From the NCBI RefSeq assembly GCF_001278845.1, contig NZ_CP012590.1, positions 310,001-374,000 on the forward strand: DNA of 64,000 bases, written 5' to 3'. A model generated the notes under the pieces. It was given only the letters and a program-made list of their open reading frames with translations. It did not search any database and was not told the DNA's origin. The position numbers and the translations under genes were made by a program. Below are positions 1 to 64,000 of this stretch, in pieces. Origin of the DNA: Actinomyces sp. oral taxon 414 (lineage in GTDB: Bacteria; Actinomycetota; Actinomycetes; Actinomycetales; Actinomycetaceae). Every line of letters begins with the position of its first letter. Positions within the stretch are counted from its first letter, which is position 1.

Positions 1-83
1 ACCCGACTGCGACTTCACCGAAACCGCGGAATCATGCGGAATTCGTAGAGCTCATCCGGGGTGCCCGCGCGAACGATCCTCCC
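1..83 (-). repeat. Hairpin repeat family 2, cut by the window edge
   Basis: Read on the minus strand, this stretch matches 37589-37692: a GGGAGGATCGTTC arm, then a core containing TTCCGCATGATTCCGCGG, then CGCAGTCGGGT. The 37.6-kb copy is closed by an inverted arm (GGAACGATCCTCCC), which here would lie just outside the window. The two copies are in opposite orientation. It is non-coding as far as can be seen; the short open frames across it are incidental. The remaining sequence to about 290 shows no recognisable gene. Confidence 0.7.
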
Positions 84-294
84 AGAGCGCCAAAAACCGA
101 CCCTCCGCCCGGTGGTCGGGCCGCCGGGTCCGCGGCGGGGCCCGCTGCGGGCGTCGTCTGGGGAGGGCCGTCGCGGGAACGGGGCCCGCCCGCCGGCGGA
201 CACCGCCCGGCGCGCGATGGGCGACGGCCTGGAATCTCGTCCATGACGGGCGCGACGCATCGCCCGACGCGCGCAACGATCGCCGGCGCTCCGC

Positions 295-300
295 TAGGCT
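295..300 (+). promoter_or_regulatory. Probable -10 box of a leaderless gene
   Basis: TAGGCT lies six bases before the ATG at 307, with no ribosome-binding site between them. That spacing puts the transcription start at or next to the A of the ATG, as in leaderless actinobacterial mRNAs. No good -35 box is visible. Confidence 0.45.
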
Positions 301-306
301 CGGCGC

Positions 307-708
307 ATGGCCGCACGACGTCGCATCGATCCCGCCGCCGGAGCACAGGCCGTGCGCGACTGGGCCGCCGGCCTGGACCGCGGGGGCGCGCCCGCGAGCC
401 CGGCCGAGCGCGCGGCCCGGCGCCGCACCCTGGCCACCGCCGTCCGCTTCACCCTCGAGGAGCTGGCCGCCTGCGCCCCGGGTCGGTCCGTCGAGGTCCG
501 CGTCCCGCCCTTCGGGGCGACCCAGGCGGTGGCGGGCACGGTCCATAGGAGGGGGACCCCGCCCTCGGTGGTGGAGACCGACGGCGCCACCTGGCTGGCG
601 CTGGCCACCGGCCGCCTGAGCTGGGAGCGGGCGCTGGCCGACGGCGCGCTGCGCGCCTCGGGCGAGCGCTGCGACATCTCGTCCCACCTGCCCCTCATGC
701 GCGCCTGA
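307..708 (+). CDS. SCP-like (sterol carrier family) protein
   Basis: A 133-residue protein that resembles the small actinobacterial 'sterol carrier family' proteins related to SCP-2. The family is common in Actinobacteria and its ligand is not established. The middle carries RSVEVRVPPFGATQAV and WLALATGRLSWERALADG, the region in which this family shows its conserved Trp-Leu-Ala-Leu-x-Thr-Gly motif. Length fits the family. No signal peptide or membrane segment is visible. The ATG at 307 is chosen because a -10 box sits six bases upstream, which argues for a leaderless transcript. It is the only gene before the fructose operon and seems to be transcribed alone. The assignment comes from motif recall, not alignment. 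Confidence 0.75.
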   Translation: MAARRRIDPAAGAQAVRDWAAGLDRGGAPASPAERAARRRTLATAVRFTLEELAACAPGRSVEVRVPPFGATQAVAGTVHRRGTPPSVVETDGATWLALATGRLSWERALADGALRASGERCDISSHLPLMRA

Positions 709-768
709 GACCCGCACCCCCGCCGCGCTCTGCCCGCTCGCACATCCCGGATCTCCTCAATGCCCGAA

Positions 769-787
769 CGGACATTTAAAATGTCCG
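769..787. promoter_or_regulatory. 19-bp palindrome, candidate operator of the fructose operon
   Basis: CGGACATTTAAAATGTCCG is a perfect inverted repeat (9+1+9). It is preceded by GCCCGAA, and the same GCCCGAACGG word recurs in the palindrome at 836-847. It lies about 130 bases before the DeoR-family regulator gene. It is a natural candidate binding site for that regulator; this is inference from position and symmetry. Confidence 0.6.
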
Positions 788-835
788 ATCACGGGTTTAC
801 CTCTTCCTTTTCCGTCCGAACCGACGTACGATATT

Positions 836-847
836 GCCCGAACGGGC
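836..847. promoter_or_regulatory. Second palindrome before the fructose operon
   Basis: GCCCGAACGGGC is a perfect 12-bp palindrome just downstream of TACGATATT, a possible -10 region. It shares GCCCGAACGG with the upstream operator candidate. The pair looks like a two-site control region for the following operon. Confidence 0.5.
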
Positions 848-917
848 GCTCGGCCGACGGTGGAGTGCTCTTCATCACCAAGCCGCGCCATCGACGTCGT
901 CAAAGAGGGGAGGGGCC

Positions 918-1688
918 GTGAAGGCACAGGACCGCCACAGCCGGATCCTCGCGGCCCTGGCGCGCGAGGGCCGCGTCAGCGTCACCGAGCTCGCCCGCGC
1001 CCATGACGTCACCGTCGAGACCATCCGCCGGGACCTCACCGTCCTCGACCGCGCCGGGGCCCTGCGCAAGATCCACGGCGGGGCCCTGCCCGCCCCCGTG
1101 CTGGCCGCCCCCGAGACCGGCGTCCTCCAGCGCGAGCGGGACCACGCCGAGGCCAAGGCCCGCATCGCCCGCGCGGCCCTGGCCGCCCTCGACCCGCACG
1201 AGGGCGCCGCCCTCCTCATCGACTCCGGCACCACCACCGGAGCCTTCGCCCGGCTCCTGCCCGAGCACCTGGACCTGACCGTCCTGACCAACTCCGTCCT
1301 CATCGCCGCCGCCCTCGCCGCCCGCCCGGGCTGCCGCGTGCACATCATCGGAGGGCTGGTCCGGGGCCTGACGCAGGCCGCCGTCGGACCCGAGGCCCTC
1401 GCCCAGCTCGCCCCGCTGCGCGCCGACATCGCCGTCATGGGCTCCAACGGGCTCACGGCCCGGCACGGCCTGTCCACCCCCGATCCCGACGAGGCCGCCG
1501 TCAAGCGCGCCATGGTCGCCTCCGCCCACCGCGTCGTCGCCCTCGTCGACGCCTCCAAGATCGGCCAGGAGCACCTGGTCTCCTTCGCCGACGCCGACGA
1601 CGTCGATCTCCTCGTCACCGACGCCACCATCACCGGCCACCTGGCCGCCCGCCTCACTGACTCTGGAACCGAGGTTATCCCCGCATGA
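918..1688 (+). CDS. DeoR-family transcriptional regulator of fructose operon
   Basis: A 256-residue DeoR/GlpR-type repressor. The N-terminal winged helix-turn-helix includes HSRILAALAREGRVSVTELA and VTVETIRRDLTVLDRAGALR, followed by the family's KIHGGAL signature. The C-terminal sensor domain, of the sugar-phosphate-binding DeoRC type, carries LLIDSGTTTGAFA, VLTNS and VMGSNGL. The GTG at 918 is preferred over an upstream in-frame ATG because GAGGGGAGGGG precedes it and the HTH starts a few residues later. The stop overlaps the kinase start as ATGA, so translation is probably coupled. By analogy with FruR-type proteins it is expected to respond to fructose-1-phosphate and to bind the palindromes upstream. 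Its role as repressor of this operon is inferred from context. Confidence 0.88.
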   Translation: MKAQDRHSRILAALAREGRVSVTELARAHDVTVETIRRDLTVLDRAGALRKIHGGALPAPVLAAPETGVLQRERDHAEAKARIARAALAALDPHEGAALLIDSGTTTGAFARLLPEHLDLTVLTNSVLIAAALAARPGCRVHIIGGLVRGLTQAAVGPEALAQLAPLRADIAVMGSNGLTARHGLSTPDPDEAAVKRAMVASAHRVVALVDASKIGQEHLVSFADADDVDLLVTDATITGHLAARLTDSGTEVIPA

Positions 1689-2848
1689 TCACCACTCTGA
1701 CCCCCAACCCATCGCTCGACCGCACCGTCTCCCTGCCCGGGGAGCTGATCCGCGGCGGCGTCAACCGGCTCACCGGCGTCACCATCGAACCGGGCGGCAA
1801 GGGCCTCAACGTCGCCCGCGTCCTGGTGGGCGCCGGCCAGACGGTCACCGCCGTCCTGCCGGCCTCCACCCACGACCCCCTCCTGCGCGCGCTCGACGCC
1901 GTCGCCGCCGACGGCCTGCGCGTGCGACCCGTCGCCGTCGCCGGCTCCGCCCGGATCAACACCGCCGTCACCGAGCCCGACGGCACCACCACCAAGCTCA
2001 ACGAGCCCGGAGCCGGCCTGGACGACGAGGAGATCGCCGCCGTCGAACGGGCCCTCGTCGAGGCGGTCCGCAGGGGGGACGGCGCCGACGGCGCCGCAGA
2101 CGCCGACGCGACCAGTGCGGTCGGTGCGGTCGGCGCGACCAGTGCGACCAGTGCGGTCGGCCCCGCCGTCGCCCCCGGCGCCGGGGGCGTCGCCGCCGAG
2201 GAGGACGCCGACGCGGCCGAGGCCGGCGCCTGGGCCGACAGCGCCCCCGCGGCCCACGACTGGGCGATCCTGTCCGGCTCCCTGCCGCCGGGCGCACCCG
2301 TCGACTGGTACGCCCGACTCGTGGTCCGGCTGCGCCAGGCCGCCCCCGGGCTGCGCATCGCCGTCGACACCTCCGACGCGCCCCTGGCCGCCCTGGCCGC
2401 CGCCATGCCCGCCGCCGCCCCCGACCTCATCAAGCCCAACGGCGAGGAGCTCGGCCAGCTGGCCGGCCTGCCCGCCGAGCGCGCCATGGCCCTGGAGGAC
2501 GGCGCCATGCGGGGCGAGTACGGGCCGGTCGTCGAGGCCGCCCGCCTGCTCGTCGAGCGGGGGGTCGCCACCGTCATGGCGACCCTGGGGGCCGCCGGCG
2601 CCGTCCTGGTGACCGCCGAGGGCGCGTGGCGCGCCGCCGCCCCGAAGGTCCACGTCCTGTCCACCGTCGGCGCGGGGGACTCCTCCGTCGCCGGCTACGT
2701 CCTCGCCGACGTCCGCGGCGGGGACGCCACCGAGCGGCTGTGCACCGCTGTGGCCTACGGGTCGGCCGCCGCGGGGCTGCCCGGCACCGCCCTGCCCACG
2801 GCCTCGGATCTGCCCGCGGACTCCCTTGTCGTCACCCGGCTCGCCTGA
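1685..2848 (+). CDS. fruK: 1-phosphofructokinase with an inserted Ala-rich segment
   Basis: PfkB-family kinase that converts fructose-1-phosphate, made by the PTS transporter encoded next door, to fructose-1,6-bisphosphate. N-terminal TLTPNPSLDRT and EPGGKGLNVARVL and the C-terminal GAGDSSVAGYV (ATP/anion hole with catalytic Asp) are characteristic. The protein has 387 residues, while 1-phosphofructokinases usually have about 310-330. The excess is an Ala/Asp/Gly/Ser-rich stretch at roughly residues 131-190, coded by near-repeats of GCGACCAGT and GCGGTCGG. It lies between the lid/substrate strands and the SGSLPPG motif, so it is probably a surface loop. The gene overlaps the regulator by four bases and is followed after 59 bases by the EIIABC gene. 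Confidence 0.93.
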   Translation: MITTLTPNPSLDRTVSLPGELIRGGVNRLTGVTIEPGGKGLNVARVLVGAGQTVTAVLPASTHDPLLRALDAVAADGLRVRPVAVAGSARINTAVTEPDGTTTKLNEPGAGLDDEEIAAVERALVEAVRRGDGADGAADADATSAVGAVGATSATSAVGPAVAPGAGGVAAEEDADAAEAGAWADSAPAAHDWAILSGSLPPGAPVDWYARLVVRLRQAAPGLRIAVDTSDAPLAALAAAMPAAAPDLIKPNGEELGQLAGLPAERAMALEDGAMRGEYGPVVEAARLLVERGVATVMATLGAAGAVLVTAEGAWRAAAPKVHVLSTVGAGDSSVAGYVLADVRGGDATERLCTAVAYGSAAAGLPGTALPTASDLPADSLVVTRLA

Positions 2849-2907
2849 GCCGCGCCGCCGGCCGCATCCGCCCCCACCACGCCCCGTAAAGACAGCAAGG
2901 AAACAGC

Positions 2908-5163
2908 ATGCCCACCTCAGACTCGTCCACACCGCCCTCCGGGGTGCTCATCGTCCCCGACTTGGTCAGGCTCGACGTCCCCGTTGGGCCCGACAAGAAG
3001 GACGTCATCGAGTACCTCGCCGACGTCGTCGCCTCCGCCGGCCGCGCCGACACCCCCGAGGGCCTGGCCGCCGACGCCCTCGCCCGGGAGGCCACCGCCC
3101 CCACCGGCATCCCCGGCGGCATCGCCATCCCGCACTGCCGCAGCCCCCACGTCCTGGCGCCCTCCCTCGGGTTCGCGCGCCTGACCGGGGGCGTCGACTT
3201 CGGGGCGGCCGACGGCGAGAAGGCGAACCTCGTCTTCATGATCGCCGCCCCCGCCGGCGCCGACGACTTCCACCTCAAGCTCCTGGCCAAGCTCGCCCGC
3301 GGCCTGATGAAGCCGGAGTTCACCGGCGCGCTGCGCTCGGCCGCCACGCCCCAGGACGTGGCCCGCATTATCACCGAGCAGGTCCAGCCCGAGCTGCTGG
3401 AGGAGGGCGCGGCGCAGGCCGAGGGCGCCGACGGCGCGGCCGAGCGGGCCGCGAGCGCCGACTCGGGGGCCGGACCGGGGGCCGGGGCGGACAAGACCGG
3501 CGCCACCAGCGCGACCCCGGCCCCCGCGGGCGCCGGCTCGGCCGGGGTGGGCGGGCCGGACGGGCCTGCCGGGGCCCCCGCCGCCGGGGCGGGCGACGAG
3601 GGCGGGCGCCTCATTGTCGGCGTGTCCTCCTGCCCCACCGGCATCGCCCACACCTTCATGGCGGCCGAGGCGCTGGAGCAGGCCGGCAAGGCCCGCGGCG
3701 TCGAGGTCCACATCGAGGGGCAGGGGTCGGGCAGGATCGACTGGCTCGACCCCGACCTCATCAGGCGGGCCGACGCCGTCATCTTCGCCCACGACCTGCC
3801 CGTCAAGGACCGTGACCGCTTCGCCGGCAAGCCCGTCGTCGACGTCGGCGTCAAGGCCGCCGTCAACGACGCCGGCTCCCTGCTGGACCGGGCCCTGGCC
3901 GCCGTCGGCGACCCCTCCGCCCCGACGGTCCCGGCCGGCTCGGGCGACTCTTCCGAGTCCGGCGCCGCGGAGGAGAAGGAGCACTGGGCGCGCCACCTCC
4001 AGCGCTCGGTCATGACCGGCGTGTCCTACATGATCCCCTTCGTGGCGGCCGGCGGCCTGCTCATCGCCCTGGGCTTCCTCTTCGGCGGGTACGACATCAC
4101 CAAGACCGCCTAGAACATCGTGCTGGGCGACCGCGACAACGGGATCCTCGCCGCCAGCCTGTGGAACCTGCCGGACCTGACCAATGAGACCTACGCCGCC
4201 GAGCACGCCCTGTTCGGCTCCCCGCTCGCGGCCTACATCGGTGCGGTCCTCTACCTGCTGGGCAACGCGGGCATGAGTCTGCTCGTCCCGGCGCTGGCCG
4301 GCTACACCGCCTTCGGCCTGGCCGGGCGCCCGGGCATCGCCCCCGGCTTCATTATGGGGCTGGCGGCCGTGGCCACCGGCTCGGGCTTCATCGGCGGCCT
4401 GCTCGGCGGCGTTCTCGCCGGCTACTTCGCGGCCTGGCTCGCCGGTCTGGCCGCGCCGCGCTGGCTGCGCAGCCTCATGCCGGTGGTCATTATCCCGCTG
4501 TGCACCACCCTGGTGGTCGGCTCGGTCATGTATATGCTGCTGGGCAAGCCGCTGGCCTCCTTCATGACCTGGCTCACCGAGTCCCTGACCGCCATGGCCA
4601 ATAACGGCGCCGGCGTCCTGCTGGGCGTCATCGTGGGCCTCATGATGTGCTTCGACCTGGGCGGCCCGGTCAACAAGGCCGCCTACCTCTTCGGCACCGC
4701 CGGTCTGGCCGCGGGAACGACGGCCTCCTACGAGATTATGGCGGCCGTCATGGCCGCGGGCATGGTCCCGCCGATCGCCCTGGCCATGGCCACCACCATC
4801 CGCCCGAACCTCTTCACGGACGCCGAGCGGGACAACGGGCGGGCCGCCTGGCTGCTGGGCGCCTCGTTCATCTCCGAGGGGGCGATCCCCTTCGCCGCGG
4901 CCGACCCGCTGCGCATTATTCCGCCGTGCATGGCGGGCGGCGCGGTGACCGGGGCGATGTCGATGGCGCTGCACGCGGCCTCGCGCGCGCCCCACGGCGG
5001 TGTCTTCGTGTTCTTCGCCATGGACAACTTCGCGTGGTTCGTCATCTCGATCCTCGTGGGCGCGGTGATCTCCTGCGCCGGGATCATCGCCCTCAAGCAG
5101 ATGGCCGCCACTAAGAAGGCCGTCGAGGAGGGCGCCGCGAAGACCGCTCCCGCCGCGGCCTGA
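2908..5163 (+). pseudogene. fruA: Fructose PTS EIIABC, interrupted by an in-frame amber codon
   Basis: Fructose-specific PTS permease that imports fructose as fructose-1-phosphate. Domain order: EIIA at residues 1-160, with phospho-His76 in GIAIPHCRS; an Ala/Gly/Pro-rich linker at about 165-232; EIIB at 233-330, with phospho-Cys242 in VSSCPTGIAHTF; then the EIIC membrane domain from about residue 360. A TAG at 4111-4113 interrupts the frame after GGYDITKTA, and the same frame continues without a break to 5163 (NIVLGDRDNG and so on, with complete EIIC helices). Removing that one codon change gives a normal 751-residue protein. A GTG at 4120 could allow reinitiation of a 347-residue EIIC piece. 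This may be a true nonsense mutation, a sequencing error or suppressed termination. All other parts look intact, which suggests the change is recent or an artefact. Confidence 0.9.
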
Positions 5164-5244
5164 GCGTCAGGGCGCGGCGGCGTTCAGGCCGTGTGAGCGT
5201 AGGCGACTCGGCGCCGGGGCGGGTCCTGGCGACACCGCCCCGGT

Positions 5245-5954
5245 GGCCCCTCCCCCCGGAGGGGGTCGAGGGGTATCCGCCGAGTGGGGCTGCGGGGGTC
5301 TTTGAGGGCGGCGCTGATCTACATGCGTCACAACATTCCGCAGACGGTGATCGGCGAACAATTGGATGTGTCCCAGCCCACTGTCTCGCGGGCCATCAAG
5401 GTCATGACCGGGGCGATCATCCTGGCCCTGAGGGACATGCTGCTCACCGCGGAGGAGGTGCCCGAGGGCTGCGACTGTCGTGCTGGACGGCCACCTCTTC
5501 CCCTGCTGGAGTTGGCGCGCTCACCGCGAACCATGGTCGCGGTGAGCACAAGACGACCGGCATGAACGCCTCTGATCCTGGTCCTGCCCAACGGCAGACT
5601 CGTGTGGGCCTGGGACCCCTACCCCGGCTCCATGCACGACGTGGCCGCACCAGGCGCCTTCCGGACTGCTCGACGGCCTGGACCCCTCCGGATGGATCGC
5701 CGACAAGGGATACATCGGCAAGGGAATGATCACCCCGCACAAGAAGCCCCCCAACGGCGAACTGAGCGAAGCCGCCGAAGAGGCGAATAAGAGCATCAGC
5801 CGGATCCGCCAGGTGGTCGAGCAGACCATCGCCCACATCAAGGCCTGGAGAATCCACCCACACCGACTACCGCCGCCCCCTGCACACATTCGAACAGACC
5901 ATCACCGCCGCACTCTCACTCTACGTCTTCAAAACCACCCACTGAATAACCTTC
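5245..5954 (+). pseudogene. IS5-family transposase remnant (C-terminal part) with right end
   Basis: Fragments of one IS5-family (DDE_Tnp_4-like) transposase can be read in changing frames: EGVEGYPPS, then MGLRGSLRAALIYMRHN and SQPTVSRAIKVMTG (helix-turn-helix), then VLDGHLFPCWSW, GEHKTTGMN, NGRLVWAWDPYPGSMHD, ITPHKKPPNGELSEA and NKSISRIRQVVEQTIAHIKAW. At least four frame changes show that it is dead. The coding remnant ends just before CCACTGAATAACCTTC at 5939-5954, which matches in inverse the left end of the second fragment at 6272-6288. These are therefore the element's inverted repeats. The N-terminal part and the left end are missing here. Confidence 0.82.
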
Positions 5955-6022
5955 ATCGTTACCGCGCGGGTCGCGTCGCGCCCGCACTAACACGTCGAAA
6001 ACCCCGAACACCAGACAACCGT

Positions 6023-6288
6023 TTACTGACTTTGCCAACCCCCTGGCGCTGCCCCCAGGGAGTCCCTCAGCCCCATGCTCGGCGGATACACCTCGACTCC
6101 CTCCTCGCGCAGGCGGATGAGCAGATCGGCAAACTCGACGGCGGGCAGCCCCGTGGTATAATCCATGACGATGGTCCGTTTCTCGTGAGGTCGTCGACGA
6201 TGTTCGCCAGTCATTATGCCTCATGGGGGTGGATCATCATAATTTCCTTTCCCGGAAATGCGCGCAGACGTCCACTGAATAAGCTTCC
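6023..6288 (-). pseudogene. IS5-family transposase remnant (N-terminal part) with left end
   Basis: On the minus strand MDYTTGLPAVEF, ADLLIRLREEGVEVYPPS and MGLRDSL overlap and extend upstream the N-terminal region of the neighbouring plus-strand remnant (EGVEGYPPS, MGLRGSLRAALIYMRHN). This is a second, oppositely oriented fragment of the same transposase, broken off after about 60 residues. The element end GGAAGCTTATTCAGTGG (minus strand, 6288 to 6272) lies about 75 bases before the open frame. With the other fragment's end it defines the IS termini as GGAAGSTTATTCAGTGG. An inversion or two insertions would explain the arrangement. Confidence 0.72.
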
Positions 6289-6363
6289 TGGTTCACGGAA
6301 TATGGTGGTCCAACGGCACGCAAGTGATCCAAACGGATCGGCCGCGTCGCGACATGCGAGACG

Positions 6364-6384
6364 CTGTCCCGCCATGCGGGACAG
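6364..6384. repeat. Short perfect hairpin at the inner edge of mobile element copy A
   Basis: CTGTCCCGC and GCGGGACAG form a 9-bp stem around a CAT loop. It starts exactly where copy A stops matching copy D (the shared CACCACCG), where copy D instead carries a GGAAGGTTATT-type end. Confidence 0.5.
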
Positions 6385-6445
6385 CCGGTGGTGCGGGGCG
6401 CCCGGGGATCGGCGTGGCGGTCCGTGAGATCGCCGGGTAACCCTC

Positions 6446-6512
6446 GAGATCGCCGGGTAACCCGTGAGAACGTCTGCTAGAGGTACGTTCTCGTGGGTTA
6501 AGTGGCGATCTC
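6446..6512. repeat. Second hairpin module of copy A (13-base loop)
   Basis: Arms of 27 bases (6446-6472 and 6486-6512, closing with GAGAACG/CGTTCTC and ending GAGATCGCC/GGCGATCTC) pair with five mismatches around the loop TCTGCTAGAGGTA. Copy D has the exact reverse complement of this loop. Copy E has the same geometry with a different loop and arms. Confidence 0.65.
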
Positions 6513-6692
6513 GCGGATCGGGGGTGCCTGCGCGCGGGCCGGGCGGCGCTCTTGTGGGGGCGGCGCGGTCGAACGGGGCGTCCGCCCGGTCTGCGACCGC
6601 CCTCCGTGCGGATGCCCACGCTGGTGTTGACATCATGGGCCTCGCCGAGGCGGGGAACGCCCTCCCCGGCCGGTCCGCGGCGGCGCCAGTTG

Positions 6693-6808
6693 TCCAAATC
6701 TGCCACAAAGACCTGGATCGGGCCGGAGCGTGCGAGAAGAAACGTTGATATTCCGCGGTTTCATTCGCGGCCGATCTCGCCGCGGGGCGCCTTTGTGGCA
6801 GATTTGGA
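6693..6808 (+). repeat. 116-bp inverted-repeat module, copy A
   Basis: Perfect 18-bp terminal inverted repeats TCCAAATCTGCCACAAAG / CTTTGTGGCAGATTTGGA bound a core with CGTTGATATTCCGCGGTTTC. The other copies (14935-15050, 37801-37916, 39608-39723) have exactly the same length, and cores in both orientations. Confidence 0.85.
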
Positions 6809-6900
6809 CACGCCCCCGCCCCGGCCGACCCCACAAGCCCCACCCGCCCCACCCGGACGACCCCAGAATAACCTTCCCAAACCAGAGCGCGCCGGGCCAG

Positions 6901-7020
6901 GCTCGCACGATGTGAGCTCAGCTCACCGAAATCCACCTCAGCTCGCACGATGTGAGCTCAGCTCGACAAAATCCACCTGAGCTCGATTCGTGCGAGCTCA
7001 GCTCGCACAATGTGAGCTGA
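6901..7020. repeat. Three tandem 40-bp units upstream of purF
   Basis: Units at 6901-6940, 6941-6980 and 6981-7020 are in exact 40-bp phase. Units 1 and 2 start GCTCGCACGATGTGAG and end with CACC(G/A)AAATCCACCTCA-like tails. Unit 3 starts GCTCGATTCGTGCGAG and ends with GCTCGCACAATGTGAGCTGA. All share a GAGCTCAGCTC palindrome at the same offset, flanked by the imperfect palindrome CTCGCAC-GA-TGTGAG. Sited about 205 bases before the purF start, the array looks like a multi-site regulatory region (inference). Confidence 0.7.
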
Positions 7021-7213
7021 GGTGACATCACCAATTCGACTCTCCCCGGGGGGCGCGGCCGGGGGGCGCGGCCGGGCGGAGGCGGCCCTCTACCCGTCGG
7101 GGGCAATCCGCCCCCCGGGGCCGCGGCGGTGCGGGGCAAACTCCGCAGCGCCACCGCACCGAGAGACCGCACCCTCCCGCGGGCCTCCTGCGCGCTTCCG
7201 GCCCGCACTGTGG

Positions 7214-7219
7214 GACAAT
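7214..7219 (+). promoter_or_regulatory. Probable -10 box of purF
   Basis: GACAAT ends six bases before the GTG start of purF and there is no Shine-Dalgarno sequence between, the layout of a leaderless transcript. Confidence 0.4.
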
Positions 7220-7225
7220 GCCGCG

Positions 7226-8932
7226 GTGAGTTCCGGTGACACCGCTCAGACCGCCATCGGCCCTCCCGCAGATCCCGAACTCGAGCCGCCCGTCGGCGAG
7301 GAGTGCGGCGTCTTCGGCGTGTGGGCGCCCGGCGAGGAGGTCTCCCGCCTGACCTACTTCGGTCTGTACGCCCTCCAGCACCGCGGCCAGGAGGCCGCCG
7401 GCATCGCCACGACCGACGGCTCCAACATCCTGGTCTACAAGGACCTCGGCCTGGTCTCCCAGGTCTTCGACGATCCCTCCCTGTCCAACCTGACCGGGCA
7501 CATCGCCGTCGGGCATGTCCGCTATGCCACCACGGGGGCCACCACCTGGGAGAACTCCCAGCCGATGCTCGGCCCCGTCGCCGGCTCCACCCTGGCCCTG
7601 GCCCACAACGGCAACCTCACCAACACCCGCGAGCTCATGGCGGCCGTGTACTCCGCCTCCGGCGAGGATCTGACCGGCGAGCTCGGACGCGGTTCGTCGA
7701 CGGACACCGCCGTCATCGCCGCCCTCATGAACCTCGTCTCCGAGCGCGGCGCTCTCATCGGGGTCGACGCCGCGCCCGCTGCACCCGCGGCGGCCGCGGG
7801 CGGTCCCGCCGGCCCCCCGCTCGCCGTCGCCGCCACGGCCCACCGGGTCCTGCCCCTGCTGCGCGGCGCCTTCTCCCTGGTGTTCATGGACGAGCACACC
7901 CTCTACGCCGCCCGCGACCCGTACGGCGTGCGCCCCCTGGTCCTGGGGCGCCTGGAGCGCGGGTGGGTCGTGGCCTCGGAGACCGCCGCCCTCGACATCG
8001 TCGGCGCCGTCTACGTGCGGGAGATCGAGCCCGGCGAGCTCCTGGAGATCGACGCCGATGGCTTGCGCTCCACCCGTTTCGCCGCGGCCCGCCGGGCCGG
8101 GTGCGTCTTCGAGTACGTCTACCTGGCCCGCCCGGACACTAAGATCGCCGGCCGGTCCGTCATCGCCGCGCGCAACGCCATGGGCGCGGCCCTGGCCCGC
8201 GAGCACCCCGTCGAGGCTGACCTGGTCATCGCCACCCCCGAGTCCGGCACGCCCGCCGCCATCGGCTACGCCCAGGCCTCCGGCATCCCCTACGGCCAGG
8301 GGCTGGTCAAGAACGCCTACGTGGGCCGGACCTTCATCCAGCCCACCCAGACGCTGCGCCAGCTCGGAATCCGGCTCAAGCTCAACCCGGTGCGCGAGGT
8401 CATTGAGGGCAAGCGCCTCGTCGTCGTGGACGACTCGATCGTGCGCGGCAACACCCAGCGGGCCCTGGTGCGCATGCTGCGCGAGGCCGGCGCCGCCGAG
8501 GTCCACGTGCGCATCTCCTCCCCGCCGGTGCTGTGGCCCTGCTACTACGGCATCGACTTCGCCACCCGCGCCGAGCTCATCGCCGCCGGCATGAGCGTGG
8601 AGGAGATCCGCGAGTCCGTGGGCGCGGACACCCTCGGCTACCTCTCCGTCGAGGGCATGGTCGAGGCCTCCGGCCAGCCGCGCGCCGAGCTGTGCACCGC
8701 CTGCTTCACCGGCGACTACCCCATCGCCCCGCCGGCGGGAGGGGCCTGCGCGGCCGCCGTGCCGGTCACGCGGGTGCCCAGCGCCTACCGCCACCGCCGC
8801 CGGGCCGCATCGGCCCGCGTGCCCGACGACGGCGCCGTCGAATTGGCCAGCCCGGCCCTCGTCACCCGGCCCGACCTCACGACCGGCAGTCCCCTGCCGG
8901 CCCCCGTACCGCGAGAAGGAAGCACCCGATGA
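7226..8932 (+). CDS. purF: Amidophosphoribosyltransferase
   Basis: First committed step of purine synthesis: glutamine and PRPP give 5-phosphoribosylamine. The N-terminal glutamine amidotransferase domain starts at the catalytic Cys in EECGVFGVW and carries YALQHRGQEAAGIA and HVRYATTG. A short Ala/Gly/Pro-rich insertion (AAPAAPAAAAGGPAGPP) sits within this domain. The phosphoribosyltransferase domain carries the PRPP loop VVVDDSIVRGNT. The 568-residue length is normal plus the insertion. The GTG at 7226 is chosen because the catalytic Cys is about 25 residues in (a removable propeptide) and a -10 box precedes it. It overlaps purM as ATGA, so the two are probably co-translated. Confidence 0.96.
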   Translation: MSSGDTAQTAIGPPADPELEPPVGEECGVFGVWAPGEEVSRLTYFGLYALQHRGQEAAGIATTDGSNILVYKDLGLVSQVFDDPSLSNLTGHIAVGHVRYATTGATTWENSQPMLGPVAGSTLALAHNGNLTNTRELMAAVYSASGEDLTGELGRGSSTDTAVIAALMNLVSERGALIGVDAAPAAPAAAAGGPAGPPLAVAATAHRVLPLLRGAFSLVFMDEHTLYAARDPYGVRPLVLGRLERGWVVASETAALDIVGAVYVREIEPGELLEIDADGLRSTRFAAARRAGCVFEYVYLARPDTKIAGRSVIAARNAMGAALAREHPVEADLVIATPESGTPAAIGYAQASGIPYGQGLVKNAYVGRTFIQPTQTLRQLGIRLKLNPVREVIEGKRLVVVDDSIVRGNTQRALVRMLREAGAAEVHVRISSPPVLWPCYYGIDFATRAELIAAGMSVEEIRESVGADTLGYLSVEGMVEASGQPRAELCTACFTGDYPIAPPAGGACAAAVPVTRVPSAYRHRRRAASARVPDDGAVELASPALVTRPDLTTGSPLPAPVPREGSTR

Positions 8933-10191
8933 GCCCCGATACCCCGCCCGTCGCCCCCGGCGCATCGCCCGCCGCCCCCGCCGACGGCGCCCCGACCGCC
9001 CCTGCCGGATCCAGCGCCCCCGCCGACGGCGCCCCCGGCGCCCCCGCCGGACCCGGCGCCGGGCGGGGCATCACCTACGCCGACGCCGGCGTGGACACCG
9101 CCGCCGGCGACCGCGCCGTCGAGCTCATGAAGGACGCCGTGGCCGCCACCGCGACCCCGGCCGTCGTCGGGGGAGTGGGCGGCTTCGCCGGACTCGTGGA
9201 CGTCTCCGCGCTGCGCGACTACCGCCGCCCCCTGCTGGCCGCCTCCACCGACGGGGTGGGCACCAAGGTCGCCATCGCCCAGGCCCTTGACGTCCACGAC
9301 ACCATTGGCCAGGACCTGGTGGGCATGGTCGTCGACGACATCGTCGTCGTCGGCGCCCGCCCCCTGCTCATGACCGACTACATCGCCTGCGGCCGCGTCG
9401 TGCCCGAGCGGATCGCCAACATCGTGCGCGGCGTGGCCACCGCCTGCGCCGCCGTGGACACCCCGCTGCTGGGCGGGGAGACCGCCGAGCACCCCGGCCT
9501 CATGGGCCCCGACGAGTACGACGTGGCCGGGGCCGCCACCGGCGTCGTCGAGGCCGACCGCAGGCTCGGCGCCGAGCGCGTGCGCCCCGGCGACGTCCTG
9601 ATCGCCCTGGCCGCCTCCGGCCTGCACTCCAACGGCTACTCCCTGGTGCGCCGCGTCGTCGAGCGCGCCGGCTGGCCCCTGGAGCGCGAGGTGCCCGAGT
9701 TCGGCCGCACCCTGGGCGAGGAGCTGCTCGAGCCCACGCGCCTGTACGCGCGGGTGTGCCTGGACCTCGTCGACGCCGTCGACCCGGCCGACGCCGACCC
9801 CGCCGACCTGCGCCTGCGCGCCCTGTCCCACGTCACCGGCGGCGGGCTGGCCGCCAACCTCGCCCGCGTCCTGCCCGCCGGCCTCATCGCCGACGTCGAC
9901 CGCTGCGGCTGGGTCGTCCCGCCGGTCTTCGACGTCGTGCGCCGCCTGGGGGACGTACCGTGGGAGGACCTGGAGGGCACGCTCAACCTGGGGGTCGGCA
10001 TGGTCGCCGTGGTCGCCCCGGAGGCGGCCGACGACGCGACGCGCCTCGCCCGCCGGGCCGGCGTGCCCGCCTGGGTGCTGGGAACCGTCCACGAGGCCGG
10101 GGACTACACGCCGCGCGGGCGGGTCGTGGCCGGGACCAAGGGCGTCGACGGCGGGGCCGTCGACGCCTTCGGCAGCTACCGCACGCAGTGA
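8929..10191 (+). CDS. purM: Phosphoribosylformylglycinamidine cyclo-ligase
   Basis: AIR synthetase, the fifth step of purine synthesis: FGAM plus ATP gives aminoimidazole ribotide. Characteristic motifs are ITYADAGVD near the start, STDGVGTKVAIA, QDLVGMVVDDIVV, GGETAEHPG and LHSNGYSLVR. The 420-residue protein is longer than usual (about 340-350) because of an N-terminal Ala/Pro/Gly-rich extension of about 45 residues containing two SAPADGAP-like repeats. The start is fixed by the ATGA overlap with purF. The C-terminal part (VTGGGLAANLARVLP) is complete. No purine gene follows; the next genes belong to an unrelated lower-GC cassette. Confidence 0.96.
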   Translation: MSPDTPPVAPGASPAAPADGAPTAPAGSSAPADGAPGAPAGPGAGRGITYADAGVDTAAGDRAVELMKDAVAATATPAVVGGVGGFAGLVDVSALRDYRRPLLAASTDGVGTKVAIAQALDVHDTIGQDLVGMVVDDIVVVGARPLLMTDYIACGRVVPERIANIVRGVATACAAVDTPLLGGETAEHPGLMGPDEYDVAGAATGVVEADRRLGAERVRPGDVLIALAASGLHSNGYSLVRRVVERAGWPLEREVPEFGRTLGEELLEPTRLYARVCLDLVDAVDPADADPADLRLRALSHVTGGGLAANLARVLPAGLIADVDRCGWVVPPVFDVVRRLGDVPWEDLEGTLNLGVGMVAVVAPEAADDATRLARRAGVPAWVLGTVHEAGDYTPRGRVVAGTKGVDGGAVDAFGSYRTQ

Positions 10192-10286
10192 GGGCCGGGC
10201 GGGAGCGGGTGCGCCCCGGCCTATTTCGCCCGCGCCGCGAAGTCGATCGCACCACCATCGCTCTGGATGGATCCGGGCGGAGCGGC

Positions 10287-10313
10287 TTGAACGGATGAAC
10301 GAAATAATATAAT
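10287..10313 (+). promoter_or_regulatory. Promoter of the two-gene GAF-like cassette
   Basis: TTGAAC at 10287-10292 and a perfect TATAAT at 10308-10313, with a 15-base spacer, stand in an unusually A/T-rich patch. It is the best sigma-70-type promoter seen in the window and drives toward the ATG at 10430. Confidence 0.6.
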
Positions 10314-10429
10314 GTTTTACGGCAGTCATGATGGGACTGTCACACCGACCGGCAGCCGTGCAACTAGGTTTCACCTGTGCGTACGCGCTGCGATATCTAG
10401 GGCTCCCCGAGCGTCCAGGAGCTGATGAA

Positions 10430-10735
10430 ATGACGCGAACAAGGCAGTTCGAGGCGACCACGTACCTCAAGGCCGCACATCCCGAGGCGATCCCTGAGCT
10501 GGCCCGCAAACTGAACGCCTTGGCTCGCGAGCGCGCTCGTGGGCGGAAGGACCTGGCAGTCATCGAGGTCCGCCCCGCACCCAGCATCTCCAGTGTGATA
10601 ATCTCCTTGGAGGTGTCCAGCGAAGTGCCCTCGGGTGCGGCTCGGATCGCGAGGGAATTCCTCAACCCGGTGCTGGATCTCATGGACGGGGGCCACGCCT
10701 TCGAGAGTTTCAGCCGCGAGCTCGCTTACGCCTGA
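10430..10735 (+). CDS. Small protein of unknown function (cassette gene 1)
   Basis: A 101-residue protein that I do not recognise. It is mixed alpha/beta in character: a helical, basic N-terminal half (EAIPELARKLNALARERARG), a strand-rich middle (DLAVIEVRP, SVIISLEVSS) and a C-terminal helix ending FSRELAYA. No cysteine pairs, signal peptide or membrane helix are seen. The ATG at 10430 is preferred over one at 10328 because CCAGGAGCTG precedes it by a few bases. Three bases separate it from the next gene, so the two form an operon with the promoter at 10287-10313. GC content is visibly lower than in the flanking purM and DUF genes, which suggests horizontal gain. It may be a partner or regulator of the membrane protein downstream (inference). 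Confidence 0.6.
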   Translation: MTRTRQFEATTYLKAAHPEAIPELARKLNALARERARGRKDLAVIEVRPAPSISSVIISLEVSSEVPSGAARIAREFLNPVLDLMDGGHAFESFSRELAYA

Positions 10736-10738
10736 ACC

Positions 10739-11719
10739 ATGTCCAGTGCCGAGAAGGAGACCTTTGAGGAGCGATTCCTCTCCCGAGCAGAGCTAGTTTT
10801 TTCGCTTCTATGGGACGCGCTGCCCATTATCCTTCCGCTGGCGACGACGACGCTGTTCACGATCTCAACGATGCAGTCCGAGAAGTGGACCGGTCTGTGC
10901 TTCCGCTTCGGACTCGGTGTGACTGTGCTGACAGTGCTCGTGCGGCTCGTTCAAAGACCCCCGCGACGAGAGCTTTGGCGAGAATTGAAGAGCCAGCGGC
11001 GCAGGCGGGAGCATGATGCGGCGCGCTACTCGAAGGTCCTGGATGACAGGAGCGCGGAGCTGACGGACGCTATTGGGACCCTGACCCGACGCATGGCGGT
11101 TGAGCTCGGGGTTGACACGACTACAACGCGAGTGACTGTTTTTCGTCACAGGAATGATAGTGGTCACAGGAATGATAGTGAGAACGAGGGCGGGACGTTC
11201 GTTCTCGTGGCGCGTTACTCCCTCAACCCGAGATGGGCCAAAGTGAAGCGCGGCAAAAAGTACTCAGCCTCCTACGGAGCTATAGCCGCGACCTGGTGCA
11301 GACGATTCCTCTACAAGGACGACTACCCTGCCGATCCGGATAAGTGGGTCGAGTACGTCACCAGTTCTGACTTCGAGACCGCAAGGATGCCCCGCGAGAT
11401 CGCCAAGGGGGTTCGCATGAAGTCCGTATGCGTTGCGGGCACCCGCTTGGAGCACGATCATCACAATGTCGGGGTCATTATCATCGAGACCGTCAAACCG
11501 TGGACCGACGAGGCGTTGAAGGACAGGATCGCGGAAGAGTCCGGCGGCTTTGCGACATTGCGCAGCACCGTCGCCGAGATCATTTACATCATGAGCAATT
11601 CCTTCTCCGATGCGGACACCGAACGGGAGAACGGCGAACCGGACGACGAGCGTCGGCCCCGGGCGCGCCGCGCGCTCAGTTCAATCAGATCTCGGCTCGC
11701 CCGGGCGGGAATACGCTAG
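10739..11719 (+). CDS. Two-helix membrane protein with a GAF-like cytoplasmic domain (cassette gene 2)
   Basis: A 326-residue protein. Two hydrophobic helices at about residues 18-44 and 53-71 form a hairpin, followed by a highly basic helix (RRELWRELKSQRRRREHD), so the C-terminal part is probably cytoplasmic. Residues 112-285 look like a GAF fold: RVTVFRH, FVLVARYSLNP, KRGKKYSASYGAIAATW, and NVGVIIIETVKPW as the typical late strand and helix. The domain is preceded by a short coiled segment and followed by an acidic then basic tail (residues 290-326). A duplicated 18-bp unit codes for HRNDSG twice in a loop. The architecture suggests a ligand-sensing, membrane-anchored signalling or immunity protein; no catalytic motif is visible and the ligand is unknown. 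Lower GC than its neighbours points to transfer. Confidence 0.65.
   Translation: MSSAEKETFEERFLSRAELVFSLLWDALPIILPLATTTLFTISTMQSEKWTGLCFRFGLGVTVLTVLVRLVQRPPRRELWRELKSQRRRREHDAARYSKVLDDRSAELTDAIGTLTRRMAVELGVDTTTTRVTVFRHRNDSGHRNDSENEGGTFVLVARYSLNPRWAKVKRGKKYSASYGAIAATWCRRFLYKDDYPADPDKWVEYVTSSDFETARMPREIAKGVRMKSVCVAGTRLEHDHHNVGVIIIETVKPWTDEALKDRIAEESGGFATLRSTVAEIIYIMSNSFSDADTERENGEPDDERRPRARRALSSIRSRLARAGIR
11145..11180 (+). repeat. Perfect 18-bp tandem duplication inside the GAF-like gene
   Basis: GTCACAGGAATGATAGTG occurs twice head to tail, adding six residues in frame within a predicted loop of the GAF-like domain. Confidence 0.9.
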
Positions 11720-11907
11720 CAGAGTCGACAAAAATACCCGTCGCAGGCGCGTCGTCGGCCTGGACAAGTTCATGAACTATCCGAGGGCCCGCGCGGCCTT
11801 CGTCCGCGCGCCGTTGACGGCACCTCGTGGAAGGCCGACGACGCCGGAGCGACGGGTGGCGAGAGTCGAACCCGCGCCACGACCGCGCCGGCACTCCTCC
11901 GCACTCG

Positions 11908-11943
11908 GGATCGGCCCGGAAGTAACACGCCGGGCCGATCCCG
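11908..11943. terminator. Strong hairpin between convergent genes, possible bidirectional terminator
   Basis: GGGATCGGCCCGG and CCGGGCCGATCCC form a perfect 13-bp stem with a 10-base loop. It lies between the end of the GAF-like gene (11719, plus) and the end of the DUF3073 gene (12094, minus). There is no T-run, as is common in GC-rich actinobacteria. The rest of 11720-12093 shows no gene. Confidence 0.5.
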
Positions 11944-12093
11944 ACCTGCTGAGCACGACCGGCGCGGTCACTTCACGGCGGACGGGGCCGGCCTCGGCGG
12001 GGGCGCAACCACGCCCGAACCTCTGGAGAGTCCGCCCCGCCTCAACCCGAGCCCTCAGACCGGCCACTCAGGCCGGAGCGGGATCGAGGCCGG

Positions 12094-12321
12094 TCAACTT
12101 CGACGACCCGGCTCCGTGCGGGGGACGTCCGAGTCCTCCCAGTCATCGTCGTCGTCGACGTTGTACTTGGCGGCCAGCTCCTCGTACTCATCGCGCGGGT
12201 CGGCGCCGGAGGACGCGCTGACTAGCTCGCGCTCGAGCGCCGCGTAGTCGGTCTCCGGGCTGAAGTACTTGAGCTTGCGGGCGACCTTGGTCGCCTTGGC
12301 CTTCTGACGGCCGCGCCCCAT
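12094..12321 (-). CDS. DUF3073 family protein
   Basis: A 75-residue protein of the actinobacterial DUF3073 family, recognised by the N-terminal MGRGRQKAKATKVARKLKYF and SPETDYAALEREL. The N-terminal half is strongly basic and the C-terminal half strongly acidic (DPRDEYEELAAKY then a DDDDDWED run), a charge pattern typical of this small, widely conserved but uncharacterised family. The start at 12321 gives the conserved MGRGRQ beginning and has GGAGGGGG a few bases upstream on the minus strand; an in-frame start six codons earlier is less likely. It appears to be a single-gene unit. Function is unknown. Confidence 0.88.
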   Translation of the reverse strand: MGRGRQKAKATKVARKLKYFSPETDYAALERELVSASSGADPRDEYEELAAKYNVDDDDDWEDSDVPRTEPGRRS

Positions 12322-12527
12322 AGGCTCGACCCCCTCCAACTGTCTCTGGGCGCGCTGGGCGCTTCACTTGGGCAAATGTGTCGTGGTCTGAGCCTACATC
12401 GCTCGTGCCCCAGAACACCATTCGGCGTTCGGTCGAAGCTCAGTGGTTCCTCCCACGCTCTTGCCCCGCGCCCCCGGCGGCCCGGCGCGGGGCCGCTCTC
12501 CGGGGACCGGGGCGATGCGGGCCGGCC

Positions 12528-12872
12528 TCAGCCCCGCGAGCGGCCAATGAGGACTCCGAGCAGGGCGGCGCCGGCCACCACCCCGCCGGCGATGGCGGCC
12601 ACCACCCTGATCGACTCGGGGTCCCCGTCTTGGGCGCGCTCGAGGTGGTCGCGGGCGCGGTCCCGCAACGACTGGGTCCGGGCGCGCAGCGAGTCGGCGG
12701 TCTCGTGGGCCCGGGCGCGCAGCTCCTCCCCGGCGGCGCGGGCACGGGCCTGCGGGGCGACGCGCTCGGCGAGCGCATCGACGTCGGCGGCGAGCTCGCG
12801 GCGCTGACGGGCCAGGCGCTCCTCGATCTGCTCCGGGGTGAGGCGGGCGTCGGGGGAGGGCGGGGTGATCAT
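12528..12872 (-). CDS. DUF3618 domain protein
   Basis: A 114-residue protein. An N-terminal amphipathic DUF3618-like helix pair (TPEQIEERLARQRRELAADV, DALAERVAP) is followed by an Ala/Arg-rich coiled region. A single C-terminal hydrophobic helix (IRVVAAIAGGVVAGAALLGVLI) probably anchors it in the membrane. Its start overlaps the stop of the upstream DUF3618 gene as ATGA. These proteins are often found with holin-like DUF1469 proteins in Actinobacteria, as here, and are thought to act at the cell envelope; no activity is established. The C terminus is GRSRG. Confidence 0.82.
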   Translation of the reverse strand: MITPPSPDARLTPEQIEERLARQRRELAADVDALAERVAPQARARAAGEELRARAHETADSLRARTQSLRDRARDHLERAQDGDPESIRVVAAIAGGVVAGAALLGVLIGRSRG

Positions 12873-13351
12873 GAGCGCACCGCCTTGACGAGGGCGACGA
12901 CGCTCAGGCCCGCCAGAGCCATGGCGGCGCCGGTGACAATGGCGAGGGAGCGCGGGTCGCCGTCGCGGGCGTCGTTCAGCAGCCGGGTCAGATGCTGGGC
13001 GGGGCCGGGCCGCCCCGAGCCCGGCCGCAGACCCGCAATGGCGGACTTAATGCTCCGGCCGGCGTCGGCGGCCGCGTCGCGGGCGGCGACCCTGGCCCGG
13101 TCGGCCGCGTCGCGGGCGGCGGCCCCGGTCAGGGCGGCCGCACTCCGGGCCGAGTCCTTGGCCCGGTCGGCCGCGTCACGGGCGGTGTCCCTGGCCCGCG
13201 CCTTGAGCGCTTCGGGGGCCAGGCACGTGCCCAGGACCTCCATGTCGACGGCCAGGCGCTCGCGGCGGGCGACCAAGGCCGCCTCCATCTCCTCGATGGT
13301 GGGCGCCGGGGCGGCGGCCGGCTTCGTGTTCACGGGGGAGTCGGTGCTCAC
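12869..13351 (-). CDS. DUF3618-like protein with Ala-rich repeats
   Basis: A 160-residue paralogue of the neighbouring gene. A DUF3618-like segment (TIEEMEAALVARRERLAVDM) is followed by a long helical region of repeated AARDAADRA-type heptads (about residues 50-115), apolipoprotein-like in pattern. A C-terminal hydrophobic helix (SLAIVTGAAMALAGLSVVALV) follows DARDGDPR; the paralogue has AQDGDPES at the equivalent place. The GTG at 13351 overlaps the stop of the upstream holin-like gene, so the three genes are translationally coupled. Long upstream extensions of the frame run through that gene and are rejected. Confidence 0.78.
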   Translation of the reverse strand: MSTDSPVNTKPAAAPAPTIEEMEAALVARRERLAVDMEVLGTCLAPEALKARARDTARDAADRAKDSARSAAALTGAAARDAADRARVAARDAAADAGRSIKSAIAGLRPGSGRPGPAQHLTRLLNDARDGDPRSLAIVTGAAMALAGLSVVALVKAVRS

Positions 13352-13812
13352 TTCTGGTTCCCCTTCTCCAGTCCGGAGGCCAGGGCCTCCTTGGCGATTT
13401 CGACGTTCTGCTTGAGGCCCTCCTGCGGGTTGGGCGTGTCTGCGAGCCCGGCGTCGATCTTCCGCTTGCCTACGACGGCGAGGACCGCCCCGATAATGAG
13501 CAGGACGACGGCGACAATGAGGTAACCGGCCCACAGCGGCAGCGCCTCGCCGATTCCGCGGGCGGCCGCGTGCAGGAGCATGCCGAAGGCGTACAGGGCC
13601 AGAACCCCGGCGGCGCCCAGCAGCCCGACCCCCAGACCCAGCTTGACGGCCATTCGTTTGCCCTTGGCCTTGGCCAGGTCGATCTCGCCCTTGATCAGGC
13701 CGGTGATGTTCTCGGAGATCCGGGCGACGAGTTCGCCGAGACTCGGCTGCGCGGTCCGGGAGCCGGGGCCGGGCGGGGACGACGGGGAGGCGGGGGGCGG
13801 ATTGGTGGTCAT
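13348..13812 (-). CDS. Holin-like membrane protein (DUF1469 / phage holin superfamily III)
   Basis: A 154-residue protein. After a Pro-rich N terminus (MTTNPPPASPSSPP), LGELVARISENITGLIKGEIDLAKAK is the typical cytoplasmic helix of the actinobacterial holin-like DUF1469 family. Two membrane helices follow (LGVGLLGAAGVLALYAFGML and LWAGYLIVAVVLLIIGAVLA), then a short tail (DTPNPQEGLKQNVEIAKE). It is a house-keeping envelope protein rather than a phage gene; no phage genes are nearby. The start at 13812 has AAGAAGG at a good distance upstream. It leads the three-gene unit with the DUF3618 genes. Confidence 0.85.
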   Translation of the reverse strand: MTTNPPPASPSSPPGPGSRTAQPSLGELVARISENITGLIKGEIDLAKAKGKRMAVKLGLGVGLLGAAGVLALYAFGMLLHAAARGIGEALPLWAGYLIVAVVLLIIGAVLAVVGKRKIDAGLADTPNPQEGLKQNVEIAKEALASGLEKGNQK

Positions 13813-14029
13813 ACGGCTCGACCTTCTTGAGACGATGCGTCCGGGTGCTCCGCGGAAGGGTTCGCGGCGCGACACCGGGACCAGAGTCTCATAAGAAGGC
13901 CATTGTGGTGAACCTGATACCTGTCTTCGGCTCGGTGCGCCCGCCCGCGCCCGCGGCGCCGGCGGGCATCGCCGACGGATGCCCGAAAGGATCGCACATG
14001 GCTCATCAAGGGCTTTCCGCCGGATGCGG

Positions 14030-14614
14030 TCATCGGATCGCCTCGCCCTCGATGACCGGCGCGAGGCCCCCGAACACGCCGGCGGTCCGCAGGGCGCGCA
14101 GGTCGACCCGGGAGAATCCCGCCCTCCGGATCGCGGAGGCCGTGTCCCTGCGCGGATCGCACCCCCGGTCGAAGCGGCGGGTGAAGGGGGCGGCCAGCCC
14201 CTGGAACAGGCGGGCCCCGGAGCCGGCCGGCGCCGCCACGTGCTCGAAGAACACCAGTCGGCCGCCGGGACGCAGCACGCGTAGGATCTCGGCCAGTGCG
14301 CCGTCGGGATCGGCGACGGAGCACAGCGCGGTGGAGCACACGGCGGCGTCGACGTCGCCGTCCGTCAGCGGCAGTTCCTCGGCGACCGATTGCAGCAGAC
14401 GGGAGCGCGGTCGGGCCTCGACGGCGCGGACCAGCCGCGCGGACGGCGCGGGCTCGAGCGCGAGCCACTCGGCTCCGGGCGCCAGGAAGCGTCCGCTCGT
14501 CCCCGAGCCCGCCCCGACGTCGAGCACGGTGCCGCTCAGGGCGCCCAACGTCCGACGGCGCCACCGGGCCTGCTCCTGCGGCGCCGTGCCGCTCGTGCGA
14601 TACGGTGCGCTCAT
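14030..14614 (-). CDS. Class I SAM-dependent methyltransferase
   Basis: A 194-residue Rossmann-type methyltransferase (Methyltransf_11-like). Motif I is VLDVGAGSGTSGRFL, the acidic end of strand 2 is LALEPAPSARLV, and motifs II/III are DAAVCSTALCSV and ILRVLRPGGRLVFFEHV. It resembles the thiol methyltransferase-like/UbiE-like set, but the substrate cannot be told. The start at 14614 gives MSAPYRTSG; upstream extensions read through sequence without coding character. It stands alone between the holin-like operon and a mobile-element remnant. Confidence 0.85.
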   Translation of the reverse strand: MSAPYRTSGTAPQEQARWRRRTLGALSGTVLDVGAGSGTSGRFLAPGAEWLALEPAPSARLVRAVEARPRSRLLQSVAEELPLTDGDVDAAVCSTALCSVADPDGALAEILRVLRPGGRLVFFEHVAAPAGSGARLFQGLAAPFTRRFDRGCDPRRDTASAIRRAGFSRVDLRALRTAGVFGGLAPVIEGEAIR

Positions 14615-14773
14615 GGCGCCGACCCTACAGGCCAGGGGGTCGGCAAAGTCGGTGGGTGAGGGTGGTTGAGCCGGTTTGACGGGGTCTGGCGTGTCATTGG
14701 GGTGGGGACGCAGGTCTCGCCGGGACGATGAGTGGTGTCGAGTCAATCCCTTCGTCCCGAGGAACCCGCGCCG

Positions 14774-14890
14774 ATGTCATCTTCCACCACAACCGCCCCC
14801 TCGTGCCAGCCCCTGGCCAGTGTCTTTCGGGATGTGACCGATCCGCGGGACCGGCGAGGAGTGCGCCATGACCCGCCCACGATCCTGTGC
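14774..14890 (+). pseudogene. ISAs1-family transposase, N-terminal fragment
   Basis: About 39 residues match the start of ISAs1/H-repeat-type transposases: QPLASVFRDVTDPRDRRGVRH followed by PPTILCLG, the conserved region that normally continues LAVLAGA. The match stops abruptly where mobile-element copy B begins, so the element appears truncated by that insertion or by later deletion. The remaining 15.05-15.11 kb shows no more of it. Confidence 0.6.
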
Positions 14891-14934
14891 CTGGGGCGGG
14901 TGGGGCTCCTGGGGCGACCCGGAGCGGGGGCGTG

Positions 14935-15050
14935 TCCACATCTGCCACAAAGGCGCCCCGGGCCGGGATCAGCCGCGAAGAAAAGCGCGGAATATCAACG
15001 ATTCTTTTCCGGCGTTCCGGCTCGATCGGGGTCTTTGTGGCGGATTTGGA
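14935..15050 (-). repeat. 116-bp inverted-repeat module, copy B
   Basis: Terminal repeats TCCACATCTGCCACAAAG and CTTTGTGGCGGATTTGGA (two changes from the perfect form) bound a core with AATATCAACG, that is, inverted relative to copies A and C. The left flank (GGGGCGGGTGGGGCTCCTGG) and the right flank (CCGCCGCCGCGGGCCGGCC) still match the larger element. No GGAAGGTTATT end or second hairpin is present, so this is a truncated copy. Confidence 0.8.
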
Positions 15051-15111
15051 CAATCCGCCGCCGCGGGCCGGCCGGGGAGGGCGTTCGCGGACGGGCCGGA
15101 CCGGCGCCCGG

Positions 15112-15567
15112 TCAGCGGCGGGATGCGGCGAGGGGCGTTCCGGAGGACTTCAGGCCCTGCGCCTGGGCGGCGTCGGAGTCCTCGGGCACCCGGCCGGGCT
15201 CGGCGCCCCGCTCCACGACCCGATTGCGCTCGTCGACGAAGACGACGCGCGGGAAGTAGGTGCGCGCCTCGGCGTCGGACATCTGCGAGTAGGCGATGAG
15301 GATGACCAGGTCGCCGGGCGCCACCAGATGGGCGGCCGCGCCATTGACGCAGATCTCGCCCGAGCCGGGCTCGCCGGGGATGACGTAGGTGGACAGGCGG
15401 TTGCCGTTGGTGCAGTCGCAGATGTCGACGCGCTCGCCGGGCAGCAGGTCGGCGGCCTGAAGCAGCTCCGCGTCCACGGTGATGGAGCCGACGTAGCCGA
15501 GGTCGGCCCGGGTCACGGTGGCGCGGTGGATCTTGGACGTCATCATCGTCCGGGTGCGTGCAGTCAT
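15112..15567 (-). CDS. panD: Aspartate 1-decarboxylase
   Basis: Pyruvoyl enzyme that makes beta-alanine from aspartate for pantothenate. Family landmarks are [18 protein letters not shown] at the start, the self-cleavage site Gly27-Ser28 in [12 protein letters not shown], and [21 protein letters not shown]. The protein has 151 residues; the final 25-30 residues ([23 protein letters not shown]) extend past the usual end and may be a species-specific tail. The start at 15567 gives the common MxxRTM beginning; the two ATGs seven and eight codons later are alternatives. It lies about 150 bases downstream of panC on the same strand and is probably part of the same pantothenate group. Confidence 0.93.
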
Positions 15568-15719
15568 CGCAGACAGGCTAGACGCCGCGCGCCGGGCGGA
15601 GAAGGCCCGGTGACCGATGCGACAGGCGCCCCGCGTCGCACTGCGCGCCGGTCGGCCCGGCCGGCGAGACTCCCGACGACCCTGAGCGCGCCGGCCCGAC
15701 CACACGCCGCCCCGGCCCC

Positions 15720-16667
15720 TCAGCCCAGGTCAATGAGGGCATTGTCAATGAGACGGGTCGGCCCGACCCTGGCCGCGACGGCCAGGAGCACCTCGCCGGC
15801 CGCGGCGACCCCGTCCGCCCCGGGCAGGCCCAGGCCCGCGCCGGCCCGCTCCACGAAGGTGAGCGGATCGACGACGGCGACGTAGTCGACCTCCACGCCC
15901 GGCGCCGCGGCGAGCAGCTCGGCGGCCGCGCGGCGCACGCCGGCGGCGTCGGCCCCCGCCGCGGCGGCCGCCCGGCCCGCCTCCAGCGCCCGCGACAGGG
16001 CCAGGGCCCGCGCGCGCTGCTCGGGCGAGAGGTAGGAGTTGCGCGAGCTCATGGCCAGGCCGTCGGGCTCGCGGCGAATGTCGACGGGCACGACCTCCAC
16101 CGGCACCGCCAGGTCGCGGACCATGGCGGACACGATCGCCAGCTGCTGGGCGTCCTTGCGGCCGAACACGGCCCAGCGCGGGCCGATCAGGTGCATGAGG
16201 GTGAGGACCACCTGGAGGACGCCGGCGAAATGAGTGGGCCGGACGGCTCCCTCCAAGACCGTGGCCATGGGGCCCGCATCGAGGCGGACGCCGGGCTCGC
16301 CGTCGGGGTAGACGGCCTGCGGGGCGGGGGCGAAAACCACCAGGCGGCCTACGCGCGGGCGGCCGGGCCCGCCGCTCAGGACGCGCACGAGGCCGTCGAC
16401 GTCGGCGGCCAGGGTGCGCGGGTAGGCCTCCAGATCCTCCCCGGCGGCGAACTGGAGGGGGTTGACGAAGATGGTCACCACCACGGTGCCGCCGGGCCCC
16501 ACGCGCCGGGCGGCCTCGGCGACGAGATCGAAGTGGCCGTCGTGCAGGGCGCCCATGGTCATGACGACGGCGCGGGGGGCGGTATCGCCGTCGAGGGCGG
16601 CGGCCAGCTCCTGGCGGGTGCGGGCCAGGAGGGCGCCGGGGCGGAGGGCGGGAGCGGTGTCGGTCAT
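15720..16667 (-). CDS. panC: Pantothenate synthetase (pantoate--beta-alanine ligase)
   Basis: Joins pantoate and beta-alanine with ATP through a pantoyl-adenylate. Motifs: [14 protein letters not shown] (HxGH-type nucleotidyltransferase signature), [21 protein letters not shown] and the KMSKS-like [13 protein letters not shown]. The 315-residue length fits the family. ATG at 16667 overlaps the stop of the DUF2520 gene as ATGA. It sits downstream of that gene, as in many actinobacteria, and upstream of panD. Confidence 0.95.
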
Positions 16668-17716
16668 GAGCCGACCGTACCCGGCTGCGCGCCGGGGGCA
16701 TCACCGGGGCCGGGGTCGCCGCCGGGGCCAGGGCCACCGCCACCGGAGCCGCCACCGGGGCCGGGGCCGAGGGCGGTGCGCAGGGCCTCGACCCGGGCGG
16801 GATCCAGCCGCCCGACGGCGGCCCGCCGCTCCACCGTCGCCGCGGCCATGGCCCGATACCCCTCCACGACATCCCCCAAAACCGCCCCCGTGCCCGGGTC
16901 GCGCAGCCCGCCCAGCGCCTCCAGGTGGGCGCGCACCGTGCCCGCATCCCCCCGGGCCACCGGCCCGGTCAGGGCGGCGTCGGCCCCCTCGCGCAGCGCC
17001 CGGTCCAGCGCCGCGGTCAGCAGCGGCCGCAGAGTCGCCGCGCCGTCGCCGACCCCGGCCGCCTCCAGGGCGCGCACCGCCTGCCCCACCAGCGTCACCA
17101 GGTGGTTGGCGCCGTGCGCGAGAGCCGCGTGGTAGGCGGGTCGGGCGTCCTCCTCCAGCACGAAGGGCTCCCCGCCCAGCTCGACGGCCAGGGCCTGGGC
17201 CACGGGCAGGAAGGCGGCGGGAGCCGTGACCGCCATGGGGCAGCCGGCCAGCCGGGCGACGTCGGTGGAGTAGCCGGAGAAGGTCATGGCCGGGTGCAGG
17301 GCGATGGGCACGGCGCCGGCCCGCAGCACGGGGGCGAGCACGCCCACGCCATGGCGCCCGGAGGTGTGGACCACCAGCTGGCCGGCCCACCACGCCCCGA
17401 CGTCGGCCAGGCCGCCGACGAGCCCGGCGAGCTCGTCGTCGGGCACGGCGAGCAGGACCAGCTCGGCGCGCCGCACGACCTCCTCGACCTCCAGCACGGG
17501 CACGCCCGGCAGGAGCATCTCGGCGCGCTCGCGGGAGGCCTCGGAGACGGCGTGGACGCCGACGACCCGGTGGTCGACGGCGCGCAGCGCGGAACCGAGG
17601 ACCGCCCCGACCCGCCCGGCGCTGACAATGCCGACGCCCAGGCGCCCGGGCCTGGGCCGGCGGCCCTGATTCCGGGCGCGGTCCCGGTCCCGGCTCTGGC
17701 TGCGCGTCTCGCTCAT
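16664..17716 (-). CDS. Rossmann-like / DUF2520 protein (panC-linked dehydrogenase-like)
   Basis: A 350-residue protein with an N-terminal NAD(P)-binding Rossmann domain (LGVGIVSAGRVGAVLGSAL, ELVLLAVPDDEL, QLVVHTSGRHG) and a C-terminal DUF2520 helical domain (PAMTFSGYSTDVARLAGCPM, AYHAALAHGANHLVTLVGQA). Proteins of this type sit directly before panC in many actinobacteria and are suspected to supply ketopantoate reductase activity, but that is not established here. The N terminus is basic (RSQSRDRDRARNQGRRPRPG) and the C terminus is a Gly/Pro-rich tail (GPGPGGGSGGGGPGPGG). The start at 17716 fits the domain boundary; the much longer upstream frame overlaps the next gene and is rejected. Confidence 0.85.
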   Translation of the reverse strand: MSETRSQSRDRDRARNQGRRPRPGRLGVGIVSAGRVGAVLGSALRAVDHRVVGVHAVSEASRERAEMLLPGVPVLEVEEVVRRAELVLLAVPDDELAGLVGGLADVGAWWAGQLVVHTSGRHGVGVLAPVLRAGAVPIALHPAMTFSGYSTDVARLAGCPMAVTAPAAFLPVAQALAVELGGEPFVLEEDARPAYHAALAHGANHLVTLVGQAVRALEAAGVGDGAATLRPLLTAALDRALREGADAALTGPVARGDAGTVRAHLEALGGLRDPGTGAVLGDVVEGYRAMAAATVERRAAVGRLDPARVEALRTALGPGPGGGSGGGGPGPGGDPGPGDAPGAQPGTVGS

Positions 17717-17790
17717 GGCGCCGATCGTCTCACGCCCCGGCCGGGCCCGGCCCCGAATCCGGCTCCGGCGCCGCCCGGCCCCGCCCGCGG

Positions 17791-19491
17791 TCAGGAGACG
17801 CGGGCGAGCCAGCGGTCCAGGTTCTCCTCGCGCCGCCGGCGCAGGGCCCGCTCGGAGACCACGCGCTCGACGGCGGCCGCGTCGGCGAGGTCGAGGTTGC
17901 TCAGCTCCACGCGCACCGGGGTGTTGTCCACCATGTCGAAGTGGATCTTGGCCAGCCGCAGGCGTCGGGCGAGGGGGCCCTGGCGGACGCGCAGGGACTG
18001 AATGCGCTCGTAGGGGATGACGCTGACCCGCCGCCACCACCGGCCGGTGCGCAGGATGACGCAGGTGTCGGTCAGGGCGATCGCCTCGCGCCGTCGGCCG
18101 AGCGGGGAGAAGATCCGCCCGCGCGCACTGATGCGGATGAAACCGCGCTCGGGCGAGCCCGCCGGCGCGTCGGCGGGCCCGACGCCGTCGTCGTCCATTC
18201 CGCTCAGGGCGGCGGCGAGCAGGGCGTCGGGCCGGGGCGCGCCGAGGTCGGGGGTGACGAGCCACAGGGCCCGCAGGGCCGTGTCCCGGTCGCCGACGGG
18301 CAGCAGGACGCCAATGCCGTCCTCCTGCGCGCCGCCCGAGGAGGAGCCCGCCTCGCCCGTGCGGCGCCCGGCGACGAGGGCCCGGACCAGCCACCAGTCC
18401 CTGCCGCGCCACAGCGGCCCCTGCGCGAGGCCCACCGCGTGGACCCGGCCGGGCGGGAGGGTGGAGGAGGTGTCGGAGGTCAGTCCGAAGCGCATGCGGA
18501 TGCCGGCCGGCGTCGCGGCGGCACGGAAGTTCCAACTCTTATTGAAACGGTTCCACACAATGGAGACGACGGCGGCCGGCCCGGCGATCATGGACAGGAC
18601 GAGGGCGGCCCCCGAACCCGGCCGCGCCGTCTCGTCCGTGAGAACCATGGAGGCGAGGAGCGCCCCCGCCACCAGGAGGGTGAGGCCGATCGCCGCGAGC
18701 ACCTGCCCGGAACGCAGCAGGGAGCCCACGAGCGTCGACGTGTCGACGGCGTAGAGCGGGTGCTCCTCGCGGCGGGCGCGGGCCGGGGCGGGGGCCCGCA
18801 CCGCGTCCTCGAACCCGAGGGGGCCGGCGGAACCGGCGGGGCGGGCCCGCGCGCCGTCGGGCGCGGCCGGGATCGACGGCGCCGCGCCGGAGGGGCTCTC
18901 CGCGCCGTCGGGCTGCGGGGCGAGGCCGGCGGCGAGGGCGAGGATGCGCTCGCGCAGCTCCTCGAGCCGGGCGGTGGGCAGATAGCCGATAACGACCCGC
19001 GAGTCCCCGCTCCCGGCCACCTCGACGGTCAGCCGGCCCAGCCCGAGGATACGGCCGAGGAGGGGGTGGACGATGTCGACGGACTGGATGCGGGGCAGGC
19101 GCGCGATGCGCAGCTGCTTGTTGAGGATGCCGGTGCGCAGGTACACCCCGTCGCGGTCGACGGCGTAGGTCTTCGCCCACCAGCCCAGGGACAGGGCCAG
19201 GCCGAGGACGACGACGAGCGCGAGCAGGCCCAGGAGCGCCCACACCAGCAGGTCGTCGCCGAGGTTGAAGCCGTGGGCGACGACGTAGCGGTAGACCTCG
19301 ATGAGGTTGTCCGCGTTGCGGATGGTGACGACCGCGATGATCGCGCTCACGATCTTCCAGCCCTCCAGGAGCGGGGAGACGGGGTGCATGCGCCGCCAGA
19401 CGAGGTCGGCGGGCAGGGCGATGCCGCGCTCGGCGCGGTCGGGGCGCTCGGGACGGCCGGGGCGCTCGGCGCGGCCGGGGCGGGCGCTCAC
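17791..19491 (-). CDS. PH domain-containing membrane protein (YdbT-like)
   Basis: A 566-residue membrane protein of the bacterial PH (bPH2, formerly DUF304) family. Hydrophobic pairs occur near residues 45-60, 78-105 and 270-330. Each is followed by a PH-like segment: DGVYLRTGILNKQLRIARLP with RIQSVDIVHPLLGRILGLG; then FGLTSDTSSTLPPGRVHAVG; then VILRTGRWWRRVSVIPYERI with QSLRVRQGPLARRLRLAKIH. These RIQS...QGPLxRxLGL motifs are the hallmark of YdbT. It overlaps the smaller PH protein upstream by four bases (GTGA). The pair probably forms one membrane complex; the function of the family is not settled. A low-complexity insert rich in Ala/Pro lies around residues 200-240. Confidence 0.85.
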   Translation of the reverse strand: MSARPGRAERPGRPERPDRAERGIALPADLVWRRMHPVSPLLEGWKIVSAIIAVVTIRNADNLIEVYRYVVAHGFNLGDDLLVWALLGLLALVVVLGLALSLGWWAKTYAVDRDGVYLRTGILNKQLRIARLPRIQSVDIVHPLLGRILGLGRLTVEVAGSGDSRVVIGYLPTARLEELRERILALAAGLAPQPDGAESPSGAAPSIPAAPDGARARPAGSAGPLGFEDAVRAPAPARARREEHPLYAVDTSTLVGSLLRSGQVLAAIGLTLLVAGALLASMVLTDETARPGSGAALVLSMIAGPAAVVSIVWNRFNKSWNFRAAATPAGIRMRFGLTSDTSSTLPPGRVHAVGLAQGPLWRGRDWWLVRALVAGRRTGEAGSSSGGAQEDGIGVLLPVGDRDTALRALWLVTPDLGAPRPDALLAAALSGMDDDGVGPADAPAGSPERGFIRISARGRIFSPLGRRREAIALTDTCVILRTGRWWRRVSVIPYERIQSLRVRQGPLARRLRLAKIHFDMVDNTPVRVELSNLDLADAAAVERVVSERALRRRREENLDRWLARVS

Positions 19492-20009
19492 AGCCCGGCC
19501 ATCCGCTGCTCGCCGCGCTCGGACAGGATCTGGCGCAGCCGCTCGGCCTCGCCGACCGGCAGGCCGTTAATGGTGGCGTCCGTGGTGGCGGCGGCGGTGT
19601 GGAGCTTGACCTCCGCAATGCCCAGGGCCCGGGCGAGGGGCCCCTGGGAGGTGTCGACGAACTGCATGCGCCCGTAGGGGATGACGCTCATGGAGCGGAA
19701 CATGATCCCCTTGCGCCACAGGAGGTGGTCCGGCGCCAGCGCGTAGCCCATGGCGCGGATCTGGCGCGGAATGAGCCAGGCCTCCCAGACGGCCAGGACG
19801 AGCGCCGCCGCGGCGACCAGGTAGAGCCGGGGGTTCACCGCGACGCCCAGGACGACGCCCAGGATCGCGCCCGCGGCGTTGGCGCTCTCGGCCCCGAGCA
19901 GCCGGGCGGTGATCAGGCGCGGGGAGACGGGGGTGAAGACGACGCCGGCGGGCTCGAAGGGCGAGACGCCGGCGCCGGGGGCCGCCGGAGGCGGAACGGG
20001 TGCGGTCAC
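19488..20009 (-). CDS. PH domain-containing membrane protein (YdbS-like)
   Basis: A 173-residue partner of the larger PH protein. Two hydrophobic helices (AAGAILGVVLGVAVN and LYLVAAAALVLAVWEAWLI) precede one bPH2 domain with LLWRKGIMFRSMSVIPYGRM and QFVDTSQGPLARALGIAEVK, ending in a helix containing GEAERLRQILSERGEQ. The GTG at 20009 is chosen because AAGGAGTC lies four bases upstream; an in-frame start ten codons earlier lacks such a site. Neighbour order (DUF3180, YdbS-like, YdbT-like) recurs in actinobacteria after the folate genes. Confidence 0.85.
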   Translation of the reverse strand: MTAPVPPPAAPGAGVSPFEPAGVVFTPVSPRLITARLLGAESANAAGAILGVVLGVAVNPRLYLVAAAALVLAVWEAWLIPRQIRAMGYALAPDHLLWRKGIMFRSMSVIPYGRMQFVDTSQGPLARALGIAEVKLHTAAATTDATINGLPVGEAERLRQILSERGEQRMAGL

Positions 20010-20090
20010 AAGGACTCCTTCGCATTGTCGACTGCGCACAGCCTCTCACGACCGGACGCGCCCGCACGCCGTCGCGTCCCGCCGGGCCCG

Positions 20091-20588
20091 TCAGGCGGGG
20101 GCGCCGGAGCCGGGCACCTCGGAGCCCCGGCCCCCGCCGTCCTCGTCGTCGTCGCTCATGTCAATGGCGCACCAGTGCTCGACGAGCAGCCCGACGGCGC
20201 TCCAGGCCAGGCAGGCCAGGAGGCAGCCCCCCGCGGTCCACGCCAGGGAGCACATGGCCGGCGAGGAGGGGGCGATGACGGCGACGACGAGTTCGCCGGC
20301 GTAGACGCCCCCGACGAGGACGCCGACGAGCGCGGAGGCCTGCGCCCCCGCCGCGGTCACCGCCGCCCCGATCGGTGTCATCCACGTCTCGCGGTGCTCC
20401 CGCAGGCGGCGCACGGCCAGTCCCGCCACGAGGACGAGCACCGTCATGACGACGGCGACGGCGGCCCCCCACGCGGTGAGCCCGGGGACCCACCCGCGGT
20501 GCCGGAGCACGAGGTCGAACAGGACGAAGGAGATGACGGCGGTCGTGACGAGGCACGCGAGGACCGTGGTCCACCGCGTGCGCCGCAT
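20091..20588 (-). CDS. DUF3180 membrane protein
   Basis: A 165-residue protein with four predicted membrane helices: TVLACLVTTAVISFVLFDLV, LTAWGAAVAVVMTVLVLVAGL, AGAQASALVGVLVGGVYAGEL and SLAWTAGGCLLACLAWSAVGL, ending in an acidic tail (DMSDDDEDGGG). Helix 3 with GAQASALVGVLVGGVYAGE is the conserved region of DUF3180. The start overlaps the folK stop by one base, and the gene commonly follows folK in actinobacteria. Function is unknown. Confidence 0.88.
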   Translation of the reverse strand: MRRTRWTTVLACLVTTAVISFVLFDLVLRHRGWVPGLTAWGAAVAVVMTVLVLVAGLAVRRLREHRETWMTPIGAAVTAAGAQASALVGVLVGGVYAGELVVAVIAPSSPAMCSLAWTAGGCLLACLAWSAVGLLVEHWCAIDMSDDDEDGGGRGSEVPGSGAPA

Positions 20589-22627
20589 CAGGACTGCCCG
20601 TTCTGCCGCCCGCTCACGACCTGGTTCCAGTTGAGGGGCTCGGACCAGTCCTCCGCGCCGTCCTCATCGGCGGCCGGCGCGGCCGACTGGGCGGACTGCC
20701 CCGACCAGGCCGACTGGCCGGACTGGGCCGACTGGGCGGACTGCCCCGACCAGGCCGACGACTGGTCGGCGTCCGCACCCGACGGCGCCTCCGGCGGGGC
20801 GATGTACTGGCCGGTGGGCAGGGTGGGCAGGTGGTCGGAGTCGATCCAGTCCAGGGCGAGCCAGCGCACGCCGTCGCGGTCGGGGGCGGCCTCGGCCAGG
20901 GAGGAGACGGACTGGTCCGCCAACTCGGCGAAGGGGTCGGCCTCCGCCCACGGCACGAGCACGAAGGCCCGCTGAGCGGCCCGCGGGTGCGGGAGCGTGA
21001 GCGCGGGGTCGTCGGAGACGACACCCTCGTAGGTGACGATGTCGGCGTCGAGGGTGCGCGGCCCGTTGGGTTCGGTGCGCACGCGGCCGGCGGCGGCCTC
21101 CAGGCCCTGGCAGACCTCGAGGACCTCGTAGGGGGAGAGGGCCGTGGTGATCAGGACGACGGTGTTGAGGAAGTCGGGCTGCGGGTCGGCGCCGGGGTCG
21201 ACGACGGCGGCCGTGCGGGCCAGCGGGGCGACGGCGGTGACCTCGATGCCCGCGGTCTCGCGCAGGGTGCTCACGGCGGTGCGCAGCGCCGGGACGACGC
21301 CGCCCGCGTTGCCACCCAGGGCGATGACGACCGCCGCGGGGGAGGCGGGGCGCTCGCGCAGCGGGTCGTGCGGGGGCTCCTGGACGGGGGCAGCGGGGGC
21401 GGCGCCCGGGGCGCCCTCCCCCCACTGGTGGCCGCCGCCCGGAACGGCGGTAGTGGGCGGGATGTCCGCGGCGGGGCCCCACGGCTGCTGGCCGGCCGCC
21501 GGGGCCTGCCCGTCGGCCGCGGCCGAGGGGGTGGCGGGTACCGTCGGCCACGGGGCGTCGCCGGCGAGGGGGGCGGAGGCGTCCGGGGCCCCGCCCAGCG
21601 GGGCCGCCGGGTCGGCGGCCTGCGGGGACGCGCCGCCCGCCCCGGTGAGGGGATCGGCCGTGGAGCTGGCGGCCGCCTGGTCCCAGGCGGGCTCCCCGCC
21701 CGCAGGCCCGCCCCAGGAGGTCTGCGGCGTCGCCCCCGGGCCCTCCTGACCGGAGGAATCGACGCCGCCGGGCTGGGCCTGGGGCACGCCCCACGCGGGG
21801 GTCCCGCCCAGGGGCACGCCCCAGGCGGGCGTCCCGGCCAGGGGCTCGCCCCAGGCGGGGGCCCCGGCGGCGGGCTCGCCCCACGAGGGGATCTCGTCGG
21901 CGTCGCCGCCCCAGGAGTCGGACTGGCCCTGGTCGTCCTCCCAGCCCTGCCACTGGGGCGCCAGCGCCTCGGCGGCCGCCGCCTCGGCTGCGTGACCGGG
22001 ACTGATCGGCCCCGCCGCCGGTGCGGCGTGCTCGACCGCCGGAGCCGGCGAGGGCTGCACGGGCGCCGCCTGCGCGTCCGCCGCCGGAGCCGGCGAGGGC
22101 TGCGCGGGTGCGGGCTGCGCGGGCGAGGGCTGTGCCGGGGCGGGCCGCCCCTCGCCGTCGGCGGGCTCCAGCCTCTCCACCGGCGCGCCCACGAGCGTCG
22201 CATCGGAGGCCGTGTCGCCGCTCAGGCCCAGCCCGACGCCCTCCGCGCTGCGATGGATGGTGACCATAATGTCGTCGAAGGCGACGTCGAGCGGGGCCTG
22301 GGGCTTGTGGACGCAGACCTCGACCTCCTGGACCCGCCCGTAGGCGAGGACCGCGTCGGAGACCCGTTCGGCCAGGGTCTCCAGAAGATTGACGGGGTCG
22401 CCCTCGATGATGGCGATGACGGAGGCGGCCACCTTCCCGTAGTCGATGGCGTCGTTGAGAGAATCTGTGACGGCGGCGACGGCGGTGCCGCGACGCCCCA
22501 GGCCGAGGGTCACGTCGACGACGAAGAGCTGACCCTCCCGGCGTTCGGATGGCAGGACGCCGTGGCGGCCACGGGCCGACAACCCGGTCAGCCGGATCGT
22601 GTCAACGTCGGGTGCGGGGGTGCTCAT
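20588..22627 (-). CDS. folK: Fused dihydroneopterin aldolase / HPPK (FolB-FolK)
   Basis: A bifunctional folate enzyme of 679 residues. Residues 5-127 are FolB (RLTGLSARGRHGVLPSERRE, DAIDYGKVAA, LLETLAERV, catalytic Lys in VHKPQAPLDV). It cleaves dihydroneopterin to 6-hydroxymethyl-dihydropterin. Residues 431 to about 600 are FolK (VVIALGGNAGGVVPALRTAV, PDFLNTVV, LEAAAGRVRTEPNGPRTLDA, LTLPHPRAAQRAFVLVPWAE), which pyrophosphorylates that product. Between them lies a 300-residue Ala/Pro/Gly/Trp-rich linker with 10-residue repeats (GEPLAGTPAW, GVPLGGTPAW). The tail after HPPK also carries SAWSGQSAQ repeats. The start at 22627 has GGAAGGAAA upstream and overlaps folP as ATGA. Confidence 0.93.
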   Translation of the reverse strand: MSTPAPDVDTIRLTGLSARGRHGVLPSERREGQLFVVDVTLGLGRRGTAVAAVTDSLNDAIDYGKVAASVIAIIEGDPVNLLETLAERVSDAVLAYGRVQEVEVCVHKPQAPLDVAFDDIMVTIHRSAEGVGLGLSGDTASDATLVGAPVERLEPADGEGRPAPAQPSPAQPAPAQPSPAPAADAQAAPVQPSPAPAVEHAAPAAGPISPGHAAEAAAAEALAPQWQGWEDDQGQSDSWGGDADEIPSWGEPAAGAPAWGEPLAGTPAWGVPLGGTPAWGVPQAQPGGVDSSGQEGPGATPQTSWGGPAGGEPAWDQAAASSTADPLTGAGGASPQAADPAAPLGGAPDASAPLAGDAPWPTVPATPSAAADGQAPAAGQQPWGPAADIPPTTAVPGGGHQWGEGAPGAAPAAPVQEPPHDPLRERPASPAAVVIALGGNAGGVVPALRTAVSTLRETAGIEVTAVAPLARTAAVVDPGADPQPDFLNTVVLITTALSPYEVLEVCQGLEAAAGRVRTEPNGPRTLDADIVTYEGVVSDDPALTLPHPRAAQRAFVLVPWAEADPFAELADQSVSSLAEAAPDRDGVRWLALDWIDSDHLPTLPTGQYIAPPEAPSGADADQSSAWSGQSAQSAQSGQSAWSGQSAQSAAPAADEDGAEDWSEPLNWNQVVSGRQNGQS
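21780..21890 (-). repeat. 30-bp tandem repeat in the FolB-FolK linker
   Basis: About four imperfect 30-bp units each code for a decapeptide of the form G(E/V)P(L/A)(A/G)G(T/A)PAW. The third and wobble positions vary, but the unit length is exact. This is a repeat-expanded linker between two folate enzymes. Confidence 0.75.
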
Positions 22628-23502
22628 CGTGTTTCCTTCCACAGTGAGGCGGTTCGGACGGCGTCCCGGCTGGCCGGGACCTCATGAACTCGCACGGCCC
22701 AGGCGCCTGCGGCGGCGGCGAGGGCCGTGGTGGCGGCGGTGGCGGCGTCGCGGGCCAGCGGGTCGGCGGCGACGTCGTCGGGCAGGGCGAGGGCGAGGAA
22801 GCGCTTGCGGGAGGCTCCGATGAGAACGGGGCGGCGCAGGTCCTCGCGCAGGCGGGCGGTGGCGGCCAGCAGCCGCCAGGACTGCTCGTGGGTCTTGGCG
22901 AAGCCCAGCCCGGGGTCAATGACGACCTGCTCGTCGGCCAGGCCGGCGTCGGCCAGATGATCCAGGCGCGCGCGCAGCTCGGCCTCGACGCCGGCGAGCA
23001 CGTCGCCGCCGTAGTCGGTCAGCCCGTCCATGGTGCGCGGGTCGCCGCGCCAGTGCTGGCAGATGTAGACGACGCCGGCGTCGGCGAGGACCGCGGCCAT
23101 CGCCGGGTCGGCCAGGCCGCCGGAGACGTCGTTGACGATGACGGCGCCGGCCTCGATCGCGGCGGCGGCGGTGGCGGCGTGGATCGTGTCGACGCTGACG
23201 ACGACGCCTGATCCGGCGAGCTCGCGGATGACCGGCAGGACGCGGTTCTGCTCCTCGGCGGGGTCCACGCGCCGCGCGCCGGGCCGGGTGGACTCGCCTC
23301 CGACGTCGAGCAGGTCCGCCCCCTGGGCGATGAGCTGGCGGCCGTGGGCGACGGCGAGGTCGGTCGTGATCCAGCGCCCGCCGTCGGAGAAGGAGTCGGG
23401 CGTGACATTGACGACCCCCATGACGAGCGCGCGTCCGGCCCTCGCCGGGGCGGCCAGGTTCTCCGGCAGCGGTGCTGGGACGAGCGGGGCGTCGGTGTTC
23501 AC
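22624..23502 (-). CDS. folP: Dihydropteroate synthase
   Basis: Condenses 6-hydroxymethyl-dihydropterin pyrophosphate with p-aminobenzoate; the target of sulfonamides. Motifs: VMGVVNVTPDSFSDGGRW, DLLDVGGESTRPGARRVDP, VSVDTIHAATAAAAI, IVNDVSGGLADP, VIDPGLGFAKTHEQSW and VLIGASRKRFL. The 292-residue length is normal. It is the first gene of the folate group on the minus strand, overlapping folB-folK by four bases. folE, often upstream in actinobacteria, is not here; instead the ABC transporter gene ends about ten bases before the start of folP. Confidence 0.96.
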   Translation of the reverse strand: MNTDAPLVPAPLPENLAAPARAGRALVMGVVNVTPDSFSDGGRWITTDLAVAHGRQLIAQGADLLDVGGESTRPGARRVDPAEEQNRVLPVIRELAGSGVVVSVDTIHAATAAAAIEAGAVIVNDVSGGLADPAMAAVLADAGVVYICQHWRGDPRTMDGLTDYGGDVLAGVEAELRARLDHLADAGLADEQVVIDPGLGFAKTHEQSWRLLAATARLREDLRRPVLIGASRKRFLALALPDDVAADPLARDAATAATTALAAAAGAWAVRVHEVPASRDAVRTASLWKETR

Positions 23503-23511
23503 CGTCCCAGA

Positions 23512-25461
23512 CTAACCGGGCGAGGGCCGTTCCACCGGGGAGGCGGGCGGCGTGAGTCCGTCCCGGCGGGCGCCCGGGGCCCCGCGGGACCGGCCGGAGT
23601 CGCCATGAAGATCGGCGGGGACGATGTCGGGGGCGGTTCTCCCGTCGGCGGCCTCGAGCACGGCGCGGTAGGCCGGGCAGGTCCGGCGCAGGACGTCGTG
23701 GGGGCCGACGGCGTCGATCCGTCCGGCCCGGAGCAGGGCGACGCTGTCGCAGGCGCCCATGACCGCGACGCGGTGGGTGATGACAATGGTCGTGCGACCC
23801 CTCCTGGCGCTCAGGAGGGCGTCGAGGAACTCCGCCTCGGTGCGGGTGTCCAGCCCCGCGGTGGGCTCGTCGAGCACGAGGACGTCGGGGTCGCGCAGCA
23901 AACCGCGCGCGAGCCCGAGGCGCTGCCTCTCGCCGCCGGACCACGCCGCCCCGCGCTCCGCGAGCATCTCCCCCAGGCCTCCGGGCAGGGCGCGCACGCG
24001 GTCGGCGAGGCGGGCCCGTTCGAGGGCCGCCCACATCTCGTCCTCCCCGGCGTCGGGGGCCAGCAGATTGTCGCGGACGGTGGCCCTGAACACGTGCGTG
24101 TGCTGGCACACCAGCACGAGCCGCTCCCGGGTCCGCTCGGGGGCCTCGTCGGCGGTGTCGATCCCGCCGACGACGATACGGCCCTCCTCCTGGGCGACGA
24201 GCCGCGCCAGGGCCAGGGCCAGGGTCGTCTTGCCCGCGCCGCTGGGCCCGACGACGGCGAGCGACCGCCCGTCGGGAACCTCGAGGTCGAGGCCGTCGAG
24301 CACCGGGGCGGGGCTGTCCGGGTAGCGCACCCGCAATCCGATCACCCGCACCGAACCCGCGCCGTCGGCGGCGGCATCGGCGCCTGCGGCGGCGCCCCGC
24401 CGCTCGACGGGCCCGGCGGGGCGGCAGCCGGGGGCGGCGATGAGGGCGTTGACGCGCCGTGCCGCCGCCGAGGTCTCCCCGAGCCTGCCGAGCGCGCCCG
24501 TCACCGCCAGGGCCGGGGCCAGGGCCGTTCCGGCCAGGGCCACGACGACCGGCACGAGCCCGGCGTCGATCCGCGAGTCCGCGGCCGCGCGCCCCGCCAG
24601 GAGGACGGATCCCAGGACGAGGCCGACTGAGGTCGCCTCGATGAGCGCCTGCTCGACGGCCGTGCGCGCCGCCAGGGCGCGGCGGGCCGACTGGACCTCG
24701 CCCGTGGAGCGCGTCACTCTCCCCGCGACCTCCTCCAGGCGCCCCAGGAGCACGGTCTCCCGGGCGCAGGAGCGCGCCGCGAGCGCCTCGGACGACAGGC
24801 CGGTCAGCGCCGCGCGCAGGCGCGCGCCCTGCCGGGCGGCCAGGGGGAGCAGCGCCAGGGGGACGGCGACGACGACCGCCTGGGCGAGGGGCACCGCCAG
24901 CGCGAGGGGGCCCAGCCATGCCACGGCCGCGGCGGACAGGGCGAGGCAGGCGGTGAGCCCCGCGACGATCTGGGCGGCCGTGTGCGCGTAGAACCACTCC
25001 ATGGCCTCCGCATCGGTCATGGCGGCGGCGACCGTGTCCCCCGAGCTGCGTCGCGCCAGCCCGAGCGGGGCGATGCGGGCGATCGCCCGGTGCACCTTGA
25101 GGCGGATGGCGTCGATGACCCGGTAGGCCAGCACGTGGGCGAACCACTGCTCGAGCCAGGAGTCGACCCCGAGGGCGACCACCGCCGCGCACAGGCCCGC
25201 CAGAAGACCGGCGGGCGCCCCCGTCCGGGGCGTCGCCGCGGCGCCCACGGCCAGGGCCGAGGCGGCCGCCACGCAGAGCACGGTGGTGACGACGGCCAGT
25301 GCGATGCCGAGCCAGATGGTCAGGGCCACGACGGCGAACAGCGGGCCGCGTCCCCGCAGGTGCCGGGTCATGGCGAGGACGGGACCCAGGAGCCCGGTTG
25401 GGCCGGTGGGGCCGGTGGGGCTCGCGGGCGTCTCGCCGGCGGTCATGACGTCGGCGCTCAT
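23512..25461 (-). CDS. ABC transporter, fused permease/ATPase half (second of pair)
   Basis: A 649-residue half-transporter. Six membrane helices lie in the first 310 residues (FAVVALTIWLGIALAVVTTV, LLAGLCAAVVALGVDSWLEQ and others). The C-terminal ATPase carries Walker A GPSGAGKTT, the Q-loop, the signature WSGGERQRLGLARG and Walker B VLVLDEPTAGLDT. It overlaps the upstream half-transporter gene by one base and surely forms a heterodimer with it. The pair resembles CydDC-like and siderophore-linked (IrtAB/YbtPQ) exporter-fold transporters. Its position opposite a FecCD-type uptake operon favours metal-siderophore import or export; substrate is inferred. The C-terminal tail after THRVAVMGAC is long and Pro/Arg-rich. 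Confidence 0.88.
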   Translation of the reverse strand: MSADVMTAGETPASPTGPTGPTGLLGPVLAMTRHLRGRGPLFAVVALTIWLGIALAVVTTVLCVAAASALAVGAAATPRTGAPAGLLAGLCAAVVALGVDSWLEQWFAHVLAYRVIDAIRLKVHRAIARIAPLGLARRSSGDTVAAAMTDAEAMEWFYAHTAAQIVAGLTACLALSAAAVAWLGPLALAVPLAQAVVVAVPLALLPLAARQGARLRAALTGLSSEALAARSCARETVLLGRLEEVAGRVTRSTGEVQSARRALAARTAVEQALIEATSVGLVLGSVLLAGRAAADSRIDAGLVPVVVALAGTALAPALAVTGALGRLGETSAAARRVNALIAAPGCRPAGPVERRGAAAGADAAADGAGSVRVIGLRVRYPDSPAPVLDGLDLEVPDGRSLAVVGPSGAGKTTLALALARLVAQEEGRIVVGGIDTADEAPERTRERLVLVCQHTHVFRATVRDNLLAPDAGEDEMWAALERARLADRVRALPGGLGEMLAERGAAWSGGERQRLGLARGLLRDPDVLVLDEPTAGLDTRTEAEFLDALLSARRGRTTIVITHRVAVMGACDSVALLRAGRIDAVGPHDVLRRTCPAYRAVLEAADGRTAPDIVPADLHGDSGRSRGAPGARRDGLTPPASPVERPSPG

Positions 25462-27209
25462 CACGGCGCCTCCGCGGCGGCGGGGCGCCCGTCCTCGGCC
25501 TCGGCGAGGGCCCGCAGGGCGCCGTTGCGGGACAGGAGCTCGTCGGGCGGCCCCTGCTCGAGGACGCGTCCGGCGCCCATGACGACGACGTGGTCGGCGA
25601 CCCGGGCGAGGGCCAGGCGGTGGGTGATGGCGATGATGAGGCGGCCGGGCGCGTCGCGCAGCCGCTCCACCAGGCGCGCCTCGGCGGCCGGGTCGAGCGC
25701 GGAGGTGGCCTCGTCGAGGATGAGGACGCGCCGGTTCTGGGCCAGGCCCCGGGCGATGGCGACCCGCTGCCGCTGCCCCCCGGACAGCTGCGCCCCGCCG
25801 TCGCCCGAGGCGCTGTCCAGCGTGAGGGAGGCGTCGTCGCCGATGCCGCAGACGCGCGCCGCGGCCTCGACGGCCCCTCCGGCTGCGATCGGGTCGTCGG
25901 GCTCCTCGGGCAGGCCCAGGGCGATGTCCTCGCGCACGGTGGGGGCCAGCAGTACGGGGTCCTGGGGCACGAGCGCGATGCGGGCGAGGCGCTCGGCGCC
26001 GTCGCGGGCGACGCCGTCGAGCTCGATCGCGCCCCGCTCGGGGGCCAGGAGGCCGACGAGCGCGAGGGCGAGGGTGGACTTGCCCGATCCGGTGGCGCCG
26101 ACGACGACGGTCAGCCCGGGGCGGAGGGCGAGGTCGATTCCGCGCAGGGCGGGCTCCCCGGCCCGCGGGTAGCGGGCGCTCAGTCCCCGCACCGCGATGT
26201 CCGGGGGCCGGTCGGCCCCGCGAGCCCGGCCGGAGGGGAGGGCGGGGCCGCCGGCCTCCGCCCCGTCCCGATCGAGGAGGTCCATGACGCACGGCCCGGA
26301 GAAGGTGGCGAGGTAGCCGGCGTGCCACAGGGAGGCGAGGTCCCGCAGCGGGCGCACGAGCTCGGCCGCGAGCAGGACGAGGGTGAAGATCTCCAGGGCG
26401 CTCAGCTCGTTGCGCCGCACGGTCACCACGACCAGGACGAGGACCGGCACCGCCGCGAGGGCGAAGCCGGACAGGCCGGACTCGATCAGGGACACGCGCA
26501 GCTGGCCCATGGTCCGTTCCAGGAGACGGCGGGAGGCCCGGGCGAGCTGGGCCTCGCGGCGCCGGTCCGCGCCGAAGGCGACGAGGGTGGTCATGCCCCG
26601 CATGGAGTCGACGAACTCGGCGTGGAGCTCCTGGTAGGCGTCCCAGTGGTCGGCCCCCCTGGCGGCGAGCGCCCTGTCCCAGAGTCTGGGCAGTGCGGGC
26701 ATCAGGAGGGCGGCCGCAACGGCGACGCCCCCGGTCACGGGATCGACGGCGGTCATTGCGGCGCCCACCGCGGTGATGACGACGGCGGTCACGCCGATCT
26801 GCGGGAGGTACCCCGACAGATAGGCGTCGAGGTTCTCGATGCCGTCAACGACGACGGCGTGGTCCCGGCCCGTGCGCCCCGCCGCGGGGTCGAGGGCGCT
26901 GCGCGCAACGAATGCAGTCAGCGCCCGGGCCCGCAGGGACGCCTTGACGGCGCTCATGGCGTACTGGGCGAGGAGCTGGCGCACCAGGACCAGGAGGGGG
27001 CGGGCCAGGAGGACGCCGGCGAGCGCGGCGGCCGGTGCGAGCAGGTCGGGGTCCCGGAGGGACGACCCGCGGACCAGGGCGGCGAACACGCGCGAGGTGA
27101 GCAGGGCCTGGCCCGTCCAGGTGGCGGCGACGGCGATGCCGGCGAGGACGAGGGCGGCGAGCGCGCCGCGGTGGCCCTCCCAGAGCCTGAGCAGGCGCAG
27201 GTGCTGCAT
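25461..27209 (-). CDS. ABC transporter, fused permease/ATPase half (first of pair)
   Basis: A 582-residue half-transporter with an exporter-fold membrane domain (ALAALVLAGIAVAATWTGQ, LLAPAAALAGVLLARPLLV, IGVTAVVITAVGAAMTAVD). The ATPase domain carries Walker A GATGSGKST, the Q-loop in ALVPQDPVLL, the signature LSGGQRQRVAIARG, Walker B RVLILDEATSALDP and the H-loop ITHRLA. The start at 27209 is chosen from GGAGTCGTCCC upstream of the ATG and the typical MQHLRLLRLWEGHRG beginning; longer frames run across the divergent promoter. It is transcribed away from the FecCD operon, with the Fur-like palindrome between the two. Confidence 0.9.
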   Translation of the reverse strand: MQHLRLLRLWEGHRGALAALVLAGIAVAATWTGQALLTSRVFAALVRGSSLRDPDLLAPAAALAGVLLARPLLVLVRQLLAQYAMSAVKASLRARALTAFVARSALDPAAGRTGRDHAVVVDGIENLDAYLSGYLPQIGVTAVVITAVGAAMTAVDPVTGGVAVAAALLMPALPRLWDRALAARGADHWDAYQELHAEFVDSMRGMTTLVAFGADRRREAQLARASRRLLERTMGQLRVSLIESGLSGFALAAVPVLVLVVVTVRRNELSALEIFTLVLLAAELVRPLRDLASLWHAGYLATFSGPCVMDLLDRDGAEAGGPALPSGRARGADRPPDIAVRGLSARYPRAGEPALRGIDLALRPGLTVVVGATGSGKSTLALALVGLLAPERGAIELDGVARDGAERLARIALVPQDPVLLAPTVREDIALGLPEEPDDPIAAGGAVEAAARVCGIGDDASLTLDSASGDGGAQLSGGQRQRVAIARGLAQNRRVLILDEATSALDPAAEARLVERLRDAPGRLIIAITHRLALARVADHVVVMGAGRVLEQGPPDELLSRNGALRALAEAEDGRPAAAEAP

Positions 27210-27307
27210 GGGACGACTCCTTGACTCACGCTGTTTCCACGGCGTCCCGCGGTATGGCGGGGCCGCGCGACGGGACCGGGGGCCGGAATTGCCGACCCAT
27301 TGATGCA

Positions 27308-27320
27308 AATGATTATCATT
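27308..27320. promoter_or_regulatory. Fur-family-like operator between divergent transport operons
   Basis: AATGATTATCATT is a perfect 13-bp palindrome and the core of the classical Fur box. It lies seven bases before the GTG start of the FecCD permease and about 100 bases from the divergent half-transporter. Zur boxes are related in form, so iron versus zinc control cannot be settled from the sequence. The neighbouring genes favour iron. Confidence 0.7.
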
Positions 27321-27326
27321 CGCGAC

Positions 27327-28367
27327 GTGAGCATACGAACGCGCCCCCCGCGAGTCAACGCGGCAACCGCCACCCTGGTACTGCTCGGCGTCGCCGTGCC
27401 GCTGGTCGCCGCGCTCTGCGTGGGCGTGGGCCAGCTGGAGGCCTCTCCCGCCGAGGTGGTGCGGGCGCTCGCCCACCGCCTCGGCGGCGCGGACGACGCG
27501 GACCTCGACCCGGCCCTGGTCACGGTCATCTGGCGGCTGCGCCTGCCGCGGATCCTGGTGGGCCTGTGCGCGGGAGCGGTCCTGTCAGTCGGCGGCGCCT
27601 GCCTTCAGGCCGTCGTGCGCAACGACCTGGCCGACCCCTACCTCCTGGGGGTCTCCTCCGGAGCGTCCCTCGGGGCCGCCCTCGTTATCGCCGGCGGCGC
27701 CGGCGGTGCGCTGACGACGACCGGCGGGGCGTTCCTCGGCGCCCTCGCAGCACTCGTCCTGGTCATGGCGCTGGCCGGGGGCGGCGGGCGGCTGTCGGGA
27801 TCGCGCCTGGTCCTGGCCGGGCTCACAGCGGGCTACTTCCTGTCCGCCGTCACCAACCTCGTCGTCGTCCTGTCCGACAGCCGCGACGCCGTGCGCGCCA
27901 TCACCTTCTGGATGCTCGGGTCGCTGAACCGCTCGTCATGGGCGGACGTGCCGGTCCTGGCCTGCGCCGCGGCGCTGACCCTGGGATACCTCGTCCTGCG
28001 GGCCCGGGCGCTGGACGCCGTCGGCCTGGGGGACGACGTCGCCCGCTCCATGGGCGTGAACCCCTTCCGCCTGCGCCGCTCGACGACGGCGGTCGCCGCC
28101 CTGGGCGTGGCCGCGGCCGTCGCCGTGAGCGGGGCCATCGGCTTCGTCGGACTGGTCGTGCCGCACCTGGCACGGCGGCTGGTCGGCGCCACGCACCGCG
28201 CGCTCCTGCCGGCCGCCGCCATGCTCGGCGCACTCGTGCTCGTCGCCGCGGACGCCCTGGCCCGCACCGTCCTGGCCCCCAGGGAGATCCCCCTGGGCAT
28301 CCTCACCGCCCTGGTCGGCACGCCGCTGCTCATGTGGATGATGCGCCGCCGCCCGCGGCCGCGCTGA
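27327..28367 (+). CDS. FecCD-family iron/siderophore (or cobalamin) permease
   Basis: A 346-residue integral membrane protein with about ten helices, recognised by WRLRLPRILVGLCAGAVLSV, GGACLQAVVRNDLADPYLLG and VSSGASLGAALVI. The C-terminal GAIGFVGLVVPHLARRLVG with the HRALLPAAAMLGALVL helix matches BtuC/FecD permeases. The GTG at 27327 is chosen over TTG/ATG codons at 27300-27311 because those overlap the operator; a short or missing leader would follow. It forms an operon with the binding lipoprotein and ATPase, and is the only permease, so it probably works as a homodimer. Confidence 0.92.
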   Translation: MSIRTRPPRVNAATATLVLLGVAVPLVAALCVGVGQLEASPAEVVRALAHRLGGADDADLDPALVTVIWRLRLPRILVGLCAGAVLSVGGACLQAVVRNDLADPYLLGVSSGASLGAALVIAGGAGGALTTTGGAFLGALAALVLVMALAGGGGRLSGSRLVLAGLTAGYFLSAVTNLVVVLSDSRDAVRAITFWMLGSLNRSSWADVPVLACAAALTLGYLVLRARALDAVGLGDDVARSMGVNPFRLRRSTTAVAALGVAAAVAVSGAIGFVGLVVPHLARRLVGATHRALLPAAAMLGALVLVAADALARTVLAPREIPLGILTALVGTPLLMWMMRRRPRPR

Positions 28368-28436
28368 GGCGGCGAGGCCGATCGCCCCGTACGCCCGATG
28401 CACCCGAACGCACCCGATCCGATCCAAGGAGACCCC

Positions 28437-29405
28437 ATGCACCGACCCATCCTCCGCGTCCTGGCCGCCGCAGCGGCGGCGGCCCTCGGCCTGACCCCGA
28501 CGGGCTGCGGCACCACCGCCTCCCGAGCCCCCGCCTCGGACGGTTATCCGCTCACGGTCGCCGACTGCGGCCGGGACGTCACCATCGGCTCGGCGCCCCG
28601 GCGGGTTCTCACCATCGGCACGGCCGCCGTCGAGCTGCTCGACGCCGCCGGCGCGAGTGACCGCATTGTGGCCCGCACCGGGGAATTCGGCGCGTCACTG
28701 CCCGCGGACCTGAAGAACCCGCCCTCGGACGGCCTCATCACCGACCCCTCGGACCCCACGACCGAGGAGATCATCGCCGCCGAGCCCGATCTCGTCCTGG
28801 GGTACGGCCTGTTCAACGCCGACGCGCAGCAGCTCGCCGACGCGGGCATCGCCCTTCTGACCGTGCAGGCCGAGTGCGGCCACGACGACGGCTCCTCCGC
28901 CTCCCCCGTGACGCTGTCGACGGTGAGCGACGACGTCCGCCGCCTCGGCACCGTGTTCTCCACCTCGTCAACGGCCGATGCGGCCGCCGACGCCCTCGAC
29001 CAGCGGGTGAGCGGCGCGCGGCGCGCCGAGACGGGCCGCACCGCCGCCTGGGTCTACTACTTCTCGTCGCAGGACCCGCTGTCCGCCTACGGCGGGGGCG
29101 GCCTGGCCGCGTCCGTGCTCAAGGATGCGGGTCTGACCAGCGTCTACGCCGAGTCCCGCGACGCCTACCTGAGCGTCTCGGTTGAGAGCCTGTTGGAGCG
29201 CCGGCCCCACTGGATCGTCCTGGGCTACGGACTGTACGGGGAGAGCGCGGAGAAGGCCCGGGCCAGGTTCCTCGCCGAACCCGGCGTGGAGGCGCTCGAG
29301 GCCGTCTCCGCCGGCCGAATCGTGCTCCTGCCCGCGGGCGCCTCGTCCTCGAGCCCGACGGCGGTGGCCGGGCTGGAGCAGCTGGTCTCCGCCACAGCGG
29401 AGTGA
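28437..29405 (+). CDS. Iron/siderophore-binding lipoprotein
   Basis: A 322-residue substrate-binding protein of the FepB/BtuF type. A signal peptide (HRPILRVLAAAAAAALGL) ends in PTGC, a weak lipobox that would acylate the Cys near residue 24. Periplasmic-binding-protein motifs follow: YPLTVADCGRDVTIGSAPRR, VLTIGTAAVELLDAAGA, IIAAEPDLVLGYG and a C-terminal VEALEAVSAGRIVLLPAG. The ATG at 28437 has AAGGAG at a good distance. It would deliver ligand to the permease encoded upstream. The exact ligand (ferric siderophore, haem or cobalamin) cannot be read from the sequence; the Fur-like site favours iron. Confidence 0.9.
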   Translation: MHRPILRVLAAAAAAALGLTPTGCGTTASRAPASDGYPLTVADCGRDVTIGSAPRRVLTIGTAAVELLDAAGASDRIVARTGEFGASLPADLKNPPSDGLITDPSDPTTEEIIAAEPDLVLGYGLFNADAQQLADAGIALLTVQAECGHDDGSSASPVTLSTVSDDVRRLGTVFSTSSTADAAADALDQRVSGARRAETGRTAAWVYYFSSQDPLSAYGGGGLAASVLKDAGLTSVYAESRDAYLSVSVESLLERRPHWIVLGYGLYGESAEKARARFLAEPGVEALEAVSAGRIVLLPAGASSSSPTAVAGLEQLVSATAE

Positions 29406-29409
29406 ATCG

Positions 29410-30171
29410 GTGAACACCGTCCTGCGGACCGCGGACCTGCACGTCAGTCTCGGCGGGACTCCGGCCCTGAAGGGGGTGGGCCTGCGCGTCGAGGAGGGCG
29501 AGAAAGTGGCCCTGCTCGGCCCCAACGGATCGGGCAAGACCACCCTGCTGAGGGTCCTGGCGGGCATTGCGCCGCCCACGAGCGGGCGCGCGACCCTCCG
29601 GGGACGGGATCTGCGCGAGATCCCGGACGGACGTCGGGCTCGGATGCTGGCCTTCCTGGCGCAGGAGGAGCACACCGATCTGCCCTTCACCGCGCGCGAC
29701 GTCCTGCTGCTCGCCCGCAGCGTCGGCCTGAGCGACTGGCGGCCCTACCGGCGGGCGGACCACGAGGCCGTCGAGGCGCTGGCGCGGCAGTGGGAGCTGA
29801 GCGGACTGCTCGACCGCACCTTGCAGGACATGTCCGGCGGCGAGCGCAAGCGCGTGCTCCTGGCCCGCACATTCGCCCAGGACACCGCCATTATCGTCCT
29901 CGACGAGCCGACGAACCACCTGGACCTGCGCCACCAGCACGAGATGGTCGCGCGGGTGGTCGACTCCGGGCGCACCGTGCTCATGTCCCTGCACGATCTC
30001 GACATGGCGGCCGCCTACTGCGAACGGGTCGTGCTCATGAGCCGGGGGCGCGTCGTGGCGGACGGCGCGCCATCCGAGGTGCTCACCGCCCGCATCGTCG
30101 AGGAGGTCTACGGCGTGAGCGCCCGTCGCGCCGACGTTGACGGCCGGGTGCGCCTGCTCGTGGGCCGCTGA
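29410..30171 (+). CDS. ABC ATPase of the iron/siderophore uptake system
   Basis: A 253-residue FepC/FecE-like ATPase. Walker A is GPNGSGKTT, the Q-loop is in FLAQEEHTD, the signature is DMSGGERKRVLLART, Walker B is IIVLDEPTNHLDLR and the H-loop is MSLHDLDMAA. The GTG at 29410 begins four bases after the lipoprotein stop. It completes the three-gene uptake operon. A strong hairpin terminator follows at 30213-30263. Confidence 0.93.
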   Translation: MNTVLRTADLHVSLGGTPALKGVGLRVEEGEKVALLGPNGSGKTTLLRVLAGIAPPTSGRATLRGRDLREIPDGRRARMLAFLAQEEHTDLPFTARDVLLLARSVGLSDWRPYRRADHEAVEALARQWELSGLLDRTLQDMSGGERKRVLLARTFAQDTAIIVLDEPTNHLDLRHQHEMVARVVDSGRTVLMSLHDLDMAAAYCERVVLMSRGRVVADGAPSEVLTARIVEEVYGVSARRADVDGRVRLLVGR

Positions 30172-30212
30172 GCCGCGAGATCGGCGCAGCCGCCGCCGGA
30201 ACCGCATTACCG

Positions 30213-30263
30213 CCGACCCGACGACCCGTCTCCTTCTTTCGGTGGAGGCGGGGGTCGGGTCGG
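30213..30263 (+). terminator. Terminator after the iron-uptake operon
   Basis: CCGACCCGAC...CTCC pairs with GGAG...GTCGGGTCGG over about 20 bases with a few mismatches, around a TTCTTTCGGT loop. It is followed by TTCCTTC. It ends the operon whose last stop is at 30171. Confidence 0.7.
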
Positions 30264-30363
30264 TTCCTTCGTCGCATTCCGGCGGCGCGCCGCCGGTTCC
30301 TAGTGTCGAATCAGCACCCGGGCGAAGGGCCCGGACCACCGCTTCTTTTGAGGAGAAGGCACT

Positions 30364-31455
30364 ATGGACCACCGCAACGCGCCCGACCCCCGCACCGCAC
30401 CGGCGCCCGGGGCCGCCCGGCCGCCGGCCGGCTCCCGGCCCGCCCCGTTCCCCGGCGCCCCCGACGCCGCTCGCGCCGACATCGTCGTGGAGGCGCGTGA
30501 TGTGGTGCGGGTGTACGGGTCCGGTGAGGCTCGGGTGGTGGCTCTGGGCGGGGTGAGTCTGAGTGTGGGGCGGGGTCAGTTCGTGGCGGTGATGGGTCCG
30601 TCGGGGTCGGGCAAGTCGACTCTGCTGCACTGCCTGGCCGGTCTGGACACCCCCACCTCCGGATCCGTGCTCATCGCCGGTGAGGATCTGGCGGGCATGA
30701 ACGACAAGCAGCTGACCCGGGTGCGGCGCGACAGGCTGGGGTTCGTGTTCCAGGCCTTCAACCTCCTGCCCACCCTCAGCGCCGAGGAGAACATCCTGCT
30801 GCCCCTGCGCCTGGCCCACCGCAAGCCCGACGAGCAGTGGTACAGGGCGGTCATCGACGCCCTGGGCATCGCCGACCGCCTGGACCACCGCCCCAGCCAG
30901 CTGTCGGGCGGCCAGCAGCAAAGGGTGGCCGTGGCCCGGGCCCTGGCCGGGCGCCCCGAGGTCGTCTTCGCCGACGAGCCCACCGGCGCCCTGGACACCG
31001 CCTCAGCCGCCTCACTCCTGTCCGCCCTGGCCGCGATGTGCCGCAACCTGGGTCAGACCGTGGTCATGGTCACCCACGACGAGAACGCCGCCGCCACCAC
31101 CAACCGCATCATCCGCCTCAAAGACGGACACATCACCACCGACAACCCCACCCACCACCACGGCGCGGCCCCACACCACGCCGCCCACCACCACGCGGCA
31201 CCCCCCGGCCCGACCGCCCCGGCGGCCGGGCCCGACCCCGCCGAGCCCCCGGCGCCGGCGGCCGCCCCCGGTCCCGGCCCGGACGGGGACTTCCGGGCCA
31301 CCGTGCCCGTGCCCACGCGCAGACCCACCCGCACTCCTGGCGTCACCCGCCACCCCGCCGCCCCGGGTCGCCCCACCGTCACCGCCTCCTACTTCCCGGC
31401 TCCTCGGGCCGGCGCCGCGACCGCCGGCCCCCTCCAGACCAGGAGGATGCGCTGA
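30364..31455 (+). CDS. MacB-type ABC transporter ATPase with His/Pro-rich tail
   Basis: A 363-residue ATPase of the LolD/MacB class. A Pro-rich N terminus of about 40 residues is followed by the nucleotide-binding domain: Walker [18 protein letters not shown]-loop [10 protein letters not shown], signature [14 protein letters not shown], Walker [14 protein letters not shown]-loop MVTHD. The domain ends near residue 255 ([14 protein letters not shown]). The remaining 105 residues are an unusual tail rich in His ([15 protein letters not shown]) then Pro/Ala/Thr. Start ATG has GAGGAGAAGG upstream. It overlaps the permease gene (TGATG). The histidine kinases and regulator downstream suggest control by a two-component system, as in peptide-antibiotic resistance modules (inference). 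Confidence 0.9.
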
Positions 31456-33923
31456 TGCCCTCCCTGCTCGACGTCCGCCGCACCGCCGCCGCCCTCATCG
31501 CCGTGGCCCTGAGTGCGGCCCTGATCGCCTTCGCCTGCATCGTCTCCGACTCCTACACCACCAGGATGCGGGCCGATGCCCGCCTGTCTATCAAAGACGC
31601 CGATGTGGTCGTCACGGCGGTGGATCTGCATGATGATGGTGAGGTACTGGATGACAATCTGATCTCGCAACTGGAGGCTGTTGACGGCGTGGCCTCGGTG
31701 CGCGGTGAGCACTGGGATGTCCTTCGACTGGATCTGCCCGAACAACTCACTCGTGCGGTGGGGGCCACGATTCTGGCTCAGGATGTACCTGCACTGAGTG
31801 AGCACACGACCCTGACGGCCGGACGACTACCGCAGGCCGACGGGGAGGTCGCCGTCAACACTCGCCTGGCCGAGCAGCAGGGCCTGGGCGTGGGGGACAC
31901 CATTCGCTTGACTGATCACGACCGCACTGTGCGCACCAGTTCGACTGTGGTGGGCATTGTTTCCCCAGGGGCGGATACCACGCTCGATCCCAGCGACGTC
32001 ATGGTCTACGCCACGCCCAAGCAATTGGCTGCTATGGGGGCGACCACTGCCTACCACTGCTTGTACGTGGATGCGAAGCCGGGGGTGAGTACCGGCACCC
32101 TCGTGAGCGAGGTCGAACGGGTGGTGCACGCCGTTCAGCCCGGCGCCTCCGTGGTGGACGCCGACACTGCTGTAGCCCAGCGTGCTGTCTCCAGTACGTC
32201 GGGCGGGGCGACTATGTCTACGATGCTCAATCTGCTGGCGCCGGTATGTGCATTAGTATCCGCTATTGTCATCACCACGACCTTCACCGCCCTGGTGGCC
32301 CGACAGACCCGCACCACCGGACTGCTTCGCTGCATCGGCGCCTCGCGCCGCCAGGTCATGGGCGCCGTCCTGCGCACCGCCGCCCTCACCGGATTGATCG
32401 GCTCCATCCTCGGCGCCGGACTCGGGGCCGGGGCCGCCGTCGCCCTCATCCGCGCCGGCGTCATCGAGGACCTGGGCGCCGACCAGCTCACCATCACCCC
32501 ACTCTCCCTGGCCGTCACCATCGTCCTGGGTGCCGCAGTTACCCTCATCGCCGTCCTGCGTCCAGCGCGCAGGGCCTCTCGCATCTCTCCCCTGGTGGCC
32601 ATCACCGGGCAGACCGTCGGCGTCAACCGGACCAGGAAGCGGCGCTGGGCTGCTGTCAGTGGGCTCGTTCTCATCCTGACTGGCGGCGTCCTCCTCGTGT
32701 CGGGGATGACCGGGCACAACCTCTACGTCACGGCTGGCGGCGCCGCCCTCATCGCCCTGGGAATCCTGGCGGCCCTGCCCCTGCTGATAGTCCTCATCGT
32801 CAGCATCACCGGACGGGTCGGGGCTAAGGGCCGGTATCCTCTCCTTCATCTGGCCGCTCGCAACCTAGTTCGCAACCCCGGTCGTTCCACTGCTACCGCC
32901 GCCACTCTTCTCATCGGGGTCATGATCGGCTCGACCTTGTTCGTAGGCCTGTTCTCCTTCAGCTCGTCCTTTCAAAACATCCTGAACCAGGCCTCGCCCA
33001 CCGACATCACGATCTTCGGGGTGACGCCGCAGACCGACAGTGCTGCCCTGACCTCCACCATCAGGAGCATTGACGGCGTGCAGGGCACCGTCCTCGTCCC
33101 CATCCTCGACCTGACCCAGACCGTGAACGGCAAGACCGAACGGACCGACGTCGCCTCCATCGACACCGCCACCATTTCCCCCATTGTTCGCTCCACCGAG
33201 GGTCTGGAGGACCTCGACGACAACACCCTTATCGTCGGCGAAATCTATGACATTCCCGACGGCGCCGCGGTCGCCCTCACCGGGCCGGCCGGCAGCGCCA
33301 CCCTGACCGCCCGCGTCAGGGAGGGTTGGGGCGCTGCCATCACCCCCGCCGCCGCCGAGCGCCTCAACGGCACCGCTCCCACCAACGCCATGATGTGGGT
33401 GCGCGCCAAGGGCGAAAGACCCACTCAAGCGCTCGAGAGTGCCGTGCGTCAGGCCACCCGTGGCCAGGATCTCATGGTCAATGACAGTGCCCAGGGACGC
33501 GACGCCTTCAGCGATGCGCTCAACCAGATAATGCTCCTCACCTGCCTGGTCATGGGAGCCGCTCTTATCATCTCTCTGACCGGCCTGGCCAATATCACCG
33601 ACGTCTCCGTCCTGGAGCGCACCCGCGAGATCGGCGTCCTGCGCGCCACCGGCGCCGACCGTTCGCAAATCCGCCGCCTCATCATCACAGAGACCATCCT
33701 CCTGGCCGTCATAGGCGGAACCCTCGGCATTATCGCTGGAACCGCTCTCGGGGCAGCTGGTTCACTAGCGGTATTGGGCAACGGCGGACTTGAAGTCGCC
33801 ATCCCCTGGCTCCCACTGGCCGGACTCCTGGCCGTCACACTCCTCGTCGGAATCACCGCCTCACTGCGACCGGCGGGCCGGGCCGCCGCCGTTACACCCA
33901 TCACCGCCCTGGCCGCCGACTGA
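31455..33923 (+). CDS. FtsX/MacB-type ABC permease
   Basis: An 822-residue permease with two FtsX repeats. N-terminal helix (TAAALIAVALSAALIAFACI), then a large extracellular MacB_PCD-like domain (about residues 40-250). Three helices follow with the FtsX signature LVARQTRTTGLLRCIGASRR, then two central helices, a second extracellular domain (about 500-690), and the final three helices with VLERTREIGVLRATGADRSQ. It works with the preceding ATPase as a mechanotransmission or export system rather than a solute importer. Codon usage in the first third (about 31.6-32.3 kb) is less GC-biased than the surroundings, which may mark recombination in the exposed domain. Confidence 0.9.
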   Translation: MPSLLDVRRTAAALIAVALSAALIAFACIVSDSYTTRMRADARLSIKDADVVVTAVDLHDDGEVLDDNLISQLEAVDGVASVRGEHWDVLRLDLPEQLTRAVGATILAQDVPALSEHTTLTAGRLPQADGEVAVNTRLAEQQGLGVGDTIRLTDHDRTVRTSSTVVGIVSPGADTTLDPSDVMVYATPKQLAAMGATTAYHCLYVDAKPGVSTGTLVSEVERVVHAVQPGASVVDADTAVAQRAVSSTSGGATMSTMLNLLAPVCALVSAIVITTTFTALVARQTRTTGLLRCIGASRRQVMGAVLRTAALTGLIGSILGAGLGAGAAVALIRAGVIEDLGADQLTITPLSLAVTIVLGAAVTLIAVLRPARRASRISPLVAITGQTVGVNRTRKRRWAAVSGLVLILTGGVLLVSGMTGHNLYVTAGGAALIALGILAALPLLIVLIVSITGRVGAKGRYPLLHLAARNLVRNPGRSTATAATLLIGVMIGSTLFVGLFSFSSSFQNILNQASPTDITIFGVTPQTDSAALTSTIRSIDGVQGTVLVPILDLTQTVNGKTERTDVASIDTATISPIVRSTEGLEDLDDNTLIVGEIYDIPDGAAVALTGPAGSATLTARVREGWGAAITPAAAERLNGTAPTNAMMWVRAKGERPTQALESAVRQATRGQDLMVNDSAQGRDAFSDALNQIMLLTCLVMGAALIISLTGLANITDVSVLERTREIGVLRATGADRSQIRRLIITETILLAVIGGTLGIIAGTALGAAGSLAVLGNGGLEVAIPWLPLAGLLAVTLLVGITASLRPAGRAAAVTPITALAAD

Positions 33924-33953
33924 GGCGGGGCCCGGAGGAGGAATGAGGAGGGA

Positions 33954-34009
33954 TCGGGAGCGGGAGGCCCCTGCGGCGCGTGCGCTACAGGGCGGCCTCC
34001 CGCTCCCGA
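33954..34009. terminator. Perfect 16-bp hairpin between convergent genes, overlapping a coding end
   Basis: TCGGGAGCGGGAGGCC (33954-33969) and GGCCTCCCGCTCCCGA (33994-34009) pair perfectly around a 24-base loop. The right arm codes for the last residues of the response regulator on the minus strand; the left arm lies after the permease stop. A bidirectional terminator is likely. Confidence 0.75.
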
Positions 34010-34656
34010 TGGACGGCGACGACGAGCTTGAGGCGGGAGGCCGCCCCGTACTTCTTCATGAGGTGGGAGACATGAGTCTTGACGGTGGATTCGGCGACGA
34101 CGAGGCGCTGGGCGATCTCCGCATTGGAGTAGCCCTCGCACAGCAGGGCGAGGACCTCCTGCTCGGCCCCGGTGATATCGGACCGGGCGCCGGTGCGGGC
34201 CGGGCGCAGGTGGTGGGCCACGAGCCGGGAGGCGGTGGTCGGGGAGATGGTGGTGCCGCCGTCGGCCGCCGCGAGGACGGCCCGGACTATCTCCTCGGGA
34301 GCGGAGTCCTTGAGGAGGAAGCCGTGGGCCGACTGCGACAGGGCGGCGAGCATGGCCTCGTCGTCGTCGAAGGAGGTCAGGACGACGACGGCGGTGCGCG
34401 GATGCTCGACGCGCACGCGGCTCAGCAGTGCCAGCCCGTCCATGCCGGGCATGCGCACGTCGGTGAGCAGGACGTCCACGGGGACCCGGCGCAGGAAGGC
34501 GAGGGCGTCGGCGGCGCGGTTGAAGGTGGAGGCGACCTCGATCCTCTCCGAGGAGGCCAGGTAGGCGCGCAGGGCGGTCAGGACGAAGGCGTCGTCGTCA
34601 ACGAGCGCGACCCGGACCACCTGCGACGGAGAGCGGGGCAGGGAGGTGAGAGCCAT
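33985..34656 (-). CDS. NarL/LuxR-family response regulator
   Basis: A 223-residue regulator. The receiver domain (about residues 14-130) has the acidic pocket in VALVDDDAF, phospho-acceptor Asp66 in LLTDVRMPGMDG, Thr in VVLTSFDDDE and Lys in GFLLKDSAPEE. The LuxR-type HTH is ITGAEQEVLALLCEGYSNAE with VAESTVKTHVSHLMKKYGA. It is divergent from the histidine kinases with only 36 bases between starts, so the promoters overlap. Neighbouring MacB-like transporter genes end at its 3' side and are a plausible target. Confidence 0.95.
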   Translation of the reverse strand: MALTSLPRSPSQVVRVALVDDDAFVLTALRAYLASSERIEVASTFNRAADALAFLRRVPVDVLLTDVRMPGMDGLALLSRVRVEHPRTAVVVLTSFDDDEAMLAALSQSAHGFLLKDSAPEEIVRAVLAAADGGTTISPTTASRLVAHHLRPARTGARSDITGAEQEVLALLCEGYSNAEIAQRLVVAESTVKTHVSHLMKKYGAASRLKLVVAVHREREAAL

Positions 34657-34692
34657 GACAGGATGCTAACCGTTGACAGGCAGGAGATCGTC

Positions 34693-35958
34693 ATGAGAAC
34701 CGGACGCGAGACGGCGGCGCGGCCCGCGGGGGCGCAGTCGCGGTCGGCGGCGGCGCGGCCCGCGCAGTCGCGACCCGCGGCGGGCACCACCGGCCCGCTG
34801 GCCCGCACCCGCTTCGCCACGTGGGCGCCGCGGCGGCGCACCCACCTGCTGTGCGTGGCCTGTGCGGGCCTTCTCGTCCTGTTCTCCACCACGGGCATGT
34901 ACCCGCTGCACCCCGAGTGGATCGGGCACCAGGTGGCCGGGGGCCTGGGCGTGGCCCTGGTGTCGGTGTGGCCGCTGGGGGGCGGTGCGCTCAGCCTCCT
35001 GGCCTCGGGCGTCTTTCAGGTGGTGGCGCGCGGGGCCGTCGGCCCCGTGCTGCCCGCGCTCGGACCGTGGCTGTGCGCCTCGGTCCTCCTGTCGCGCGGC
35101 TTCAACCGCGTGGTGGCCTACGGCCTGGCGGCCCTCAATGTCGCCCTCGAGTACGTCACATTCCAGTTGAGCGCGCGACCGAGCTACGAGTCGGAATTCT
35201 ACGTGATGCTAGGAGGCGCGGGCTGCTTCTTCCTGATCATCGCCGAGCTCATGCGCCACCCGCGCCGCCAGGCCGACGCGGTGGCCGACCGCTACCGGGA
35301 GGACCTGGAGCGCCAGCGCCTCCTCGTGGTCTCCGAACTGCACGACACAGTCGTGCGCGACCTCACCCGGGCGGTCATGACCGCCGAGCAGTCCCGGCTC
35401 GCCCAGCCCGGCGCCGCGCTCGCCCGCGATCTGAGCGCGCTCACGGCCTCCGTGCGCACCGCCGTCGAGCAGCTGCGGGGCAGCCTGCGGGCCATGAGCG
35501 ACGCCGGCGGGGCCTCCGGTCTGGACGTTCTGGCCTCCTCCGCACCCCGCCCCCTGGCCGAGGTCGTCGACGAGGCCCGCCTCATCCTCGCCGGCCGCGG
35601 GATCGCCCTGGAGGCGGTCGGCCTGGAGGCGCTCGACGCCGACACCGTGCCGCCGGGCGTGCACCAGCAGCTCGTGCGCGTCCTCAGCGAACTGGTGAGC
35701 AATACGGCCAGGTACGCGGCGCCCGGCGGCGCCCGGCTCGTCGTCGGGACCGACGGGCGGAGCCTGAGGGCCGTGGTCTCCAACGCCGTCCCGGCGGCGG
35801 GGCCGGGGGAGTCGGACGCCCCCGTCCTGCCCGGCCTGGGGCTGACGGGGGCGCGACGGCGCGTCGAGTCGCTGGGCGGGGCCTTCGATGTCGCCCGCGC
35901 GCAGGGCCGGTGGACCGTGTCCCTGAGCGTGCCGCTGCCGCGGAAGGCGATGCCGTGA
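34693..35958 (+). CDS. Sensor histidine kinase 1 (HisKA_3 type)
   Basis: A 421-residue kinase. An N-terminal 40-residue cytoplasmic stretch is followed by four or five hydrophobic helices (about residues 50-180) with little extracellular sequence, as in intramembrane-sensing kinases. The dimerisation/phosphoacceptor segment is LLVVSELHDTVVRDLTRAV, with the phospho-His in ELHD. The HATPase_c region carries LVRVLSELVSNTARYA (N box) and GLGLTGARRRVESLGG (G box). The stop overlaps the next kinase's GTG start by two bases. It is very similar to that kinase, with near-identical DNA over the phosphoacceptor region, so the two arose by tandem duplication. The partner is probably the divergent NarL-type regulator. 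Confidence 0.92.
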   Translation: MRTGRETAARPAGAQSRSAAARPAQSRPAAGTTGPLARTRFATWAPRRRTHLLCVACAGLLVLFSTTGMYPLHPEWIGHQVAGGLGVALVSVWPLGGGALSLLASGVFQVVARGAVGPVLPALGPWLCASVLLSRGFNRVVAYGLAALNVALEYVTFQLSARPSYESEFYVMLGGAGCFFLIIAELMRHPRRQADAVADRYREDLERQRLLVVSELHDTVVRDLTRAVMTAEQSRLAQPGAALARDLSALTASVRTAVEQLRGSLRAMSDAGGASGLDVLASSAPRPLAEVVDEARLILAGRGIALEAVGLEALDADTVPPGVHQQLVRVLSELVSNTARYAAPGGARLVVGTDGRSLRAVVSNAVPAAGPGESDAPVLPGLGLTGARRRVESLGGAFDVARAQGRWTVSLSVPLPRKAMP

Positions 35959-37262
35959 GCGCCGTCGGTCCGGAGAACGAGAGGGGCGGACGGGGCGCCG
36001 CGCGGACGATGCTGTGGAGCGCCACGAACTTCGCCACCTGGTCGCCGCGGCGGCGCACCCACCTGCTGTACGCGCTGGCCGCGGGTCTCTTCACCCTGCA
36101 ATCCATGGTGTACGACGGCTCGTCGAGCCCGGAGATCTGGTTCATACTGGTCTCGGGCCTCGCCGTGGCCCTGGTCTCCGTGCGGCCCGCGGTGGGCGGC
36201 GCGCTCAGTCTCCTGAGCTTCCTGGCCGCTCACGCGATGATCCGCGGCGAGTTCCCGCTCCCGGTCATCGTGGGTCCGTGGCTGTGCGCCGCGATTCTCC
36301 TCACCCGCGGATTCCCCCGCGTGGCGGCCTACGGCCTGGTGGCCCTGAGCACCGCGGTGGGGTTCATCCCCTTCGCGTCCGTGAACTCCAACGAATACAC
36401 GGCGCTCATGATCGTCTACGGGCCCGTCCTCCTGGTCGTCGCCGAGCTCGTGCGCCGCCCGCGCCAGCAGGCCGACGCGGTGGCCGACCGCTACCGGGAG
36501 GACCTGGAGCGCCAGCGCCTCCTCGTGGTCTCCGAACTGCACGACACGGTCGTGCGCGACCTCACCCGGGCGGTCACGGCCGCCGAGCAGGCCCGACTCG
36601 CCCAGCCGCGCAATGCCCCGCTCTCCCCCGAGCTCGCGGCCATGACGGCCTCCGTGCGCACCGCCGTCGAGCAGCTGCGGGGCAATCTGCGGGCCGTGAA
36701 CGACGCCGAGGGCACCGCCGGTCTGGACGTTCTGGCCTCCTCCGCCCCCCGCCCCCTGGCCGAGGTCGTCGACGAGACCCGCGCCGCCCTCGCCGGGCGC
36801 GGGATCGCCCTGGAGGCGGTCGGCCTGGAGGCGCTCGACGCCGACGCCGTGCCGCCGGGCGTGCGCCAGCAGCTCGCGCGCGTCCTGGGCGAGCTGGTGA
36901 GCAATATGACCAAGTACGCGGCGCCCGGCAGCGCCCGGATCCTCATGGAGACCGACGGGCGGAGCCTGGAGGCCATGGTCTCCAACGCCGTCGCGCCGGA
37001 GCGGGGAGGCGGGCGGCACCATGGGCCGGCTGGGCCGGGAGGCGGGCGGCGCGACGGATCCACGGCCGGGCCGGGAGGCGGGCGGGCCGGGCGGGATGTG
37101 CCCTGGCGCGGGCCGGAGGCGAGGGACTCCGCCGTCTTCTCCTCCGGGCTCGGCCTGCCCGGGGCCAGGCGCAGGGTGGAGGCACTGGGCGGCACCTTCG
37201 ACGTCGCCCGCACCTCCGAGCGCTTCACCGTGGTCCTATCCGTGCCGCTCCAGATCCGGTAG
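35955..37262 (+). CDS. Sensor histidine kinase 2 (tandem duplicate)
   Basis: A 435-residue paralogue of the preceding kinase with the same layout: short N terminus, FATWSPRRRTHLLYALAAGL, four to five membrane helices, phospho-His in LLVVSELHDTVVRDLTRAV, N box LARVLGELVSNMTKYA and G box SSGLGLPGARRRVEALGG. It differs by a Gly/Arg-rich insertion between N and G boxes (GRHHGPAGPGGGRRDG and following, about 50 residues), which could alter the ATP lid. With only one regulator nearby, the two kinases may form homo- or heterodimers that respond to different signals. The GTG at 35955 overlaps the first kinase's TGA. Confidence 0.9.
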   Translation: MSAVGPENERGGRGAARTMLWSATNFATWSPRRRTHLLYALAAGLFTLQSMVYDGSSSPEIWFILVSGLAVALVSVRPAVGGALSLLSFLAAHAMIRGEFPLPVIVGPWLCAAILLTRGFPRVAAYGLVALSTAVGFIPFASVNSNEYTALMIVYGPVLLVVAELVRRPRQQADAVADRYREDLERQRLLVVSELHDTVVRDLTRAVTAAEQARLAQPRNAPLSPELAAMTASVRTAVEQLRGNLRAVNDAEGTAGLDVLASSAPRPLAEVVDETRAALAGRGIALEAVGLEALDADAVPPGVRQQLARVLGELVSNMTKYAAPGSARILMETDGRSLEAMVSNAVAPERGGGRHHGPAGPGGGRRDGSTAGPGGGRAGRDVPWRGPEARDSAVFSSGLGLPGARRRVEALGGTFDVARTSERFTVVLSVPLQIR

Positions 37263-37424
37263 GGGTCGTCCCGAGCGCCGCCATGACCCCTGATCGTGTT
37301 CCCGGCCGCCATGGGGAACTCGCTGGGCCGCTCCACTCGCCGCCATGACCCCTGCCTGCGGACATATGACCCCTGCCCACCGTCATGACCTCCGCCTGCG
37401 GCTCTGCGCCCCGCGCCTGCCGCC

Positions 37425-37450
37425 CCGTCACACCCGGGACCGTCACACCC
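37425..37450 (+). repeat. 15-bp tandem repeat, left part (split by mobile DNA)
   Basis: CCGTCACACCCGGGA followed by CCGTCACACCC. The broken second unit resumes at 39427, so the composite element between 37451 and 39426 inserted inside this array. Upstream (37263-37424) there is no gene, only short CCGCCATGACCCCTG-like repeats. Confidence 0.75.
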
Positions 37451-37588
37451 GGAAGGTTATTCTGGGTGTGTCTGGGTGGGGCGTATGGGGCTTGTGGGGC
37501 GGGGTGTGTCCGAATCTGTTGCACGGGCGCTCCGTGGCGGGGTCGGGGGCGAGCGGGGCCCGGGGTCCGGACCCGATTCTGGCGTCCT

Positions 37589-37692
37589 GGGAGGATCGTT
37601 CGGGCCCCCGCCCCGGGTGTGTCTGTCGGTTTCCGCATGATTGCGCGGTTCTGACGGTCTCGCAGTCGGGTGCGCCCCGGAACGATCCTCCC
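37589..37692 (+). repeat. Hairpin repeat family 2, complete copy
   Basis: Inverted arms GGGAGGATCGTTCGGG and CCGGAACGATCCTCCC (one mismatch) enclose about 72 bases with TTCCGCATGATTGCGCGG and CGCAGTCGGGTG. The other copy is at the window start, inverted. The core resembles that of the 116-bp module: both families have an ATTCCGCGGTTTC-like word. Confidence 0.7.
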
Positions 37693-37800
37693 GGGGTGTC
37701 ATGTTCGGCCCCGGGAGGGGCGGCGAGAAGCGGAACCTGAGACAGATGGGGTGCGCGGGTGGCGTGGGACCAGTCGGACCCGGTCCGGACCCGGTCCGTG

Positions 37801-37916
37801 TCCAAATCTGCCACAAAGGCCCGGATCGAGTCGGGGCGCGCAAGAAGAATCGTTGATATTCCGCGGTTTCCTCCGCGACCTATCCCGGCCCGGGGCGCCT
37901 TTGTGGCAGATTTGGA
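37801..37916 (+). repeat. 116-bp inverted-repeat module, copy C
   Basis: Perfect 18-bp terminal repeats and the core CGTTGATATTCCGCGGTTTC, in the same orientation as copy A. It lies just before the IS30 left end. Confidence 0.85.
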
Positions 37917-37929
37917 CACGACCCCGGGC

Positions 37930-39393
37930 GGGTTCTGGTGGTGGATGCACCATTCCGTGGGAGGGGTGTTCTGTGTCTGGGACTCGGTTTGATCGGGGTG
38001 TTCGTCGGGATGCGGTGGCGCGGGTGGCGGCTGGTGAGTCGGCCTCGGCGGTGGCTCGGGACGTGGGGTGCCGGCACGAGACGGTGAGCCGGTGGTGCCG
38101 GGAGGCGGGGGTGGTCCTGGTCAGGGGGCGTCGGGGCGGGTCTTTCGAGGCCGACCGGGCCAGGCGCGCCCAGGTTGTCCTGGCCGTCCTGGGCGGGGCG
38201 GGCCTGCCCGGGGCCGCGGCCGTCGCCGGGGTGTGTCGGCAGTCGGCGAGCCGGTACTGGCACGATCAGGTCATGGAGACGGCAAGGGCGGCATCGGCGC
38301 GGTCATCGGCGCGCTCGTCGGGGCGGCGGTGCTGCCACGGCCTGTCGGGCAGCGCCTGCTCGGGGCGGGTCGGGCGCGGGCGGCGCCTGAGCGACGCCGA
38401 GCGGGTCCTGATCGCTCAGGGCCGGGCCCGGGGCGAGTCGGCCGCGGCCATCGCCCGCGCCCTGGGCAGGTGCCGTCAGACCATCTCTCGGGAGATCGCC
38501 CGTAACACCAGCCCTGACGGGGTCTACCGGGCCCCGGAGGCCTCGACGGCGGCCCGGGGGCGTCTGGCCCGCCCCAAGACGCGGCGTCTGGATGCCGACC
38601 CCGCCCTGCGCGCCGAGGTGGTGGCCCTGCTCGAGGACGGGGCCAGTCCCCGCCAGATCAGTGCGCGCCTGCGCTGGGCCCACCCCGACAATGAGGCCAT
38701 GCGCATATCCCATGAGCAGATCTACCAGGCCCTCTACGTCCAGGGAGCCGGTTCCCTGCGCCAGCAGCTGAAGGTGGACAAGGCCCTGCGCTCGGGGCGC
38801 ACCCGGCGCCTGCCCCGCTCACCGCTGGCCGGCCTGCCCCGCAGGTCGAACCGCTCGTGGATCGAGGGGGCCCGGATCAGTGCGCGCCCGCCCGAGGCCG
38901 ACGACCGGGCCGTGCCGGGCCACTGGGAGGGCGACCTGGTCATCGGCGCCGGCGGGCGCAGCGCCCTGATCACCCTGGTGGAGCGCACCAGCCGCTTCGT
39001 GCTCATACACCGCCTGGGCGCCTGCCACGACTCGGGCACCGTTACCGACGCCCTGCAGACCATGGTCGCCGACCTGCCCCGGGCCGTGCGGGCCTCGATC
39101 ACCTGGGACCAGGGCAGTGAGATGGCCCAGCACGCCGGCTTCACCGCCGTCACCGGCATCCCGGTCTACTTCGCCGACCCCCACAGCCCCCGCTCAGCGT
39201 CCCACCAACGAGAACACAGGCGGACTGATCCGCGAGTACTTCCCCAAGGGCACCAGCTTCACCGACGTCACCGACGCCCAGGTCCAGGCCGTCCAGGACC
39301 GCCTCAACCGCCGACCCCGCCTGGTCTTGAACGGACAGACCCCAGCTGAGAAAATCAACGACATCATCAACGGTGCAAACACCACCAGAACCC
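37930..39393 (+). mobile_element. IS30-family insertion sequence
   Basis: Terminal inverted repeats of 22 bp, starting GGGTTCTGGTGGTG at 37930 and ending CACCACCAGAACCC at 39393, match at 20 of 22 positions. The 1464-bp element contains one transposase gene filling most of it. No clear target duplication is seen next to the ends. It is inserted in a copy of the non-coding element family. Confidence 0.8.
37973..39393 (+). pseudogene. IS30-family transposase with a +1 frameshift
   Basis: Reading starts at a GTG preceded by GGGAGGGG. An N-terminal HTH (DAVARVAAGESASAVARDVG) is followed by the IS30 HTH_38-like region (ARGESAAAIARALGRCRQTI) and the DDE catalytic domain (GHWEGDLVIGAGGRSALI with the first Asp, ITWDQGSEMAQHAGF with the second, VYFADPHSP). 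Right after DPHSP one extra base near 39197-39200 moves the frame. The catalytic Glu in TNENTGGLIREYFPKG and the C terminus (NRRPRLVLNGQTPAEKIND) are then in another frame. IS30 elements do not normally use frameshifting, so this copy is probably inactive unless the base is a sequencing error. Confidence 0.88.
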
Positions 39394-39426
39394 ACGCCGC
39401 CCCGGGTCGCCCCAGAATAACCTTCC

Positions 39427-39460
39427 CGGGACCGTCACACCCGGGACCGTCACACCGGGA
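39427..39460 (+). repeat. 15-bp tandem repeat, right part
   Basis: CGGGA, then CCGTCACACCCGGGA, then CCGTCACACCGGGA, continuing the array interrupted at 37450. Sequence from here to 39538 shows no gene. Confidence 0.75.
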
Positions 39461-39607
39461 CCGCCGCCCCGCGACCCGTCCTTGCTTTATTGCGCGTGGA
39501 TAAAGCCTAATAAAACTTCTCATGAACCTTTCCCACCAGGAAGGTTATTACGGAGGTGTCTGCATGATGCTGGTGGGACTCCTGTGGCGACCTGGGGCGA
39601 GGGCGTG

Positions 39608-39723
39608 TCCAAATCTGCCACAAAGGCGCTCCGCGGCGGTATCGGCCGCGAAGAAAAGCGCGGAATATCAACGTTTTTTCTCGCGCGTTCCGGCTCGATA
39701 CGGGTCTTTGTGGCAGATTTGGA
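39608..39723 (-). repeat. 116-bp inverted-repeat module, copy D
   Basis: Perfect 18-bp terminal repeats; core with GCGGAATATCAACG, inverted relative to A and C like copy B. Confidence 0.85.
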
Positions 39724-39904
39724 CAACTGGCGCCGCCGCGGGCCCCGTGGGGAGGGCGGTCGCCCGCCTCGGCGAGGTCCATGACGTCGACACCGGCGTG
39801 GGCATCCGCGCGGAGGGCGGTCGCAGACCGGGCGGACGCGCTGTTCGACCGCGCCGGCCCCGCCCGAGCGCCGCCGCGGGGCTGGCGCAGGCGCCCCGAT
39901 CCGC

Positions 39905-39971
39905 GAGATCGCCACTTAACCCACGAGAACGTACCTCTAGCAGACGTTCTCGAGGGTTACCCGGCGATCTC
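39905..39971. repeat. Second hairpin module of copy D
   Basis: Arms 39905-39931 and 39945-39971 (GAGATCGCC...GAGAACG / CGTTCTC...GGCGATCTC) around the loop TACCTCTAGCAGA. The right arm is followed by three more copies of its CGGCGATCTCG end to about 40033. Confidence 0.7.
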
Positions 39972-40090
39972 GGCGGTTAAGTGGCGATCTCGCGGGTTAC
40001 CCGGCGATCTCGCGGGTTACCCGGCGATCTCGCGGACCGCGCCGCCGATCCCCGGGCGCCCCACACCACCGCCCGCTGAATAACCTTCCA

Positions 40091-40370
40091 GGAAGGTTAT
40101 TCCGGAGACATCTGAGTGTGTTGTGTGATGCGGATCATTGGGAGGTGGGTGTGTGGGGCCGTGGGCCCGGTCGTGGTGGTCCCGGGCCCTACCGCCCCGG
40201 CCTTTTCACGACGGGGGTTGGTCCATGAGGACGGGGGTTGACCCATGAGCACGGGTGCTAAACCCTCGTTCTCATGGGTCAACCCCCGTTCTCAACGGTC
40301 AACCCCCGTTCTCGCGGGTCGGGCGGCGCTCGGGCGGGGCGTCCGCCCGGTCCGTGACCGCCCGCCCCGC
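40091..40370. mobile_element. Element remnant, copy E, abutting copy D and upstream of lysS
   Basis: Starts with GGAAGGTTATTCCGG one base after copy D ends, so the two ends form a near-perfect palindrome. It has no 116-bp module. It keeps a hairpin of the second type and, to its right, GGGCGGCGCTCGGGCGGGGC and GTCCGCCCGGTCCGTGACCG, which match the flank of copy A's hairpin. The far end is not clear; about 75 bases remain to the lysS start. Confidence 0.55.
40230..40291. repeat. Hairpin with 13-base loop upstream of lysS (copy E)
   Basis: Arms GACGGGGGTTGACCCATGAG... (40230-40253) and CGTTCTCATGGGTCAACCCC... (40267-40291) pair almost fully around GGTGCTAAACCCT. A half-repeat CGGTCAACCCCCGTTCTC follows. 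The geometry equals that of copies A and D, while the arm sequence differs on both sides together, which suggests that pairing is maintained. Confidence 0.65.
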
Positions 40371-40431
40371 CGGCCCCGCCGGCCACGGCAACCATGCCGG
40401 CCCGCGGGGGCGCCGCCGGCGCGCGCCCGGC

Positions 40432-40437
40432 TAGACT
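40432..40437 (+). promoter_or_regulatory. Probable -10 box of leaderless lysS
   Basis: TAGACT ends seven bases before the GTG at 40445 and there is no ribosome-binding site, as expected for a leaderless transcript. No convincing -35 is seen. Confidence 0.45.
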
Positions 40438-40444
40438 CGCGCGC

Positions 40445-42295
40445 GTGAGTGACGCGATCCAGCAGAACGACCCTCCCCAGTCCGACGTTGCCCGACCTGA
40501 CGCCGCGGCCCCGCAGGAGACCGCTCGCCCCGAACACGCCGGGCGAACCGGGCGGGCCGGACAAACCGAGCAGACCGGGCGGACCGAACACGCCGGGCGA
40601 ACCGGGCAGCCCGGGCAGACTGGACAAACCGGGCGAGCCGGACAGTCCGGGCAGTCCGGACAGTCCGGGCAGGCGGGATCGGCCGGACAGGCCGGGCAGG
40701 CCGGGCAGGAGGCGGGCCCCGGCGAGCAGTTCGCCGTCCGCGCCGCCAAGCGCGAGCGCCTGCGCGCCGAGGGCTGGGAGCCCTACCCGGTCCGGCTGCC
40801 GATCACCACCACGATCGCCGCCGTCCGCGAGCGCTACGGGCACCTGCAGGCCGGCCAGGAGACCGACGACGTCGTCGGCGTCGCCGGGCGCGTCGTCTTC
40901 CTGCGCAACACCGGCCGACTGTGCTTCGCCACCCTGGCCGACGGCGCCGGCACCACCCTCCAGGCGATGCTGTCGGCCAAGGCCCTGCCCGGCTCCGGCC
41001 ACACATCCCTGGCGGCCTTCAAGTCCGACGTCGACCTGGGCGACCACGTCTTCGTCCACGGCCGCGTCATCTCCTCGCGCCGCGGGGAGCTGTCGGTCAT
41101 GGCCGAGCCCCTCCTGCGTGAGGGCGCCGGGGCCGCCGACCTGCCCGGGGCGGGGGACGACGACGTCGTCGTGCCCGCCTGGCGCATCGCCTCCAAGGCC
41201 CTGCGCCCGCTGCCCAAGGTGTGGACGAACGAGGCGGGCGAGGAGGTCAGCCTCAGCGAGGACAACCGGGTGCGCCGTCGCGAGCTGGACCTGCTCACCC
41301 GCCCGGCCGCGCGCGACATGGTGCGCACCCGCGCCGCCGTCGTGCGCTCCCTGCGGGACAATTTCCACCGCCGCGACTACCTGGAGCTGGAGACCCCCAT
41401 GCTCCAGGTCATTCACGGCGGGGCGGCCGCGCGCCCGTTCATCACCCACATGAACGCCTTCGACATGGACCTCTACCTGCGCATCGCCACGGAGATCTAC
41501 CTCAAGCGGGCCGTGGTGGGCGGGGTGGACCGTGTCTTCGAGATCAACCGCAACTTCCGCAACGAGGGCGCCGACTCCTCCCACTCCCCGGAGTTCACCG
41601 CCCTGGAGGCCTACGAGGCCTACTCCGACTACGACGGCATGGCCGAGCTGACCCGCGACCTGGTCCAGCGGGCGGCGCGCGACGCCTTCGGCCTGCCCGA
41701 GGGCGGGGAGGTCGTCACCCTGGCCGACGGCACCGAGTACGACCTGTCCGGCCAGTGGGACAAGGTCGACCTGTACACCTCCGTCTCCGAGGCCCTGGGC
41801 GAGGAGATCACCGTGGACACCCCGCGCGAGCGCCTGGCGGCCATCGCCGGGAAGCTGGACCTGGAGGTCGACGACTACGCCGTGGCCGGCAAGATCGTGG
41901 AGGACGTCTTCGAGGAGCTCGTCGGCAACAAGCTGTGGGCGCCCACCTTCGTCTACGACTTCCCCGAGGACACCTCGCCGCTGACCCGCTACCACCGCTC
42001 CAGGCCGGGCCTGACGGAGAAGTGGGACCTGTACATCCGCGGCTTCGAGACGGCCACCGCCTACTCCGAGCTGGCCGACCCGGTGGTCCAGCGCGAGCGC
42101 TTCGAGGCCCAGGCCCTGGCCGCCGCCAAGGGCGACCCCGAGGCCATGGTCCTGGACGAGGACTTCCTGGTGGCCATGGAGCAGGGCTTCCCGCCCTGCG
42201 GCGGCATGGGCATGGGCATCGACCGCCTCCTCATGGCCCTGACCGGCCAGGGCATCCGCGAGACCATCACCTTCCCGCTGGTGCGGCGGGGCTGA
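40445..42295 (+). CDS. lysS: Lysyl-tRNA synthetase (class II) with a collagen-like N-terminal extension
   Basis: Charges tRNA-Lys. The 616-residue protein has an OB-fold anticodon-binding domain ([40 protein letters not shown]) and the class II catalytic core. Motif 1 is near [18 protein letters not shown], motif 2 is [20 protein letters not shown] and motif 3 is [16 protein letters not shown]. The usual length is about 500; the excess is an N-terminal stretch of about 100 residues. It contains about 19 Gly-X-Y-like triplets ([19 protein letters not shown] and so on, two of them with Glu in place of Gly). The GTG at 40445 is preferred to an upstream ATG because of the -10 box just before it. 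HIGH/KMSKS (class I) motifs are absent. Confidence 0.95.
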
Positions 42296-42397
42296 GGGCC
42301 GGGCTCCGCCGGCGCGCGCCTCGCGCGGCGCGGCGCGTTTATACGACGGCGCTCGCGGGCGGGCGGAAACGGCGCGGATACTGGGCAAGGTCCGCTT

Positions 42398-42403
42398 TAT
42401 ACT
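42398..42403 (+). promoter_or_regulatory. -10 box of the AAA ATPase gene
   Basis: TATACT ends six bases before the ATG at 42410, with TTTATA words on both sides and no ribosome-binding site. The gene is probably leaderless. Confidence 0.5.
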
Positions 42404-42409
42404 GTTTAT

Positions 42410-43555
42410 ATGCGCGACGGATCCAACCCCTTCTCCCCGTCCTTCGGGGTCACGCCCAGGGTCCTGGCCGGACGCGACGCGGCCCTGGCGGCCTTCGGGG
42501 ATTCCTTCCGGAGCGGCGCCGGCGCCCCGGCCCGCGCGGTCCTCGTCGTGGGTTCGCGCGGCCTGGGCAAGACGGTCATGCTCAACGAGTTCGAGGACGC
42601 CGCCCTCCGGGCCGGCTGGCTCGCCGTCAGCGAGTCCTCCAGCCCGGGCCTGCTCCAGCGGCTGACCCGCGACCATCTGCCGCGCCTGCTGCGCGAGCAC
42701 GTCCGCCCCCGGACGAGACTGACGGGCCTGAGCGCGACGCTCGGACCCGTGGGCGTCGGGGCCGCATGGGAGCCCGACGCCCCGCCGGAGTCCACGCTGC
42801 GCGCGCAGATCAACGAACTCACCGACGGGCTCGCCGACCGGGGCGGCGGACTGGCCCTGACCGTGGACGAGATCCAGGACGCCGACGTCGCCGAGATGCG
42901 CAAGATCGGCGAGATCCTCCAGTTCTCCCGCCGCGAGGGCAGGGCGCTGGCCTTCGCCGGGGCCGGCCTGAGGACGGGCGTCGACGCGCTGATGCGCAGC
43001 CCGGGCGCCACCTTCCTGCGCCGCGCCATGCGCGTCGACCTGCGCGGACTCACCGAGGCCCAGGCCCGCCGCGCCCTGGCGGGTCCCGCCGAGGAGGCGG
43101 GCCGCCCCTTCGACGCCCGCGCCCTCGCACTCGCTGCGAGTGTGTCGCGCGGCTACCCCTACCTGGTTCAGGCGATCGGCTACTGCGCCTGGAACGCCTC
43201 CTCGGGCGCCGCGGGCATCACCACCGCGCACGTGGACCGGTCCCTCCCGCAGGCGCTGGACATGCACAGGACGAGTGTTCTGGAGCAGGCGTGGCTCGAC
43301 GCCTCGCCGCGCGAGAAGGAGATGCTGGCCGTTATGGCGGCGATCTCGACTGCGGAGCCGGTGAGCGTGGAGGCCGTCCGGCGGGCGTGGGGCAGGACGA
43401 GCGGGTACGTGGGCGTCTACCGGGCCCGACTCCTGGCCGCCGACATTATCACCGCTCCGGCCAGGGGGCGCCTGGCCTTCGTTCTGCCTGAGCTGGGGGA
43501 GTTCGTCCGCGAGCGCGCGCGGGAGGAGTCGATCCTGGCCGCGCCGGACGCCTGA
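42410..43555 (+). CDS. AAA ATPase (ORC/CDC6-like single-protein ATPase)
   Basis: A 381-residue cytoplasmic ATPase. NPFSPSFGVTPRVLAGRDA is the usual beginning of this group, followed by Walker A GSRGLGKT (residues 48-55), Walker B ALTVDEIQD (about residue 146), a sensor near LAFAGAGL and the arginine-rich lid LRRAMRVDLRGLTEAQARRA. The C-terminal part looks like a winged helix (SPREKEMLAVMAAISTAEPV, GVYRARLLAADIITAPARGR). Such proteins are widespread, and partners or targets are usually unknown. It stands alone between lysS and a pseudogene. A 9-bp hairpin (43560-43580) follows. Confidence 0.85.
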   Translation: MRDGSNPFSPSFGVTPRVLAGRDAALAAFGDSFRSGAGAPARAVLVVGSRGLGKTVMLNEFEDAALRAGWLAVSESSSPGLLQRLTRDHLPRLLREHVRPRTRLTGLSATLGPVGVGAAWEPDAPPESTLRAQINELTDGLADRGGGLALTVDEIQDADVAEMRKIGEILQFSRREGRALAFAGAGLRTGVDALMRSPGATFLRRAMRVDLRGLTEAQARRALAGPAEEAGRPFDARALALAASVSRGYPYLVQAIGYCAWNASSGAAGITTAHVDRSLPQALDMHRTSVLEQAWLDASPREKEMLAVMAAISTAEPVSVEAVRRAWGRTSGYVGVYRARLLAADIITAPARGRLAFVLPELGEFVRERAREESILAAPDA

Positions 43556-43559
43556 GCCG

Positions 43560-43580
43560 CCCCGCGCGCGCCGCGCGGGG
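43560..43580 (+). terminator. GC hairpin after the AAA ATPase gene
   Basis: CCCCGCGCG and CGCGCGGGG pair perfectly around CGC, five bases after the stop codon. There is no T-run. Confidence 0.5.
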
Positions 43581-43622
43581 CCGGGCGGGCGGGCCGGGCC
43601 GGCGGGGCCGCTCGCCCCCGGC

Positions 43623-44054
43623 GTGGCCCCCTTCCACGCGGACTTCCTGCTCGACACGGTCCGCGCCGCCCTGTCCCTGGTGGTCCACGACATTCCGGCG
43701 CGCTTCCCGGGACTGTCGATCATTCTGTCCCACGGCGGCGGCTTCCTGCCCTACATCCCGGCGCGGCTGGAGCACACCATGGGGGTGGCGGGCGTCGACG
43801 CCGACCGCCGCGAGCAGCTGCGCTCCTTCTGGTTCGACACCGCGCTCACGCCCTCGCGCTACTCCATGCCGGGCCTGCTGGCCTTCGCCCGGCACGACCG
43901 GATCGTCTACGGCTCGGACTTCCCCTACGTCACCGCGCAGAGGATCGGGGGTTTCGCCGCCGTCCTCGACGACTGGCCGCTGGAGGAGGGCGTGCGCGCG
44001 GCCATTGACCACGCCAACGCCGAGCGGATTATGCCGCGCCTGGCCGCCCCTTAG
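43623..44054 (+). pseudogene. Amidohydrolase (ACMSD-like), C-terminal fragment
   Basis: A 143-residue open frame matches only the second half of metal-dependent amidohydrolases of the Amidohydro_2/ACMSD type. FHADFLLDTVRAALSLVVHD, FPGLSIILSHGGGFLPYIPA (metal-binding His) and HDRIVYGSDFPYVTAQRI (catalytic Asp in GSDFPY) are present. The N-terminal metal-binding HxH strand and about half the barrel are missing. The sequence before the GTG is low-complexity GC repeat with no coding match. It is therefore a truncated gene, unlikely to be active. It ends overlapping the convergent DivIVA-like gene by four bases. Confidence 0.8.
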
Positions 44055-44704
44055 TCGCGGACCTCGTAGGCGGCCAGCGCCTGGGCGACGTCGTCGAGGA
44101 ACTCGTCGACCTCGTCCTGCTCGTAGCCGGAGCGCAAGGCGGTGGCCTGGAACTTGATGTTGATCACGTCGGCGGAGGTCAGCAGCCCGTCCGGGCCGCC
44201 GCGCCGCCAGGTCCCCGCCTCGTGGGCGCGCAGGGTGGCCACGATCCGGGTCATGAAGGCGTCGACGGCCTGGCGATCGTACCCGCCGCGGAATTTGACG
44301 ACGTTGAAGGTGCGGCGCGCGATCTCGTCGGCCGTCATGGTCGCCCCGGCCCCGGCCCCGACGCCGTCGCCGGCCCCCGCCCCGGGAGCCCCCGCGCTCG
44401 CGCCCGCGGCGGCCCGGGTCTCGTAGTGCACGAGCGTGCTGACGACATTGTCGAGGAACTCGTCGACCCGCTCCTCCTCGTAGCCCTCGTCGTGGATGGA
44501 CGGGATGGCCGGGAAGGCGGCGCCGGTCACGTCGCCGGAGTGCAGGACGTAGTCCGGCGCCGCGTCGTCCGCCTCCGTCTCCCATGCGCGCAGGGTCGCC
44601 ACGATCTCCTCCACGTAGGCGTCGACGCTGCTCTTCTCGTAGCCCTCGCGGCTGGTCGTGGTGGGCAGGCGCATCTGCTCGACATGATCGGCGGTCAGTA
44701 GCAT
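44051..44704 (-). CDS. DivIVA-like protein with four DivIVA-motif repeats
   Basis: A 217-residue protein built from four copies of the short N-terminal DivIVA motif, at about residues 3-42, 54-95, 123-162 and 174-214. Each has the form LTADxV...F......GYxxxxVDxFLDxVxxTLxxYE, for example GYEEERVDEFLDNVVSTLVH and SGYEQDEVDEFLDDVAQALA. A Gly/Ala-rich linker separates repeats 2 and 3. Classical DivIVA/Wag31 has one such motif followed by long coiled coils, which are absent here. The start at 44704 follows GAGGACCCC. The protein may bind curved membrane or a polar scaffold; this is inference from the motif. Confidence 0.85.
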   Translation of the reverse strand: MLLTADHVEQMRLPTTTSREGYEKSSVDAYVEEIVATLRAWETEADDAAPDYVLHSGDVTGAAFPAIPSIHDEGYEEERVDEFLDNVVSTLVHYETRAAAGASAGAPGAGAGDGVGAGAGATMTADEIARRTFNVVKFRGGYDRQAVDAFMTRIVATLRAHEAGTWRRGGPDGLLTSADVINIKFQATALRSGYEQDEVDEFLDDVAQALAAYEVRD

Positions 44705-44882
44705 GGTCGGGGTCCTCGGTTCTGTGTGCGGGCGGCGCGCCGCCCCGGGGGGCGGCGGCGCTGACAAGAATAGGTCGGCGCCCCGACCCGCCACCACCGG
44801 CCCCGCGATCCGGACGGCCCCGGACCGCCCAGTGGGAGGACCCCGTCCGGCGGCCCTCCCACCTGCGCACTGCGGCGGCGGA

Positions 44883-44901
44883 GGCCGGGCGGCGCCCGGC
44901 C
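44883..44901 (-). terminator. Hairpin after the lactate dehydrogenase gene
   Basis: GGCCGGGC and GCCCGGCC pair perfectly around GGC, six bases beyond the stop codon (read on the minus strand). The remaining 44705-44882 holds GC-rich sequence and no gene. Confidence 0.45.
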
Positions 44902-44907
44902 CGCCGG

Positions 44908-46176
44908 CTAGCGCTCGAGGGCGTCGGCGGCGGCCCTGACCTGGCCGCGCACCGGCACCAGGCGGGTGAGCTGGGTGACGTGGCGCGGTTCGAGCTCCCC
45001 AATGGCGCTGACCCCCAGGAGCTTCATGGTGCGCTCGATCTCCTCGCGCAGGATCGCGATGGCGCGCTCCACCCCGGCGCGCCCGCCGGCCATGAGGCCG
45101 TAGAGGTAGGCGCGGCCGATGAGGGTGAACTTCGCCCCCAGCGCCATGGAGGCCACGACGTCGGCGCCGTTCATAATGCCGGTGTCGATCATGACGACGG
45201 CGTCGGAGCCGACCTCGCGGACCACCTCGGGCAGGAGCCGGAAGGGCACGGGGGCGCGGTCGAGCTGGCGCCCGCCGTGGTTGGACAGAATGATCCCGTC
45301 CACGCCCAGGTCGAGCAGGCGCTTGGAGTCCGCGACGGTCTGCACGCCCTTGACGACGATCCTGCCCGACCACATGGAGCGGATGACCTTCAGGTCCTCG
45401 TAGCCGATGGTGGGGTCCATGGCGGAGTCCAGCAGTTCGCCCACCGTCCCGCCGGTGGAGCGCAGCGAGGCGAACTCCAGCTTGGGGGTGGTCAGGAAGT
45501 CGAACCACCACCAGGGGCGGGGCAGTGCGTTGAGGACGGTGCCGATCGTGATCTGGGGCGGGATGGAGAAGCCGTTGCGCTTGTCGCGCAGCCGGGCCCC
45601 GGCCACCGGGGTGTCGACGGTGAACATGAGAGTGTCGAAGCCCGCGGCCCCGGCCCGTTCGACCAGCCCGTAGGAGATCTCCCGCTTGCGCATGACGTAG
45701 AGCTGGAACCAGTTGCGCCCCCGCGGGTTGGCGGCGCGCACGTCCTCGATGGAGGCGGTGCCCAGGGTGGACAGGGTGAAGGGGATGCCGGCCTCTCCGG
45801 CCGCCCCGGCCCCGGCGATCTCGCCCTCGGTCTGCATGAGGCGGGTGAAGCCGGTGGGGGCGATGCCCAGGGGCAGGGCGGAGGGCCCGCCCAGGATCTG
45901 GCAGGAGGTATCGACGTCGACGGCGGGGCGCAGGATGTCGGGGTGGAACTCGATGTCGCGGAAGGCCCGGCGGGCCCGGCGCAGGGAGATCTCGCCCTCG
46001 GCGGCGCCGTCGGTGTAGTCGAAAGCGGCCGCGGGGGTGCGGCGCCTGGCGATCCGGCGCAGGTCCCAGATGGTCAGGGCGGAGTTCAGGCGCCGCCGCC
46101 TGGCGTTGAGGTCGGGTCTCTTGAAGTGGAGCAGGTCGAAGATCTCTGCCGGGTTGGGGATCTGGCGCTGGACCAT
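44908..46176 (-). CDS. lldD: FMN-dependent L-lactate dehydrogenase / alpha-hydroxyacid oxidase
   Basis: A 422-residue flavoprotein of the LldD family that oxidises L-lactate (or a related 2-hydroxy acid) to the keto acid. Motifs: [70 protein letters not shown], and the active-site signature [15 protein letters not shown] with catalytic His and substrate Arg. [20 protein letters not shown] is the FMN phosphate site. The residues usual for the family are all present. The gene is alone on the minus strand, with an IdeR/DtxR-like box 115-130 bases upstream. A second lactate system (lutABC) lies at 53-56 kb. Confidence 0.9.
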
Positions 46177-46289
46177 GTGGTGTACCTCGGTGTCCCTCGT
46201 CGTTGCGGATGCGTCGTTGCGGCTGCGGCGGGGCGTTCGCCGGCGGCGGGCCCGCCACGGGCAGCCTAGGGCCGGAGGGCGCGAAATGA

Positions 46290-46308
46290 CAAGGTGCGCC
46301 TAACCTAA
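46290..46308. promoter_or_regulatory. IdeR/DtxR-like iron box upstream of lldD
   Basis: On the minus strand TTAGGTTAGGCGCACCTTG matches the IdeR/DtxR consensus TTAGGTTAGGCTAACCTAA at 15 of 19 positions, with the left half perfect. It lies 114-132 bases before the lldD start and after the end of the ABC permease gene, so it would act on lldD. Confidence 0.6.
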
Positions 46309-46325
46309 TTCTCGCCCTCCGCGGA

Positions 46326-46376
46326 GGCGGACGACGGCGGGGCGGCCCGGCCCGACCGCCCCCGCCGTCGTCCGCC
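46326..46376 (-). terminator. Perfect 17-bp hairpin ending the PadR-ABC operon
   Basis: GGCGGACGACGGCGGGG and CCCCGCCGTCGTCCGCC pair perfectly around a 17-base loop, starting three bases after the permease stop (46379). Confidence 0.75.
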
Positions 46377-46378
46377 CG

Positions 46379-48592
46379 CTACTCGAAGCGCACCGCGGTG
46401 CCCGAGACCATGCGCGTGGCGGCCCTGGCGCTGGCCAGGACGGCCACGCCCACCAGCGCCAGGCACGCCCCGACCACCGCGTAGTACGAACCGGCCGGCC
46501 AGCTGATCGAGCGCGCGGACACGCCCGTGATGAGGACCCAGGCGGTGTAGGCCGCCGCCCCGATGCTCAGCGCCAGCACGGTGGCCGCCGGCAGGAGGGT
46601 CTCGTAGGCCACGACCCGTCGCAGCGCGGCGTGAGGCATCCCCGTCAGGCGCAGCAGACCGAGCACCCGCCGGCGCGCCAGCAGGGAGGAGACGGTGGAC
46701 ACCGCCAGGGACGCGGTGGACACGCCCGCCGCAATGAGGATGCCGATGTAGCCCAGCGCCGCGAACTGGTTCTCCGTGGCGGAGGCCTGGACGGCCCGGA
46801 TGTCGTAGCGCGAGACCGGGTAGGAGACCAGGTCCGCCCCGACGGCGCTCACCATCGCGGTGCGGGCCCGCTCCACCGCCCCCGGGCCGCCGTCGGTGGC
46901 CACGAGCAGCACCGGCGCGCTGGCGGCCGACGGGCTCCCGGACGACGGCCCGTCCGTCTGCGGGGCCTGGGCCGGCGCCGGGTCGGCTCTCTCCCCGAGC
47001 ACCCAGCCCCAGTCCACGCTCACCCAGCCGGTCGGCGAGTCCGCCCCCGCCTCGCCCAGGGCGCGCACGTCCTCAACCGGCAGGACCAGGCGCAGGCCCC
47101 GGCCCTTCTGCCCCTGCTGCGGCGCCTGCGGGTAGCCGAGCGAGGCGGTGGTGACCCCCGGCACGGCCCGCAGCCGCCCGAGGACGGAGTCCAGGGCCGC
47201 GGGGTCGGCGGTGGCGGGAGTGGTGAACAGGGCCTGGGGGCTCAGGCGCCCGGGCCCGGTCCTCACCCCCGGCACGCCGGCGGCGGCCGTGATGGCCACG
47301 GCGAACAGGGTGACGGCGTACAGGGCGACGACCATGCCGCCCACCGCCCGGAAGGCCGCGCGCGGGTGCTGGACCAGGCGGCCCAGGCCCATGACCTGCG
47401 CGGCGGTGCGGGCCCGGCGCCGCGCCGCCCGCGCCGCCCAGCAGGTCAGCAGCGGCCCCGCCCACAGCAGCCCCAGCATGGTCGACAGGAAGGACCCGAT
47501 GAGCAGGGTCACCAGCGCCGTCGTGCTCAGCCTCCCGCCGGCCAGGCGCACCGCGGTCAGTCCGGCCAGGCCCAGCAGCAGCGGCAGGAGGCGGACGGGG
47601 CGGGGCGCGCGCTCGCGGCGCTCGCGGCTGGCACCCAACGGGCCGATGCTGGCCCGCCGGGTCCGCCACCAGGACACGGCCGTCGCCCCGCCCACCACGC
47701 CGACGGTGGTGAGGATCATGACCAGGGGCGAGGTGAGCAGGTCGCGGGCGAAGAAGCGCGAGGAGCCGATCGTCAGCCGGGCGGCGGCGGGGATGAGGGC
47801 CAGGTAGAGGACGATGCCCGCCACGGCGCCCAGGGCGCTGGTCGCCGCCGTCTCCGCCGCGGCGAGGCGGGCCACGCGCCCCGGCGTCGCCCCGATGAGC
47901 CGCAGGGTCGCGAAGCGCTCGGCGCGCTGGGCGGCCCCCAGATCGGTGACGATGGCGATGAGCAGCAGGACGGGGGCGAGGATGGCCAGGGCGCCGACCG
48001 CGGCGACGATCCGGTAGGCCTGCGCGGCGTAGTCGTGGCCGACGAACCCGGTGACGACCTGCGGCTGCTCCGAGCCCTGCCAGGCGGCCAGGCGCGGGGC
48101 CTCCATCCCCACGACCAGGACAAGGGAGTCGGGGCCCTCCACGGCGTCCTCGGACAGGACGCCCACCTGCCGGCCGTAGCGCTCGGCGAGCTGGTCGGCG
48201 GGCATGGAGGCGATGAGATCGGCCATGGCCGGCGAGGCCAGGTACTGGCCCGGACGGGGCACGACGTCGGAGCCGGGGATCCGCACGCGCGTGTCCTCGG
48301 TGGTGGCCACCAGCAGGACGGTCACGGTCCGGTTCCCGACGTGGTCGAGGGTGGAGGCGGCCCCCGCCGTGTGCGCGGTGAGCTCGGTGTCGGGCATCAG
48401 GGCGGTGGGCGAGGCCGTGATCGGCGTGTGCCAGCTCGAGCGCCGGCTGCGCTCCCCGAAGGCCTGGTAGGCGGCGGTGAGCAGGAGGAAGACGGCGACC
48501 CCGACCATGACGCCGGCGACGATCCCCAGCAGGCGGCGCCGGGCGGAGCGGTCGCCGGCGACGATCAGGCGCGCCAGTGCGAAGTCCCTCAT
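46379..48592 (-). CDS. FtsX-type ABC permease of the PadR operon
   Basis: A 737-residue permease. N-terminal FALARLIVAGDRSARRRLLGI leads into the first helix; an extracellular domain follows, then the FtsX core with QRAERFATLRLIGATPGRVA and several helices, a second extracellular region, and the last FtsX repeat with LLARRRVLGLLRLTGMPHAA. Its start overlaps the ATPase gene (ATGA). The operon order padR, ATPase, permease is typical of drug- or peptide-responsive exporters in actinobacteria. Substrate unknown. Confidence 0.9.
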   Translation of the reverse strand: MRDFALARLIVAGDRSARRRLLGIVAGVMVGVAVFLLLTAAYQAFGERSRRSSWHTPITASPTALMPDTELTAHTAGAASTLDHVGNRTVTVLLVATTEDTRVRIPGSDVVPRPGQYLASPAMADLIASMPADQLAERYGRQVGVLSEDAVEGPDSLVLVVGMEAPRLAAWQGSEQPQVVTGFVGHDYAAQAYRIVAAVGALAILAPVLLLIAIVTDLGAAQRAERFATLRLIGATPGRVARLAAAETAATSALGAVAGIVLYLALIPAAARLTIGSSRFFARDLLTSPLVMILTTVGVVGGATAVSWWRTRRASIGPLGASRERRERAPRPVRLLPLLLGLAGLTAVRLAGGRLSTTALVTLLIGSFLSTMLGLLWAGPLLTCWAARAARRRARTAAQVMGLGRLVQHPRAAFRAVGGMVVALYAVTLFAVAITAAAGVPGVRTGPGRLSPQALFTTPATADPAALDSVLGRLRAVPGVTTASLGYPQAPQQGQKGRGLRLVLPVEDVRALGEAGADSPTGWVSVDWGWVLGERADPAPAQAPQTDGPSSGSPSAASAPVLLVATDGGPGAVERARTAMVSAVGADLVSYPVSRYDIRAVQASATENQFAALGYIGILIAAGVSTASLAVSTVSSLLARRRVLGLLRLTGMPHAALRRVVAYETLLPAATVLALSIGAAAYTAWVLITGVSARSISWPAGSYYAVVGACLALVGVAVLASARAATRMVSGTAVRFE

Positions 48593-49398
48593 CGCTCCCC
48601 CCGCTGCGCGCGTCCGGAGGCCGACCCGGCCGGCCCTGGCGCTCCGGCGGCCCCGACCGGTTCGGCGGGGCCGGTCTCGACCAGGCCCGAGCCCGCGCTC
48701 AGACGCCCGTCGCGCACAATGACCTCGCGGTCGGCGTAGGCGGCGGTGCGCGGGTCGTGGGTGATAATGACCAGGGCGGCGCCGGCGGCCCGGGAGGCGC
48801 TGGTGAGGACCCGCATGGTCTGCTCGGCGGCCAGGGAGTCCAGGGCGCCGGTGGGCTCGTCGGCGAAGAGGATCCGCGGACCGCCCACCAGGGCGCGGGC
48901 GACGGCGACCCGCTGGGCCTGCCCGCCTGACAGCTGGGCGGGCAGCTTGTCCTCGTGCCCGTCCAGGCCGAGCTCGGCGAGCCGGTCGCGGGCGCGGGCC
49001 AGGGCCCGGCGGCGCGGGGCCCCGGCCAGCAGCAGGGGGATGGTGACATTGTCCAGGGCGGACAGGTCCGGCAGGAGCTGGCCGAACTGGAAGACGAAGC
49101 CGAACTCGGCCAGGCGCAGGCGGGAGCGCTCGGCCTCGTCGAGGTGGGCGATGTCGCGCCCGGCGTAGTGCACGCTCCCGGCGTCGGGCACCAGGACCCC
49201 GGCCAGGACGTGCAGGAGGGTGGACTTGCCCGACCCGGACGGACCGGTGACGGCCAGGACCTGCCCGGCCACGATGTCCAGGTCCACGCCGCGCAAGGCG
49301 CGGGTGGTGCCGAAGGCCAGGGCGAGGCCGCGCGCCCGCATAATGACCCCGGACCCGGTTTCCTCGGCCGGGCGGGTCGCGGTGGTTGTGGCGCTCAT
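48589..49398 (-). CDS. ABC ATPase of the PadR operon (LolD/MacB type)
   Basis: A 269-residue ATPase: GLALAFGTTRALRGVDLDIV, Walker [11 protein letters not shown]-loop FGFVFQFGQLLPDL, signature [16 protein letters not shown], Walker [15 protein letters not shown] and H-loop ITHDPRTAAYAD. It overlaps both padR and the permease by four bases. Pro/Gly-rich C-terminal tail (VGAAGAPGPAGSASGRAQ). Confidence 0.93.
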   Translation of the reverse strand: MSATTTATRPAEETGSGVIMRARGLALAFGTTRALRGVDLDIVAGQVLAVTGPSGSGKSTLLHVLAGVLVPDAGSVHYAGRDIAHLDEAERSRLRLAEFGFVFQFGQLLPDLSALDNVTIPLLLAGAPRRRALARARDRLAELGLDGHEDKLPAQLSGGQAQRVAVARALVGGPRILFADEPTGALDSLAAEQTMRVLTSASRAAGAALVIITHDPRTAAYADREVIVRDGRLSAGSGLVETGPAEPVGAAGAPGPAGSASGRAQRGER

Positions 49399-49919
49399 GG
49401 GCGCACCTCCTCGCGCAGCTCGGTCAGCCGGGCCGCCGTCAGGTCGATCCAGCGCAGGTCCGCCTCGAGGTGGAACAGGGCGTGGTCGGCGATGAGCACG
49501 TCGTGCAGGTCCGCCCCGTCCTTGAGACGGGTGATCTCGCGCATGCGGGCGGTGTGGGCCGCGCGCTGGAGGTCCAGCAGGCGCCCGGCGTCATCGCCCA
49601 GGAGCAGGGCGATAATGGTCTTGGCGAACAGGTCGGCCCGGATGGAGTCGGAGGGCACCTGCGGGCTGCGGATCCACTCCTCGACGGCGTCGCGCCCGGC
49701 CGCGGTGATCTCGTAACGCTTGCGGTCGGGCCCGGCCCCGGCCTCGGCTCCGAGCTGGACGATGAGGCCGTCGCGCAGGAGCCGGGCGAGGGTGGAGTAG
49801 ACCTGGCCGAAGGCGAGCGGCTTGGTACGGGCGAACCAGTGGTCCCAGTTCGTTTTGAGGTCGTAGCCGTATCCGGGGCCCGCGCCGAGCAGGCCCAGGA
49901 GGGTGAGTCGGGTGTCCAT
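49395..49919 (-). CDS. PadR-family transcriptional regulator
   Basis: A 174-residue PadR/Vir-type repressor. The winged helix has MDTRLTLLGLLGAGPGYGYD, AFGQVYSTLARLLRDGLIVQ and the wing RKRYEITAAGRDAVEEW; a long C-terminal helical part serves for dimerisation. It heads the operon with the ABC genes and is divergent from the dedA-like gene. A palindrome ten bases upstream (49929-49945) is a probable autoregulatory operator. Confidence 0.92.
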   Translation of the reverse strand: MDTRLTLLGLLGAGPGYGYDLKTNWDHWFARTKPLAFGQVYSTLARLLRDGLIVQLGAEAGAGPDRKRYEITAAGRDAVEEWIRSPQVPSDSIRADLFAKTIIALLLGDDAGRLLDLQRAAHTARMREITRLKDGADLHDVLIADHALFHLEADLRWIDLTAARLTELREEVRP

Positions 49920-49928
49920 GGCGGCCAC

Positions 49929-49945
49929 TATACACGCGGTGTATA
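49929..49945. promoter_or_regulatory. PadR operator / promoter palindrome
   Basis: TATACAC-GCG-GTGTATA is a 17-bp inverted repeat with perfect 7-bp arms, ten bases before the padR start. The next bases (CGCAGTGTGCAC) hold a weaker second half-site. TATACA-type words can also serve as -10 boxes, so binding would block transcription. Confidence 0.7.
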
Positions 49946-50090
49946 CGCGCAGTGTGCACGCCCGGAGCGCCGCCCCCCCCGCCCCGTCCGCCCTCTGACG
50001 CGCCGCTGCGCCCGACCACAGCCCCGCCACAGCGCGGGCCGCGAGGGTGGCGGCGAATCGGGGCTGCCGGGCCCCGGGAAGGAGCACCGC

Positions 50091-50669
50091 ATGGACCTCA
50101 TCAACTGGATCGGCGGCCTCATCGCCGTCGTCTCCGATCCAAGGGCGCTGCTCGACGCCCTCGGACCGTGGCTGCTGGTCGGCGTCGCCCTCATCGTCTT
50201 CGTCGAATCGGGCGTGCTCTTCCCCTTCCTGCCCGGCGACTCCCTCCTCGTGGCCGCCGCCGTCGTGCACGGCGCGCTCGGCGCGCAGCTGTGGCGGATC
50301 GTCGCCGTCTGCCTGCTGGCGGCCGTGGCCGGGGACCAGGCCGGCTACTGGCTCGGAGCCCGCTATGGGCGGCGGCTGTTCCGCGACGACGCCCGCATCC
50401 TGCGCACCGACCGCCTGGAGGAGGCGGAGGCCTTCTTCGACCGCCACGGGCGGGTGGCGCTCGTCCTGGGGCGCTTCGTGCCGATCGTGCGCACCTATGT
50501 GCCCTTCGCCGCCGGCGCCGCCCGTATGAGCTACCGCCGCTTCGCGATCTGGAACGTGCTCGGGGCCCTGGCCTGGGTGGGGTCCATGACCGGCGTCGGC
50601 CTCCTCCTGGCGGGGGTGCCCAGCGTCGCCGACTCCATCGAGGGCGTCGTGCTTGCCGTCGTCCGCTGA
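50091..50669 (+). CDS. DedA-family membrane protein
   Basis: A 192-residue membrane protein of the DedA/SNARE-associated family. WLLVGVALIVFVESGVLFPF and LPGDSLLVAAAVV carry the conserved ESG...P.PGD pattern. AAVAGDQAGYWLGARYGRRL and VALVLGRFVPIVRTYVPFAA, with the conserved Arg and GR.(I/V)P motifs, follow. DedA proteins are linked to undecaprenyl-phosphate or other lipid flipping and proton-dependent membrane stability. ATG at 50091 is preceded by GGAAGGAGC. It is divergent from the padR operon; co-regulation is possible. Confidence 0.93.
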   Translation: MDLINWIGGLIAVVSDPRALLDALGPWLLVGVALIVFVESGVLFPFLPGDSLLVAAAVVHGALGAQLWRIVAVCLLAAVAGDQAGYWLGARYGRRLFRDDARILRTDRLEEAEAFFDRHGRVALVLGRFVPIVRTYVPFAAGAARMSYRRFAIWNVLGALAWVGSMTGVGLLLAGVPSVADSIEGVVLAVVR

Positions 50670-50835
50670 ATCGCCGAAACCGGCGGAAACGACACGCGAA
50701 ACCGGCGGAAAACGCACATCGGGCCCCGTCGGCGGCCGGCACCTCGGCGGTCCCGGCCGAGGCTGCGGCCCGGGCCCCCGGCGGCGGGCGAGGGGCCGGC
50801 GTCGGGGCGTGCTGGCGCGTCGGGGCGCGGCGCGA

Positions 50836-51495
50836 TCAGATGACGCCGTCGGCCCGATTGCCGGGGACGGCGAAGGAGCCTATGTGCTCGGCGATGGTGG
50901 CCTCGCACTGGCGGCGCGAGACCGCCCGGCAGCCCTGCGCCATCCAGGCCCGGATGCGGCCCGGCTCCTCACGGGCCAGGCGCAGGCCGCGACGCAGCAG
51001 CACCGCCGGCGGCTTGCGGCGCTCGACCAGGTCCCGGCGCAGCCGGAACCACCAGGTCGCAATGCGTGGACGGCGCAGCACCAGGGCGGCGGCCAGCACG
51101 CCCTCGGCGCGACAGCGGTCAATGAGCTCGGCCGCGAAGACCCCCTCCGCCACGAAGGCGTGCGCCCGGCCGATGTCCAGCCCCGCCCGCCCCACGGCCG
51201 CATTGTCGGGGATCGAGTACACCGGCACCTCCGTCCGGCCGACGGCGCATAAATCCAGGATCGCCCTCATGGCCCGCTCGGCGTCCCAGCTGTCCGGGTG
51301 GTCCCAGTCGATGCGGCTCATCGCCTCCCGCCGGCCCGCCCCGCCGGTGGTCCCGCCGCCCACCAGCGGCATGCCGGCCTCGTCGCCGTTGCGGTAGAAG
51401 TTGTCGAGTTTGAGTCGCTTGGCGCCGACGCGGCGCAGTAGGGAGGTCTTGCCCGAGCCCGAGGGCCCGGCCAGCAGGATGACGCGGGCATTCAT
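50836..51495 (-). CDS. P-loop kinase, uridine-kinase-like
   Basis: A 219-residue ATP-binding protein. Walker A GPSGSGKTSLLRR at residues 10-17 and onward, KLDNFYRNGDEAGMP resembling the uridine kinase D-D-F-Y segment, IDWDHPDSWDAERAM, and HAFVAEGVFAAELIDRC as a further core strand. The C-terminal half (RRPRIATWWFRLRRDLVERR, KPPAVLLRRGLRLAREEP) is Arg-rich. It is close to the 'uridine kinase-like / ATP-binding' proteins common in actinobacteria; the substrate is not certain. Transcribed alone. Confidence 0.8.
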   Translation of the reverse strand: MNARVILLAGPSGSGKTSLLRRVGAKRLKLDNFYRNGDEAGMPLVGGGTTGGAGRREAMSRIDWDHPDSWDAERAMRAILDLCAVGRTEVPVYSIPDNAAVGRAGLDIGRAHAFVAEGVFAAELIDRCRAEGVLAAALVLRRPRIATWWFRLRRDLVERRKPPAVLLRRGLRLAREEPGRIRAWMAQGCRAVSRRQCEATIAEHIGSFAVPGNRADGVI

Positions 51496-51571
51496 GATGC
51501 CCTAGCCTACGGCCCCGGCCGGGCCGGCGGGGCGCCCATCGGTCCCAGCCCCGCCCCGGCCCGATCCGCCG

Positions 51572-53020
51572 TCAGGCCCGGGCGACCAGGGCCCGCAGGC
51601 GGGCGCGCGCCCCCTGCTCGCGCAGGGCCGCCAGCTCCTGGGCGTAGACGGTGCGGAAGCGCTCGTCGCCCGCCAGGTCCCCGAAGATCTCCGCGTTGCC
51701 GATGAAACCGGTCTCCTCGCCGTCCTCCTGGGCGAGGGCGAAGGGGCGCAGGTCGTCAACCACGGGGATCGCCCCGCCCCTCTCGTCCGTGCCCAGCACC
51801 CCCAGCGACCAGGCGGCGCACATGGCCGTCCCCAGGCGGATGGGGCCGCCGGCCTCCAGGTTGGCGCGCACGGTCGGCAGGACGAACTTGGGCATGCCCG
51901 AGGGGGCGAAGAAGGCCAGGCGCGCCAGGGTGTCGGCGATGGCGGCGTTGGTGAAGCGCTCGAAGAGGGTGTCGACGTACTCGTCCAGGTCGATGCCGGG
52001 CACGGCCGCCAGCCGCGGGCGGGCCTCGCGGGCCAGGAAGGCGCGGGTCCACGCGGCGATCTCGGGGTCGGCCGCCGCCTCGTGGGCGTACTCCAGGCCC
52101 AGCAGGCGCCCCCAGTGGGCCAGGGCCTGGTGGGAGGCGTTGAGCAGCCGCAGCTTCATGAGCTCGTAGGGGACGACGTCGTCGACCATCTGCACCCCGA
52201 CCTGCTCGAAGGCCGGGCGGCCGGCGGGGAAGTCGTCCTCCAGCACCCACTGGACGAAGGGCTCGGCCACCACCGGCCAGGCGTCCCTCACGCCCAGCTC
52301 GGCGGCGACCTCCTCGATGTCGGCCGGGGTGGTCACCGGGGTGATGCGGTCGACCATGCAGTTGGGGAAGGAGACGTTGGCGTCGATCCACTCGGCCAGG
52401 GCGGGGTCGGACATGCGGGCCTGACTCACCACGGCGGTGCGGGCGACCCGCCCGTTGCCCGGCAGGTTGTCGCAGCTCATGACGGTGAAGGGGGCGGTGC
52501 CGGCCTCGCGGCGCCGGCGCAGGGCCTCGACGATGTAGCCGAAGGCGGTGGTGGGCTCGCGGGGGTCGGCGGCGTCGCGGCGGGCGCCGTCGGAGTCGGT
52601 GCGGAAGGCGCCGGTGGCGTCGTCGATGTTGTAGCCGCCCTCGGTCACGGTCAGCGACACGATGCGGGTGGCCGGGGCGGTCATGACCTCCAGGACGCCC
52701 TCGCGGTCGGCGGGGGCGAAGCGGTAGTCGTGGATGGAGCCGATGATCGCCGGCTCGTGGCGGCCGTCGCGGTGCTTGAGGGTCAGGGAGTAGAGGTGGT
52801 CCTGGGAGGTCAGGGCGTCGCGCATGCGCGCGTCGCCGGGCAGCAGGCCGACGCCGCAGATGCCCCAGTCCAGGGCCCCGCCGGCGCGCATGAGGCGGTC
52901 GACGTACATGGCCTGGTGGGCGCGGTGGAAACCGCCCACCCCCATGTGGACAATGCCGGTGGTGATGGCGGAGCGGTCGTAGACGGGGGCGAGGGGGGAG
53001 TCGGCCAGTGAGGCGGTCAT
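51572..53020 (-). CDS. Mannitol dehydrogenase family protein (long-chain polyol dehydrogenase)
   Basis: A 482-residue NAD-dependent polyol dehydrogenase. N-terminal Rossmann domain: ITTGIVHMGVGGFHRAHQAM and WGICGVGLLPGD. TVMSCDNLPGNGRVARTAV is the conserved substrate-domain motif, FPNCMVDRITPVTTP the family signature, and KLRLLNASHQALAHWGRLLG contains the catalytic Lys and Asn-x-x-His. It probably oxidises D-mannitol to fructose, or a similar pair such as fructuronate/mannonate. The start at 53020 has CAGGAGTCC upstream. It lies just after lutC on the same strand but 134 bases away, so it may be separately transcribed. Confidence 0.88.
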   Translation of the reverse strand: MTASLADSPLAPVYDRSAITTGIVHMGVGGFHRAHQAMYVDRLMRAGGALDWGICGVGLLPGDARMRDALTSQDHLYSLTLKHRDGRHEPAIIGSIHDYRFAPADREGVLEVMTAPATRIVSLTVTEGGYNIDDATGAFRTDSDGARRDAADPREPTTAFGYIVEALRRRREAGTAPFTVMSCDNLPGNGRVARTAVVSQARMSDPALAEWIDANVSFPNCMVDRITPVTTPADIEEVAAELGVRDAWPVVAEPFVQWVLEDDFPAGRPAFEQVGVQMVDDVVPYELMKLRLLNASHQALAHWGRLLGLEYAHEAAADPEIAAWTRAFLAREARPRLAAVPGIDLDEYVDTLFERFTNAAIADTLARLAFFAPSGMPKFVLPTVRANLEAGGPIRLGTAMCAAWSLGVLGTDERGGAIPVVDDLRPFALAQEDGEETGFIGNAEIFGDLAGDERFRTVYAQELAALREQGARARLRALVARA

Positions 53021-53154
53021 GAGGGACTCCTGTCCGTGATGGGCGGCACGGCGGTGCGCCGCCGAGGGTCGTCCCTCTATGATGCCCGTCTCCCCGGCGG
53101 GATCGGTGGGACCAGCGGGCGGGGCTCCGGGCCGCCCCCGGGATCGGGCCGGCC

Positions 53155-53808
53155 TCAGTGGGCGATGACGACCTTGAGGTGGCGCGGGCCGTGCACGCCG
53201 TTGACGCGCACCAGCTCGATGTCGCTGGTGGCCGAGCCGCCCGCGATCCACGTCGTCGGGCGGGTCGGGTGCTCGCCCAGGACGTCCACGGCCTGGGGGA
53301 CGGTGGGCATGATCGTCTCGCGCTCCAGGACGACGACGTGGGTGTCGGGCACCAGCGTAATCGCCCGGCGCCCCTGGTCGGGCTCGCCGTCGAGAATGAT
53401 CGTGCCCGACAGGGACACCGCCACGCGTGCGCAGGTGACCACGGCGTCGATCTCGTCCAGTTCCAGGGTGGGGATTGGCGCTTCGCGGGAGTCCTCGTGC
53501 ACCGCGCGCCCGCGGCGGGCGGCGGCCCGCTTGTAGGCCCCGGGCAGCCCGCGGGGCACGACGACGGTCCGGGCCGGGCCCAGCAGCTCGTCGACGGCGT
53601 CGAGGATCTGTTCGTCGCGCGGCGCCAGGACGACGTCGGCCGAGTAGTCCTCCAGCTTCTCCACCATGTCGGCCACGACCGGCTGCGAGCCCGGGGGGTG
53701 GGCGCCGACGCGGATGTAGTCGCGCGGGATGGCGCGCACGGGCCGCCCCTGCTGGGAGCGGGAGATGGCGTCGCGGGCGCGGGCGAGAATGGCGGTCTTG
53801 GCGTCCAT
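53155..53808 (-). CDS. lutC: Lactate utilisation protein C (LUD domain)
   Basis: A 217-residue LUD-domain protein of the LutABC complex that oxidises L-lactate to pyruvate. The domain has LGPARTVVVPRGLPGAYKRA, DAVVTCARVAVSLSGTIILD, RRAITLVPDTHVVVLERETI and TWIAGGSATSDIELVRVNGVH (the conserved GPSRTADIE-like region, here GGSATSDIE). The start overlaps the lutB stop by one base. No iron-sulfur cysteines, as expected for LutC. Confidence 0.93.
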   Translation of the reverse strand: MDAKTAILARARDAISRSQQGRPVRAIPRDYIRVGAHPPGSQPVVADMVEKLEDYSADVVLAPRDEQILDAVDELLGPARTVVVPRGLPGAYKRAAARRGRAVHEDSREAPIPTLELDEIDAVVTCARVAVSLSGTIILDGEPDQGRRAITLVPDTHVVVLERETIMPTVPQAVDVLGEHPTRPTTWIAGGSATSDIELVRVNGVHGPRHLKVVIAH

Positions 53809-55385
53809 CACTTCTCCTCCCGGCTCTCCAGCGCCCGGCGGGCCGCCTCCACCGTGGCGGCCGGGGTGACGCCGTCGGGATGGGTGCGGCGCCACCAGTG
53901 CCGCAGGGACTCCTCGGGGGCCACCGGCAGGTCGCGGGTGCGGGTCCACAGGGAGGCCGGGAAGGGCAGGGCGCCGATGCGCCCGTCGCGCCCCATGACC
54001 CGGGTCGCCCTGACCCCCTGCGTGGCGGCCGTCCACAGCGCCGGGTTGGACATGACCGGCGTGGCCGCGTTCATGGCCACGTCCCACATGTCCGGCACCA
54101 GGCGCCGCTTGACGTCCACGGAGCGGGCGCGCAGGTGGATGAGGATGGTGGGGATGTCGATCTTGACCGGGCAGACCTCGGCGCAGGCCCCGCACAGGGA
54201 GGAGGCGAAGGGCAGGGTGTGGACGGGGTCGTCGTCGGCCAGCCCCTGGGTCAGCTGCGGGGTGAGGATCGAGCCGATGGGGCCGGGGTAGACCGAGCCG
54301 TAGGCGTGCCCGCCGGTGTGCTGGTAGACCGGGCAGATATTCATGCACGACCCGCAGCGGATGCAGGCCAGGGCCTGGCGCCCGATGGGGTCGGCCAGGG
54401 TCTTGGTGCGCCCGTTGTCCATGAGAATGAGGTGGAACTCCCGGGGGCCGTCGCCCGGGGTCACCCCCGTCCACATGGAGGTGTAGGGGTTCATGCGCTC
54501 GCCGGTGGCGCTGCGCGGCAGGAGCTGGGAGAAGATCTCAATGTCCTGGTAGCGGGGGACGAGCTTCTCAATGCCCATGAGGGTGATGAGGGTGTCGGGC
54601 AGGGTCAGGCACATGCGCCCGTTGCCCTCGGACTCGAAGACGGACACGGTGCCGGTCTCGGCCACGCCCATGTTCGTGCCCGAGACGGCCACGGAGGCGT
54701 GCAGGAACTTCTTGCGCAGGTGGGCGCGGGCCGCCGCGGTCAGTTCGCGGGGGTCGTCGGACAGGTCCGGCGGGGCGTCGCCCATGCGGTCCAGGAAGAT
54801 GCCGCGCACCTCCGAGCGGTTGCGGTGGATGGCCGGCACCACGATGTGGGAGGGCATGTCGTCGGCGAGCTGGACGATCATCTCGGCCAGGTCGGTCTCG
54901 TGGGCGGTAATGCCCTCGGCCTTGAGGTGCTCGTTGAGGTTGGTCTCCTGGGTGGCCATGGACTTGATCTTGACGACGTCGTCCACGCCCTTGGACCTAA
55001 TGATCGAGGTCACGATCCGGTTGGCCTCGGCGGCGTCGCGGGCCCAGTGGACGACGCCGCCGCGGGCGGTCACATTGGCCTCGAACTGCTCCAGCAGCTC
55101 GGGCAGGCGCGAGGCCACCTCGAATTTGACCGCCTCGGCGGCGCTGCGCAGGTCCTCCCAGTCGGGCATCTCCTCCACGCGCTGGGCGCGCTTGGCGCGG
55201 ATGGTGCGCGTGGCGTGGCCGAGATTGCGCCGCATCTGGGTGTTGGACAGGGTCTTGCGGGCGCCCTCGGGGAAGGTGTGTCCCCAGCGCAGGGGGTCGT
55301 CCGGGGTGTCGACATTGGTGCGCCAGCCGCCGGTGCTGGGGGCCGGCGCGGCGGGGGAGGGCGTGCCGAGGAATACGCGCGTCAT
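53808..55385 (-). CDS. lutB: Lactate utilisation iron-sulfur protein B
   Basis: A 525-residue protein with an N-terminal LUD domain (NRIVTSIIRSKGVDDVVKIK, MATQETNLNEHLKAEGI, VAVSGTNMGVAETGTVSVFE) and two [4Fe-4S] clusters (CIRCGSCMNICPVYQ and SLCGACAEVCPVKIDIP), followed by a DUF3390-like tail (HWWRRTHPDGVTP). Length and order fit LutB. It overlaps lutA and lutC by single bases, so the three are co-translated. Confidence 0.95.
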   Translation of the reverse strand: MTRVFLGTPSPAAPAPSTGGWRTNVDTPDDPLRWGHTFPEGARKTLSNTQMRRNLGHATRTIRAKRAQRVEEMPDWEDLRSAAEAVKFEVASRLPELLEQFEANVTARGGVVHWARDAAEANRIVTSIIRSKGVDDVVKIKSMATQETNLNEHLKAEGITAHETDLAEMIVQLADDMPSHIVVPAIHRNRSEVRGIFLDRMGDAPPDLSDDPRELTAAARAHLRKKFLHASVAVSGTNMGVAETGTVSVFESEGNGRMCLTLPDTLITLMGIEKLVPRYQDIEIFSQLLPRSATGERMNPYTSMWTGVTPGDGPREFHLILMDNGRTKTLADPIGRQALACIRCGSCMNICPVYQHTGGHAYGSVYPGPIGSILTPQLTQGLADDDPVHTLPFASSLCGACAEVCPVKIDIPTILIHLRARSVDVKRRLVPDMWDVAMNAATPVMSNPALWTAATQGVRATRVMGRDGRIGALPFPASLWTRTRDLPVAPEESLRHWWRRTHPDGVTPAATVEAARRALESREEK

Positions 55386-56185
55386 TAGAGTCTCACCGAT
55401 TCCCTGCTGGGCTGGAAGGAGACGTGCCCCTCGAAGGGGGCGTCCTTGGTGGATGCGAGGATCTCGGCGAGGTGCATAATGCGCACGCCGGAGTTGACCC
55501 GGGACAGGGCGCCGCCGATGTTCATCAGGCACGAGTAGTCCCCGGTGCACAGGACCTCCGCGCCGGTGGACATGACGTTGGCGGCCTTGTCGGCCACCAT
55601 GGCGGTGGAGGTGTCGGAGTTCTTGATGGAGAAGGTGCCCCCGAAGCCGCAGCACACCAGCGCGTCGGGCAGGTCGATCAGGGTCAGCCCCGCCACGGCG
55701 CGCAGCAGGCGGTAGGGCCGGTCCCCCAGGTGGGCCACGCGCATGGAGTGGCAGGTGGGGTGGTAGGTGACCGTGTGCGGGAAGTAGGCGCCGACGTCGG
55801 TCAGGCCCAGGACGTCGATGAGGAGCTCGGAGATGTCGTAGGTGTGGCGGCTGAGCGCCTCCACGCGCCCGGCCAGGGCGGTGTCGCCCACGTGCTCGGC
55901 CACCAGCCTCTGCTCGTGGCGGGCGGCCCCGGTGCACGACCCCGAGGGGACGACAATGGCGTCCCACTCGCCGTCGAGCACCGGCTCGAAGGTCCGCACG
56001 TGATTGCGGACGATGGCCGCCGCCTGCGTGAAGTAGCCGGTGTTGGCGTGCATCTGGCCGCAGCAGGTCTGGCCCTCGGGGAGGACGACCTCGTGGCCCA
56101 ATCGCTCCAGGATCGTCACGGTGGCCTGGGCCGCCTGGGGGAACATGGTGTCTGCGAGACACGTGGCGAACAGGGCGATGCGCAC
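55385..56185 (-). CDS. lutA: Lactate utilisation protein A
   Basis: A 266-residue protein with two CCG (cysteine-rich) domains: VRIALFATCLADTMFPQAAQ ... GQTCCGQMHANTGY, then TVTYHPTCHSMRVAHLGDRP ... ALVCCGFGGTFSIKNSDTST. These bind an unusual iron-sulfur cluster in LutA/GlpC-type proteins. The GTG at 56185 is preferred because AAGAAGG precedes it and the protein then begins VRIALFATC, as in the family; upstream frames add non-conserved sequence. It is the first gene of lutABC. The lactate permease gene ends about 200 bases upstream on the same strand. Confidence 0.94.
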   Translation of the reverse strand: MRIALFATCLADTMFPQAAQATVTILERLGHEVVLPEGQTCCGQMHANTGYFTQAAAIVRNHVRTFEPVLDGEWDAIVVPSGSCTGAARHEQRLVAEHVGDTALAGRVEALSRHTYDISELLIDVLGLTDVGAYFPHTVTYHPTCHSMRVAHLGDRPYRLLRAVAGLTLIDLPDALVCCGFGGTFSIKNSDTSTAMVADKAANVMSTGAEVLCTGDYSCLMNIGGALSRVNSGVRIMHLAEILASTKDAPFEGHVSFQPSRESVRL

Positions 56186-56388
56186 CGGTGACCTTCTTCC
56201 TCGAGGCGTCGTCGATTGCACCGACCACGGTATGGCACGCCGTCCCCTCCCGGCCGGCGCCGCCGGGGAACGGCGCCGCGGCGCCGAAGGACGGGGACGG
56301 GTCGGGCGGGCGGGCGGGGCCAATCCGTCATGCCCGCCGCGCGGAATGCGCCCCGCGCCCGCCGCGGGGGCGGGGCGCCGCGGGCGGC

Positions 56389-58093
56389 TCAGGCGGGGAC
56401 CAGGGCACCCAGCCACCCCTGGGAGGCGGCCAGCACGAGCGCGCCCAGCACCAGCAGCAGGCCGATGGAGAACGGCGCCGCCCGCCTGAGGATCTCAGCG
56501 TCGCTCCCCTCCGCGTCCACGGCGGTGGCCGCGATCGCCAGGTTCTGCGGCGAGACGATCTTGCCCAGCCCGCCGCCGATGGTGTTGGCGGCCAGCAGCA
56601 GGCGCGGGTCCAGGTGCGCGCCGGCCGCCGCCGTGGCCTGCAGATTGGCGAACAGGGCGCCTGCGCTCGTGGCCGAGCCCGCCACGGCGGTGCCGATCCA
56701 GCCCAGGACCGGCGACAGGTAAGGCGAAGGCCGCCCCCGTCGTCGCCAGGGCCGCGCCGACCGCGGTGGTCTGGCCCGAGAAGTTCATGACGTAGGCCAG
56801 AGCCATGACGGTGGCGATGGTCAGGATCGACCAGCGCAGGGAGTGGATCGTGCGGGGCAGGACCGCGAACATGGCGCCCACGGAGGCGGGGAAGCGCCCG
56901 CCGGAGGAGACCAGGCCGTAGACGACGGCGACGACGGCCGCCGTCAGGAAGATCCACGTGCCCGGGTTGGACAGCGTCTGAAGGTTGTAGACCGCCGAGG
57001 CGGAGGCCCGCCCCTCGGCGTCGAGCAGGGCGCCGTACACCCCCGGCCACTGGATCTTGATGTCCGTGCCCGACAGCGCCTTCGACAGGTCCAGGCCGAT
57101 CCTCCACAGCTTGGTGACGGCGATAATGACCACGACGAGCACATAGGGCAGCAGGGCCAGGGCGACGCGCCCGCCGTCGGGCCGGTCCGCCGCGGCCACC
57201 TCGGTGCGGTGCTCCGCGGGCGTGGTCGGCGTCCACACCAGCAGGAAGACGAAGCAGGCGGTCAGGCCCAGCAGGGAGGCGACCACGGCGGTCAGCTCGT
57301 AGGACACCCCCGGGGTGAGGAAGTGGCCCAGCGCCGCCGCCGCCCCGGCCACCAGCGCCAGCGGCCACAGCTGACGCACGCCGCGGGCGCCGTCGAGAAT
57401 GAACAGCAGCAGGGCGGGGATGAACAGGCACAGGATCCAGGTCAGGCGCCCCATGTCGGTGGCCACCTCGACGGGCTCGGCGCCGCCCAGGCTCGCGGCG
57501 GTGGTCACGGGGATCGCCATGGCGCCGAAGCCCACGTTGATGGCATTGCCCACAATGGTGGCGATGGCCGCCTTGACCGGCGGCAGCCCCAGGGTCACGA
57601 GCATGGCGCCGGTGATTGCCACCGGCGCGCCGAAGCCCGCCAGCCCCTCCAACAGGCCGCAGAAGCAGAAGGCGACAATGAGGGCCTGGGCGCGCCGGTC
57701 GCCCCTGCCGATGGTGTTGAACACGGCCTTGAGGTCCTGGCTGCGCCCCGAGGTCTCGGTGAGGTTGTACAGCCACACCGCCGCGATAATGATGTAGATA
57801 ATGGGCACGAAGCCCATGGCCAGGCCCTGGGCGCCGCTCAGAACGGCCATCCCCACCGGCATGTCGAAGGCGAGGACGGCGATGAGCGCCGAGGCCGCCA
57901 GCGAGATGAGCGCGCACCAGTGGGTCTTGACCCTGAGGACCCCCATGAGGACGAAGAAGGCGATCAGGGGCAGCAGGCCGACGGCGGCCGTGAGGAAGAC
58001 GCTGCCGCCCACCGCCGTCGTCGACGGCGTGAAGGAGGCGTCGGGCGGGGCCAGGAGCGGGGAAAGGGCGGAGGGATGCGCAGGAGGTGTCAT
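56389..58093 (-). pseudogene. lldP: L-lactate permease with a single-base frameshift
   Basis: The membrane transporter that imports lactate for the LutABC and LldD systems. Reading from the ATG at 58093 gives about 11 helices, including GLAMGFVPIIYIIIAAVWLY, GFGAPVAITGAMLVTLGLPP and FLTPGVSYELTAVVASLLGL. Near 56721 one extra base (GGTAAGG where GGTAGG is expected) breaks the frame after GAALATTGAAFAL. The continuation (SPVLGWIGTAVAGSATSAGA ... SIGLLLVLGALVLAASQGWL) is intact in another frame to 56389. Without that base a normal protein of about 567 residues results. It could be a sequencing error or a recent inactivation. GGAGACC precedes the start. Confidence 0.9.
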
Positions 58094-58244
58094 ACAGGTC
58101 TCCAAGATCGGGATGAGGCCGCCATGGCCTATGTGTCCAGGGCGAATCATTGCACCTTCCGCCCGGCGCGTCTCGGGCGCCGGGCCCGTCCCGCCCCCGC
58201 CCCCGGGCCCGGGCGTCCCGGGCGACGCCGGCGGGGCGGGCGAC

Positions 58245-64000: not shown

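What the first reader, a model, noticed from the sequence alone, without database searches (positions are those of the whole stretch)
39539..40089. A family of non-coding mobile elements (about 0.5 kb) with two hairpin modules
Copies A (6385-6877, inverted) and D (39539-40089) align almost end to end. B (14935-15050 and flanks), C (37451-39426, split by IS30) and E (40091-40370) are partial. Shared order: GGAAGGTTATT end, short G/T-rich leader, 116-bp inverted-repeat module, GC-rich spacer, hairpin with a 13-base loop and CGGCGATCTC repeats, opposite end. No protein is encoded. Several copies in 64 kb, nested in other repeats, imply an active or recently active non-autonomous element, possibly with a structured RNA or DNA role. 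I know of no described element with this layout, but cannot search.
Basis: partly seen in the sequence, partly recalled or inferred. Interest (0 to 1): 0.8.

Follow-up and report, generated by a model that had tools for sequence, protein, structure and literature searches.

The report
Nuclease-linked twin-arm DNA repeats
Short DNA repeats scattered through Actinomyces genomes end in two matching 20-letter arms set a fixed distance apart, and in most genomes examined the same kind of repeat sits beside the gene for a predicted DNA-cutting enzyme that likely binds the arms and helps the repeats spread; this would be a way for repeats to multiply without a known transposase.

Summary
In detail: D (39539-40089) and its relatives are real repeated non-coding elements. 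Their frame is ordinary, an IS5-type MITE: seven 879-886-bp elements in the same genome share its ends, and 23 of 50 end-bounded elements have identical 3-bp flanks. It is a 120-bp unit with 20-bp arms, 30-bp spacers and a central dyad, at 120 places in this genome; a model of it matches 38 of 49 genomes of the genus. Its length is locked: 83 of 86 own arm rows, and 120 bp in 12 of 12 species at one place. The spacers diverge freely and do not pair. In 28 of 30 genomes examined, such modules flank the gene of an AbiEi-like winged-helix protein with a Vsr/I-Bth0305I-like nuclease fold. Arms differ between species but mostly agree between the gene's flanks and dispersed copies (19 of 22 genomes). 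C also carries a 122-bp module whose arms, at 2-3 mismatches of 18, bracket a second nuclease paralog in the host. Binding, cutting and copying are inferred, not shown. A structured-RNA role is not supported; no RAYT transposase was found in 49 genomes.

The parts
39539..40089 (+). Element D: 551-bp MITE, ends GGAAGGTTATT, 3-bp flanks CAG/CAG if the end is read as GAAGGTTATT
39606..39725 (+). Type-1 module of D, 120 bp: arms TGTCCAAATCTGCCACAAAG, central dyad at the midpoint
   Evidence: R1 99.3 bits
39890..40046 (+). Second module of D: long hairpin built of about 20-bp CGATCTCGCGGGTTACCCGG repeats; role unknown
   Evidence: -90.7 kcal/mol by RNA.fold, 157 nt
40091..40370 (+). Element E: partial, left end plus hairpin of related 20-bp repeats, no 120-bp module
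37451..39426 (+). Element C: about 534-bp type element interrupted by an IS30-family element; flanks CCG/CCG
37580..37701 (-). Type-2 module in C, 122 bp: arms TGGCGTCCTGGGAGGATC / TGACACCCCGGGAGGATC, central dyad (15/16) at the midpoint
37799..37918 (-). Type-1 module in C, 120 bp
   Evidence: R1 101.9 bits
37930..39393 (+). IS30-family insertion inside C; ends read by eye (transposase frame 37670-39349; a conserved C-terminal part lies in another frame)
6385..6877 (-). Element A, inverted copy of D
6691..6810 (-). Type-1 module in A, 120 bp
   Evidence: R1 102.8 bits
14888..15086 (+). B: leader plus type-1 module (14933-15052) without a recognisable MITE end
1..92 (.). Part of a type-2 module cut by the window start: centre CCGCGGAATCATGCGG at 24-39, arm at 75-92
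5726..6424 (+). Fragment of an IS5-type (DDE_Tnp_4) transposase, with ends one letter off GGAAGGTTATT at 5945-5955 and 6278-6288

Best explanation
The 0.5-kb elements are IS5-type MITEs carrying 120-bp and 122-bp twin-arm modules, and modules of each type also lie beside a host gene for a predicted AbiEi-winged-helix/Vsr-fold nuclease that likely binds the arms and drives copying of the modules. Shown: the module is a length-locked DNA unit (arm 20, spacer 30, centre 20, spacer 30, arm 20). It flanks the nuclease gene in 28 of 30 genomes examined, with two modules in 20. Its arms are shared between those flanks and the dispersed copies in 19 of 22 genomes scored, differ between species, and change together on both sides. 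Inferred: two nuclease monomers bind the inverted arms through the AbiEi-like winged helix, as AbiEi binds two 23-bp inverted repeats in its promoter. The fixed spacing then places the nuclease domains on the centre. A nick or cut there is repaired from, or into, another module, which spreads modules and homogenises their arms. In this species an IS5-type MITE captured both module types and multiplied them further. The closest working analogue is REPIN/RAYT, with a nuclease in place of the RAYT transposase.
Confidence: 0.58

Rival explanations
1. The modules are dispersed operators: an AbiEi-like DNA-binding protein represses itself through the flanking modules and binds the rest as a regulatory or chromosome-organising network; nothing is copied by it.
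For: AbiEi and Rv2827c bind pairs of 23-bp inverted repeats in their own promoters (PMC7319586, passages). 3 of 104 unique modules overlap a called gene, 24 were undetermined, and one is kept in place across 12 species with arms changing together.
Against: Modules also lie 3' of the gene and overlap its end by 41-50 bp in 10 loci. The active-site-like residues are invariant in 35 sequences. Gene orientation around modules is close to baseline (47 co-directional, 21 convergent, 9 divergent against 63/22/15), so no clear promoter or terminator bias. Presence/absence differs between close species at a second place.
Confidence: 0.2
2. Plain MITE biology: the modules are passive cargo of IS5-type MITEs and owe their copy number to the IS5-type transposase alone.
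For: 51 of 83 own modules have the MITE end 40-110 bp upstream; IS5-type elements with the same ends exist. I did not search other genomes for the MITE end.
Against: 32 of 83 own modules lack the end. The module matches 38 of 49 genomes of the genus. This does not explain near-invariant arms, fixed length or the nuclease link.
Confidence: 0.08
3. REPIN-like elements moved by an unknown transposase; the nuclease is a hitchhiking or defence gene that landed among them.
For: Conserved inverted ends, fixed spacing and dispersed single copies resemble REPINs (PMC3116915, passages).
Against: Y1_Tnp (PF01797) in 0 of 49 genomes, with 5 of 14 controls positive. Modules flank the nuclease in 28 of 30 genomes in about 11 flank contexts by protein similarity, and further paralogs with other arms are bracketed too.
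Confidence: 0.09
4. A structured RNA whose long stem is formed by the arms.
For: Arms covary.
Against: Spacers do not pair (39.9% against 41.1% shuffled); G-T and A-C arm mismatches are equal, 45 to 43, so no strand is preferred; no Rfam match beyond tRNAs; length is fixed where an RNA loop could vary.
Confidence: 0.03

Closest known systems
REPIN / RAYT (REP doublets and their tyrosine transposase)
   Same: Short dispersed units with two highly conserved inverted ends and a variable middle, linked to one gene that the repeats flank; repeat and protein appear to co-evolve
   Different: No RAYT found in 49 genomes of the genus; the middle does not pair; total length fixed at 120 (121 in a minority) with a central dyad; partner is an AbiEi-Vsr-type nuclease
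I-Bth0305I / EDxHD (Vsr-like) homing endonucleases
   Different: Free-standing gene between two whole modules, with many other modules in the same genome; winged-helix domain of AbiEi type
AbiEi antitoxin (type IV toxin-antitoxin, AbiE)
   Different: Vsr-like C-terminal domain instead of the antitoxin domain; no nucleotidyltransferase toxin gene in the one annotated neighbourhood read (7 features); repeats dispersed over the genome
IS5-family MITEs
   Same: Ends and 3-bp duplications of the 0.5-kb elements
   Different: They carry two kinds of nuclease-linked modules as cargo
NEMIS/Correia, ERIC and RUP elements
   Same: Roughly 100-170-bp dispersed inverted-repeat elements (recalled; related papers PMC2229807 and PMC2759123 seen as listings only)
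   Different: No nuclease partner that I know of (recalled); a length lock with a midpoint dyad is not something I recall for them. Not compared by sequence here

Membership tests
MITE of an IS5-family element (the 0.5-kb elements) | Ends shared with autonomous IS of the family | tested here: met
   7 end-bounded elements of 879-886 bp in own stretches; transposase pieces of two of them (L088, L063) scanned, both DDE_Tnp_4 (PF13359 2.6e-16 and 2.9e-29) and NF033581 below its 140-bit cut-off
MITE of an IS5-family element (the 0.5-kb elements) | Short target-site duplication | tested here: met
   Identical 3-bp flanks in 23 of 50 end-bounded elements, D included
MITE of an IS5-family element (the 0.5-kb elements) | Moved by that transposase | not testable with these tools
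   needs a transposition assay
REPIN/RAYT | Y1 (RAYT) transposase in the genome | tested here: not met
   PF01797 in 0 of 49 genomes, controls 5 of 14
REPIN/RAYT | Two conserved inverted ends around a variable spacer | tested here: met
REPIN/RAYT | Spacer able to form a hairpin | tested here: not met
   spacer pairing at background
Homing endonuclease of Vsr-like (EDxHD) type | Catalytic-domain fold | tested here: met
Homing endonuclease of Vsr-like (EDxHD) type | Active-site residues kept | tested here: met
   E187, D214, E224, D226, H231 invariant in 35 sequences; that these are catalytic is inferred
Homing endonuclease of Vsr-like (EDxHD) type | Gene inserted in its own recognition site | tested here: inconclusive
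   gene lies between two whole modules and overlaps the 3' one; no empty site of the gene unit was read
Homing endonuclease of Vsr-like (EDxHD) type | Cleaves a specific site | not testable with these tools
   no assay
AbiE toxin-antitoxin | Adjacent nucleotidyltransferase toxin gene | tested here: inconclusive
   Only one annotated neighbourhood read, A. oris WVU627 plasmid record: 7 features, none so named
Structured RNA | Paired stem with wobble bias, or a curated family | tested here: not met

The most novel reading that the evidence does not exclude
A new class of bacterial repeat: twin-arm modules multiplied not by a transposase but by a dedicated AbiEi-Vsr nuclease that binds both arms, cuts at the fixed midpoint and lets repair copy modules from place to place. 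It comes in many arm dialects (120 to about 141 bp), several per genome, and its dispersed sites co-evolve with the nuclease.
Probability: 0.43. Interest if true: 0.9.

Novelty: categorically new. Interest (0 to 1): 0.8.

Why it matters
Dispersed bacterial repeats have few known movers outside the RAYT and IS families. Here a repeat, its dialect and a candidate DNA-binding nuclease are tied together across a genus. That makes the question testable with one protein and a 120-bp DNA. It also gives a natural series of protein-DNA recognition variants (arms and winged helices), and a lead on function for DUF559/Vsr-like proteins, many of which are named only by domain.

Tried and rejected
REPIN/RAYT membership: rejected on PF01797. 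RNA hairpin: rejected on spacer pairing, mismatch symmetry and Rfam. Terminator-like element: gene orientation near baseline. First idea that GGAAGGTTATT is the IS30 end: wrong, corrected. Recombination hot spot at the centre: linkage among own copies decays within 10-20 bp everywhere, not only across the centre, so not supported as such. Outside cellular genomes: the own-species arm (exact) is in no viral contig; D has no match in plasmids or phages; the nuclease gives no phage match and one plasmid record, A. oris WVU627, where two modules flank it. PDB sequence search: none. Ten paper searches: the rows listed held nothing that joins DUF559/AbiEi nucleases to repeats; some searches held more papers than were listed (8 of 115, 8 of 358). 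Papers were seen as listings except passages of PMC3116915, PMC12907096, PMC7319586 and PMC10969869.

Limits of the counts. Places in G001, G003, G004, G010, G012 and part of G009 were fetched with a pattern of fixed length 120, so the length tally of other species (73 of 87 rows at 120, 11 at 121; some places seen twice) leans to 120; own copies, G020-G022, G031, G032 and the 12-species place were not chosen by length. The 67-row alignment left out 7 of 74 non-redundant modules, those of 119 or 121 bp. One search looked at the best homolog of 30 of the 40 genomes with a match; of the other ten, five (G002, G019, G023, G027, G030) were not looked at. The 230-bit threshold was chosen after seeing the list. 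One search scored at most 17 candidates per genome. In some searches the strand of L311, L317 and L326 was picked wrongly; one search used the strands and one search left those three out. One search's control (arm read backwards) gave 10 single hits where the arm gave 24 and 21; the ten pairs at 121-122 bp are copies of one element type, not independent.

Full report
WHAT IS IN THE WINDOW. D (39539-40089) is bounded by GGAAGGTTATT and its reverse complement. If the end is read as GAAGGTTATT, D has CAG on both sides and C has CCG. The window holds four 120-bp type-1 modules, hairpins in D, E and A, and a second kind of module. The whole genome, 3,836,419 bp, has 125 exact ends and 120 places with TGTCCAAATC N100 GATTTGGACA at up to 3 mismatches, where the reversed control gives 0.

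THE MOBILE FRAME IS AN IS5-TYPE MITE. In the 89 stretches plus window that I fetched, 50 end-bounded elements were found, 23 with identical 3-bp flanks. Seven of them, 879-886 bp, show frames of an IS5-type transposase; pieces of two were scanned (PF13359 2.6e-16 and 2.9e-29; NF033581 1.4e-8 and 1.1e-14, under its cut-off). So D, A and the 534-bp type look like non-autonomous partners of that element. C is the 534-bp type interrupted by an IS30-family element; two other IS30 copies, 99.6% and 99.9% identical, lie without GGAAGGTTATT ends.

THE 120-BP MODULE IS SOMETHING ELSE. Own copies were found by single arms; in my stretches 83 of 86 arm rows have a partner exactly 100 bp on. Of the 83, 51 have the MITE end (up to 3 mismatches) 40-110 bp upstream and 32 do not. 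Among 87 rows from other species 73 are 120 bp, 11 are 121, one is 119 and two are overlapping reads of one odd place; part of these places was chosen with a fixed-length pattern, so this tally leans to 120. Sixty-seven modules of 120 bp, under 85% identical, align over 120 columns with no gap; 7 of 119 or 121 bp were left out. Own copies differ by 0.4-1.1% in the arms and 21-22% in the spacers. The layout is arm 20, spacer 30, centre 20 (about AACCGCGGAATCATGCGGTT in most species), spacer 30, arm 20.

DNA RATHER THAN RNA. Arm columns 1-21 with 100-120 pair in 94.5% of cells. For arms plus centre there are 143 two-sided changes against 55.5 in shuffles. Spacer columns pair at 39.9% against 41.1% in shuffles. 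Of the arm mismatches 45 are G-T and 43 A-C. Rfam gives only tRNAs above cut-off. The arms therefore look like two copies of one binding site that change together, not like one stem.

IN-PLACE CONSTRAINT. At one orthologous place, next to the called 3' end of a gene, 12 of 12 species read carry a module of exactly 120 bp although the flanks are full of indels. At a second place seven species have it; G023, G039 and G045 lack it, G035 has other sequence, and G014 was not resolved. Gene orientation around modules is near the baseline: 47 co-directional, 21 convergent, 9 divergent, 3 overlapping and 24 undetermined of 104, against 63/22/15.

DISTRIBUTION. A covariance model of the module (R1) finds matches in 49 of 213 genomes of the family: 38 of 49 in this genus (two of them, G030 and G033, weak), two genomes of a second genus with at least 17 each, and weak matches (1-4 each) in nine genomes of two more genera (at most 17 scored per genome). 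Named holders of the exact own arm include A. dentalis, A. gerencseriae, A. johnsonii and Actinomyces sp. oral taxon 448.

THE NUCLEASE. In several species two modules about 1.14 kb apart enclose one gene of about 350 codons with a DUF559/MTES_1575 nuclease domain, at or below those models' cut-offs. I searched the genus with it (40 of 49 genomes match at 1e-10, paralogs included) and scanned the best-homolog locus of 30 genomes with R1: 28 have one or two modules in the stretch, 20 have two. In most the module lies within about 190 bp of the gene; in L306 one is about 1 kb off, with an IS5-type insertion between. The exceptions are L311, on a 4.9-kb contig, and L329, whose gene is bracketed by paired repeats of another dialect. 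In 10 loci the 3' module overlaps the last 41-50 bp of the open frame. The loci fall into about 11 flank contexts by protein similarity. The host gene is at G000:C1:3115000-3115866, with a lone module without MITE end or leader 184 bp upstream.

COUPLING OF ARMS AND PROTEIN. The arms beside the gene differ strongly between species (for example TGTCCGTCAGAATGACATTGG, TGTCACGATCCAGGCCATTGC, TGTCAAAATCGATGACAAACG) yet agree between the two modules of one locus (median 5% apart, 20 loci) and differ by 35% between loci of proteins over 30% apart. In L319 the arms are 4% apart while the spacers are 78% apart, so shared arms are not simply a recent duplication; in other loci the spacers are close too. 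Seventy-three dispersed modules of 22 genomes match their own genome's arms better (1.27 against 3.33 mismatches in 10; permutation p 0.0005), with G017, G035 and G042 against. Mantel correlation of protein and arm distance is 0.83, but spacers also give 0.43, so phylogeny contributes. All 28 genomes with a homolog of at least 230 bits have modules, against 10 of 21 others.

OTHER DIALECTS. Of 20 more distant paralogs, 6 are bracketed by paired repeats with matching arms (L332, L333, L334, L338, L342, L348), 5 have such a pair on one side and 9 have none; 17 of 200 random window stretches of 580 bp have any such pair. In L348, L352, L360, one module of L334 and the C module the centre lies exactly at the midpoint with 13-16 of 16 letters (99th percentile of random stretches 11); modules of L332, L333, L338, L342, L343, L346, L359 and L363 do not have it. 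The host's second paralog (L348) is bracketed by 122-bp modules with arms TGGCGCTCYGGGAGGATC; ten fetched copies of the 534-bp element type, C among them, carry modules with arms 1-3 letters off, 9 of 122 bp and one of 121. So C carries modules of the kind found at both host nucleases.

HOW IT LIKELY WORKS. Inferred: a nuclease pair sits on the arms, the fixed spacing brings both active sites to the centre, and a nick or cut is repaired with another module as template. That would explain co-changing arms, fixed length, fast-changing spacers and rapid decay of linkage among copies. Capture by an IS5-type MITE would explain the very high copy number here. Against it stand ten genomes with modules but no strong homolog, in-frame stops in 7 of 30 matches, no seen target duplication, and the harm that 120 cuts would do.

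JUDGEMENT. The MITE is ordinary. The module-nuclease pair works like REPIN/RAYT but is not a member (no RAYT found, spacer does not pair), and the rows listed by ten searches of an incomplete paper library described no system that joins such a repeat to such a nuclease.

Noticed in passing
window 37670-39349: The IS30 transposase frame and a conserved C-terminal part of the protein lie in different frames; the two other copies match in the same frame to the same end, so it is shared, either an old defect or a frameshift used by the element.
   Followed up: partly
window 39890-40046, 40205-40330, 6422-6525: Very stable long hairpins made of about 20-bp repeats (-90.7, -85.6 and -54.8 kcal/mol); their origin is unexplained.
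   Followed up: partly
L066, L111, L106, L042: Chimeric own copies: leader also on the downstream side (L066, L111, L106; in L106 the interior is flipped relative to its flanks) and downstream part on both sides (L042, by eye), as expected from recombination between inverted copies.
   Followed up: partly
G005 (A. dentalis), listing: Of 41 listed modules (67 counted), 38 have TGTTGCAAAG inner arms and 3 have TGCCACAAAG, while own copies have TGCCACAAAG; spacers look of the same kind, so the arms seem to have switched in concert between two species.
   Followed up: partly
window 40394-42295: Lysyl-tRNA synthetase with a repetitive collagen-like N-terminal extension (about 40515-40700), next to element E.
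   Followed up: no
window 35062-36914: Direct-repeat pairs (75-93%) about 1.2 kb apart in and around the 34821-37262 frame, suggesting a duplication in a histidine-kinase-like gene.
   Followed up: no
L078, L051, L108, L046 downstream of modules: A GTGATGTCTCAGGACATGGGTGACGGTTCTGTATCAGGACATCGGTGACG-like sequence follows several modules and looks like the end of another insertion sequence (recalled, not tested).
   Followed up: no
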